Assembly: GCA_026397515.1 (NCBI GenBank) | Contig: JAPLUU010000011.1 | Coordinates: 25,150 to 67,372 of the forward strand | Length of the DNA stretch: 42,223 nt | Source: a candidate division SR1 bacterium | Lineage (GTDB): Bacteria > Patescibacteriota > Gracilibacteria > Absconditabacterales > Absconditicoccaceae | Reading direction: 5' to 3' | Shown here: positions 1-42,223 of the stretch, piece after piece | Numbering within the stretch: position 1 is the stretch's first letter | How the letters are laid out: the number at the start of each line of letters is the position of its first letter | Program-made: the position numbers and the translations under genes | Notes under the pieces: model-generated | Seen by the model: the letters and a program-made list of their open reading frames with translations, nothing else | Databases searched by the model: none | What the model was told of the DNA's origin: nothing

Positions 1-171
1 GTTATCAGAAAATATCATAAAACTCTAGATATTAAGGTTCGAGAATCTATTTTGAGAAAAAATAAGCATAATACGAGTATCAATAGACTCTATGCTTTAT
101 CTAAAACGATTGATCCTGAACTGGCTGATAAGCTGAAAAACCTCATCAAGAAATACGGGTACTTTATATAA
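1..171 (+). CDS. C-terminal end of an unrecognised protein (partial)
   Basis: An open frame enters from the left edge and ends at a TAA at 169-171, giving the last 56 residues of a protein that begins outside the window. The fragment is basic and helical-looking, rich in Lys, Arg, Asn and Ile, with no motif I recognise. Its stop codon abuts the stop codon of the convergent ddl gene without a spare base, which fits the very compact layout seen elsewhere in the window. No in-frame TGA occurs. The frame stays open for its whole visible length, and the exact abutment argues that it is a real gene end. No function can be proposed. Confidence 0.55.
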   Translation, partial: VIRKYHKTLDIKVRESILRKNKHNTSINRLYALSKTIDPELADKLKNLIKKYGYFI

Positions 172-1068
172 TTATATACTTTTTATATATTCTTCTAGAA
201 ATTCTCCCAGTGACTCATAGCCATGATACAATAATGCTTGTGGAAGAAGACTTTTTTCTGTCATACCTGGAATAGTATTTATTTCTATAAAATAAAATTT
301 TCCTCTATTGTAAATAAAATCTATTCTTCCCATGGTTTTGAGCTTGAGTTTTTTATAGAGAATTATTGATATGTTTTCTAGTATTGTCTGCATTTTTTTG
401 TTTATTTTTGCTGGAGTAATCTCTTGTGTCTCCACTCGTTCATACTTCGCTTTGAAATCAAAAAAATCTCTAGCGGTGATAATCTCTGTAACGGCTATCG
501 GTATGACTTTTTTATCATAATCCCCTATTACTGAAACAGTAAATTCTCTCCCTTTTATTGCTTGTTGGATAATAACATCATCATATTTCAGAATTGTCTG
601 GATAAGTTTCTTTGCTTTGGTGATATTATCAAAGATACCTATATCTATTGATGAGCCTCAATGATTTGGTTTTATAAATATCCTACCTTTGATCTTGCAT
701 GTTTTTATGTCGTCAATATCTTGGATTAAATAATGCTGAGGTATCGTGAATCATAGGTCTTGGGCAATAATACTGGTCAAATATTTATTCATACATATAT
801 TGTGTGTTTCTGATCAAGAAAAGAGAAATGGTTTTTTTAATATCTCTAATAAAGCTATAATTTTACCATCTTCTATATATTTGCCGTGACTAACTGGAAT
901 AATGAGATCATAATCATCATATCCTTGTATAAATCTATTAATATCTTCTGGTAATATAAATATATCTACTTTATGTATTTTAGTGATATGTTTTTGTACA
1001 TTCTTTGCGCTTTTGAGAGAAATCTCTCTTTCCTCTATTCATCCGCTCAATAATGCGATTTTTTTCAT
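172..1068 (-). CDS. ddl: D-alanine--D-alanine ligase
   Basis: Encodes a 298-residue ATP-grasp ligase that joins two D-Ala for peptidoglycan precursors in the cytoplasm. The N-terminus MKKIALLSGGIEERE is the usual Ddl start, with one of the two Gly as TGA. The C-terminal third carries GRIDFIYNRGKFYFIEINTIPGMT, that is, the metal-binding Asp, Glu and Asn (D-F, EIN) and the omega-loop region, so the active site is complete. Length matches the family (about 300-310). The ATG at 1068 is chosen because it precedes the conserved first beta strand. It is the last gene of a minus-strand run (sufC to ddl), 23 bp after the DUF1003 gene. It shows that this reduced bacterium still makes its own D-Ala-D-Ala, which is not universal among CPR. 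Confidence 0.93.
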
Positions 1069-1091
1069 CCATATATCTTTTAAGATAAATC

Positions 1092-1631
1092 TTATTTTTT
1101 TAACGTTTTCTTAATTTCATTGAGTAATTGTAACTGTCCTTCTTGTAACTTAAACATTTTTTTCATTTGTTCGATGACGAGGATGTTTATTTTTTCATCC
1201 ATATTACTTATTTGTGTCTCTGCTTTTAGATTTATAATATAGTCGTTTTCAGCCCTTTTACGATCTATTTCTTCTTTTCTATTTTGACTCATCATAATTA
1301 TAGGTGCTTGAATTGCTGCTAGACATGACAAAATAAGGTTAAGTAAAATGAATGGATATGGATCGAATCATTTATTTAAAAGAAAAATGGCATTGAGTAG
1401 TATCCATGAAACCAAGACAAATCCAAATATTATTATAAATTTCCAACTTCATCCAAATGAGGCAACGCCATCAGCCATCCTCTGTCCTAGCGTAACTTCA
1501 CCAGCATTGGATTCCAATAATTTTTCTGTAATACTTTCATTGTTTTTGATAGCATCTGCTACGAGCTTATTCATCTTATTGATCTTATAACTTTCTTGAC
1601 GAACAAATCTGGAGACCGGTTTCTTTTTCAT
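1092..1631 (-). CDS. DUF1003 family membrane protein
   Basis: A 179-residue protein with the DUF1003 signature: a soluble N-terminal helix region (MKKKPVSRF), two hydrophobic segments at about residues 62-80 and 90-110 joined by a short loop with FDPYPF, then LNLILSCLAAIQAPIIMMSQNR and a C-terminal amphipathic helix (residues about 125-178). The LSCLAAIQAPIIMMSQNRK stretch is the most conserved part of the family. One in-frame TGA at 1449-1451 encodes Gly directly before the first membrane span, so the standard code would split this gene in two. DUF1003 proteins are inner-membrane proteins of unknown function. It lies between sufB (29 bp upstream) and ddl and is probably co-transcribed with them. 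Confidence 0.9.
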
Positions 1632-1660
1632 GAATGATATTTTATGAAATAAATGTTTTA

Positions 1661-3046
1661 TTATCCTATGCTTCCTTCCATTTCTAGTTCTACTAGTTTA
1701 TTTAATTCTCCTGCATATTCTAATGGGAGTTTTTTTATGACGGAAGAAAAGAATCCGTTGACGATCATAGTGGTCGCTTTGTCCTTTGTCAGTCAGCGAG
1801 CCATGAGGTAGAAAAGTTCAGATTCATCTATTTTTCATGCGCTAGCTTCATGTGCTACGATAGCGCTATCATTGTCTGATTGTATATAAGGGATAGTATT
1901 GGACACGGAGTCATCATCGAAGAGTAATGTGTCACATTGGGTATGGTTAGTTGCCTGTTCTGCTCATTTTCCGATGGTAACTAATCAACGATAGGTATTG
2001 ATTCATCATCTTCTAGAGATAGATTTTGCCACGATATTTGATGAGGTGTGTTTCCCTATATGAATAACTTTTGATCCTGTATCTTGGTGTTGTCACTGCC
2101 CTGCTACTGCTATTCCTAGCATATCGGTTTTGCTGTAATCTCACTTAAGTATCGAACATGGATAGAGCATTGTCTTGCATGAACCAAGATTTCCATTGAC
2201 CCATTCCATGTAGCCATATTCCTCTATCACTGCTCTTTTGGTATTTAAATTATAGGTATTCGTTGACCAATTTTCTACGGAAGAATATTTCATCTTGGCA
2301 TTTTTTCCTACGAAAATTTCTACTAATCCTGCATGTAATGATGCTTTATCAAATTTGGGTGCTGAACATCCTTCGATATAACTTCCTTCAGCGTCATCTT
2401 CTATGATGATCATAGTATGTTCAAACTGTCCTCCGGCGTAGGTATTCATACGGAAGTATGCTTGTAGTGGATCAGTCAATTTTATTCATTTCGGTACATA
2501 GATAAATGTCCCTCAGCTCCAGACGGCTCCATGTAATGCTGCAAACATATGGTCGTTGGCAGTGACTAATTTCATGAAATGTTTCTTTACTAATTCTGGA
2601 TATTTGATGACTGCTTGTGGCATATCTTCAAAAATTATTCCTTGTTGTAATCGTTTTTCTTTGATTTGATGATAAACATTTAATGAGTCATACTGTCCTC
2701 CTGCTCATGCGAGATATTTCTGTTCCGCTTCTGGTATTCCTAATCTTTTAAACTTGTTTTTGATTTCTGTTGGTACATCTTCTCGATTGTTGGCGTATCA
2801 TTCGTGGTCTTTATGTGGTTTAGCGTAGTAGACAATGTCATCGAGATTCAATCTAGAAAGATCTGGTCCTCGTGTCGGTAATTTCATATTTTTGAAAATC
2901 TTTAGACATTCCAGACGGTGGTCTAACATTCGTTGTGGTTCTTCTTGTTCAGCCGAAATTTTCCTAACGGTGTCTTCTGTGAGACCAGTGAGGTAAAGTT
3001 CGTATTTGATATCGTCTGACGATTCTAATGTCGACTTGAGATTCAA
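1661..3046 (-). CDS. sufB: Fe-S cluster assembly scaffold SufB
   Basis: A 461-residue SufB, the scaffold that forms the SufBC(D) complex on which Fe-S clusters are built. The beta-helix core reads through [21 protein letters not shown] and EGCSAP to TQCDTLLFDDDS, which keeps the Cys equivalent to the essential E. coli SufB Cys405, and AHEAS, which keeps the functional His-Glu pair. It ends in LVELEMEGSIG, the typical SufB tail. Several TGA codons encode Gly, for example two in a row in SRRGGINTYRG. The start is uncertain: no ATG lies in frame before the next upstream stop, and TTG at 3046 gives the family length. The gene follows the SET-domain gene by 24 bp. sufC is two genes upstream; no sufD, sufS or sufU is visible. 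Confidence 0.95.
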
Positions 3047-3070
3047 AATGATACATGGTAAGTGATAAAT

Positions 3071-3440
3071 TTATTTTAATATTTTTGATAGAGCTAGTCA
3101 GTCGTCGAAATCTTTATAATTATCTGTTAATTCTTCTCATTTTTTAATGTCTCTACATGCTAGTAATGTATATCATTTATGTTTTATATTTGGCTTTTCT
3201 GAATGATTTATAAACCTTGTATTGTCTATATTTATCATATATTTTTTCGTTATGTTTTCTTTTCGTCAATAAAAAAAAAAAAAGGATTTTGTTGAGTTTT
3301 TTATATTCTTTGTCCGACAAACAAATATCTAATCAAAATACGAATTCACCTATCTTTGTATCCTTTTTGATATTTTGATCAGCGAATAATCATAATCCAT
3401 GAACTTTGCTTTTTCACACCAGTGTTTTTATAGAGAGCAT
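3071..3440 (-). CDS. SET-domain protein with a frameshift at a 13-T tract
   Basis: Two overlapping frames together encode one SET-domain protein of about 122 residues. The first frame starts at ATG 3440 and gives MLSIKTLVGKSKVHGLGLFA, the N-flank and start of SET. After the homopolymer the reading continues in another frame with IDNTRFINHSEKPN, the hallmark SET NHS motif, and RDIKKGEELTDNYKDFD, the C-terminal SET motif, ending at TAA 3071-3073. The shift lies at 13 consecutive T on the coding strand (A at 3271-3283); 12 or 15 T would keep frame. SET proteins are lysine methyltransferases; bacterial targets are mostly unknown. UGA is Gly in both halves. The gene may be phase variable, rescued by slippage, a recent pseudogene or a sequencing error. 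It sits 20 bp after the ABC exporter and 24 bp before sufB. Confidence 0.75.
3271..3283 (-). repeat. 13-nt poly-T tract (coding strand) inside the SET gene
   Basis: A run of 13 A on the plus strand reads as 13 T in the SET gene and lies exactly where the frame changes. It encodes a run of Phe just before the catalytic half of the domain. Tracts of this length are prone to polymerase slippage, both in replication and in sequencing. Confidence 0.9.
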
Positions 3441-3460
3441 TATTTATGAGATTAATATAA

Positions 3461-5185
3461 CTAAAACCCTGACTGTAATTCTATCATTTTATAATAGATT
3501 CATTTCTTTTTGAGAAGTTCTTGATGTGTTCCGCTTTCAACTATTTTTCCTCCCTTATTTAATACGTGGATAATATCGGCTTGCTTTACTGTCTGTAATC
3601 TGTGTGCTACCACGATAACAGTTCTTCCTTTGAATAGATTGTTAAACGCATGAGCGATATCTTCTTCTGAAAAACTATCCAATGAGCTTGTTGGTTCGTC
3701 CAAAAAAACAATTTTAGGATCTTTGAGAAAGAGCTTAGCTATTGCCAATCTTTGTTTTTGTCCTCAACTTAACCTTACTCATTTTTCTCCTATCTGCGTT
3801 TCGAGTCATTCTTTGAATGTATATATGAATTCACATTTTGCTGATGTAATCGCACTATCTATCTGTTTTTTTGTTGGTTTCTTTTTTGTCCCATATAAAA
3901 GATTGTCTATTACGCTACCATCAAAGACATTAGGTTCTTGTGTTAAATATCAAATATTTTCGTAATATGACTTGAGTGCTACTTCTGATAGTTTTTGTCC
4001 ATCAACAATTATATATCATGAATCTGGATGTACGTATCATGAAATCAATTTAAGTAAGGTTGTTTTTCCAGATCCGCTTTCTCCTACAAATGCAGTTTTT
4101 TTACCTCATATAATTTTTAGACTAAAATTCTGAAAAACATTTTTATTTCCGTAGGAAAAACTTGATTTTTCTAGATGTATATCTCACGATTTATATTTGA
4201 ATGTTTTTCATTCTTCATATCCTTGTAATTTTGGCATTTCATCGAATGTGTCTCGTATCTTGTGTACATAGGTAATCTGATCATAATAATTGAGCATCAT
4301 ATCATTTGCTTCAAACAGTACTCAGGTAATTTGATTCATTAACATTCGTATCAATGTAAACTCTGCGAAGGAAGAATGTCATGCAAATATTTGCATACCA
4401 AACCAGAATATTAATCAAAATTTTGTTAAATCTAATAGTGCTCTAGGCATATCACTTGCTAATATATATCACATACTTTCTTTTCTATCCAAAATAATGA
4501 TACGAGAAAAAATATCTCAAATTCGAGCTAATTCTTTTATTATTTTGCTGTTTTGTAAAATTTCAAACTTAGACATAATCATCCTAACTAGAGATCTATC
4601 ATACTGGATAGACAATTCTCTTCTATCTCTTCTTATCTTGCGTAAACGTCAATTACCAAATCGCGCAAAGATAATCATGATAACAAAAACCGTTATCACT
4701 ATCAGGAGAGTTTTCCGTCCTGAGTTTATTGTTATAATTCAAAATATCATAACAAGGTTTGCCAACATTCTTGCTCCTCATCACAATAATGTGTCATTCA
4801 CTATGCTTCTTCGAGACTCTATTCATCTCTGTATAATACTATTTGATTGTCCTGTTCACAATCATTCAATCTTATTGTTATCCGATTTTAGATATTTACC
4901 TACATAATGAGTATAGAGGTTTTGAGCGAATAATCTTACCGTTACTTTTCTTGATGTTCTTATAAAATAGTTTGTTATATAACTGAATATAGTAAGTCAC
5001 AGAAATATAAAAAGATATGTTTTGAAAAATAGATAATCTTTCATCTCTATTCATTTTATAGCTTTACTCACCAATAATGCTAGTACTGGCCATAATATTC
5101 CAAACCATGCAGATGTCAGAATAAAGAAAAAATAACGTACTGGTAAGCGTTTTATTGGTTGTAATAATCTTTTTAATGTTTTCAT
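3461..5185 (-). CDS. ABC exporter, fused membrane and ATPase domains
   Basis: A 574-residue half-transporter. Residues 1 to about 320 hold the membrane domain; the first spans are visible around RYFFFILTSAWFGILWPVLALLV and FLFIFLGLTIFSYI. The ATPase domain follows with Walker A GESGSGKTT, Q-loop QEPNVFDGS, signature VRLSGGQKQR (one Gly is TGA), Walker B IVFLDEPTSSLD and H-loop VVAHRLQT. It ends GIYYKMIELQSGF, where the first Gly is TGA at 3500-3502 and would be a false stop under the standard code. The layout fits the type IV (MsbA-like) exporter class; the substrate cannot be told from sequence. Its ATG shares one base with the sufC stop (TAATG), so it is probably translationally coupled to sufC. 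Confidence 0.93.
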
Positions 5186-5928
5186 TATTTTTTTTCTATA
5201 TTGATAAATCCTTCTTTCTTGATGACTTCAACTAATTTCTGGTCTCCTTCTTTGATGATTTTCCCTTCTTCTAGAATATAGACATGATCTACGGGAATAT
5301 GTTTTAAGATATCAAAGATATGGGTAATGATGATGAAGCTATTTTTGTCATGATTTAATTTTGCCATCATTTTTACAACAGACTTGAATGCATCGACATC
5401 TAAACCACTATCTATTTCATCTAAAAAAATATAGGTTGGTTCAAGTAATTTTAATTGTAATATTTCTATTTTTCTCCTCTCTCCTCCACTGAATCCTACA
5501 TTTACATCTCTTCGAAGAAATTCCATAGAGATTTCTAACTGTTTCATCAATGGTTCTATGATTTTTTTGAAACTAAGAAATGATGTCGTTGATTCATTCT
5601 TTGCATCATAGATGGATCTGAGAAATTCAAAAAGTTTTATTCATTTTATCTCTGGTATATGTTGAAATGCTACGAAAATACCTAATTTTGCTCTTTCATT
5701 AGGATCAAGACCTAGAAGGTCAATTTTCAATTTTCAATTTTCAATTTTCAATTCTCAATTTGTAATTTGGTATTTAGGATGTCCCATAATAGCCATAGCA
5801 AGTGAAGATTTCCCTGAACCATTTTTACCAATTACACAATAATTTTTTCCTAGCTCAAAATCCATAGAGATACTATCTAAGATGATTTTCTCTTCTACTT
5901 TAACTGAAAGTTTTTTGATGTTGAGCAT
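5185..5928 (-). CDS. sufC: Fe-S assembly ATPase SufC
   Basis: A 247-residue cytoplasmic ABC ATPase of the SUF system that drives the SufBC complex. Visible motifs are Walker A GKNGSGKSS (residues about 35-43), Q-loop VAFQHIPEI, the SufC-type signature NVGFSGGERRKIEI, Walker B YIFLDEIDSGLD with the SufC hallmark DEIDSGLD, and the switch His in IIITHIFDI. Length matches SufC (about 248). Residues about 60-75 (NGELKIENGKLKID) are encoded by a 7-bp tandem repeat. UGA-Gly occurs at several sites including within that repeat. It begins just after the coiled-coil protein gene (stop at 5932) and overlaps the ABC exporter start by one base. sufB lies two genes downstream. Confidence 0.95.
5721..5761 (-). 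repeat. 7-bp tandem repeat (CAATTTT on plus strand) inside sufC
   Basis: Four perfect CAATTTT units at 5721-5748 are followed by CAATTCT and a partial CAATTT. The array lies in the SufC coding region, between the Walker A loop and the Q-loop, and encodes alternating Asn-Gly and Leu-Lys-Ile/Glu residues with two Gly as TGA. The unit is not a multiple of three, so gain or loss of one unit would shift the frame. Confidence 0.9.
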
Positions 5929-5931
5929 TGT

Positions 5932-7122
5932 TTATTTATGTAAGTTGATAAAGTCTCCTGAATTACCATAGAATTGATTGAACATATCATTGATATATTT
6001 TTCTGGGGTATAATTTGATTTCCCTCTTATATTGAGAATCGTGTTGATTCGTCATTGATTGGTTGTTTTAATATCTTGTAATGCTTTTTTTTCGTCTTTA
6101 TTGAAAAAATCTTTATAATTTACTTCGGTCGTTGATCTTGTTTTTTCCTTATTTTCTGTCTTGTTGTCTTCTAATTTTTGAAGTAATTCTTGTACTGTAC
6201 TTTCTATGTTTTGATTTATTTGTGCATCATTTTTGGTCTGGTTACAAAGTTCTTGTATACTTTTACTATCATTGCTTTTGAGTGCTTCTATCGTATGTAT
6301 ATGTAGTTGTTGATACTGTTGTAATCATTGTTTTCATTTGATGATTGAGGAAAGAATATTTTCGTAAGGTGTCTGGATGCAGATCATAGGGTTATCTATC
6401 TTGTCGGAAAAGTCAGAGGTATATTTTGTTGTATTTTGTTCCATTTGTAATTGTAAAAGTCCTACTTGCTCTCTACTGCTGTCTAGAATATAGACTAATT
6501 TTTCATGACAGGCCTGATCTAATGTATTTGCTCTTTTGTTAATGTATATTTCTTCTTGGTCTAACGTCTCTTTGATGTCTTTTATCGTGGTATTGGTATC
6601 TTGGATACTACTGATAATACTTTGTCCTATGCCGTAACATGTTTTAATATCTACTACTGCCGAGAGTGATGAAATAGTTTTTTCGTTGTCTGTAATAGCG
6701 TTTGTTGTTGTTTTGGATGTTGATAATTTTTTGGCTAGAGTGAAATTTTGCTGTGCTTGCGCTACAAAGACTTGAGCGCTTTCTAATCATGAAATACTAC
6801 TTTGTAATGCATTTTTATATGCTAATAAGGTATTTATAGTCCCGCGATTATAATAATCTTCACTCGTATTTCAGCTAATAAGCTGTAATGCTTCTTCGTA
6901 TGCTCATTTTTTAACTGCTTCATTGGCTTGTAATGTATCTTGTATATTTACTATTTTCTGACCCAAAATGCTGTCCGTGTCGACTGGTATCTTGCCTGCT
7001 AACCCATCATATATTTTTCCTTCATTGAATGCTTTGATAATGAAGATACAAGAAAAAAATAATCCTATACAGGCTATGATAGTGAATATATTGGTATTTT
7101 TGTTGCTATGTTTTACTTCCAT
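5932..7122 (-). CDS. Membrane-anchored coiled-coil protein, unknown
   Basis: A 396-residue protein that I do not recognise. It has a short basic cytoplasmic start (MEVKHSNKN), one membrane span at about residues 11-32 (IFTIIACIGLFFSCIFIIKA), then an extended, Gln/Asn/Ser-rich, mostly helical extracytoplasmic region with heptad-like stretches, for example around TLAKKLSTS and QLQMEQNTTKY. Two or three isolated Cys occur. The ATG at 7122 is preferred over an in-frame TTG two codons upstream. It precedes sufC by 3 bp, so it may head that transcript, and it follows the structured-RNA candidate. UGA-Gly occurs several times. A surface or envelope role is plausible from topology alone. Confidence 0.8.
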
Positions 7123-7144
7123 ATACAAAAATATTTCAGGATAA

Positions 7145-7357
7145 GAGCCTTGGTGTTTATAGTATATATTTGCTTATCGAGTTCAATAACAAGAAATGAT
7201 ATTTCTTATGATTTAATGCTCCGCTGGGGTTACTTTTTGGCATTGCCCCAAAAACTAACGAAAAAACTCTAGGAAAAATGATCCGCCATTTCATTTTCCC
7301 CACTAGACCATCAGAGCGGACTTTCCAGCAGGAAAATTCTTTACGAATATATTTCCT
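7145..7357 (-). ncRNA. Structured RNA candidate with RNase P RNA-like motifs
   Basis: The 249-bp gap between two minus-strand genes has no open frame but shows RNA-like features on the minus strand. In order: a hairpin at 7356-7331 (GGAAATATATTC pairing with GAATTTTCC), then GGAAAGTCCGC at 7326-7316, which resembles the start of RNase P conserved region I. Further on, GTAACCCCAGCGGAGCATTA (7233-7214) resembles the region IV consensus GUAAACYCCNNNCGGAGCAA, preceded by GGCAATGCC. TCCGCT (7320-7315) can pair with AGCGGA (7225-7220). GAACTCG near 7185-7179 is a weak match to region V (GAACCCG), and I could not fit a normal P4 helix. It is short for RNase P RNA. Boundaries are approximate. Confidence 0.35.
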
Positions 7358-7371
7358 ATTGGTTGATTAGT

Positions 7372-8100
7372 TTAGAAATTATATTGTTGGAGTAAGATAT
7401 TAATCTCGTTAAGGTCTGGCAAAATGTTATCTCTAAATATTTGAAAATTTTGTGCTACTATTTCCTGTTTTGCAAAAAGTACATCATATTTTTTTTGAAG
7501 TAATCATAGATAGAATACAAGTTTTGCTGCAATATTTGTCTTTGCATTGTATTGTATCCTGTTTTCTGTTGCACAATTTTGGTAGGTGATTGATTCGCTG
7601 AGTGATATCTCCATGATATTTTGATCATATCTTTCTACAGCATCAAAATATGCTTTGTCACTTATATCTTTTTCTAATAGACATGAATCCATATCTCATT
7701 TGAGGATCAACATCTCTTGTTTCATGTATGCAGAAATTGCATCTCATTTTTGTAGTTGCTGATCAGCATTACTTAGATATTTTGCTAATGCTTCTGATTT
7801 ATTTGTTGATAGATTTAATAGTTGTACAACATCTGTCTTGGTAAGTTCTTCCAGCTTTTTTATCGTTGTGAGTGTTTCTCATTCATAATTTATCGCTTTG
7901 GTATCTTTACCAGCTATAAAGAGATGTATGTTTATAATATCGTAACTTATTTCGTTCATAAGAAAACCATCGGTTACTGTATCTGGATTTGTTTGCTCAA
8001 AAACAATATCTCCTATGCCTGGTATCCCTTGTGCATGGGAAGGATTTTGGAACGCTAGTATCATCATTGCCATAAGCCCTATACTAATGATTTTTTTCAT
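7372..8100 (-). CDS. Secreted helical protein in the pilus operon, unknown
   Basis: A 242-residue protein with a clear signal peptide, MKKIISIGLMAMMILAFQNPSHAQG, with a likely signal peptidase I site after HA. The mature part is helical and polar, with two Cys (in SCLLEK and NCATE) that could form a disulfide. I recognise no family. It starts 21 bp after the end of pilC, in the same direction, so it is probably the third gene of the pilB-pilC operon and may be an envelope component of that pilus. That role is inferred from position only. TGA codes Gly at several sites. The stop at 7372-7374 is followed by the structured-RNA candidate. Confidence 0.8.
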
Positions 8101-8121
8101 CCGCAGCGAGAAGAGATAAAA

Positions 8122-9210
8122 TTATTTAATAACATTAACAAGTTCTGCCATAGGCAAGAATATCGATCCTACAATTATTCATATCACGACAGCAATCAAT
8201 GCCATCAATAGCGGTTCGATAAGACTCATAAGAATATCTATTTTTGTCTGTAACATATCACGATAAAAATCTGCCATTTTTTTAAGGACTTCCGTTATAT
8301 TTCCGGTATCTTCTCCTACATGAACAATCTGAACTAATATCGGATCAAACAATGACGATCATTCCATTGATTCCGCGAATGAAAATCCAGCATTGAGATT
8401 CTCTTTGATTTCGAGGACTTTTTTCTTGTAAAAGAAATTGGTAAAGGTATTCCCCATGAGTTTTAGTGATAAGATTGGACTGACTCATGCGCTATATAAT
8501 TGACTCAATAACTTTGAAAACCTATACATATAATATGTCCTTACTACTCATGAAACTGCTGGCATGGTTACCATTATTTTGTCTATAAAGACTTTGAATG
8601 CTAAGACGTATTTGTACAAAAATCTATATCAAAGTACTGCTCATATAGCAACTAGTGCTATAATATATCGTGTGTTTTTCAAAAATGTTGAAGCTCCCAT
8701 CATAAACTTTGTCAAACTTGGTAGACTCTGTTGGTCAGGGAACATTGTTACTATAGTTGGAATTACATAGATAAGTAAAATAGTTACTGCAATGAATGCA
8801 AAGATGATAAGTACGATTGGATATGCCATTGCTTTTTTTATTTTTCCATTTATTTTTTCAGAGTTTTCAAGTTCAATAGCGATTTCATCTAAAATCTCTG
8901 GGAGGTTACCCATGGTTTCTGCTGATTCTACCAATGCAATTTCTTCTTCTCAGAAAAAGTAATTGTGATTTTCCATCGCTTGTGACATGGTAGCTCCTTG
9001 CGTCAATTGGTCAATCAAATCTTGGATAATCATAATCAGTCCCCTATTTGTTTCAGAATTTTTTATAGAAAATAATGCGTCTCTTAATCCTAATCATGAT
9101 CTTTGTGCAAGTGCTAATAATCTGAAAAAATTAGTTTTTTGTTTGAGCTTGGGAGCAAAAAACTTTTTGATAATAAATTTTTCAAAGAATCATAACTTAC
9201 TTACTTCCAT
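8122..9210 (-). CDS. pilC: Type IV pilus inner-membrane platform protein PilC (T2SSF)
   Basis: A 362-residue T2SSF-family protein, the membrane platform on which the PilB ATPase acts to assemble type IV pili. Two copies of the T2SSF domain are visible: one includes FRLLALAQRS and EEEIALVESAETMGNLPEILDEIA; the other includes MYRFSKLLSQLY and ILVQIVHVGEDTGNITEVLKKMADFY. Hydrophobic spans lie at about residues 120-145, 170-190 and near the C-terminus (IEPLLMALIAVVIGIIVGSIFLPM). It is slightly shorter than typical PilC (about 400). Many Gly are TGA. It follows pilB by 102 bp, a gap that holds a hairpin and small repeats. Confidence 0.94.
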
Positions 9211-9220
9211 ACTTTTCTAT

Positions 9221-9291
9221 AATGCTAAATGTTAAATGCTAAGTGTTAAATGATGGTATTTTTTTATTTAGAACTTTGAATTTAGAACTTA
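9221..9291. repeat. AT-rich near-tandem repeats between pilB and pilC
   Basis: The gap contains two imperfect 14-bp units (AATGCTAAATGTT then AAATGCTAAGTGTT) and, beyond an AT stretch, two copies of TTTAGAACTT separated by GAA. Nothing here is open or resembles a gene. Similar low-complexity strings occur at 11832-11880 and within sufC. This is the only long gap inside the pilus operon. Confidence 0.6.
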
Positions 9292-9293
9292 AC

Positions 9294-9313
9294 ACTCCCA
9301 AGAATTGGGGAGT
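9294..9313 (-). promoter_or_regulatory. Intercistronic hairpin at the pilB stop
   Basis: On the minus strand ACTCCC pairs with GGGAGT around an 8-nt loop, starting on the last base of the pilB stop codon. No U-run follows, so it is more likely a transcript-stability or partial attenuation element than a full terminator. Confidence 0.45.
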
Positions 9314-10632
9314 TATTTGTCGAATTTTGCTTTTACATATCTGTATACTTCTTCTAGTGTTGTCATTCATTTGATGATTTTAAAAACACCATCTCTTTCG
9401 AGATTGATCATACCTCTTTCTAATGCTATGCTTTCTACTTCAAATGATGATTTACCATCCAAAAGCATATTTTTTATTTCATCAGTATAATCCATCATTT
9501 CAAAAAGACCTACTCTGCCCTTATATCATGTTCATCCACATACTGCACATTTTTCTTTTGTTATTGGATCTTTCCCGCTTCCTGTATAAATCATTGCATT
9601 ATTGATAAAATCATTTCGTTGTTGTTGATCTATTCCTCTACTAAGAATCTCTTTTTTGAGTGCTTCTTTTTCGAAGTTTCTAAAGCTTTCTTTTGCATAT
9701 TTATACTTAGGATCGTCTTTTACTGATGTTTGAATCTTACAATGATCACAGACTCTTCTGATCAATCTTTCAGCCATTACCAGGTTAAATGTACCTACAA
9801 GCATATACGGTTTTGCTCAGAGATTATATACTCTCGTAATCGTTTCTGATGATGAATTGGTATGTACAGTAGAAAATACTAAGTGTCCAGTCATGGCTGA
9901 TTCCATAGCCATATCAAGTGTTTCTCTATCACGAATTTCTCACACCATCATAATATCAGGATCTTGTCTAAGTCCTCCTCTGAGTCCATTAGCAAAACTA
10001 AATCCAATATCTGCTCTGATTTGTGCTTGGTTGAGTCCAGCCATTTTGTTTTCTACTGGATCTTCATAGGTAATAATATTTACTTCGGTTGTATTCACAT
10101 AATCAAGACACGCATACAAAGTTGTTGTTTTACCTGAACCTGTAGGTCCTGTCATAAGAATAATTCCGTTTGGATATTCTAGATGTCTAAAGATAATATC
10201 TTTGTTACTTCCTTCGATTCCTAACTGTTCTAATGGGGGAATTTTTTTGGATTTATCTACGATACGCATTACGAGACATTCTCACCATACACTTGGAAGC
10301 GTATTAGCACGAAGATCGATTTCTTTGTTCGTCAATGTCACACTTGATACTCTCGCATCTTGCGGTACTCTCTTTTCATCTGGTCTCATTTGTCCAGATT
10401 CTATTTTGAATTTTGAAATAATACTTTCATGAAGATTTTTTGGATACTGCACAAGTTCTTCGAGTATTCCATCGATTCTAATTCTGATTCTACAATAACT
10501 TTCCAATGGTTCAATATGGATATCTGATGCTCCTGCTTCAACGGCTACGGTCAAAAGTGTAGCAAAAATATTCACTACATCTGATTGAAGAACTGCCTCA
10601 TCTAATTTTGCTTTGTAATCAATGTCGATCAT
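9313..10632 (-). CDS. pilB: Type IV pilus assembly ATPase PilB/GspE
   Basis: A 439-residue secretion-family hexameric ATPase that powers pilus extension from the cytoplasmic face. Domains: N2-type region with [10 protein letters not shown] (residues about 35-45) and [10 protein letters not shown]; ATPase core with Walker [11 protein letters not shown] (about 155-164), Asp box region TYEDPVE, Walker [21 protein letters not shown], and the His box (STVHTN). A tetracysteine zinc site follows: CDHC and later CAVCGGTGYKGR, in which both the second and third Gly are TGA. It lacks the longer N-terminal MshEN/N1 region of many PilB. First gene of a pilB-pilC-secreted protein operon behind a strong promoter at 10743-10771. 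No pilT-like gene is in the window. Confidence 0.95.
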
Positions 10633-10742
10633 CGTTTCTTTAGTATTATGTGGTAAATGGTAGTATGTAGTAATTACACACTTTGTGTATAATTTCTATG
10701 GCGTAAAAACTCTCAAAATGTTCCAGTTTTTATCACATCTCA

Positions 10743-10771
10743 ATTATATCTGAAAGTAGCAAAAAAAGCAA
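10743..10771 (-). promoter_or_regulatory. Sigma-70 promoter of the pilus operon
   Basis: On the minus strand TTGCTT (-35) and TATAAT (-10) are separated by 17 nt, an almost ideal vegetative promoter. The leader is about 100 nt. The -10 and the next 22 nt are nearly identical to those of the fibre gene promoter at 37293-37321. The rest of the leader can form a hairpin, AAAAACT pairing with AGTTTTT around 10700-10726. Confidence 0.75.
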
Positions 10772-10854
10772 ATTTTTAGTAAAAAAATACCCCTATATTA
10801 GTGAGTCTAATTAGCTTTTTTATCCTATTTTTTCTTTCTATTTGTAATATTATA

Positions 10855-10883
10855 TTGACTTCTTATATGTAAATGTATATCTT
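10855..10883 (+). promoter_or_regulatory. Probable promoter of the 10911 gene
   Basis: TTGACT and TATCTT with a 17-nt spacer lie 28 bp before the ATG of the membrane protein. The -35 is good and the -10 is weak. Confidence 0.4.
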
Positions 10884-10910
10884 ATTATAAATAAACAAAA
10901 AAATAAAAAT

Positions 10911-11330
10911 ATGACTAGAAAATTTAAAATTATTACTACAAGAAAATTTAAAATTTTTATCTCCTGTGTTCTATTGTTAATTTCGCTAACAGGTCCCTAT
11001 CTCTATGTATTAACTATTTTTTATTCATTACCTTATGGGTGGATTAAATCCGTTATTGCATTAAGTTGTCTTCTATCTACTTTTGCTATAATACAATTTT
11101 CAATTTATCGTTTACTGCATTTGTCAAAAGCTAAATATACTTTTGATAAAAAAGTTGAGATTATCTCTAAGTCATTATTTGGACTTAAAAATCCTAAAAT
11201 TCCTTTATCTAGCGATTTCAAGAAAGCGACAAAATCTATTGAAGATTTAAAAATTTGGATTTCTGCATATGAAAGGTATCTTCAGGAACAAGAAAAAATA
11301 ACAGATATTCAAAACCCTTTTTTTGATTAA
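10911..11330 (+). CDS. Two-span membrane protein, unknown
   Basis: A 139-residue protein with two hydrophobic segments, at about residues 15-38 (IFISCVLLLISLTGPYLYVL) and 45-65 (SVIALSCLLSTFAIIQF), followed by a polar helical C-terminal half with many Lys and Glu. The N-terminus carries a short repeated stretch, RKFKI at residues 3-7 and again at 11-15, encoded by a near-direct DNA repeat. No TGA occurs in frame. It is a monocistronic unit between its own promoter and the terminator at 11355-11383. No family recognised. Confidence 0.7.
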   Translation: MTRKFKIITTRKFKIFISCVLLLISLTGPYLYVLTIFYSLPYGWIKSVIALSCLLSTFAIIQFSIYRLLHLSKAKYTFDKKVEIISKSLFGLKNPKIPLSSDFKKATKSIEDLKIWISAYERYLQEQEKITDIQNPFFD

Positions 11331-11354
11331 AGCTCTATCAATATCTAATTATCT

Positions 11355-11383
11355 GCCGTGGTGTATTACCTCGGCTTTTTTTT
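11355..11383 (+). terminator. Rho-independent terminator
   Basis: GCCG-T-GG and CC-T-CGGC form a stem with one T-T mismatch and a 7-nt loop, followed by eight T. It ends the transcript of the membrane protein 25 bp upstream. Confidence 0.8.
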
Positions 11384-11385
11384 AT

Positions 11386-11413
11386 TTGAAAAAAAGAAAC
11401 TATAGTATATACT
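11386..11413 (+). promoter_or_regulatory. Probable promoter of the resolvase-related gene
   Basis: TTGAAA and TATACT with a 16-nt spacer directly follow the terminator; the expected start lies only about 10 nt before the ATG at 11431. Confidence 0.5.
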
Positions 11414-11430
11414 TGAATCACATCGTTTTT

Positions 11431-11835
11431 ATGTTGTTAAAAAAATTCATGAATCCTGATCTTTGATTGATTATCGTCTGAATTATTATCTGAATTATCG
11501 TTTGATATTTGGTTGCTAAGGTGTATTTTATGTTTACCATCAAAAGACAAAGAAGCGATGCGGTAACGAGGTCTCGTAATGTCGTTCTTGGCCATGTTCA
11601 CGAAAAAATAGCTCCTCTTTTGCCAAATTTTCCTTATTCGTACAAAGATTTGGTGTTTTTGTGAAAAGGAGTTGATTATCTTGTCCTCGATGGTCTCTCA
11701 AAAGGTAATCTGAGTCAGATTGTTTTTTTGGAAATCAAAAGCGGTGTCTCTAGTCTTAATAGAAATGAACAAATGGTCAAAAATTGTGTAAACCAGAAAC
11801 GTGTACTTTATGAGGTATGGAGAAATGAAAATTAA
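11431..11835 (+). CDS. Holliday junction resolvase-related endonuclease (Endonuc_Holl)
   Basis: A 134-residue protein matching the Pfam family of nucleases related to archaeal Holliday junction resolvases. A membrane anchor fills residues 12-33 (LIIVGIIIGIIVGYLVAKVYFM; three or more Gly are TGA). It is followed by RQRSDAVTRSRNVVLGHVHEKIAPLLPNFPY, FLGKGVDYLVLDGLS and IVFLEIKSGVSSLN. The D...(E)xK pattern of the PD-(D/E)XK fold is visible as VDYLV and LEIKSG. Membrane anchoring is typical for this family, and its role is not established; DNA processing at the envelope is one possibility. It lies just upstream of tRNA-Arg and nth and may share their transcript. Confidence 0.85.
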
Positions 11836-11905
11836 TTATGAATTATAAATGACGAATTGTGAATCAATACTGTCAAATTTATAGTTATTGATTGATTATC
11901 GAAAA

Positions 11906-11976
11906 AGGGTCGTGGTGAAATGGTATCACATCGGTTTCCGAAACCGTAGTCGTAGGTCCGATTCCTGCCGACCCTG
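11906..11976 (+). tRNA. tRNA-Arg (anticodon CCG)
   Basis: A complete cloverleaf: acceptor AGGGTCG pairs perfectly with CGACCCT; D stem GTGA/TCAC with loop AATGGTA; anticodon stem CGGT/ACCG with loop TTCCGAA giving anticodon CCG (reads CGG); 5-nt variable loop; T stem GTAGG/CCTGC with loop TCCGATT. The discriminator is G and the CCA end is not encoded. It precedes nth by 18 bp. Confidence 0.93.
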
Positions 11977-11994
11977 ATTTATATTGAATATATT

Positions 11995-12636
11995 ATGGAT
12001 AAAAAATTTGCTATCATATTCGCCTATCTCAAAGAACTTTTCCCAAGTCCAGAAACGGAGCTTCACTATGCTTCTCCTTTTCAATTTCTTGTTGCAGTGA
12101 TGTTGTCTGCTCAGGCGACTGATCTCCAAGTGAATAAAGTGACAGATAAAATTTTCAAGAAAATAAAGAAGACTGAAGACCTTTTGACGATGGGATTCGA
12201 TTCATTTGAACGTAGTATCAAGTCAGTAAATTATTATCATTCTAAGGCAAAACATATTCGAGAAACAGCGAAACTTTTGAAACAACGGAAGAAGATTCCG
12301 AGCGAATTAGATGATCTTTTGAAACTCCCATGAGTGGGTATTAAGACCGCTAAATTAGTTGCTCATGTCTTGTATGATAAACCGTTTATCGCTGTGGATA
12401 CTCATATCCATAGGGTAAGTAATAGACTCTGACTTGTGAAAACAACCGCACCAGAAAAGACTTCAGAACTTCTTGAAAAGCGTATACCAGATGAGTACAA
12501 AGATCATGCACATCACGCTTTAGTCTTATTTGGTCGTTATTATTGTACTGCTAGAAATCCTAAGTGTGAAGATTGTAAATTACAAAAAATATGCATTCAT
12601 TACAAGGAGTCATTCTGAACGAAGTGAATAATATAG
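11995..12636 (+). CDS. nth: Endonuclease III
   Basis: A 213-residue bifunctional DNA glycosylase/AP lyase of base excision repair. Helix-hairpin-helix LPGVGIKTAKLV holds the catalytic Lys (K of IKTA) with the first Gly as TGA at 12331-12333; the catalytic Asp is in VDTHIHRV. The 4Fe-4S motif C-X6-C-X2-C-X5-C is complete in CTARNPKCEDCKLQKIC. The last residues (ESFGTKGII, two TGA-Gly) are encoded by the left repeat of the GIY-YIG cassette, so the natural C-terminus has probably been replaced or extended by that insertion. Under the standard code the protein would end at 12618. Its Fe-S cluster would depend on the SufBC system at the window's left. Confidence 0.95.
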
Positions 12637-12980
12637 TTTTAGTTTTATTATACATATATGAATACTTACTATGTATATATTTTGACTACAAAACTTAATA
12701 AGTTGTTATATATTTGAGTTACTAATAATTTATCTAGAAGACTTTATGAACATAAAAACAAATTGGTGGATTGATTTACCAAAAAATATAATATAAACAA
12801 ACTTGTATATTATGAAGAGTGTTCCGATATAAAAGATGCCATAGTTAGGGAAAAACAGTTAAAATGATGGACTAGAATAAAGAAAAATATGTTAATTTTA
12901 GAAAACAATTCTTTAATCAAAGATTTAAGTGAAGAACGAAAATAGTAATTACTATATCCTTCGTTGTACTCAGGATGACA
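12609..12980. mobile_element. GIY-YIG cassette bounded by inverted repeats
   Basis: The left boundary GTCATTCTGAACGAAGTGAA (12609-12628) and the right boundary, read from the other strand, TGTCATCCTGAGTACAACGA (12980-12961), are imperfect inverted copies of the repeat GTCATYCTGA...GAAG. Strings close to GTCATTCTGAGCGAAGCGAA flank GIY-YIG genes in many bacterial genomes (from memory, not checked). The GIY-YIG gene fills the interior. The left repeat forms the last codons of nth, which fixes the insertion point. Confidence 0.6.
12658..12945 (+). CDS. GIY-YIG nuclease-domain protein (YhbQ-like)
   Basis: A 95-residue single-domain GIY-YIG protein. YVYILTT (residues 5-11) supplies the first motif and LLYIGVTNNLSRRLYEHK the second, with the usual Arg in RRLYEH; the catalytic Glu is expected in REKQLKGW, and NMLILENN...DLS is the family tail. 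Three Gly are TGA. Length matches the YhbQ/UPF0213 class (80-100). Function is uncertain; related proteins have weak nuclease activity or act in DNA repair. It lies alone within the inverted-repeat cassette between nth and the PAP2 gene. Confidence 0.92.
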
Positions 12981-13005
12981 ATGTTTTTATATTATATATG
13001 TTTCA

Positions 13006-13623
13006 ATGTTTAAAATTGTAGAACCTCAGTGGTGAGTAAATCTTTTGAAGTCGTTGTTTGCTTGGATGCAAGCGAGTGTTTTTTGGTCTCATTGGATACC
13101 CGTCTTAGCTGATGTATTTGTCTTCACCTACCCTGTCTACTTATGAGTTTTGTATATATATGGTATGGCCAAAAAGAAGCTTTATTATAAAATAGCAGCG
13201 TTATATATCGTAGCGGGTACTGCGATAACATATATCATAAACGTAGGTGTGCAATTCTTTGTCGATAAAATTAGACCAAATATTGTCTTATGATTAGCTG
13301 ATCTCAAGCATGAAACTATTCTAAATAAATTCCTGCCTACAAGCAGTTTTCCTTCTGATCATGCAGCTGTTACTATGAGTATCGCTATGATGTCATTGTT
13401 TCGAGGGATAAAAAATAAAGACAAAAAATTCCTCCGATTTGGAGGAATCTTGATTATATTTTCATTGATTACGTGATTTGCAAGAGTAACTTCTGGCGTA
13501 CATCGACCGACCGATATCATCGCGGGAAGTGTTATTGGCATCCTTATTCCTCTCTTGCTTATGCGAAAACCTATCTATACGTTTGGTACGGGAATAGCGG
13601 AAAGAATTGGAAAAGTTATTTAA
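13006..13623 (+). CDS. PAP2-family membrane phosphatase
   Basis: A 205-residue integral membrane phosphatase. The three PAP2 motifs are present in order: KIRPN as the end of KX6RP (residues about 88-92), FPSDHA for PSGH (about 117-122) and ARVTSGVHRPTDI for SRX5HX3D (about 160-172). Five or so hydrophobic spans surround them. UGA codes Gly at four or more positions. Likely substrates are undecaprenyl pyrophosphate or another lipid phosphate; with uppS and ddl in the same window a role in carrier-lipid recycling is reasonable, but this is inferred. Its stop codon overlaps the stop of the convergent 1068-residue gene by 2 bp. Confidence 0.9.
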
Positions 13624-16600
13624 ACTTTTGCTGGAGTTGTGGGTTCTCGTTCCGCATTTAATATAGTTTTATCACCTGTTGTAGTTTGTGATAATGTTAT
13701 TGTTCACTTATCTTTTGAAGTTATTATAACAGTATTTTTATCTGTATTTCATACCATTGAAAAAGTAGCTCACGCTGTTTTTAAATTTGTTATAGCAGAA
13801 GTATAAGCTTTTGTGGTATTTCCTGCATCTATCATGCTCAGTGTATTTGCTAGATGTACCATACTATCTGCAGATGTTGTTTTTTCGGTTGATCATATTT
13901 CAGTAATATATAATGGGAATTGCTTACTATCCGTTATAATATTTTTTTCTGGTATCAACATATTGTCTTGATACTCTTTTTGATCTCAAGTTGCTGTAGC
14001 ATTATATATGAAATCCTTTTCATAGACGAATGTTTTATATTTTTTTTCTGTTTCTGTTGTAATAATGTTTTTTTCTCAAGCAATCAATTTATCTTTGTTT
14101 TCAGTAAATTTTTCTGCGTCTGTTTTTACTGTTTCTACTAATGTTATTGTGTCTCAAGCGCGAAATTGTATTCTATCTTTAATTGTTAGATCGGTCTTCT
14201 TTGCATTCAGTGTTGGTACATATGTCTTTGTTTTGTCTGCTAATGTTACTAATGTAGCTTCTGTAGTTACTCCTTTAGTTGTTTTTATATTGATTGTTGT
14301 TGGTGCTGTTGTACTAGTTGTATCTATGATTTCATTAATTTTCTTTTCTCATCCTAATGTTGTTACTATTCCTGTTTTACTATCTACCCATTTTTCGTTA
14401 CCAAGAAATGCTAATACTTCTTTGGGTTTATCTACTACTTCTGTGACTTCGTCTTTTGCTAATACCACACCATTGTGTAATTTATTTTCTGTCATAACGA
14501 AAGAGAGATCTTTACTTGAAAATAGTGATGCTGTGAGATATCTAGCTATGTCAGCTTGGGTTGTTATCTTATATCTCTCTGCGTCAGATTTTTCACCTGT
14601 TTTTAATCCTTGTTCATTATATCCTGTACCTACTTTTTTTTCTTTTGTTTCTTCTTGTATGCTCGCATTGGCTGCAGCTATATTATTCCATGTAGCAGCA
14701 TCATCTAAAATTTTTGTCATCGCTCATTTAAATTCTTTTTCTTTACCAGGTAGTATCGCTGTAATTGATTGTTTACCTGTCGTACTATCTGTTGTAATAC
14801 TCACTATATCATTGATTTTTAATGTTTTGTCATATGTTGCTAATCATGCCTTCAGTGTGCTTACGTTTATATATTTGTAATATCAATTATCTTTGTTTTC
14901 TATAAGCGTGATATATTTTGTCTTCGCAACTGCATTAAATTCTGTCTCTAATTCTTCTCAGGTATCTAATTTACTTTCTGATTTTTTTGTCTCAAATTTT
15001 CAATTTTTAAATATATCTTTTACTGCATTTATTTGATCTTCTGACAATCAATACTCTTCTTTATACATTGCATCGATTCTTGTCTTACCAAATAATTTTT
15101 CCAGTGTTCCTTTGTTTACGCCAAGCATCTTTAATATACCCAATAACATAGGTCCAAATGCTTTGACCATTGCATCTAATCCTTGAGAAAATGTTTCTGC
15201 AAATGTTTTGGGATTATTTGTTACGAGCTGTAGTTGTATCTTTGCTAATAATTTTCCATTAACGCTTGCTGCATCTATTGTCCAGTTTTTTTGTATCTTC
15301 AAAAAATTTGCTTGTTGATTGGTAATATCTGTTCATAGATATTGAACGTTGATGGTAGTTCCATTTACTACAGTATTTAAATATTTGGAAAGTAATCATT
15401 CGTCTTTTGTTTGATTTATATAGTCTAGAATCACTCAGTAATATCAGTTTATTTTTGTAGTCTTATCGTTATCTGATTCGTGTGTAGTTATTATATCTTC
15501 TAATAATCATCCACCTATCAATCAGCTTAAAAATGTTGATGCCTCTGTTCATTTTCCATCTATTACATCTTTAAATTCTGCATAGCTTCATTGAGGGTCC
15601 AATGTTTTTAAATTTGATACAATATCTGTCCCTGTTCGTTTTCATGTATAATTTTCTGCTTGTGCTTGATACGTTGCATCTGTAGATGTTCAGAAAAAGA
15701 TATTTGATTTTTTTTCGTCTTTTGCTTTTACTTCTGGAACTGCTGGAACTGCTGGATTTCAATTTTTTGCCGCTACTGCAGGAACCGCTACTTTTGCTTC
15801 CATTGTCTTAAATGTTACCTTTATATAGTCATATTTAGTGTCTCTAGTATCTGATAATACTCATTTATTATTAGCATCGTCTCAGAAATTTTTTATTTCA
15901 TATGTATCTACGTCTTGTCCTCCATAGAGTGATAATAATTTCTCGAATTTTAATTGTTGTAGGTCTGTGGTTATAGAATCTGTTTTTTTCTTGCTCCATT
16001 TTTTATCTAATAATGCATTTCGTGCTAATTTGTCTGTTTCAAAAAGTTGTTTAGCTGTATTCCTATCTGGATCTTTTTCTGGATTTTTTACATCAAGTAA
16101 TAAATTGAGTGCGCTTGTTTCTATATTTTCTAGGGCAATTGTTTTATCACTTAATGTTTTTTTTAGTGTTACTAGTTTTGCTATTTCATCTAGATTGGTA
16201 GGTTGTGTTATTGAATTTGCTAATACGGTTAATGTTGCTAATTTTGCTTTATCAAAATTATTTACATTTGCTGGTGTTTTTTCTATATTTTTTAAATCAA
16301 TTCGATCCTGGAGTGATTCTATTGCTTTATCTACAATTTTCATATTATCTACCATTGTTGCGTCTGTTACGTCATAGTTTTTTGATATTTTAAATGCGTT
16401 GATATCATCGCTAAATGCTTTTTTTGCATCTTCAAAAACGGAAATATCAGCATATCAGTTTGTTATTCCTATTTTTTCAAAATTCTTTGATAGATTGGCT
16501 TTAATAACGTTTATTATATCTGGAGATGTCTTTAAAAATTCACTGATTGTGGCTTTTTCTATTGCTGCATTTTCTACCTCTGCGTTTCCCTTTTTTATTT

Positions 16601-16826
16601 CTTTTTTTTCTTCTTTGTTTCTATCTGCTTTTTTTGCATCTGATAGTTTAGTATCACCTTCAGTTTCGCTTTTTTTTTCAGTAGCATTTGTAATTGTTTT
16701 TATATTTTTTATAAAATCATCAACTGTTTTAGTATCTTTTGTAGGTATAAAATCCTTCAAGTTTTCCCCTGCGGCATCTTTTACTGTGCTTTTATTCTTT
16801 TCTACATGTAATTGTTCTGCTGACAT
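13620..16826 (-). CDS. Large 1068-residue protein, unknown
   Basis: One uninterrupted frame of 1069 codons under UGA = Gly. I recognise no family. It begins MSAEQLHVEKNKSTVKD without a signal peptide, has a strongly charged segment (residues about 55-90, Lys/Glu-rich), a helical region to about 330, a short Ala/Pro/Val repeat linker (AVPAV...PAVPAVPEV, about 350-370), a more hydrophobic stretch (AFGPMLLGILKMLGV, about 560), and a Thr-rich, beta-prone C-terminal third with repeated T-T-K/T-G-D motifs and a Pro-rich tail (EPTTPAKV). It could be structural or surface-exposed by a non-Sec route. It follows the 96-residue gene by 27 bp and ends inside the PAP2 stop codon. Codon use matches its neighbours (many UGA). 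Confidence 0.8.
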
Positions 16827-16853
16827 TTTTTTTGGTGATAATGGAATAAAAAA

Positions 16854-17144
16854 TTAGATGTTTTTGAGCATATCGTCTAGCATCGCTATTGATTTTTCGT
16901 CTCTAAGATGTGATTGTTGTTCTATAGTTTTTAACTTTTCAAGAAAGTCTTTTGATTTTTGAAGTTTTCTTTTGGCTTCGCCGTCTGTTATCTCGTTCAT
17001 CGTTTTTGTTAAAATACTGACTAACGTATCTATGGCGGTATCATCCAAAGCTTCTCCACTTATCAATATCTTCAGTCCTCTTGCCAATGGAAAGTAGTCC
17101 ATAGTAGTATCGAGTACTTTGAGGATGTAATCTTTTTTACTCAT
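16854..17144 (-). CDS. Small helical protein upstream of the 1068-residue gene
   Basis: A 96-residue acidic-basic helical protein beginning MSKKDYILKVLDTTMDYFPLARG, with no signal peptide, no Cys and no recognised domain. It ends 27 bp before the large gene in the same direction and starts after the terminator at 17212-17235, so the two probably form a separate two-gene operon. No TGA in frame. Confidence 0.7.
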   Translation of the reverse strand: MSKKDYILKVLDTTMDYFPLARGLKILISGEALDDTAIDTLVSILTKTMNEITDGEAKRKLQKSKDFLEKLKTIEQQSHLRDEKSIAMLDDMLKNI

Positions 17145-17211
17145 TATTGTATGACTAAACGATAAAACTATTTCGTATGTCTTAATACTACTCAGAATTA
17201 CTTCTAATTAC

Positions 17212-17235
17212 AAAAAAACCCCACTATTGTAGAGT
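17212..17235 (-). terminator. Rho-independent terminator after the TRM11-like gene
   Basis: On the minus strand ACTCTAC and GTGGGGT pair (with G-T pairs) around the loop AATA and are followed by seven T. It lies 24 bp after the stop of the methyltransferase gene. Confidence 0.75.
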
Positions 17236-17258
17236 TAATTTGTTGACATATTTTTAAT

Positions 17259-18290
17259 TTAACTTATAGTCATTATTTTTCTTCCTACTTGTTGTCATTC
17301 TCTTCCATAAATTTCAGGTATGCTCTGTATTTTTATTCCTATATTGGTCGCATATTTGGTTAATACTTGTTCTATACCATTTTCTTGCCCCACATATCGT
17401 GGAATAGTAAAGACGGCTACTGCTCACAGTTCTTTAATTCTATCTAAAAAACTTTTGTAGAGATCAACAACTCGTTCTTGAAACTTTTGAATATCTTGAT
17501 CTGAAGTTCATTTTTTTACGATTGGTCACAATCGTCATTCGGTAACGACTAATACGTCTTTTCCTGCTAATTGATTTCATAATTTCTCTTTAATGTCATG
17601 TTTGAATATTTCGAATTCTCTGTCGGGAGTATAAAAATTACTCGTTTTTCGCCATGTAGCGTTTTTTTCTGCATAATTGATTTTTATATCTGATCCTACA
17701 AAGTCATACCCCATATAATTGGCTAGCATTCCTGTTGTTCATGATCAGACAAACGGATCGTAAATACATATCTTTTCACTATCGAGCTGTGATTCGTGAA
17801 TAAATTTTGCTAGTCAGATATTGATCATCATATGTGCCAATTTTGCTGGCATCATCCCCATTTCCATACTGCGTCCTGGTTTTCCAAAATCTACTGCTTC
17901 ATATAATTCAATATTTTGATACTGTTCTACTATGCCGTAGAGACCATTTTCTAGATTGATGATTTCTTTTCATTTGTTTTTTATCTCTTTGTCGGTATGA
18001 AAGACATCAACGAGCTTGTATCTTCTAATTCAGACCGTCCTCTTGAGGTGTTTCCCGTTTGCTTCATTCTGAATTCATATAATCTTTACGTCAGTCAATA
18101 ATTCTTGTAAATCTTTCTCTTTTACTACTGTCCCTATTTTAATCGTTCCTCATAACTGTGGTAATAATTCTGGGTACTTTGTATCAAAAATCACTATCCC
18201 CTTCTTTGGATAGCTTATTTCTTTTGCTTTGACTAATTCTAGTTCAAGCATGCTTATTTCTGGATTCTTTCATAAGACTGCGAAGTACAT
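17259..18290 (-). CDS. TRM11/THUMP-type nucleic acid methyltransferase
   Basis: A 343-residue SAM-dependent methyltransferase of the UPF0020/TRM11 group. The core begins with GRSMEMGMMPAKLAHMMIN (the conserved substrate-side helix), then motif I YDPFVGSGTTGMLANYMGYDFVGSD (two Gly as TGA). Instead of the usual NPPY it has VTEGRLGPIVKKG, which matches the TEGYLGP-like variant of motif IV known in part of this group. The N-terminal 150 residues (MYFAVLGKNPEISMLELEL) resemble the N-terminal part of archaeal TRM-G10 proteins. The likely activity is tRNA guanosine N2 methylation, but a DNA target cannot be excluded. It stands between the terminator at 17212 and the hairpin element at 18416. Confidence 0.82.
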
Positions 18291-18380
18291 ATTTCAAAAT
18301 AACTAACAACTAAAAAATAGGAACTAACAGTTTCGGATTTGTTTTTATGTACTATACTGAAATTACTTTTGTATTCAAAA

Positions 18381-18410
18381 GAAAAAATCTGACTGAGTTG
18401 GCCAGATTTT
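18381..18410 (-). terminator. Rho-independent terminator downstream of atpC
   Basis: AAAATCTG pairs with CAGATTTT around an 11-nt loop; on the minus strand it continues into TTC and TTTT. It would end a transcript that leaves atpC (stop at 18581) and crosses the hairpin element at 18416-18490. Confidence 0.6.
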
Positions 18411-18415
18411 ATTCC

Positions 18416-18490
18416 CTATAGAAATTTAAACAATTTCTATAGATAGAAACGACGTGAAAGTTCTTTGTGGAACTTTCTGCGTCTTATTCT
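18416..18490. repeat. Two-hairpin element, copy 1
   Basis: Read on the plus strand: CTATAGAAATT (18416-18426) pairs perfectly with AATTTCTATAG (18432-18442). Next comes GATAGAAAC, then GACG (18451-18454) and GAAAGTTC (18456-18463), pairing with GAACTTTC (18470-18477) and CGTC (18480-18483), then TTATT. A second copy at 31137-31213 keeps the joints and changes both stems in a compensatory way. It lies between atpC and the TRM11-like gene. Strand of action unknown. Confidence 0.75.
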
Positions 18491-18580
18491 ATCCCTAGTC
18501 ATGATCATACAAAATATAAAGTTGCTAAACAAATACTTTATACATCCTGACAATATATCTCTTATTATATACTCGGCTTT

Positions 18581-19009
18581 TTAAGCTGTCTGAAGCATTT
18601 TTTTGAGTTCAATATCGGCGTTTATTTTTTCTAATCTGATCAATGCTTTTTCTATATCTTCAATACTTCATTCAGTTTTGAGTCTTCTGATCTTTTCTTC
18701 AAGACTTTTCTTGTTCTGTAATAATGTGCTTTCTGAATCTTCAGGAGCAAGTGTTGCATCAGCACTTACAATACGAACTATTTTTCCATCGATAAATACC
18801 ATTCCTTTTGATGTACTTACATATATTTCATTTCCTACTTGAATATTATTTTTCATAGGCCATAACTTAATGATACCTGGTTTAACTGAGGTTACCATTG
18901 GTGTATTACCGTCCATAACTTTTAGATTACCATTTTCTGTAGGGATTGATATTTTTTCAATTTCTCCTTGAAAAATTACTTTTGCTGGTGTTGAGATTTT
19001 TAACTTCAT
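18581..19009 (-). CDS. atpC: F-type ATP synthase epsilon subunit
   Basis: A 142-residue epsilon subunit, the rotor-stalk protein of the F1 part. The N-terminal beta-sandwich reads MKLKISTPAKVIFQGEIEKISIPTENGNLKVMDGNTPMV, where the family has LTPEG...GELGVLPGHAPLV; the C-terminal two-helix domain follows (APEDSESTLLQNKKSLEEKIRRL). One TGA-Gly is visible. No other atp gene is near: the neighbours are ftsZ upstream and a methyltransferase downstream, each separated by over 250 bp. Either the atp genes are scattered or this copy is apart from the main cluster. The terminator at 18381-18410 probably ends its transcript. Confidence 0.88.
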
Positions 19010-19272
19010 TGTGTTTTGTTAGTGTATAAAGCTATACTAACTGTTTTCGAAATCTATAATCACTTCATTTCATTCATGTTTATAGTTTCTTAAATCGTTA
19101 GTATCCCTCTTACATCGAAAAATCTTTTCAGATTTTATAGTGGGCGAGAGACATTATCAATTTTATCCGTATATGCCTAGAAAACAAAATTTCTGGCTTC
19201 AAAACGCTATATTTGCTTGACAAATTATGAATTTAATTAAGAGTTTTCTGTTGTTATCTAACAATTTGCTAA

Positions 19273-20436
19273 TTAATTAGCTTTTTTGTTAAGTGATCTT
19301 CTCATAAATGCTGGAGTTTCAATGTCTTCAGCTGGTATTTCTTCTTCAGCTGTTGCTTCTTGTACAGTATCTTTTTTGATTCCTCTCATGATAAAGTTTT
19401 CTGATTCTCTTCTTGTAGGTACGGTTGGTCTTCCTAGAATATCTCTTTTTGGTTGTTTAAGTATGTCTTCCTTACTTTGTTCTTCGAATCCTGTAGCGAT
19501 AATAGTTACTTTAACTTCATCATCCATATTTTCGTCAAGTGTCATTCCCCAGAAGAAGTTTACATCTGGATCAATGATTTCTTCTACTACTGCTGCTGCT
19601 TCTCTTACTTCTGCTGGTGTTAAATCGTGTCCTCATGATACTGCAAAGATAATATTTTTTGCTCCATCTAGATTTTCTTCTAATAATGGATTCTCGATAG
19701 CTTTTCTTGCAGCTTCTACTGCTCTCTTTTCTCCTGCTCCATATCCGATTCCAAGCAATGCATTTCCAGAGTCTGTCATTACTGCTTTTACATCTGCAAA
19801 ATCGATATTGATATCTCCTGGTTTGATGATCAAATCTGAGATTCCTTGTACTCCAAGGTAAAGGATTTTATCAATCATAGTGAATGCTTGTTTGAATGTT
19901 GTCTTTTTGTCTATTACATTGAATATTTTGTCGTTAGGTATTACAATCAATGTGTCTACTGCTTCTTTGATTTTTTTGAGTCATTCTTCAGCATTTGCTG
20001 TTCTTCTATTTCCTTCGAAACTAAATGGTTTAGTGATGATACCAACCGTAAGAATTCCCATTCCTTTTGCGATATTTGCAATGACAGGAGCAGCACCAGT
20101 TCATGTTCCCCCTCCCATTCCGCACGTAATGAATACCATGTCTGTATCTTGAAGCATAGCTTTGATTTCTCCTTCGCTTTCTTCAGCAGCTTTTCTTCCT
20201 ATTTCAGGATTTGCTCATGCACCCAATCCTTTAGTGAGGTTGAGTCCGATATTTATTTTTTTATCTGCTAAGTTAGTTGCAAGATCTTGTGCATCAGTAT
20301 TGATAGCAACAAATCCTACTCCGTCTAATCCTTCAGAGATCATTCTATTTAATGCTTTATTTCCACAACCACCCACACCTAATACTTTAATCTTAGCTCC
20401 TGGGATAAATTCTGGATTAATTTCGTGAATTACCAT
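19273..20436 (-). CDS. ftsZ: Cell division GTPase FtsZ
   Basis: A 387-residue tubulin-like GTPase that forms the division ring. [17 protein letters not shown] (residues about 15-31) and NTDAQDL start the nucleotide site; the tubulin signature [13 protein letters not shown] follows at about 102-114, with the second Gly of GTG encoded by TGA at 20101-20103. [21 protein letters not shown] and the T7 region are normal. The C-terminal peptide [13 protein letters not shown] matches the conserved tail that binds FtsA. Length is typical. It follows ftsA by 43 bp on the same strand, the usual ftsA-ftsZ order. The 263 bp after it contain no gene. Confidence 0.97.
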
Positions 20437-20479
20437 GTGTTGAAAATTTAAAAATTAAAATAAAGAAGTATAGTGGTGT

Positions 20480-21658
20480 TTAGAATAAGTCTTTGAAAAA
20501 TGTTCATATTTTACCAACGAAGTCGAGATTGAATTTAAGTCATCATCATTTTCTTCCTTCACTGTATTTGTTAGATCGTACGTATGTTCCGAGGACATTA
20601 ATGAATTGGATGTTTGAAGAGATGTCACCCAGATTTAATATATTATCTTTTCCATAGAAGGTAGCTAATTTGAAAATATCTTTTGATAAGAGATCTAGGT
20701 TTGGCATTCTTGCTCCTCATCAGATTAAGAGTACTCCTCCAGCCAATCTTCCGTCTCTTTCGAGATCCTTGAGATGATTATTTATTTTCATAAATATTTC
20801 TTCATATCTTGCATTGATAACGTCTGACAAGAATAAGCTGTCTATTGAACTGTCGTCAGATGTTCTTTCTTTTTGAACGATAGCTGATCCATGAGTTCTT
20901 TTGATTTCTTCTGCTTCTTTGATGTCTACCTGCATACCGATAGAAATATCTTTGGTTACATCTTCGCTTCCCATAGGAAGTGTTCCATATCCAAGTGGAT
21001 ATCCATCTTCATATATTACGTAGCTTGTCTGATTCTTACCAATGTCTATAAGTATTGTTCATAAGTCTTTGTGGTCATAGTCCAAAGCTACTTCACTAGC
21101 AGCGATAATGTTTGGAACGATATCTACAATATTCAATCATACTTTTTCAAATGCGTCGATAACTCCGTTATAAATATTTTTTGGAATCATAAAGACATCA
21201 GCGATAAGTTCGAGTTTTTTTCCTTTCATTCCGATAGGATCTTTTTCTCTTTTTGTCTCATCAATAAGGAAGTGGACAGGTACGATTTTGATTGTTTCAA
21301 AATTACTTTTTGTAGAAATTTCGGCAATAACTCTAGAAAGATGATCAATATCTTCTGGACCTATTTCATCGGTCATGATTCTTTTTTGTTCGATTATTCT
21401 AGTTACGATCATCTCGGGATGTGAGATTCCAACAAATACTTCTTCTATGAAGTCTCCTCCAAGTTTTTTGATAAATGACTCGGTAATTTTGTTTATGGTG
21501 TTTACAAAATTTTCCGCATCGAGAATTTTTCATTTGCGCATTCCCTGAGTTGGTTCCATTCATTTAGCCAAAATGATTTCTTTTCCATCATCGTTAGCAA
21601 AAACCACTCATTTGATGACATCATTTCCGATATCGAAGACTGCCTTGATGTCTTTCAT
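20480..21658 (-). CDS. ftsA: Cell division protein FtsA
   Basis: A 392-residue actin-fold protein that tethers FtsZ to the membrane. Phosphate-1 region MKDIKAVFDIGNDVIKGVVF (TGA-Gly), 1C-type insertion around EEVFVGISHPEMIVT and LSRVIAEIS, phosphate-2 LGTILIDIGKNQTSYVIYEDG, and adenosine motif GGVLLIGGARMPNLDLL. The C-terminal amphipathic tail FVGKIWTFFKDLF is the membrane-targeting helix. Its Asp in FDIGN and the DIG of phosphate 2 are present, so ATP binding looks intact. It is directly upstream of ftsZ. The promoter must lie within 21659-21850, where I see no clear consensus. Confidence 0.94.
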
Positions 21659-21855
21659 ACTCGTTTTTGTGTTATATAGATAAAATAATTTATTAAATTG
21701 TTTAATAAGGATGTATCAATACTACTATAAAAAACAAACCTATTTTTATTGATTGTGATATACAATGGTTATCAATAGAAATTTTATAAAAAAACCTCTT
21801 GCTAATATATGGTTAGCGGGTCAAAATGCTAGGCAATATCTACTAATTCTGATAT

Positions 21856-21884
21856 AAAAAAATACACTAGTTTGACCTAGTGTA
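21856..21884 (-). terminator. Terminator closing the uppS-to-nucleotidyltransferase run
   Basis: TACACTAG pairs perfectly with CTAGTGTA around a 6-nt loop; on the minus strand it is followed by seven T. It lies 48 bp after the nucleotidyltransferase stop. The rest of 21659-21932 has no gene. Confidence 0.85.
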
Positions 21885-21932
21885 CTACTTTTAGACATCG
21901 TTTTTGTACTGTTTTTGAGTTTATTCTTCTCT

Positions 21933-22829
21933 TTATTTGTTCATCTTTTTCTTATACATTATGTATAACAAATGAATCTTTTTCCTTATATCCATATGGA
22001 ACTTTAACATATTATTGTTTACTACGATACCCCATCCTCTTTCTTTTAGTTGTTTTGTTTTGTAGATAACTATAGGTAATCGTATGAGTTTTATAAGGTA
22101 TTCACAAGCTTGTCCGATGATTCCTCCAGAGAGAAATTCAACTATTTTTTTAAATTTTGTCTTACCTCATGTTGGTTTGAGTCAAATATCGATACAATGT
22201 CTTCCGGGAAAGTTTGGTAATGCACTTTCGAGCCATTTATTGTGTTTATAAATATTTTCTGGCGTTTCTTGATACAAAGGTACCAGATGTGCCAACCAGT
22301 ACATAAAATAGATATCATTTTGTGGTAACATGATATTATACAAATTTTGGTGAGTTTGTGTTACATAGAAACTCAGACAGAATTTTTTCTTTTTCCCTCG
22401 TATCGCTCCTCTCTTGAGACCAAAGAGAAAAAACAGTATTGCACTCCAAAATCTTGCACGTCGTAGTGATCATTTCTTGGTCACAATAAAGACGTCTATA
22501 TCAGAATCTGCATTCAATGCATTGAACGTTATCGAGTTACAGAGGTAGATCGACTGAATAAACGGTACTGACCTATATAATCGGCTATATTTGTTTATAT
22601 ATTTCAAAAAATCGTCAATATAGGGGTTTTTTTTGTCCCAGCTGTACTTGGGTTCATCCGGAGGAAATTCTTGACCTCTCAGAATGTCTTCTTGTTTCTT
22701 CCATCATTTTTTTTCAAAAAGGAAATAGCTGTAATGGCGTGGAACGTCATACTTCATGATTTTGTAGAAAACTAGGTGTTGGTTGTCTTCTAACGTATTT
22801 GTGAGTGAAAAATCATAATTTTCTGCCAT
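21933..22829 (-). CDS. Nucleotidyltransferase-fold protein
   Basis: A 298-residue protein with a nucleotidyltransferase core at about residues 95-122: SIYLCNSITFNALNADSDIDVFIVTKKG. The pattern is hG(here N)S...DxD: DSDID supplies the two metal-binding Asp, while the usual Gly-Ser is replaced by Asn-Ser. Later parts have amphipathic and hydrophobic helices (ARFWSAILFFLFGL, FMYWLAHLVPLY). The family includes many transferases of unknown substrate; the combination with an upstream small-molecule kinase suggests a shared pathway, but none is shown. Six or so TGA-Gly codons. Last gene of the run, followed by the terminator at 21856-21884. Confidence 0.8.
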
Positions 22830-22885
22830 ATACTATATAGTAGTGTAAAGTGAACCCAGTATAGAGAATGGATAAAGAAATTCTA

Positions 22886-23836
22886 CTAGATTTCTATTTT
22901 CATCTGATGTAATTCTTTTTCATATTTTTCGAGATCTTTTACCATTTCTATCACATTCCATTCTTTTCTTTTATGAATACAATAATTTTCTATAATACGG
23001 AAAAAATCCAAAACTATTTTAATTGATCAAATCCTCTTTAATATCTCATCAGATGGTATTTTTCCATAATATTCGAGTAAGAAGATATTTTGTTGTTGTT
23101 TCGTAAATACGCATCATGAAAATAATCTTCCTATGTCTGTCTCTGGTATATCTATATCTGCACATTCCCAGTCGATAAGCATTATTCATTTTTCTGTTTT
23201 TAGAATATTTTCTAATTTTAAATCACCATGACATATACATAAATTTTCACACGTTGCAAATATGGGTAAAATATTGAACCGCTCCCCTAATTCTTTTTTA
23301 ATCCTATTATATATTTCAGCTACTTGGTCTATATCTTTGAAATCATATATTTCTATTTTTTTATCTTCACCACCAGCAAATTCGTTATATAGAGAACAGC
23401 TATAGGGTAATAACTCTTTTTTATCATATGTTTTAGGAAAGGTATGAAGTTTAATAAAGTCTTTTGCTAATAATTTAATTTCTAATTTTCAAAACTCAGT
23501 AATATTTTCTCCTTCTATATATTCGACTATGGTAAAATCTTGTTTTAATTCATTGTCTTCATTGAGTATATAAGCTTTTGGTGATATATTTAAATATTCT
23601 ATTTCTTGTAATATTTCAAATTCTCCTCTTTTTACTTTCCAATCATTTTTGCCAGGAAAGAAATTTATTCTTGCTAAGAATTTTTTGTCTCAGTTTTTAA
23701 TAAGATATAAATGAGTTCCTCAGCCACTTTTGAAATAAGAAATTTCTATAGATGAGGTGTAATTGATCCACTCAAATATTGATTCTTGTATATATTTTTC
23801 TAGAAAATTTATATTTGTAGTATGTATAGTTTCCAT
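22886..23836 (-). CDS. Aminoglycoside/choline kinase-like phosphotransferase
   Basis: A 316-residue protein kinase-fold small-molecule kinase (APH family). Visible are FKSGGGTHLYLI for the nucleotide loop (Gly as TGA), FLARINFFPG for the Lys/Arg strand, IVEYIEGENIT for the hinge, the catalytic loop CICHGDLKLENIL (HGDxxxxN) and the metal-binding IDWECADI. Substrate is unknown; members phosphorylate choline, homoserine, sugars or aminoglycosides. An antibiotic role should not be assumed. It starts 22 bp after the pilin gene and precedes the nucleotidyltransferase gene by 56 bp, all on one strand. Confidence 0.88.
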
Positions 23837-23858
23837 AATATTTTATTGTGAATGTAAA

Positions 23859-24473
23859 TTAGTTATCCCATTCAAGACAATTAGTGCCGCTGAAACTCAA
23901 GCACATTTGTTTTTTTAGACTAATAGTTCTTGTATCGCTCTCAAACTTCGCCATAGTTTTACATCAGGTTCATTGGTTGTCGCATTGTAAAAATATACTT
24001 CATCATGTACTTATTGAGTTGGTTCAGGTGAGATAAAAAGATTCTAATGTTGCGTTTTCTTGTAGTCATTTATTGATATGAAGTTCGTAGGTTTCTCCTG
24101 TTAATTTTATGGTGTAACTATTATTACTACAATATATGGCATTACTATTCCCTGTGAGTCATATACTACTATATATATAGTCACTCCCCTGTTTCCTATA
24201 TTTTAGTTCTATCAGTTGTTGAGCTGGTTTGAAACTGATAATATATTGATCAGGAAAAATTACTGTCGTTCAGGTAAATAACGATTTACTGCTTAATCCT
24301 GCATGCAAAAAATTATTCACTTGTCCGTAGAGTGTCTCTATGCAGGCTTGACCATATAATATGTCTTTGTTTTTTACTTGGAAAGAAGATCTGAATGCGA
24401 CGAATAAAATCCCGACAATCATCATCACGATGAGTATCTCGAGAAAACTAAATCATTTTCTTTTTCTATTCAT
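23859..24473 (-). CDS. Type IV pilin-like protein with prepilin leader
   Basis: A 204-residue class III-signal protein. The leader MNRKRKG is cut before FSFLEILIVMMIVGILFVAF, a textbook prepilin motif with Glu at +5; the residue before the cut is Gly encoded by TGA at 24453-24455. The globular part has six or more Cys (e.g. QACIETLYG, AIYCSNNS, FLQCDNQGTGCKT, MCLSFSGTNC), suggesting disulfides. It could be a minor pilin or pseudopilin of the pilus whose motor genes lie at 8122-10632. It lies between dnaN (7 bp upstream) and the kinase (22 bp downstream), an odd place for a pilin gene. Confidence 0.85.
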
Positions 24474-24480
24474 ACGTTAT

Positions 24481-25614
24481 TTATGAGTTAATAAGTGGTC
24501 TTACAACATATCTGTATGAAGCATCATCTTTATCCATAAGAATAAGTGGTTTTTGATTGTCGATGACATTGAAAATTAATTCGTCACCTTTTATGATCTT
24601 GATGAAATCAGTTATATATTTTCCATTGATTCCGAAGCTTAATGATGTTCCTTCGATGATAGCAGGAATGTTGGTTGTTCCAGCTCCTTTATCGGTTTTA
24701 CCTGATGAGATAACTATACTATCTTTTGTTGTTTCTATCTGGATGTAGTTGTTGATATCTCTCGTAAGTATTCCAATTTTTCTGATAGCTTTTTCACAAA
24801 GATTTTTATCTACTAATATTTTGGTATTGAAACTTTTTGGCATAATTTCTTCTCTTTCATATTCAGGGAAATTACCTTGAATAAGGAGTGATGTAGCCAA
24901 TATTTTCATATCTTTTACTTGTACTTGGAATGCAATCAAATTCTCTGAATACTTAACGGTCAATGTTTCTGATTCATTACTCATCGCATATTCAGATATT
25001 TTTTGGATGTCTGTCATAGTCACTTTGGGTACAATTAATGCAAAATCAGCTTCTTTGATTCCTGATGGTGCTTTGAATTCTGATAGTCTAAATGAGTCTG
25101 TACCTACGAAAATCAAATTATCTTCTTTTGCTTTCAATAATACTCCTGTCAAAACCGGACTGAAGTTCTTTTCTGTAACTGCGTATTCTACTTTGGATAC
25201 TCCTTCAGCAAATAATTGTGTCTCCACAGAAAGTGTATTTTCATTTGGCATTTCTGGTAATGCAACGTATTCACTTGCAGCTATACCATTGATATCAAAA
25301 TTATCTTTTGCTGATTTTAATGTCATAACTTGTGACTTCTGATCTACGCTTATTTCAACTTCTTTTTCTTCTATGGTTTTGATGATATCAGAAAACATTC
25401 TTGCGTTTACGGTAATGGCCCCTTCCATAATTACTTTACATGGAATCTCTATCTCGATATATTTCTCCATATCTGTTGCTCTCAACAATAATCCATCGAT
25501 AGCTGCTTTGAAGTAGAAATTTTGTAAGATCGGTAATGTTGCATTTTTGGAAACAAATCTCAATCCGAGATCTATAACTTCCAATAGTTTAGCTGTTTCA
25601 ATAGTAATTTTCAT
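24481..25614 (-). CDS. dnaN: DNA polymerase III beta subunit (sliding clamp)
   Basis: A 377-residue clamp that encircles DNA and tethers polymerase. The start MKITIETAKLLEVIDLGLRFVSKNATLPILQNFYF and the end YRYVVRPLINS (family ...VLMPMRL) are typical; all three clamp domains are present by length. In contrast to its neighbours the gene has no in-frame TGA: all Gly are GGN. The first Met is preferred as it lies at the family start. It follows uppS by 27 bp and precedes the pilin gene by 7 bp. No dnaA or recF is visible beside it, so nothing marks this as the replication origin. Confidence 0.96.
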   Translation of the reverse strand: MKITIETAKLLEVIDLGLRFVSKNATLPILQNFYFKAAIDGLLLRATDMEKYIEIEIPCKVIMEGAITVNARMFSDIIKTIEEKEVEISVDQKSQVMTLKSAKDNFDINGIAASEYVALPEMPNENTLSVETQLFAEGVSKVEYAVTEKNFSPVLTGVLLKAKEDNLIFVGTDSFRLSEFKAPSGIKEADFALIVPKVTMTDIQKISEYAMSNESETLTVKYSENLIAFQVQVKDMKILATSLLIQGNFPEYEREEIMPKSFNTKILVDKNLCEKAIRKIGILTRDINNYIQIETTKDSIVISSGKTDKGAGTTNIPAIIEGTSLSFGINGKYITDFIKIIKGDELIFNVIDNQKPLILMDKDDASYRYVVRPLINS

Positions 25615-25641
25615 AATACAAGAAGTAACGATGTAAAATAA

Positions 25642-26343
25642 TTATTTTCCGTAGTTGCGTAGATCTGCCATTTTATCGAACCAGATCAATGCTTTTTTAT
25701 ATTCTTCAATATCAAATTCCGGACATTTTTTTGCGGTAAAATACAATTCTGCGTATCCTATCCACCATGACATAAATCCTGATGTTCTCTGTGCTTGGTC
25801 TCATTTTGTCCTAATAACCAATTCAATCGGTGGAACATTTCCAAGATCTAAACTTGTACTAATATCTTCTTCAGTAACGGTTGTTAGGTCTTTTTTTTCT
25901 TGTGCTAATTTTTTGATACCCCTTACGATTTCATCTCTTCCTCCGTAGTTGATACCAAATACAAAATATCTATCAGAATCATAGGTATTTCTCTGCTGTT
26001 TAGCTACTAGATATTCTCTAAAATCATCAGTAATACCATAGAGGTCACCTATGACTTTAAAATTGACTTTATGTTCTTTCATAAATTCATCGAGATCTTC
26101 TTCTACGATTTTGTACATCGTCATAAGGAAATCATATTCTTCTTTTGGTCTTTTTGTCGCGTTTTCTGTGCTTAGTCATCGAAGCGTAAATACTTTTACC
26201 TCTGTCTGGGTAAATGTGTGTATAATAAGTTCTACTGCTCTTTCATATGATATCATATATGCTTCAGCAACTTCTTTATTGTTTGCTTTGGCTCGTGTTC
26301 TATTTCCGTCGGGTATAATAGCTACGTGTTTTGGGTAATTCAT
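25642..26343 (-). CDS. uppS: Isoprenyl (cis-prenyl) transferase
   Basis: A 233-residue cis-prenyltransferase that makes the lipid carrier (undecaprenyl or similar pyrophosphate). The start MNYPKHVAIIPDGNRTRAK matches the P-loop HVAIIMDGNGRWAK and keeps the catalytic Asp, but GNGRW is changed to GNRTR and the following GHRAG is replaced (EAYMISYERA). FTLRGLSTEN matches LYAFSTEN, with its Gly as TGA; FGINYGGRDEI, ELVIRTKGDQAQRTSGFMSWWIGYAELYF contain the conserved RTxG..R.S.F..W and E. ATG 26343 is preferred over an upstream TTG at 26382. First gene of the run ending at 21933. It may make a different chain length from standard UppS. Confidence 0.93.
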
Positions 26344-26470
26344 GGATGATAAATAAGAATCAAAAACAAAAAAATTATTCAATCGAATGTGAACAAATTG
26401 ATATGTATTTCTTTGGAATATTCAAGGTGTTTTGATTATTTGTGTTTTTTTATTTAAAACCTAATAGTAT

Positions 26471-26500
26471 TTGACTTTATACTTAAAATATGTATATACT
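26471..26500 (+). promoter_or_regulatory. Probable promoter of the PRPP synthetase gene
   Basis: TTGACT and TATACT separated by 18 nt lie about 40 bp before the ATG at 26542, in the region between two divergent genes. Confidence 0.5.
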
Positions 26501-26541
26501 TTTTATGAAAAGCATATTATTTATTATTTTTCCATTAAACA

Positions 26542-28044
26542 ATGCTTAAACTTTCTGATAAACAACATGTTATAGGTACCGAAAGAACTGAAAAAGATGT
26601 CCGTGATCTTGTAGAAAATCTAGCGAAAAAATTTTCTGACGTTTCACATGAAATTGTTCCGTATAAGCAATTCGCTAATGGCGAAACACAAGTCATATTG
26701 AAAGAAAGTGTTCGTTGAAGATATACTCATATTATCAATGATATAATCAGACCTGATGATACCATTATTTCTCCTAAGTTTAATGATTTACTAATGCAGG
26801 ATATTCTTATCCGTCAAGGCGCTATTACCCATGGTGCTAAATGACTTTCTATGAATACTATACCATATTATAATATTAAAAAACAGCCACCATCAGTGTC
26901 TTCTGAACTATTGCCTTGATGGGACAAAAATATGGATTTTGATAAGAAAATTTTTTCTATCTTTGATGAAAAAAAACGTATGTTTCCACCACAACTTGAA
27001 CAGATACATCTTGTGGGAACTCAGGATACTGCCAATATAGTCAATGCTATGCAACAATATCTTGTAAATACTATAGGTGCTCATGCGGTTTCTTCTGAAA
27101 TCGTTTGATATCAAGAATCGGCACAATGAATAACTAAGGCTAATTTTCAAATGCCTGTTGAAAAGAAACATGTATATATTGTTGGTGATATGAATTGACG
27201 TGCTTCAGTTGATGATCTTGTTATTTCATACAATGATAGATTGATGCAGATGCTTCTTCTTGCAAACAATGCTAAAAAATTCCGTGCAAAAACCATTAAC
27301 CTTATTCCTACGTGTTTCCCTTATAGCAGACAAGATAAACCGACGCAATGAGGACTTAAGGCAAGAGTCTCTAGAGAACCATCATCAGCTCAGTTTCTTA
27401 CAGATATCATACAGAGCTATTTGTGAGTGGATTATTGTCTCACTATGGATATCCATAATCCTGCAGTTATCAACAATTCCAACCAGACGAATTTTGTAAA
27501 TCTTTATACATGATGGATGGTCCAGCATGTAGCGAATATCCTCAAGGAACAATGAAGAGATGTAGTGATTGCTCCTATGGATGAATGATGACTCAAAAAA
27601 ATATCTTCCATCTCCAAGGATATCAAATTGCCATATATCACGGTTTTGAAAAAGAGGGATTACAGTAAAATGAATTCTGTAGATGAAATATTTGTACATG
27701 GAGACGTCAAAGGTAAGGATGTTCTTATTCATGATGATATCCTGGATACTTGAGGCAGTCTGATCAAACTCATAGAGAAACTTCATGAGCTAGGTGCTAA
27801 TAGCATCAATGTATCTATTACTCATGGTATGTTTAATGATAAGGCTATACAAAAACTTACAGAATTGCACGAACAATGATTATTCGAGAATATCTATATA
27901 ACGAATACCATATATAGGGATGTGTCTTTCTATCCTAGTTTTGTGAAAGTTATCGATGTTTCTCCTAATTTCGCTGATCCTATAAAATCCATCAATCTAT
28001 GACAACAGATCGATTACAATTTTTGAGTACAATCAGCTACTTAA
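26542..28044 (+). CDS. prs: Ribose-phosphate pyrophosphokinase, enlarged
   Basis: A 500-residue PRPP synthetase, against about 310-320 in the family. The catalytic part is at about residues 220-480: LIPTCFPYSRQDKPTQGG (family IPYFGYARQDR), SREPSSAQFLTDII, TMDIHNPAVINNS (family DLHAGQIQGFF), and the PRPP loop DVLIHDDILDTGGSLI. The extra length is N-terminal. Residues 9-65 (HVIGTERTEKD... FANGETQVILKESVRGRYTHII) match the first part of Prs, and residues about 155-215 (IHLVGTQDTANIV... FQMPVEKKHVYIV) look like a second, diverged version. Gly is TGA at many sites. Its TAA overlaps the convergent miaB stop. The reaction is ribose 5-phosphate plus ATP to PRPP. Confidence 0.92.
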
Positions 28045-29510
28045 GAAATAATTTCACCATAGAGCTTAAATGGTATAGCTTTTATTATCTTCACGGTAAG
28101 AAACTCCCCTACTTTGGCGGAGTTTTTTCATTCAATTAAGACTTGTTTCATATTGTCAGTATATCACTCAGTTATTCATTTGCTGATCTTATTGACGAGA
28201 ATTTCTTTAATTTTTCCTACTTCTTTTTCATTGTTTTTGCGTGAAATGTCTTTCAAAAGATCGTTGAGTCTGTTTCGTCTGTCTCGTTTTACGGTACGTG
28301 ATATATTGTCAGAATAATTTTTTGCTGCTAATGTTCCTGGTCTAGAAGAATAGATTCCTATATATACCATATCGAAGTTTCCATATTTTACGAGATCTAA
28401 TGTCTGTTGGAAATCCTCTTCCGTTTCATCACAGAATCCTACGATAATATCGGTAGTGATACTGATATTTCCTTTACAGGACCCAGGTCTTTTCAACTTT
28501 CTGATAGTATCGATACATTCTTTGGCTTGCTGGACGGTATATCCTCTAAACATTTTTTTTAAAATACTATTTGATCCTGATTGTAATGGCATATGGATAT
28601 GCGGACATAGTTTCTCCTCCTGTTCGTGTAAAGCGAGTAATTCTTTGCTATAATAGGTCGGATATGGTGAGGTGTATCTGAGTCGTTTGAGTCCTTTGAG
28701 CTTCAGAATTTCTTGTATAATAGTAACAAATTCTGGATGTTTATTTACGATTTGTCCAAGCAAAACAATTTCTTGTGCTCAATTTTTCAGATGAGTTTTT
28801 GCTTCGTTGACTATTTGTTCTACGGGAAAATATTTTTCCAATCCTCTTGCATATGGTACGATACAGTATGCACAAAATTGATTACATCACGTAGAAATAG
28901 GAACATATGCAGTTATCTGATGAGTATTCATAGAGGTATTTATGTGTTCAGGAAGTATTTTTTCATATTCATTGATTAATTCTTGGTCATAAGAAATATC
29001 GTATCAGAGTCTGTTCAACATTAATGGTAAAAATCATGTGTCATCTATTCTTCGCATAAGCTCTATGTTTTTTCGCTTTTGTGTAAGACTATGAAAAACA
29101 GGATTGAATATATTATTAACTCAAATTATCTCAGAAGATTTTTCTGCCGTCTTCATAAGATTGACTTCATCTGCTGTGAATCATATTATTTTAGGTGTTT
29201 TGGTTTTTACTATTCCCATAAAGTTTCCTATTTTGAATTTGCTACTTTCTGATTTTATTTTTGAATTTCTTAGATTGTGTTGAATCATACATCAGGTGAT
29301 TCGTACCTTCTGATCTGGTCTAATAGTTTTTAATTTACCGGTGATTTTGTCTTCAGATTTTTGTTTGATAGAACAGGTATCGAAAATAATTATATCGGCA
29401 TCTTTACTATTTTCTGTATAAGAAAATCAGCAATTCGTGAGTACTGCTTGTATCCTTGCACTATCTGCGTAGTTCATCTGGCATCAAAAAACCAGTACAT
29501 GAAACTTCAT
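28041..29510 (-). CDS. miaB: tRNA methylthiotransferase MiaB
   Basis: A 489-residue radical-SAM enzyme that adds the 2-methylthio group to i6A37 of tRNAs. MTTase domain: [17 protein letters not shown] and TGCM supply the three Cys of the auxiliary cluster; the Gly of FGC is TGA at 29484-29486. Radical [21 protein letters not shown] has C-X3-C-X2-C. It ends in a TRAM domain ([16 protein letters not shown]...[21 protein letters not shown]), which is seen only by reading through several TGA. It is somewhat longer than usual (about 440-475), because of an insertion after the third Cys ([19 protein letters not shown]). Its stop overlaps the prs stop by 2 bp. Needs two Fe-S clusters, linking it to SufBC. 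Confidence 0.95.
28102..28128 (+). terminator. Terminator-like hairpin for prs, embedded in antisense miaB
   Basis: AACTCC-CC and GG-C-GGAGTT form a stem with one bulge and a 6-nt loop, followed by T at 28123-28128. It lies 58 bp after the prs stop and has the form of a plus-strand intrinsic terminator, yet it lies wholly inside the TRAM-domain codons of miaB on the other strand. Confidence 0.55.
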
Positions 29511-29667
29511 TTTTTATCTTATTTTCAAATAAATGGACTTCATAGTAGCTATTTGATGTTTCTAGTCAATATTAATTAAAAAAGTGTTGTATTTTTTACA
29601 GAAAAGTGTATATGTTGTATCCCAAAAACAAAAAAAAATATTCACCAACCACAAAACATTACAACTA

Positions 29668-29961
29668 ATGATGAAACAAGTAATCTGTATCGATATCGAT
29701 GCAAACAAATATCCTCATTTGGGTGATTTGTATCAAATTATTTCTGAGGCAATCAATCAAGTAATCACCAAAGAAAGTCTATCTCCTTTATCATACGATG
29801 CGATGATGAAACGAGTTATTGATGGAACACTTCTTTTTCAAGAAATGGAAAATGATATGAAGATTTTACAATCAAAATTCTTTCATTATTATTCATCGGA
29901 TATGAAAGAAACTATCATTCAACGTACGGGAAATAAAGTTTCCGTCTTTTCAGAAGAATAA
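29668..29961 (+). CDS. Small soluble protein, unknown
   Basis: A 97-residue protein beginning MMKQVICIDIDANKYPHLGDL; the frame is open upstream to 29584, but the two adjacent ATG at 29668 and 29671 follow a plausible leader and the upstream residues look non-coding. One Cys, no membrane span, helical after residue 25. The initial strand ICIDID is reminiscent of many Rossmann-like folds but too short to assign. It stands alone between miaB (divergent) and the terminator at 29981-30011. No TGA in frame. Confidence 0.65.
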   Translation: MMKQVICIDIDANKYPHLGDLYQIISEAINQVITKESLSPLSYDAMMKRVIDGTLLFQEMENDMKILQSKFFHYYSSDMKETIIQRTGNKVSVFSEE

Positions 29962-29980
29962 AATGTTATTTTTGTTTGCT

Positions 29981-30011
29981 AACTGCGTAGTATTTCCTAT
30001 GCAGTTTTTTT
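29981..30011 (+). terminator. Rho-independent terminator
   Basis: AACTGCGTAG and CTATGCAGTT form a 10-bp stem (one G-T pair) around a 6-nt loop, followed by T. It lies 20 bp after the small gene's stop. Confidence 0.85.
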
Positions 30012-30102
30012 ATTGAATAAAAAATTACTAACGTAGTATTTTAAATGTTGAATTTTGTTTCCAATATCATAAGCTTTTTATATTTATATATTTTGTTGTA
30101 CT

Positions 30103-31089
30103 ATGATTGCTCTTATATTTATTGTTGTGTTGATATTGTTGTTTCCCTTATTTTTCCCTGGATACTATATCACTGAATTGATTGTTAGTTTTTTACCCTA
30201 TATAACTGCGATAACTGGTGTTTTTGTCGTTGTAACGTTTGTTAATTTTAGGAAGAAAATGAAATCATGATATCGTTTCCCTGCTCATCGTTATTTTCGA
30301 GGAATATCGTTTTTGGTATTCTGTGTATTATTTTTTGTGTACAGTAAACAATTCAATCGTTTCTATGTTCAAGAACCATTTACCCAACAAACTGTTAAAT
30401 CGGGTAGTCTCAAAGTATTATTTGCCAATATCCACAAAGATAATGTTGATTATACATGAATCAAAAAAACTATATCTGACAATGATCCTGATATGCTCAT
30501 GTTCGTAGAATTTGCTGCTCATCATTATACTAACCTCAAAGACTTTCTTCAAAAAAAATATCCGTATACCAATACTACTACCCGATCCAAAACATTTGTA
30601 GGAAGTATGGTATTTAGTAAGTATCCTTTGAATAATAAAGCAGATGATTTTCCTCAAGGAGCACGAAGATATGGATATTTTTCACTACCCTACCAAGGAC
30701 AACAAATCTATTTTTATCTTGTACATACGAGTTCTCCTGATAGTTATACTCATTTTTTAATGAGAAATGAACAACTTACCACTTTTGTAAAAAATTTTAA
30801 AAGTCATGAAACGGATAGAAAATATAATAATATCATAGCAGTTGGGGATTTTAATATAACTCCTTGGTCTTCCTATTATAGTATTTTATCTACGGCTTTT
30901 TCTGGTGAATTAGTAAATGTAACCAAACGTATTCCATTCCTCTTTACTCGAAGATTTAAAGAAATACCATTGTTTTTTGCACATATTGATCATCTATGGA
31001 CGAGTTCGTCTATCCATGTAGAAAATCTACAAATACTAGCGCTACCATGATCTGACCATAAAGCGTTTTTGTTTACTCTAAAGCTTTAG
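30103..31089 (+). CDS. Membrane-anchored endonuclease/exonuclease/phosphatase (EEP) family protein
   Basis: A 328-residue protein: three hydrophobic spans in residues 1 to about 90 (LIFIVVLILLFPLFF, ITAITGVFVVVTFV, GISFLVFCVLFFVYS) then an extracytoplasmic EEP domain. The domain shows LKVLFANIHKDN (Asn), DMLMFVEFA (metal Glu), IIAVGDFNITPWS (DxN), FFAHIDHLW (Asp-His) and LPGSDHKAF (catalytic SDH, with Gly as TGA). This N-terminal membrane plus EEP layout is common in proteins annotated as endonuclease/exonuclease/phosphatase; substrates may be DNA, phosphoinositides or phosphodiesters. If it is a surface nuclease it could serve DNA scavenging, which is inference. Confidence 0.9.
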
Positions 31090-31136
31090 TCTCAACTTTA
31101 GTACCCGGGTGCAAACTTACTTAGAAAAATTTGTTT

Positions 31137-31213
31137 ATCTATAGGAATTTTTAAAATAATTCCTATAGATAAAAACGACGTTGCAATCCTTTTGGGGATT
31201 GCCTGCGTCTTAT
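31137..31213. repeat. Two-hairpin element, copy 2
   Basis: ATCTATAGGAATT (31137-31149) pairs perfectly with AATTCCTATAGAT (31158-31170). Then AAAAAC, GACG (31177-31180) and GCAATCC (31183-31189) pair with GGATTGC (31196-31202) and CGTC (31206-31209), then TTATT. Compared with copy 1 at 18416-18490, both stems differ at paired positions while the joints ACGACGT and TGCGTCTTATT are kept. A further fragment TTTCTACCTATAGAAA lies at 31235-31250. The flanking genes run plus here and minus at copy 1. Confidence 0.75.
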
Positions 31214-31253
31214 TTTATGAATTTTTCATAGAAGTTTCTACCTATAGAAAAAT

Positions 31254-31281
31254 TTGCAAAATTACTCAAAAACACTATAAT
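31254..31281 (+). promoter_or_regulatory. Promoter of the TIM-barrel gene
   Basis: TTGCAA and a perfect TATAAT with a 16-nt spacer, 34 bp before the ATG at 31316, directly after the hairpin element. Confidence 0.7.
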
Positions 31282-31315
31282 TAGCTTATGATTTACCTGG
31301 TTATATATAAAAACT

Positions 31316-32221
31316 ATGATAAACAAAAAAGAAAAACCAATGGAAGACTGACAACTTTGATCTATTAAGAAAGACTTCTTTTTCGATATGGAAGATGAAA
31401 AGTCTACTGAAAAGTCAGATACAGAGCCCACAACTTCTAAAAAGCCTGAATGTTTGTTTAGTACAGATTCTCTTTCTGGATATGGATTGGATCTTGTTTT
31501 TGAACTTGTAAAAGAAGCGTGATTTGATGGTATAGATCTAGCAATTTGGAAAAATTTTGATTCTCGAAAAGTTGATTACGTCAAAAAACTTTCTGATAAT
31601 TATCAACTTCCTATCAAAGTTATCCAAACCTCCGACAATCTTAATGACAAAGAAATAAATAGAGCTATAGATTTATGTTATGCACTTGGTGCTGATACTA
31701 TCACTATCAATGCTCCAAATTTTTTCAACTTCAAAACGTTTAGCTTTATCACCGATAATATATTAAGACGAAGAAAAGAAAACAAAAGTATTCATTTTTC
31801 TATTATTAACCCTGAAGATTCAAGTATTTTTGCATTACCGATTCCAAAATATCGTTTCAGTAATATGGTAGAGATTGTCAAAAAATATCTTTGTTATATT
31901 TGATTGGATATTTCTAATCTTGATTCTGATTCTTTTGAAAGTGATTTCTTGAGAAAGATGAAAGATTTTCTTCCTTACCTCGCAGTTGTTTATTTCTCTG
32001 ATAAAAGTAGAGTTTGAGAAGGACATATCTTGCCTGGTGACTGAGTTTTAAAATTATCTACTTTCCTCAAAAAGCTTAAAGAATATGGATATAATCGTTA
32101 TGTAAGTACAAAAATAAAGATATCCAAAACTGATCTTGCTGATTCAGATAAAGTAAAACTTATCCTCAAAAAAGCTAGAAACTATCTTCAGGAACATTAT
32201 GAAGAAGTAGAATTAGATTAA
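31316..32221 (+). CDS. Xylose isomerase-like TIM-barrel protein
   Basis: A 301-residue protein. After a polar, probably disordered N-terminus (residues 1-45, Lys/Glu/Ser/Thr-rich) a TIM-barrel of the sugar isomerase/AP endonuclease 2 type begins: LFSTDSLSGYGLDLVFELVKEAGFDGIDLAIW, then LPIKVIQT, INRAIDLCYALGADTITINAP, HFSIINPED, and LAVVYFSDKSRVGEGHILPGDG, the last resembling the HFHLKD...H.PPGEG metal and substrate loop of the family. Several metal ligands expected in true isomerases are not obvious, so the activity may have changed. TGA-Gly in GFDG, GEG and GDG. It has its own promoter and ends before the strong terminator at 32243-32272. Confidence 0.8.
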
Positions 32222-32242
32222 TAAAAAATACTCTTTATTATA

Positions 32243-32272
32243 AAAAATGTTCGCTGTTGTGCGAACATTTTT
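32243..32272. terminator. Bidirectional terminator
   Basis: AAAAATGTTCGC and GCGAACATTTTT form a perfect 12-bp stem with a 6-nt loop; A and T runs lie on both sides, so it can end both the TIM-barrel gene (plus) and the convergent small gene/tig transcript (minus). Confidence 0.9.
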
Positions 32273-32293
32273 ATTATTTAATTTATTATTTTT

Positions 32294-32485
32294 CTACGGT
32301 TTTTTACTCTTGAAAATAAAGAACAACATCATAAATGGGAATGCTAGTATCTTTCTTATATTTGGTTGTATCCGCATAAATGCTGGATAGTCTTTGAATA
32401 CCATTTTGAGAAATGCAGCAAACTTATTCGTCTCTTTATGAGTATCAAATGGATAAATAATAAGATCTCGAATAAATCTAAACAA
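32294..32485 (-). CDS. Small hydrophobic-tailed protein downstream of tig
   Basis: A 63-residue basic protein with a hydrophobic C-terminal half (ILAFPFMMLFFIFKSKKP) that could insert in the membrane. No ATG is available before the upstream in-frame stop; a TTG at 32485 is the only ordinary start. It lies 37 bp after the trigger factor stop on the same strand and ends just before the bidirectional terminator. No TGA, no recognised family. The unusual start and small size leave real doubt. Confidence 0.4.
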   Translation of the reverse strand: MFRFIRDLIIYPFDTHKETNKFAAFLKMVFKDYPAFMRIQPNIRKILAFPFMMLFFIFKSKKP

Positions 32486-32522
32486 ACGAATTATGGTTTA
32501 CAAATTAAAAAAATCGAATGTC

Positions 32523-33770
32523 TTAGTGAGTATGACCATGTGGTTTCTTAGTGTTTTTTTCTGTACCATCATTTTTTACTAATTTATCATAGAGTTTTTG
32601 CTCTACAGCCATATGCTCTGCTTGATTCCAATCTACGTCTAAATTAAGTAATCATGTAAACTTTTGCAATATGAAGAATTTTTCTAAACTTTCTTCTGCA
32701 GCTTTGGTTATATCTTCAAAGAATGCTTTTGCTTTTTCGTCTCCCATCTTTTTAAAGTATTCTTCCATCTTTTCTTTTCCTCCCAATCTATCTTCAAGAC
32801 TCTTGATTCTTGTCTTAAGTTCTTCGTTTATCAATGTCTGTGGAATAGCCACTTTCATAGATTTATTTCTCAATTTCTGTAGTACATCTTCTATTTTTTT
32901 GATAAGTTCTTGATCATATTTTTGATGTTCAATAGATTCGCTAATATATGCTACTAAATCTTCTTCTGTTTTTACTTTTGTATCATCTCCAAATAATTTT
33001 TTCATCATATCGGGAGTTAATTCTGGAAGTACGATTTTTTTGATATCTTTTATGGTAAGTTTGATTTTTTCTGCTTTAACATCAGTTTTTTTGTTGTGTA
33101 AAACAGCAGGAATTTTCTTTTCGTCATGAGCAATTTCTATAGTTTGATCTTTTTTCTTGTTGATGAATGTTTTGGGAAAAAATGGATCTTCCGCAAATTC
33201 TTGTTCACCAATATATGTATGTCCTGTATGTACTACTTTCCCTTCTTTGTCGAGGTATTCAAGCGTAATTTTTGAAATAGTATCAAGTTGGATAGTGTCT
33301 GCGTCTTGATAATCAGCATATTGTTTTTTTATATTCATCATAGTTCCTTCTATTTCTTCTTTTGTAGCAGTATTATCAATAGGCGTGCAAGATTGTTTTT
33401 CCCAATCATTACTTACTACTTCTACTTCTGGAAAGATATCGAGTTTGAGATTCATGATAGTATTTCCATCTTTTTCTTCTTGTTTGAGATCGTATGGTTC
33501 ACCGATAAATTTAAGGTCTGGTTGTTCTTTCAAAAGCTCTTGTAATCAGATATTAATCAACTTTTCATATGCTCCAATAGAAATATATTCTGGTTTAATG
33601 TTTTTTTCTACCATATCTAATGGTGCAGAGCCTTTTCTAAATCCTGGCGCTTCATAGTCTTTTTGAAATTCTTTTACCATAATAAGTTTAGCATTTTCAA
33701 ATTCTTTTGCTGGTATAGTGAGCTGAATGTCGTAATTGGCATGTGCTCATTTTTTTACGAGTTTTTCCAT
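32523..33770 (-). CDS. tig: Trigger factor
   Basis: A 415-residue ribosome-bound chaperone. The N-terminal ribosome-binding domain includes APGFRKGSAPLDMVEKN, corresponding to the GFRxGKxP signature (lacking the usual K at one place). The middle part has a trigger factor/FKBP-like region with TISKITLEYLDKEGKVVHTG and PELTPDMMKKLFGDDTKVKTEEDL, which starts the C-terminal substrate-cradle (TF_C) domain. The protein ends in a His-rich tail (KKPHGHTH). TGA-Gly at the start (KKGAHANYD) and twice elsewhere. The whole gene is longer than the uninterrupted frame suggests: both ends lie beyond TGA codons. A promoter of the TATAATTGAG type lies upstream at 33865. Confidence 0.93.
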
Positions 33771-33864
33771 TATAACAAAAAAATATATATAAAAATTGAC
33801 TGACTCCTATGTATGGAAAATACCTTCAATTTCAACTATAATTTTATTCCATTTTTATCGCTCA

Positions 33865-33893
33865 ATTATATATTTTTTAAAACAAAAATATAT
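33865..33893 (-). promoter_or_regulatory. Probable promoter of tig
   Basis: The minus strand has TATAATTGAGCG followed by ATAAAAA and TGGAA, matching the -10 and start region of the pilB promoter apart from a small gap. The -35 is weak (ATATAT at 17 nt). Confidence 0.4.
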
Positions 33894-33992
33894 ACATTGT
33901 CCTTCAAAAAATATTTTTTTTGATTGAAGGATGTATAGTTGCTATCACAACAATTCTTCATTACATCTCGGACTTATTCTGGTAGTAACTAT

Positions 33993-34048
33993 AATTGAGA
34001 CGTTGTCAAAATCCTCATTTTATTTCAGCTTTTTACTGCGTCTCAATT
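33993..34048. repeat. Hairpin related to the two-hairpin elements (copy 3, diverged)
   Basis: AATTGAGACG (33993-34002) pairs perfectly with CGTCTCAATT (34039-34048). As in copies 1 and 2 the base is GACGT on one side and CTGCGTC on the other, but the inner arm is different and only weakly paired, and the first hairpin is missing. Relation to the other two is therefore tentative. Confidence 0.5.
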
Positions 34049-34050
34049 AG

Positions 34051-34076
34051 AAAAACTCTCCTGAACACAGGAGAGT
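34051..34076 (-). terminator. Terminator of the T9SS cargo gene
   Basis: ACTCTCCTG pairs perfectly with CAGGAGAGT around a 4-nt loop and is followed on the minus strand by T. It lies 18 bp after the stop codon. Confidence 0.88.
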
Positions 34077-34093
34077 AAACGTTATTACTATTT

Positions 34094-35650
34094 TTATCGT
34101 TTGATAAACATTTTATTGGTTTTTATATTATTAGCTGTTATGCTAATTATATACGCTCCCTGAGATAGATTACTCACATTCAATACTTTCGTATTGTGCT
34201 CAGTGAGGAGTACCTGACCGAATATGTTCGATATTTCTATTTGGAAGTCTACCATTTCAATGTTTACATTCAATTCATCAGTAGCAGGATTAGGGAATAC
34301 CGAGAACGGTATAATCGATACTTCTTGTACTGAAGTTAAAATTGACTGTACCCAATTGCTTTTTACAATTACATTTGTCTTAGCGTTACAACTAGGAGCT
34401 TGAAATCCTACAAAATATTTTATGTAACTTAAATTGGGATTGATGTAATTGTACATGTATACATTCCCCGGTACAGAGGCAATTTGTGTTACCTGATTGG
34501 AGGCATTGATTCCGTACAAAAAGTAATCATTTACGATGAGACCGTAATATGCGGACCAATTGAATCCATAGGTATTTGTCCCTTGATCATATGCACTTAA
34601 TAAGGTGATTGTCGTATGATAGGGTGAAAGATTGGATTCATTACCACAGGTATCTACTATAGCTATTTTGTAACTATAACTTTGTGTTTGCGGTGCAGAA
34701 GTCATGTCTAAGAAATGACTGACGGTTTTGGGTACGGAACCGATTCTGTTCCATACGTTCAGTGACACTTCTTTGTAGATATGAACACTATCAGCATTGC
34801 CGGGTAAGTTGGTTGTCCAATTTGTGTTATTCTTCCATGTAAGTGTATCAAATTCTACATAGCAAATTGGTTCATCTGTAGACACTAATACAGTAACGTG
34901 AATGGTATCTCTACCACTGCAACCATTATTGTCAGTTAGTGAAACCCAATAATCTCCTGGTGTATTTACGGTGATAGTAGGAGTTGTAGCTCCTGTTGAC
35001 CACTGATATGAGGCAACATTTGTACTTCCTGGATCTAATACACTGTTTGAACCTAAACAAAACGTTTGATCTGATCCAAGATGAGGAGCATTAGGATTTG
35101 CTTGAGTAATGTTTTTGGTGTAGGTAACTACTCCGCAAGCGTTGGTGACTGTTACACTATAGGTGCCAGGGGTGGTAATGATAATTATTCTGTTTGTACC
35201 AATTATTATCCCATTGCGACGCCATTCATAGGTAGCAGCATGTCCGCTTGGACCTGGAGCATCGTTTTGTGCATTCAAAGTAAGACTAAACGTAGATGTA
35301 CAAATTGATGTGTCATTGACCATACAATCAGGTTCATAGGGTCCTGATGAGATGATGTAAATATAAACATTTTTAAATACGTCATCTGAAGAAAAGTTCC
35401 ATACTCCAGTATTGGCCAAAGTAATTATCACTGAGTCAGCACCAAATATATCTGGTCCTATAGGTGCATCCCAATTTATAGTACTTACTGCTATACTTGG
35501 TTTGTGGACGATTATCGTATCAATACCACAAAAGTAGTAATATTCGGCAGAAAACGTATTATTTAAGTATACGTGAACGTGAGACGCTGAGGTTATTCCA
35601 CAGCTTATGCTAAAGATTAGCAAAAAAAATGCAAAAATTTTTGTTTTCAT
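34094..35650 (-). CDS. Secreted protein with type IX secretion C-terminal sorting domain
   Basis: A 518-residue protein of Bacteroidota type. Signal peptide MKTKIFAFFLLIFSISCGITSAS; two Ig/PKD-like repeats ending PGTYSVTVTNACG and PGDYWVSLTDNNGCSGRDTI (residues about 115-255); an FN3-like region (about 260-430, KTVSHFLDMT... SYKIAIVDTCGNESNLSPYHTT); and the T9SS type A sorting domain from about residue 447: FSVFPNPATDELNV, IEISNIFGQVLL, LNVSNLSQGAYIISI, NKMFIKR. All Gly codons are GGN and no TGA occurs, unlike most neighbours. T9SS is known from Bacteroidota and allies, and no T9SS machinery is seen here. Recent transfer is likely; a chimeric assembly must be ruled out. Confidence 0.9.
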   Translation of the reverse strand: MKTKIFAFFLLIFSISCGITSASHVHVYLNNTFSAEYYYFCGIDTIIVHKPSIAVSTINWDAPIGPDIFGADSVIITLANTGVWNFSSDDVFKNVYIYIISSGPYEPDCMVNDTSICTSTFSLTLNAQNDAPGPSGHAATYEWRRNGIIIGTNRIIIITTPGTYSVTVTNACGVVTYTKNITQANPNAPHLGSDQTFCLGSNSVLDPGSTNVASYQWSTGATTPTITVNTPGDYWVSLTDNNGCSGRDTIHVTVLVSTDEPICYVEFDTLTWKNNTNWTTNLPGNADSVHIYKEVSLNVWNRIGSVPKTVSHFLDMTSAPQTQSYSYKIAIVDTCGNESNLSPYHTTITLLSAYDQGTNTYGFNWSAYYGLIVNDYFLYGINASNQVTQIASVPGNVYMYNYINPNLSYIKYFVGFQAPSCNAKTNVIVKSNWVQSILTSVQEVSIIPFSVFPNPATDELNVNIEMVDFQIEISNIFGQVLLTEHNTKVLNVSNLSQGAYIISITANNIKTNKMFIKR

Positions 35651-35769
35651 AAATGTTTGTTTTTATTAACTTTTTATTTTTATTTTTTATTTAACATAGA
35701 ATATAAATTTACTAGAAAAAATCAATCTAAACTAGTATTACTACCTAGAATTTTAGAAAATATAGTATT

Positions 35770-37218
35770 TTAGTTGTCTAATTGTATTCGTCATGATGCA
35801 GTACATCAGTAGAAATGATTGTCGGTTGATCTGTACCATATAGCTCAATATTTTATAGCAGTACATCCACCTAGATCTGGATTTGGTCTTGTTCTTATCA
35901 ATCATTCTACATCCAATGCAGTCTGTGGAAAATTATTATTTATTCCTACTCCACCTATTCATCACCCTATAGCATCCTCACTGAGAGGAACATTAATAAT
36001 AAAAGTACCTTTTTTAGCCGATGGAAAAATGATGTTCATATCACTATTCCATAAAAATGTATTAGAAGTATTTAAAATCTGTACACCATATCCTGCTGCA
36101 AAACTATGTGTAGAATTTTGTATTGTATTGTTTTGTCATCATGGGATTACTGAATAGCTTGAATCTCATGTTATGATGTTCATATGTCCTCATCAAACAA
36201 ATGATTTCTCTCCTGAATATACTTTATTTAGATATCATCAAACTATGTTTGAATAGTTTGATCCACTAATGATATTATTCTGTCATCAAACTATATTGGA
36301 ATAATCTCCATATACTTTATTTGCTATATCACTAAATCATCCTCATCAGATAAATGATCATGTTCCAGTAATTTTATTTACTCCTCCTCATCAGATGAAT
36401 GAATAATTTCATGTGATAGTGTTTTTATCTCATCATCAAATTATTGATTCATTACCTGTGATAGTATTTCCCGATCATCATCAGATAGTTGAATAACTAC
36501 CCGTAATAGTATTGCTATAATTTCCTGCTATAAAATTTCCTACTACTTGTAAATCAGCTTTTGGTATATATGTTCATATACCTACCAATCCTAATGGAGT
36601 GATAGCAATGTCTACTCATGAACCTACTTTTCCTATATAAAATACATCATAAGGACTACTATATGCTCATAAAGCTCGTGTTCTTGTGGTATTTTGAAAA
36701 TTGATATTTGCTGCACTTCCTCAGCTACTTTCTTGGAGATATAATTCTGTTTGTCCTGAACTGGTGATATGGAGTTTACCACTCATATTAGGAGTTCCGA
36801 TACCGATATTTCCCGCATTTACATTATAAATATCACTTCCTGCTCCTGTCCAATATCCATCTCCTGTTCATCCGATTCCTCCACCTCATGACGTTACTAG
36901 ACCTTGGCTTAGGACGTAAATAATATTACCATTATTATCTATTCATAAAACCTTTCATGAAAAACTTGTCTGTGGAGTCAAAATAGAAGGATCGATAAAT
37001 ATCCCTCATGAAGACATTTCTATCAGTGGAGCACTATCTGTTCCTGATTCTGTAATACTTATTTTTGCTATCGTCTGCCATGCATTATTTATAGTCGATG
37101 GTATCTCTATTTGTGCCAATGTAATGACTGATGCAAATCCTAGTACTATCGTGAAAAATAAGAGAATAAGATTCTTTATTGAAAGATCATTTGATCAAAT
37201 TCTATGAACGTTAAACAT
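35770..37218 (-). CDS. Secreted fibre-like repeat protein, very rich in UGA-Gly
   Basis: A 482-residue surface protein. An N-terminal signal/anchor (NLILLFFTIVLGFASVITLAQ, residues about 16-36) is followed by a tail-fibre-like region (IPSTINNAWQTIAKISITESG, GNIGIGTPNMSGKLHI) and, from about 235 to 365, a repeated motif of about 15 residues, G-N-T-I-T-G-N-Y-S-x-I-G-G-G, as in beta-solenoid fibre proteins and trimeric autotransporter head-like repeats. It ends with a small domain containing GGCTAIKYGAIWYRSTDNHFYGCTASG. I count about 38 TGA codons, including TGA-TGA-TGA runs. It may be an adhesin for host contact (inference). It shares its promoter and leader start with pilB. The T9SS cargo gene is next downstream. 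Confidence 0.85.
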
Positions 37219-37292
37219 GTGAATAAACGTAAAAAGTAAAGTTTTTAGTGTATGAATCTTTATAAAAAGATTCGAGTTTTTATTGCATCTCA

Positions 37293-37321
37293 ATTATATC
37301 TTAAAACACGAAAAAATGCAA
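37293..37321 (-). promoter_or_regulatory. Sigma-70 promoter of the fibre gene
   Basis: TTGCAT and TATAAT with a 17-nt spacer on the minus strand, about 75 bp before the ATG. From the -10 onward 28 nt match the pilB promoter with three differences. The rest of the leader has a hairpin, GAATCTTT pairing with AAAGATTC at 37255-37274. Confidence 0.75.
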
Positions 37322-37431
37322 ATCCTGGTGGATTTATCCATCCTTTTAACCAAAATTACTAAAATATGTTTTTGGAGAAGAATGTATAAATTTTACAAAT
37401 ATGATTTTTGGGAGTTATTGTAAGTTTAGAC

Positions 37432-37459
37432 TTGATATTGAAGTGTAGATTTGTACTAT
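37432..37459 (+). promoter_or_regulatory. Probable promoter of infB
   Basis: TTGATA and TACTAT with a 16-nt spacer, 35 bp before the infB ATG. The region 37219-37493 otherwise holds only the divergent fibre promoter and its leader. Confidence 0.45.
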
Positions 37460-37493
37460 CATCTCCATATTATTTTACGTTATTTTTTATTGT

Positions 37494-39893
37494 ATGCCAA
37501 AGACACCCGTTAAACCAGTTGCAAAAAAAACTGTAGTAAAAGCAGTAGCAAAAGCTAAAGCACCTTCTAAAGTAAAAGAAGATAAACTTTCTGTCGTTAA
37601 AGAAAAAGATACGAGCACCAAAGTACTCAAAGCTGATGAGCTTATGGGTGGATGAGGTGGTTTTTTGTCATGATTGGGATTCAAAAAAGAAGAAAAAACA
37701 GTCAAACAAAAAGAGGAAGAAAAACGTAAGGAAGAAGAACAGGAAGAAAGTATTATTTTGGAAAAACCTAGACGTGGTGCATCATTTTCTTTTGATAAAG
37801 TTGAAGCTCCTACGACTCGTATAGTAGGAAGAAGTGATGATTCTTTTGCTGGTAGACCAGCGAGACCAGCATATTCTCCTAGTAAACCTACTACTCCTCA
37901 AGTAGTGAGACCTAGAAATACAGCGCCTCAACATGGAGGTAAACAGTTTCCTGTAAGGACATGATATCAATGATCTAAACCTAATTTTATCCAAGGTAAG
38001 CCTCAACATTGATGAGCTAACCAACAACATAGGCCGTTTAATAAACCGGTATTCCAGCCAGCGAAGCCAGCTGTACCCTATGTACCAAAAGTACAAAAAA
38101 TTGCTACGACTTCAGCAAATTTGGTTAAAAAAATCGAAATATATATCGATGACAAAATTACCGTAAAAGAATTCTCTGAAAAAATGGGAGTACCATTACC
38201 AGAACTTATGAAAAAACTTATTCAAAATAAGATTATGACCTCTATCACGGCTTCCTTAGATTTTGATACTGCGGCATTGATAGCATCAGAATTTAATATT
38301 ATTGTAAAAAGACATGAAAATAAGGTAACTGTCCAGACATTTATGAGCTGAGACTTACAAGCTATTCTTGATATGGATAAAGGCGCTGAACATTTACTTC
38401 CAAGACCACCTATTGTTACCGTCATGGGACATGTAGATCATGGAAAGACTTCGTTACTTGATTACCTCAGAAAAACTGTTGTAGCTGAAGGTGAAGCGTG
38501 AGGAATCACCCAATCTATCTGAGCTTCAGTCGTAGAATATAATGGTAAAAAAATATGTTTTATCGATACTCCAGGACATGAATTGTTTACCAGTCTTAGA
38601 GCTAGATGAGCTAAACTGACAAATATAGCGATTATCGTAGTAGCAGCTGATGATAGTGTGATGCCGCAAACTATTGAATCTATCTGACATGCTAAAGAAT
38701 CTGGTGTGCCTATTATTATTGCTATTACCAAGATTGATAAACCAGGAAAAAATCTCGAAACGATCAAACAAGATCTCGCCAAATACTGACTTATTCCAGA
38801 AGATTGGTGAGGTGATACACCTATTATTTGAATTTCATCCAAGACAGGACAAGGAATACCAGAGCTTCTCGAAGCGGTTCTTCTTCAGACTGAAATGCTT
38901 GATCTTAAATATAATCCTGACAGATCAGCAGTATGAGTTGTTGTAGATGCACACAAAGATCCAAAACAAGGAGTTGTTTCTACTATTATCGTAATGACAG
39001 GAACACTTAAAATCTGAGATACTATCGTTGCGTACAATACCACCGGAAAAATCAGAAGAATGCAAAATCGAAAAGGACAAAGTATTACCAAAGCAACATG
39101 ATGAGATCCTATACAAGTACTTGGTATTACCAGTTTACCAGATCCAGGTCGTATCGTTGAAGTAGTTAAAAACGAAAAAGAAGCACAAGAAAAAATATCA
39201 CTTATCCAAGAGCAAGTCAGTAAAACAGCTGATGATTCTGTGGTGAAACAATTTATTTCACAGATACAGGCAAATGTATTCTGAGCAGAACTCAAACTTA
39301 TTTTGAAGTCTGATGGATCAAGTAGTTTGGAAGCACTTCAACAAGCAGTCGCTGCAATACAATTACCAAAGAATGTAACTATGAGAGTTATCCAAGCAAG
39401 TGTAGGACATTTCACTGAATCTGATCTTTCTCTCGCACAAGCATCATGAGCATTGCTTTTGGGATTCAACATCTCTATGAACGCTCTTCTCAAAAAGAAA
39501 GCTGACTCTATGAAAATAGAAATGAAAAATTTTGATATTATCTATGAACTTGTTGATTACTTAGATAAATTACTTCTTGGGATGGTTGAGATCGAACAAC
39601 ATGAAGTGATGTTTGCTAAGCTTGAAGTACAAGGAATCTTCTTTACAAAAAATAAAGATATGACCATTTGAGGAAAAGTTACTTTTGGAAAACTCCATGG
39701 TAAGCCAAAATTCACGGTATTGAGAGGTGAAGATATCCTCTGTACCGGTAATGTAGTTTCTCTTCACAAAAATAAAGATGAAGTCAAAGAAGTTGGTGAA
39801 GGAGATCAATGTGGAATTAAAGTAACCACAGGAAAGAAAATAGAAATCTGAGATATTATAGAATTCTTTGAAATGCAAGACAAACCAGACTAG
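37494..39893 (+). CDS. infB: Translation initiation factor IF-2
   Basis: A 799-residue GTPase that brings initiator tRNA to the ribosome. The N-terminal 220 residues are a charged, Lys/Pro/Gln-rich linker. IF2_N follows ([21 protein letters not shown]). The G domain has G1 [10 protein letters not shown]2 GEAGGITQSIGAS (two Gly as TGA at 38499-38501 and 38520-38522), G3 DTPGHE, G4 TKID (family NKID) and G5 SSKTGQG. Domains II-IV end with GDQCGIKV...[14 protein letters not shown]. More than a dozen TGA codons all fall on family Gly, and read with stops the gene would break into many pieces. The end at TAG 39891-39893 precedes the DUF559 cassette. Confidence 0.97.
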
Positions 39894-39898
39894 GAAAT

Positions 39899-40390
39899 AT
39901 TCCCTCTTTACAGAAAGAGGGGGGACCCGTGAGGGTGGGAGATTTTAGAACATATATTTCCATGTATTTTTATTATAAAAATCACCTCAAAAATTATTCA
40001 CAAACCAACAGAAAAACTCCAACAAAATCTGAGTGATTGTTTTGGAATATGCTTCTTAAATCAAATAGAACTTGATATAGATTTCTTAGACAGAAACCAA
40101 TTGAATGATATATTCTCGACTTTTACTGTCCAAAACTAAAATTAGGTATAGAAATAGATGGTATTAGTCATGAATGAAAAGGTGATTATGATGAAAAAAG
40201 AGATAGTCTCTTACAATCTTTATGAATTCAAATGGTTAGGTATCATGACAATGATATTCTTAAAAAGTTAGAACCAGTAAGCTTACATTTACATTCTATA
40301 ATAGAAGACAGAGTAAAAGAATTGAAGTTATAAAATCCCCCGTCCTAAAGGACACCTCCCCCTTTCAGTAAAGGGGGTACTCTAAAACTT
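39899..40390. mobile_element. DUF559 cassette bounded by C/G-rich hairpins
   Basis: On the left, CCCTCTTT-ACAG-AAAGAGGG (39902-39921) continues into GGGGAC and GGGAGATTTTAGA. On the right, AAATCCCCCGTCC is followed by GTCCT-AA-AGGAC (40342-40353), CCCCCTTT-CAGT-AAAGGGGG (40358-40377) and TCTAAAA. The two ends are roughly inverted copies and are far more G/C-rich than the surrounding sequence. Comparable CCCTCTTT...AAAGAGGG strings around DUF559 genes are common in bacterial genomes (from memory). The unit lies between infB and pth. Confidence 0.6.
39962..40333 (+). CDS. DUF559 (Vsr/MTES_1575-like) endonuclease-fold protein
   Basis: A 123-residue protein: LKNYSQTNRKTPTKSEGLFWNMLLKS (family ...LR.n.T.aE..LW..L), RFLRQKPIEGYILDFYCPKLKLGIEIDGISHEGKGDYDEKRDSLLQSLGIQMVRYHDNDILKKLE. 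The catalytic pattern of the PD-(D/E)XK superfamily is seen as E of KSEG, D of ILDFYC and E-I-D of IEIDG. Six TGA-Gly codons break the gene under the standard code, which is why it would be missed. Function unknown; relatives are tied to very-short-patch repair or mobile DNA. It fills the interior of the hairpin-bounded cassette. Confidence 0.9.
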
Positions 40391-40410
40391 TACTTTAGCA
40401 TTGTTTTTGT

Positions 40411-40965
40411 ATGAAACTAATTGTAGGGCTTTGAAACCCATGAATTGAATATGCTAAAACAAGACACAATATTTGATTTATGATTGTGGATGATTTTGTT
40501 GATCGTGAAAAATTAGGTATACGAGCATATGATAACAAACGAAAATGAGAAATGTTTGAAGCGAATATTGATGGCCTGTCTAAATGACAGATAAATCAGA
40601 AAATATTCTTTTTGAAACCTATGGAATTTATGAATCGTTCGTGATGAGCAGTTGGTGCCTTGGTAAATTTTTATAAAATCGATTCAAAAGATATTCTTGT
40701 TATCCATGATGATATAGATTTGCCTATGAGTAAAATCCAACTTAAGTTATGATGAAGTAGTGGTGGTCATAACTGATTAAAAGACATTATCGCAGTACTA
40801 GATACACCAAACTTTCGAAGATTAAGAGTGGGTATTGGTAGACCAGCCGATCAAAATGATGTTGCTGATTATGTGCTCCACCCTTTTACTCAAGAAGAAA
40901 AAAATCTTATCGACGATAAAAGTAATGAGATACAAAAATATATTCATGAATTTTTAGAGAAATAA
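40411..40965 (+). CDS. pth: Peptidyl-tRNA hydrolase
   Basis: A 184-residue enzyme that frees tRNA from stalled peptidyl-tRNA. [27 protein letters not shown] contains the two signature parts, GLGNPG (both final-type Gly as TGA at 40432-40434 and 40441-40443) and TRHNIG with the catalytic His. [44 protein letters not shown] (metal-independent active-site Asp and the GGHNGL motif) and [11 protein letters not shown] complete the family. Length is normal. Its last 32 bp plus the following A-run (40934-40970) are repeated exactly at 41765-41801. Confidence 0.96.
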
Positions 40966-40970
40966 AAAAA
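40934..40970. repeat. 37-bp direct repeat, copy 1 (pth 3' end)
   Basis: The last ten codons of pth, its stop and the following A-run. An exact copy lies 831 bp downstream at 41765-41801, with one gene between the copies. Confidence 0.95.
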
Positions 40971-40993
40971 TCCTCTAGTAATACACAGAGGAT
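40964..40993 (-). terminator. Terminator after the 41012-41647 gene
   Basis: ATCCTCT pairs with AGAGGAT around a 10-nt loop; on the minus strand seven T follow. It ends the minus-strand gene 19 bp away and could also stop pth transcription more weakly. Confidence 0.8.
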
Positions 40994-41011
40994 ATCTTTA
41001 GTATCATAATA

Positions 41012-41647
41012 CTAATAGAATCTGATTCCTATAGCTAATGCTGTTTCTTTTGAATGAATTTTTATGCGATTTTCTTCCACGAATTCTCCAAAAACAACCT
41101 CTCCTGTCATCATAGATTCAATAGGAAAGAGATTTTTACATAAGATTGTATGAAATTTAAATCTTTCCGGACTTTTCTTATCTTTTAGTAGTAATTCTCC
41201 CTTAAATTCTCCTTTTTTTACCATGTTCGCAAATAACGGGAATTCTTGATCGCATATATTACCATCATCTTCAGAAGTGATATTCTGGGTTACATAATAT
41301 TCTTTAGCTTTTTCGATAAAATCTGTTTTGCTAATTTCAATTTTCCAAAATTTAGTTTCTGGAATAATAATGGTTAGGTAGCATTCTTCGATTTCCCCTT
41401 TCGTATAATAGAAACCAGTACATGGAATCTTTTTTTCTCCTATTTTCACTACTCCTGCGAATGAAATCATTTCTTCTCCTTCTTTATAGAAAATCTGATT
41501 CCGTGTTTCCAGACACAGTTTAGCTGGTAGCATTTCTCCTTCGTATTCTACAGTGATATCGAGAGCAAAAGATAGTGTACTTCTACTGAGTAAAGCAATC
41601 ATCAGTCTTATTTTCAAGTCTGGTGCAATAATTCTTTGTGTTTTCAT
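41012..41647 (-). CDS. Unrecognised protein between the 37-bp repeats
   Basis: A 211-residue protein from ATG 41647 (MKTQRIIAPDLKIRLMIALLSRS); the frame is open for 23 more codons upstream, but the AT-rich start there looks like leader. No membrane span or signal peptide is clear. The sequence is beta-rich with alternating hydrophobic residues (TVEYEGEMLPAKLCLETRN, GEIEECYLTIIIPETKFWKIEI) and ends ETALAIGIRFY. Cys pairs occur but no motif. No TGA in frame. The exact 37-bp copies on both sides suggest that it arrived by an insertion. Confidence 0.7.
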   Translation of the reverse strand: MKTQRIIAPDLKIRLMIALLSRSTLSFALDITVEYEGEMLPAKLCLETRNQIFYKEGEEMISFAGVVKIGEKKIPCTGFYYTKGEIEECYLTIIIPETKFWKIEISKTDFIEKAKEYYVTQNITSEDDGNICDQEFPLFANMVKKGEFKGELLLKDKKSPERFKFHTILCKNLFPIESMMTGEVVFGEFVEENRIKIHSKETALAIGIRFY

Positions 41648-41764
41648 GATTTTTTTGTTTAGATATTTTCTTATATTTATTTTATTATATAAGTCAAGTT
41701 TTGTTACGAAAGTCATTGAATAGTTTTAATACTTTAAAAACAGATATAAAATGGATGAAATAAA

Positions 41765-41801
41765 AAAAATATATTCATGAATTTTTAGAGAAATAAAAAA
41801 A
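41765..41801. repeat. 37-bp direct repeat, copy 2
   Basis: Exact copy of 40934-40970. The pth reading frame upstream of it is closed by a stop within a few codons, so this is a detached 3' end, not a second gene. Confidence 0.95.
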
Positions 41802-41823
41802 CTTCCTTAAAAACAAAGAAGTT
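41795..41823 (-). terminator. Terminator after the partial gene at the right edge
   Basis: On the minus strand AACTTC pairs with GAAGTT around a long loop, followed by seven T that belong to repeat copy 2. It lies 21 bp past the stop at 41844. Confidence 0.65.
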
Positions 41824-41843
41824 CATCCTGAAACACGCGTACG

Positions 41844-42223
41844 TTAATGGCTTAAATCTTGTAATTTCTGCCGGTATATCTCATAATAATCCATTATATC
41901 AATCGGTATATCTCTTAACAAAACATCATACTCTCTGAATTTATCCAGATATTTATTTTTATTTTCTATTTCTGCTATTATCATTACCTGTACTTTGTTT
42001 AGGTTATTGTTTTCTAAAAGTCTTTTGTAGAATAAGACACCTCTAGAAGGACCGGATTCTCTTTGTTTACTTCCATCACCTGGAAAAGATTGTCCTAATA
42101 CGATTAGTTTTATGCTACTTACACATTCAGGTTCTGCTTCTATCCATGCTTCAAAGTCTTCTGGATAAGCAAAATTTTTGAAATCAAAACCGAAATGTTT
42201 AGCTGTTGAAATTACGGTACTTT
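41844..42223 (-). CDS. Unrecognised protein, C-terminal part (partial)
   Basis: The frame enters from the right edge and gives the last 125 residues of a protein (STVISTAKHFGFDFKNFAYPED ... YRQKLQDLSH). Segments such as IKLIVLGQSFPGDG, GVLFYKRLLE and VQVMIIAEIE alternate strand and helix as in a Rossmann or receiver-like fold, but no motif allows a family call. No TGA in frame; Gly are GGN. It ends before the terminator at 41795-41823. Confidence 0.6.
   Translation of the reverse strand, partial: STVISTAKHFGFDFKNFAYPEDFEAWIEAEPECVSSIKLIVLGQSFPGDGSKQRESGPSRGVLFYKRLLENNNLNKVQVMIIAEIENKNKYLDKFREYDVLLRDIPIDIMDYYEIYRQKLQDLSH

Follow-up and report, generated by a model that had tools for sequence, protein, structure and literature searches.

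In IS200/IS605 and REP elements, the cut sites are chosen by pairing with guides located 5' of hairpins (PMC8266576). For the GTAG REPs and REPINs, this guide is a tetranucleotide 5' of the hairpin that selects the cut site (PMC8266576). CGTC-tagged REPs are units of 20-40 bp with stems of 8-9 bp, loops of 4-5 nt and an unpaired CGTC (Di Nocera et al. 2013, PMC3733652), and candidate division SR1 is not among the phyla for which they have been reported (PMC3733652). Our search of the literature, whose coverage was partial, found no description of an element of the type presented here in SR1 or Gracilibacteria. Two copies of it lie in the window, i.e. the whole stretch of 42,223 nt that was analysed. 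We propose that this SR1 element is mobile DNA, short and non-autonomous, and that it probably moves as single-stranded DNA by means of a trans-acting mobiliser. In the following, G000 is the genome of the window, the other G numbers designate relatives, and L numbers are contig stretches.

The two copies in the window

Copy 1 is a mobile hairpin element of 77 nt (18415..18491, + strand; covariance-model match of 77 bits) between an atpC-like gene on one side and a methyltransferase-like gene on the other, and its site is empty in G004 and G008. Its left flank, on the target side, is the T-rich run GATTTTATTC (18405..18414, +), which is common to the empty site of G004. The left-end hairpin, hairpin 1 (CTATAGAAATT..AATTTCTATAG; 18416..18442, +), is placed by folding and is variable in the family. 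It leads to a middle 'guide', GATAGAA (18442..18448, +), complementary to the 3'-end TTCTATC and covarying with it at the variable position (AU45/GC7/GU7). The right-end hairpin, hairpin 2, consists of GACG, a variable stem and CGTC (18451..18483, +; folds and covariation), and the copy finishes with the 3' end TTATTCTA (18484..18491, +), conserved in the family, the right limit of which is set by the empty site. Copy 2 has 80 nt (about 31139..31218, +; covariance-model match of 77 bits) and corresponds to an element-free site in G002, G004, G006 and G008. Its hairpin 1 is longer, as the left flank TTTAT(C) pairs with the guide GATAAA (31134..31173, +; fold and stem limits), and is followed by the guide GATAAAA (31168..31174, +) and by hairpin 2 (31177..31209, +; fold and covariation).

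The two-hairpin fold is much more stable than dinucleotide shuffles of the same copies (z = -6.1 for copy 1 and -8.1 for copy 2). The sequence-only reading had described two-hairpin copies whose stems change in pairs within a conserved frame, and both features were found as stated when the copies were compared. It had overlooked a third helix seen in the alignment and the fold, which encloses hairpin 2 and is formed by GATARAA on its immediate 5' side and TTYTATC on its immediate 3' side. The ends that it had proposed, 18416-18490 and 31137-31213, are shifted by the empty sites of sister species to 18415-18491 and about 31139-31218.

Distribution of the family

More copies were found by searching the genome with a pattern and the copy sequence, and a covariance model was then built from five of them. 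Such a model had been suggested by the sequence-only reading as a check, and it did retrieve further copies both in G000 and in SR1 relatives. G000 harbours between 11 (E<=0.001) and 13 (E<0.01) copies; the element described as 'two-copy' is real, and its count was too low. Among the 59 relatives searched with the model, all nine members of the genus have at least one match, marginal in one case, and some further genera within that family are also positive, though few, with a maximum of about 20 copies per genome. Outside the family, the model gave two marginal matches and no others. In the whole SR1 family, 15 of 49 genomes are positive. The copies number about 130 in all. A scan of 257 Gb of GTDB genomes with an exact pattern yielded 37 stretches, in SR1-type assemblies only; those that are named belong to candidate division SR1, including the complete genome RAAC1_SR1_1 (CP006913), and the others are MAG records. 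The element is restricted to a single family within candidate division SR1 (Absconditabacteria).

As for its origin, no viral contig matched the exact core pattern, and a viral source was rejected on that basis. No Rfam family matched above its gathering score, nor did two long forms at a permissive E-value, and a known RNA family was dropped as an explanation. In G004, most of the fetched copies have the same hairpin-2 core and few other changes, which suggests that the element has spread recently in that species.

Architecture and covariation

From 5' to 3', the family presents a host T-run (TTTTAT or TTTTAC), hairpin 1, GATAAAA, hairpin 2 and the 3' end TTATTTTA, conserved as TTATTTTA(T). 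Hairpin 1 is highly variable and occurs as CTATAGGAATT..AATTCCTATAG, as CACATAGGAATTTC..AATTCCTATTC with an additional CAGC..GCTG, or as a short CCAGC..GCTGG. Hairpin 2 has a fixed GACG/CGTC base and an inner stem that is free to vary. Most elements measure about 66-105 nt, and internal modules bring others up to about 190 nt. In these longer forms, about 85 nt of additional structured sequence separate the hairpins, or hairpin 2 contains 50 additional nt. Forms of the first kind make up a subfamily, GATATAG..ACTACATAT..TTCAATCAAAAATA..ATATTTTTGAAGGA, with members in L110, L111, L117, L081:4071-4175, L075, L082:5279 and L076:15061. Three copies (L080:5467-5571, L081:4071-4175 and L091:2953-3056) share a conserved addition within hairpin 2, ACTCTYACATCC..GGTCGAGAAAGAAG, which has a varying stem of its own.

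Covariation was assessed on a structure-free alignment of 60 copies, in which 93% of the pair cells are paired. Hairpin 2 covaries strongly: changes on both sides were found in 15 of 19 pairs; shuffles gave 7.4, and none of 500 reached the observed value. In control structures slid along the same alignment, 36-54% of the cells are paired and five to nine pairs changed on both sides. The selection for structure advanced by the sequence-only reading is thereby supported. Nearly all 60 copies have CGTC base-paired with GACG. Mismatches in the inner stem comprise 11 G-T and 14 A-C and give no sign of selection on the RNA strand in particular. Selection on an RNA would predict an excess of G-T, and the 'independent small RNA' also envisaged by the sequence-only reading is not supported.

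The GATAAAA segment has two complements, the target T-run and TTTTATC, the 3' end of the element itself. The guide and the 3' end covary in the 60 copies (UA58/CG2 and AU45/GC7/GU7). Two copies (L088:15369 and L077:3634) have GACAAA, with G at the corresponding position on either side. The left flank is usually TTTTAT, and thus complementary to the guide, with exceptions; a three-way change is found in two copies only. In copy 1, the left flank TTATTC pairs imperfectly with the guide.

Empty sites and mobility

Orthologous sites in sister species were located with two composite protein queries. For copy 1, the empty site reads GATTTTATTC|TCCCTAGTC in G004 and CTTTATTC|TCCCTAGTC in G008, and in the window the two halves are separated by the 77-nt element. 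At L089, CCCACATTTTTTAT|ATAGTAGC in G004 corresponds to CCCACATTTTTTAT|66-nt element|ATAACG in G000. L086 has an empty site in G004 (CTTTTAT|ATATTAT) and L085 a spacing-matched one in G008. Compared with empty orthologous sites, the insertions are clean and of 66-80 nt, both window copies included, and the element is absent from most of the orthologous sites examined. These comparisons establish insertion at orthologous sites, exact deletion in several lineages being less likely. Given such clean insertions, the element is mobile, which sets it apart from a leader, a terminator or a fixed RNA gene.

The dispersed similar copies at unrelated sites and the element-free orthologous sites with exact ends are those of a non-autonomous, MITE-like element. 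Terminal inverted repeats, as in classical MITEs, were not found, the ends being two unlike hairpins. No consistent target duplication was detected either, and in many copies the flank is unlike the 3' end of the element (TTATTC, TTCT, CTTGT). As left flanks often differ from that 3' end, we assign the repeated TTTTAT to the element itself rather than to a target duplication. None of the fetched copies is autonomous, with a gene between the ends; their left-end hairpins adjoin a right end, and an autonomous form was ruled out among them. The proposal of a 'REP/MITE relic' thus holds for its first part, given the many copies, the covariation, the precise empty sites and the lack of an Rfam match. 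'Relic' is too weak a word for some species, in view of the probable recent spread in G004.

An integron-like recombination site, i.e. a folded site of the attC kind whose terminal part varies, would account for the conserved outer frame around a variable inner stem and for same-orientation copies in series, at times one gene apart. However, the empty sites show insertion of the element alone, with no gene accompanying it, which largely excludes this possibility. Furthermore, the two hairpins are dissimilar, no attC-type core sites were seen on reading the sequence by eye, and copies are scattered over the whole chromosome. We regard such a site as extremely improbable.

Target sites, gene context and orientation

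Insertion takes place on the 3' side of T-runs (TTTTAY), which in many cases belong to intrinsic terminators, and the left-flank consensus is TTTTTTAY. A stable terminator-like hairpin is present within 40 nt of 43% of the left flanks, versus 17% of other TTTTTAY sites of the same loci. For the 74 copies with both neighbouring genes called, the contexts are (+,+) 31, (-,+) 16, (-,-) 14 and (+,-) 13. The orientation relative to flanking genes, reported to differ between the two window copies, therefore does so throughout the family. With the right-hand gene on the opposite strand in 27 of the 74 copies, a leader or attenuator of one gene was ruled out.

Spacing to the right-hand gene is tight, be it to an ATG 15-21 nt downstream or to a stop codon; when this gene is convergent, its stop codon lies at the TTA of the element (gap -4) in 14 of about 27 cases. 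This position would be expected if the stop codon of the convergent gene had been the target. Insertion would occur behind the TTA that forms this stop codon (TAA) on the opposite strand, and as the element ends in TTA, the stop would be rebuilt. At L088, corresponding to G000:C15 48000-67000, and at L121, small paralogous proteins (MKKIFWTT.., M.TEKK..NMKM..) are encoded in tandem, and the element occupies their junctions in more than one species.

A regulatory RNA or a bidirectional terminator that is maintained, with incidental gains and losses, might explain the tight spacing to the right-hand gene, be it to its ATG or to its stop, and the occupation of some positions in more than one species, e.g. 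between paralogous genes (G000, G002) and upstream of pheS (G000, G033). We nevertheless consider it very unlikely. Many copies have no downstream sense gene, as the distribution of contexts indicates, most orthologous sites examined lack the element, a terminator scan flags hairpin 2 of neither window copy, and the hairpin-2 core shared by most fetched G004 copies also argues against it.

Neighbouring copies of the mobile element on a contig are alike in orientation in 33 of 38 cases (P 2e-6). GC skew usually marks the replication strand. We used third codon positions for this purpose, the whole-base GC skew of G033 being misleading owing to gene-strand effects. At these positions, G is enriched on the element strand for 59 of 76 copies and, counted by contig, for 37 of 49 (P 2e-4). 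If the skew has its customary meaning, the element strand would tend to correspond to the lagging-strand template. In G033, the sole complete genome, five of nine copies agree with the skew mapped along the chromosome, and the strand bias is not clearly seen.

Search for a mobilising enzyme

No transposase gene was found between or beside element ends, and no Y1 gene with the ends of this element was identified. PF01797 has no match in G002, G004, G006, G007 or the complete G033. A more sensitive RAYT model gave one match in G006 and nothing convincing in G002, G004, G007 and G033. TnpB (PF07282) is absent from ten element-rich genomes, and a link with it was ruled out on this ground.

Y1 genes are present in some SR1 genomes, among them an IS200-like one in G008, and are weakly associated with the element, being somewhat commoner in element-bearing genomes (Fisher P 0.057). 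The Y1 gene of G000 is RAYT-like (C14:6034-6390; NF047646, 69.7 bits). Its presence, together with the weak association, might designate it as the mover of the element, but the gene is flanked by another palindrome, CACCCGGGTG, no copy of the element was found within 1.5 kb of it, and the four genomes without a convincing RAYT match carry the element nonetheless. This assignment therefore appears very doubtful. No RAYT gene flanked by the present element, as for a GTAG REP, was found. The RAYT genes of G005:C37 and G022:C4 are likewise flanked by CACCCGGGTG. Many such palindromes surround the RAYT-like Y1 genes of G000:C14 (L268, 5883-8780), G005:C37 (L259) and G022:C4 (L263). Their core, ACCCGGGT, occurs seven times in 12 kb around the G000 RAYT gene versus twice in 133 kb of other fetched stretches. 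Judging from these sequences, the palindromes and the RAYT genes apparently form a separate REP system of SR1. One ACCCGGGT is located at 31103-31110, about 30 nt upstream of copy 2, with a chance expectation of 0.02 in the window.

A structured RNA that lands downstream of terminators, as group IIC introns do, with a reverse transcriptase acting in trans, was also considered. Insertion in sense orientation behind terminator T-runs, the several hairpin modules with conserved loops, and a pairing of left flank and guide reminiscent of IBS-EBS pairing are in line with a retro-mobile RNA. However, reverse transcriptase (RVT_1) has no match in eight of ten element-rich genomes, including the complete G033. 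The negative Rfam searches, at a permissive E-value for the two long forms, and the inner stem devoid of a G-T excess over A-C also make this scenario most unlikely.

Proposed mechanism

The T-run targets, the covariation of the guide, and the orientation and strand bias recall the single-strand transposition of IS200/IS605 and REP elements. By analogy, the SR1 element would move as single-stranded DNA, its strand being exposed as a single strand on the lagging-strand template. A transposase would bind hairpins 1 and 2. Pairing of GATAAAA with the target T-run would then set the left cut, and pairing of the same segment with the 3' end of the element the right cut, so that one guide would pick both cut sites. 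The mobiliser would most likely be an HUH transposase of the Y1 type that works in trans; in several genomes it would have been lost afterwards, or overlooked.

A more specific model, in which a single DNA guide serves for both cuts of a single-strand transposon and an undescribed SR1 enzyme moves it in trans by harmlessly targeting terminators and stop codons, is in our opinion unlikely as a whole. If the interpretation of the preceding paragraphs is right, the family would illustrate how a selfish element of small size spreads through streamlined genomes via harmless landing places, behind terminators or at stops that are restored. It would also provide a clean natural case for the coevolution of one guide with its two cut sites.

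Comparison with known systems

Like CGTC-tagged REPs, the SR1 elements are dispersed extragenic hairpins with CGTC at one end and no dedicated transposase known, found mostly between codirectional or convergent genes. Unlike them, they have CGTC paired with GACG, two unlike hairpins and a length of 66-105 nt or more; the unpaired CGTC, 8-9 bp stem and 4-5 nt loop of those REPs are not found. Like the GTAG REPs and REPINs associated with RAYT (TnpA-REP), they are small and hairpin-forming, and movement as single-stranded DNA is assumed for both, but they have neither GTAG nor a linked RAYT. As in IS200/IS605 and their MITEs, each end has its own, dissimilar subterminal hairpin, and insertion takes place 3' of a short T-rich site that is not duplicated; the probable pairing between guide and cut site, and the tendency towards the lagging-strand template, also recall these elements. 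In contrast with IS200/IS605, one internal guide apparently serves both ends, no tnpA is linked, and no tnpB is present in the ten genomes tested. As for integron attC sites, they are also folded single-strand sites with a variable inner part, whereas the SR1 element has two hairpins and no gene moving along with it. The element works like REP and IS200/IS605-derived elements, yet it belongs to none of the described classes: the lack of terminal inverted repeats and target duplication sets it apart from classical MITEs, its paired CGTC from CGTC REPs, and the lack of a linked RAYT from GTAG REPs.

Follow-up and report, generated by a model that had tools for sequence, protein, structure and literature searches.

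In a bacterial lineage that reads UGA as glycine, genes for proteins with a T9SS sorting domain have kept in-frame TGA out of their coding sequences over the long term, and the class of genes to which they belong carries host-like translation-start signals of the Bacteroidota type. This suggests that the UGA-free genes with Bacteroidota ribosome signals give rise to messages that a Bacteroidota host cell, rather than the parasite, would translate and export. The gene from which the analysis started lies in a window of 42,223 nucleotides, the whole stretch of DNA that was analysed (contig JAPLUU010000011.1 of assembly GCA_026397515.1, a candidate division SR1 bacterium).

A T9SS-cargo-like gene beside a fibre gene

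A preliminary description of this DNA had reported a run of 518 codons without TGA at 34094-35650, and exactly these coordinates were confirmed, on the minus strand, with a frame that is open under both table 11 and table 25 (Table 1). The complete T9SS type A sorting domain that had been described was recovered with two models, Por_Secre_tail PF18962 (46.9 bits, cut-off 27, profile positions 1-75 of 75) and TIGR04183 (35.5 bits, cut-off 23), and it combines scores above the curated cut-off with a C-terminal position (residues 451-516 of 518). The claim of a signal peptide and PKD/Ig-like repeats stood in part: the hydrophobic N-terminus, a helix at residues 2-15 in the AlphaFold model, is compatible with a Sec signal peptide, and Ig_7 (186-255) and PKD matches were found, although these are weak and under their respective cut-offs. 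The Ig_7/PKD-like domain has 45-53% identity with Bacteroidota repeats, and the model is an all-beta multi-domain chain with a mean pLDDT of 75. The protein is of Bacteroidota type, as had been proposed, but with 30 Gly in 518 residues it is not the Gly-rich protein that it was said to be.

Table 1. Features of the T9SS-cargo-like gene and its surroundings, in window coordinates
Feature	Position	Strand	Details
T9SS-cargo-like protein gene	34094..35650	-	518 aa, 30 Gly codons, 0 TGA, ATG to TAA
T9SS type A C-terminal sorting domain	34103..34300	-	residues 451-516; PF18962 and TIGR04183
Ig_7/PKD-like domain	34886..35095	-	residues 186-255; below Pfam cut-off
Putative signal peptide	35585..35650	-	residues 1 to about 22; inferred from hydrophobic N-terminus
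A-rich, SD-less 5' leader, Bacteroidota type	35651..35697	-	67% A in last 30 nt
Sigma70-like promoter	35698..35725	-	-35 TTGATT (35720-35725), -10 TATTCT (35698-35703)
Intrinsic terminator	34051..34076	-	directly past stop: ACTCTCCTG-TGTT-CAGGAGAGT-TTTT
Fibre gene	35770..37293	-	38 TGA codons; parasite's own code
Trigger factor	32523..33770	-	3 TGA; conserved neighbour
IF-2	37494..39893	+	22 TGA; conserved neighbour
Second TGA-free class gene in window	41012..41716	-	A-rich leader 0.67 at ATG 41647; stop TAG

The orthologues of the gene in genomes G007 and G004 have the promoter TTGACT-N17-TATACT. Beyond the terminator there is an inverted repeat, AATTGAGACG...CGTCTCAATT (window 33939-34050), with few copies in the genome; AATTGAGACG near 34000 was considered as a mark of the gene class and rejected, having only 2-4 copies. 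The adjoining fibre gene (35770-37293), credited earlier with about 38 TGA codons, was counted and has that number. It adjoins the T9SS gene in four species, and fibre-like homologues lie close to paralogous T9SS genes at L057, L058 and L009. A sorting-domain-like stretch was also seen at L009:14493-15122 (contig C5 of G000, the source genome of the window), in a frame of 209 aa that contains 8 TGA and lacks a signal peptide. The product of the second TGA-free gene in the window (41012-41716) matched no Pfam family.

Under the genome's beta-binomial the chance of finding no TGA at 30 Gly is about 0.01, which is modestly unusual for a single gene. The lack of TGA in one gene was rejected as stand-alone evidence; DnaN in the same window is also without TGA. 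The native TGA-free genes DnaN, rplY and RlmE have orthologues that bear TGA.

Sorting-domain genes across the family

Among the 49 genomes of the family, 31 have at least one gene with a T9SS sorting domain, as do 15 of 239 genomes from other families of the same taxonomic class; in G000 there are four matches, on three contigs. The earlier remark that no T9SS machinery is visible held in a search that covered SprA, the T9SS translocon, which was found in 0 of the 49 family genomes, with 2400 bits in a positive control genome. Among the 1,992 Gly codons of the 39 T9SS genes none is an internal TGA, for which log10 P is about -357 if the rate of the neighbours is assumed, and 15-67% of the Gly codons in the genes around each of them are written TGA, contaminant contigs of G010 being left out. 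It is because of this family-wide pattern, and not of the gene at 34094-35650 alone, that the absence of TGA is beyond chance.

Left out of the T9SS set were L041 of G001, a false match, and two matches of G010 on probable contaminant contigs. These contigs (L071 and L072; C55 and C44) are nearly TGA-free throughout and are probably Bacteroidota contamination of the MAG. One T9SS protein is an exception to the rule: that at L040:9695-10657 in the single-contig genome G001 has 3 TGA, one of them in the signal peptide, and it may be made in the parasite. A syntenic trio of adjacent TGA-free genes, for products of 256, about 490 and about 700 aa, was seen in G006, G004, G003 and G007 (L047, L061, L067 and L078), with the sorting domain on the last gene and up to 88 Gly without TGA.

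A chimeric contig, one of the two origins first suggested for the gene, or contamination would agree with the state of the source assembly (1.21 Mb in 23 contigs, a MAG rated 4% contaminated) and with the two foreign-looking T9SS contigs of G010. However, in four independent genomes its neighbours do not differ, TGA-rich genes flank it on both sides, similar genes are found in the single-contig genome G042, and the gene class is family-wide, all of which makes this explanation hardly credible.

Long residence without TGA

In four species (G000, G007, G004 and G003) the gene, P0001, has trigger factor on one side and the fibre gene on the other and contains 0 TGA; the BLAST identities are 64, 53 and 32% (range of protein identity 32-66%). 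At the same loci the other neighbours have 60-93% identity and the fibre 42-51%. The identities of the T9SS protein follow the same order across species as those of its neighbours but are lower than most of them, which leaves room for replacement by related alleles. Another T9SS family is syntenic in further species, together with two TGA-free companion genes, and a third is syntenic between G042 and G044.

Conserved Gly columns flip between GGN and TGA at a rate of 11-37% in the neighbours and never in the T9SS genes. Over six pairs of loci, the synonymous Gly changes in the T9SS class were 228 between GGN codons and 0 with TGA, versus 216 without and 299 with TGA in the neighbours (p 6e-66), and a Gly gained in one species was encoded by TGA in 0 of 200 cases versus 124 of 361 (p 3e-28). 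The T9SS orthologues have a dS of about 1.8, near saturation, and a dN/dS of about 0.15. The depletion is restricted to frame 0, where the T9SS class has 0.0 TGA per 1,000 codons, with 20.5 and 33.5 in the other frames; native genes have 27.2, 20.7 and 38.1 in the three frames. The syntenic divergence and the turnover of Gly codons mean that there was ample time for codon change while TGA was kept out, and in the old genes of the class TGA is excluded by selection.

These results bear on the other origin first suggested, a single acquisition from a Bacteroidota donor that happened too recently for codons to change. The Bacteroidota type of the protein, the absence of TGA and a GC content of up to 40% inside the gene, in surroundings of about 30%, are what such a transfer would leave. 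Against it are the synteny in four species and the dS reached with no TGA gained meanwhile. Apart from TGA, the codon usage of the T9SS genes also looks parasite-like, with an r of 0.96 for the genome's own genes, 0.86 for EF-Tu/enolase and 0.82 for a Bacteroidota sample without low-GC Bacteroidota, and a search of 395 Bacteroidota genomes gave single-domain matches only (best 66 bits) and no near homologue. We therefore regard a single recent transfer as very improbable.

Perhaps, then, these genes have been replaced or gained again and again, through repeated uptake from Bacteroidota neighbours and expression in the parasite, and are free of TGA only because each copy is young. The group is likely to be naturally competent, with type IV pili and ComEC in Vampirococcus (PMC8080830), the proteins are of Bacteroidota type, and the A-rich leaders and TGA stops described below would accompany incoming DNA. 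However, the same locus is occupied in several species with identities ordered like those of the neighbours, and beyond single domains the 395 Bacteroidota genomes hold no homologue, nor did phages or plasmids give a noteworthy match. Codon usage appears ameliorated except for TGA, and the promoter common to these genes is not of Bacteroidota type. Continual replacement thus appears unlikely, if worth some weight.

A class of TGA-free genes with host-like start signals

A survey of about 1.16 Mb of G000, read in stretches, gave 59 genes with at least 10 Gly and no TGA, and by leader and open frame the class comprises about 50 genes per genome. TGA-free genes with a native leader, where they have orthologues, mostly have TGA-bearing ones; those with an A-rich leader have orthologues that are TGA-free and A-rich too, syntenic places included. 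The leaders of the class have no SD, and in genomes other than G000 they show peaks of A at -13 to -11, -6 and -3, with 72, 74, 71, 81 and 61% A at -13, -12, -11, -6 and -3 versus 32, 35, 43, 36 and 42% outside the class. The pattern matches the determinants of initiation in F. johnsoniae, where, as in Bacteroidetes initiation, A is found at -3, -6, -12 and -13 (PMC6847099).

The class promoter is sigma70-like, with the consensus aTTGACwTTt-N6-AAATAtaTATA, and TTGAC is present in 24 of 38 cases versus 2.5 expected. When the matrix trained on G000 was applied to another genus, it matched 9 of 15 TGA-free genes versus 21 of 252 (p 1e-7); promoter matches occur at TGA-bearing genes as well (15 of 38 in G000). 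The motif used by the RNA polymerase of Bacteroidetes is TTTG/TANNTTTG, and in these bacteria E. coli genes fail to be expressed (PMC6847099); this motif was not enriched upstream of the class genes. An own terminator follows 27 of 53 class genes versus 71 of 690 native genes, and a search of the class for a common 3' export element found only T-rich terminator tails.

Members of the class with a Pfam match include GH16 with a sorting domain, flotillin, arginase, deoxyhypusine synthase, SAICAR synthetase, thymidylate synthase and kinase, radical SAM, PhoH-PIN, GNAT and a kinase. Many members are enzymes, such as thyA, purC, tmk and arginase, that could instead work in the parasite. The TGA-free nucleotide synthesis genes purC, thyA and tmk (in G000 at L150:3321-4322, L122:1506-2492 and L158:17419-18012) resemble host-boosting phage genes.

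Class members also differ from native genes in conservation, with reciprocal best matches in the sampled part of G006 for 6 of 59 class genes versus 160 of 671 native genes, a lower conservation that would suit continual replacement. For many members the sampled relatives offer no orthologue, so some of the class may have arrived by recent transfer. PhoH-PIN, however, occurs in five genera (17 genomes) with no internal TGA in any match, and its copies, up to 86% alike within one genus, are mostly nearer to one another than to 198 Bacteroidota genomes, which speaks against replacement. A locus at 40% identity between L124:2418-5765 (G000 C14) and G006 C5:12506 (L190) has 13 TGA among 88 Gly and an A-poor leader in the former genome and 0 of 90 in the latter, a possible switch between two modes of expression.

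TGA as a stop codon of the class

Four T9SS genes with a single TGA were inspected. In three of them (L048, L073 and L076) the TGA exactly ends the sorting domain (..KIIVK, ..KLIKL and ..KITKF), and in the fourth it lies upstream of the true start. TGA stops, few in number, are found in further class members as well. Where a gene has a single TGA, it falls in the last tenth in 7 of 10 genes with an A-rich leader versus 13 of 103 others, in which it is evenly spread. Standard-code ORFs that end in TGA have a read-through of at most 30 codons in 5 of 6 cases at a leader A of at least 0.65 and in 34 of 222 at a leader A below 0.45. No RF2 (release factor 2) scored above the cut-off in any of the 49 genomes, as compared with 10 of 14 controls, and a tRNA with a UCA anticodon is present in G000; the parasite should therefore read the TGA stops of the class as glycine.

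This weighs against an avoidance of TGA for reasons internal to the parasite, by which the genes would form an expression class (of a dispersal stage, for example) with scarce tRNA-Gly(UCA), and the sorting domain would be a relic or belong to an unknown exporter. Such an explanation would suit the promoter common to the class, and the highly expressed EF-Tu and enolase of G042 are TGA-free too. However, TGA stops would be senseless without RF2, the codon usage of the T9SS genes is unlike that of EF-Tu/enolase, and the Bacteroidota leaders and export signals are left unexplained. We find internal avoidance decidedly unlikely.

A proposed model of translation by the host

The explanation that we favour, and consider probable, is that the gene is an old resident of the UGA=Gly lineage that has been kept readable in the standard code, is transcribed by the parasite, and is translated and exported by a Bacteroidota host. 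The aside in the preliminary description that a host's machinery may be used appears right as part of this explanation. The parasite would transcribe the class genes from their sigma70-like promoters, and the transcripts (or, less likely, DNA) would enter the attached Bacteroidota host cell. Messenger RNA is preferred here because the promoters are parasite-like; transfer of DNA would need promoters of the other cell, and those found are sigma70-like. Host ribosomes would then translate the messages, which hold no internal UGA, by way of the Bacteroidota-type leaders. The 518-aa protein would be placed by the host's Sec and T9SS on the host surface, where its Ig-like domains may serve in adhesion or as a receptor, with the TGA-rich fibre of the adjoining gene as a possible partner. 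We infer the delivery, the identity of the host and the role as surface adhesin or receptor, and the pairing of T9SS protein and fibre as receptor and ligand is a conjecture from gene adjacency.

Where relevant, members of the class have Bacteroidota signal peptides, lipoprotein signals or T9SS sorting domains, and a TraG/VirB4-like ATPase is encoded in G000. Vampirococcus, a relative, attaches to host cells and empties them (PMC8080830). A more specific version, which we propose only tentatively and with some doubt, is that a recoded parasite delivers mRNA into a bacterial host of another phylum, whose T9SS displays the protein as docking partner of the fibre; the regulon would consist of standard-code mRNAs with a parasite promoter, host ribosome signals and an own terminator.

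If this were true, some of the genes of a bacterium would be written in its host's genetic code, and the contrast between the codes would reveal at once the parasite genes that act inside the host. Uncultured UGA=Gly Patescibacteria would gain a catalogue of their effectors and a predicted host (T9SS-bearing Bacteroidota), and the transfer of functional mRNA or DNA across bacterial phyla would become a mechanism open to testing. Even without delivery, we know of no earlier case in which one promoter class selectively keeps out a reassigned codon.

Comparison with known systems

A literature search found no paper joining this lineage with T9SS. The protein is like T9SS type A cargo of Bacteroidota (PF18962/TIGR04183) in its putative signal peptide, its Ig/PKD-like repeats and a sorting domain at the very end. 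Unlike such cargo, it is encoded in a UGA=Gly genome without SprA, and its full-length relatives were found only in its own lineage. Genes without in-frame TGA, readable in both codes, are also known from the TGA-avoiding phages of Absconditabacteria/Gracilibacteria (Liu et al. 2023, PMC10746230), but those are phage genomes, whereas here individual genes of the chromosome are concerned, which occupy conserved loci among TGA-rich genes and have a promoter class of their own.

The best fold matches in the PDB were to GhpA, the grappling hook protein of Aureispira, a Bacteroidota surface protein that is likewise a string of Ig-like beta domains; with a TM of about 0.2 over the whole chain and 14-17% identity, this is a general repeat resemblance only.

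The T-DNA of Agrobacterium consists of genes that a bacterium keeps equipped with another cell's expression signals and that are expressed in that cell, and there host promoters are used and DNA is moved between kingdoms. In our case the promoters resemble those of the parasite, with a bacterium as the presumed host. Tir is a planted receptor that the attacker puts on the host surface, delivered as protein; the same planting of a receptor is proposed here, with a receptor role that is conjectured from the adjacency of the fibre gene.
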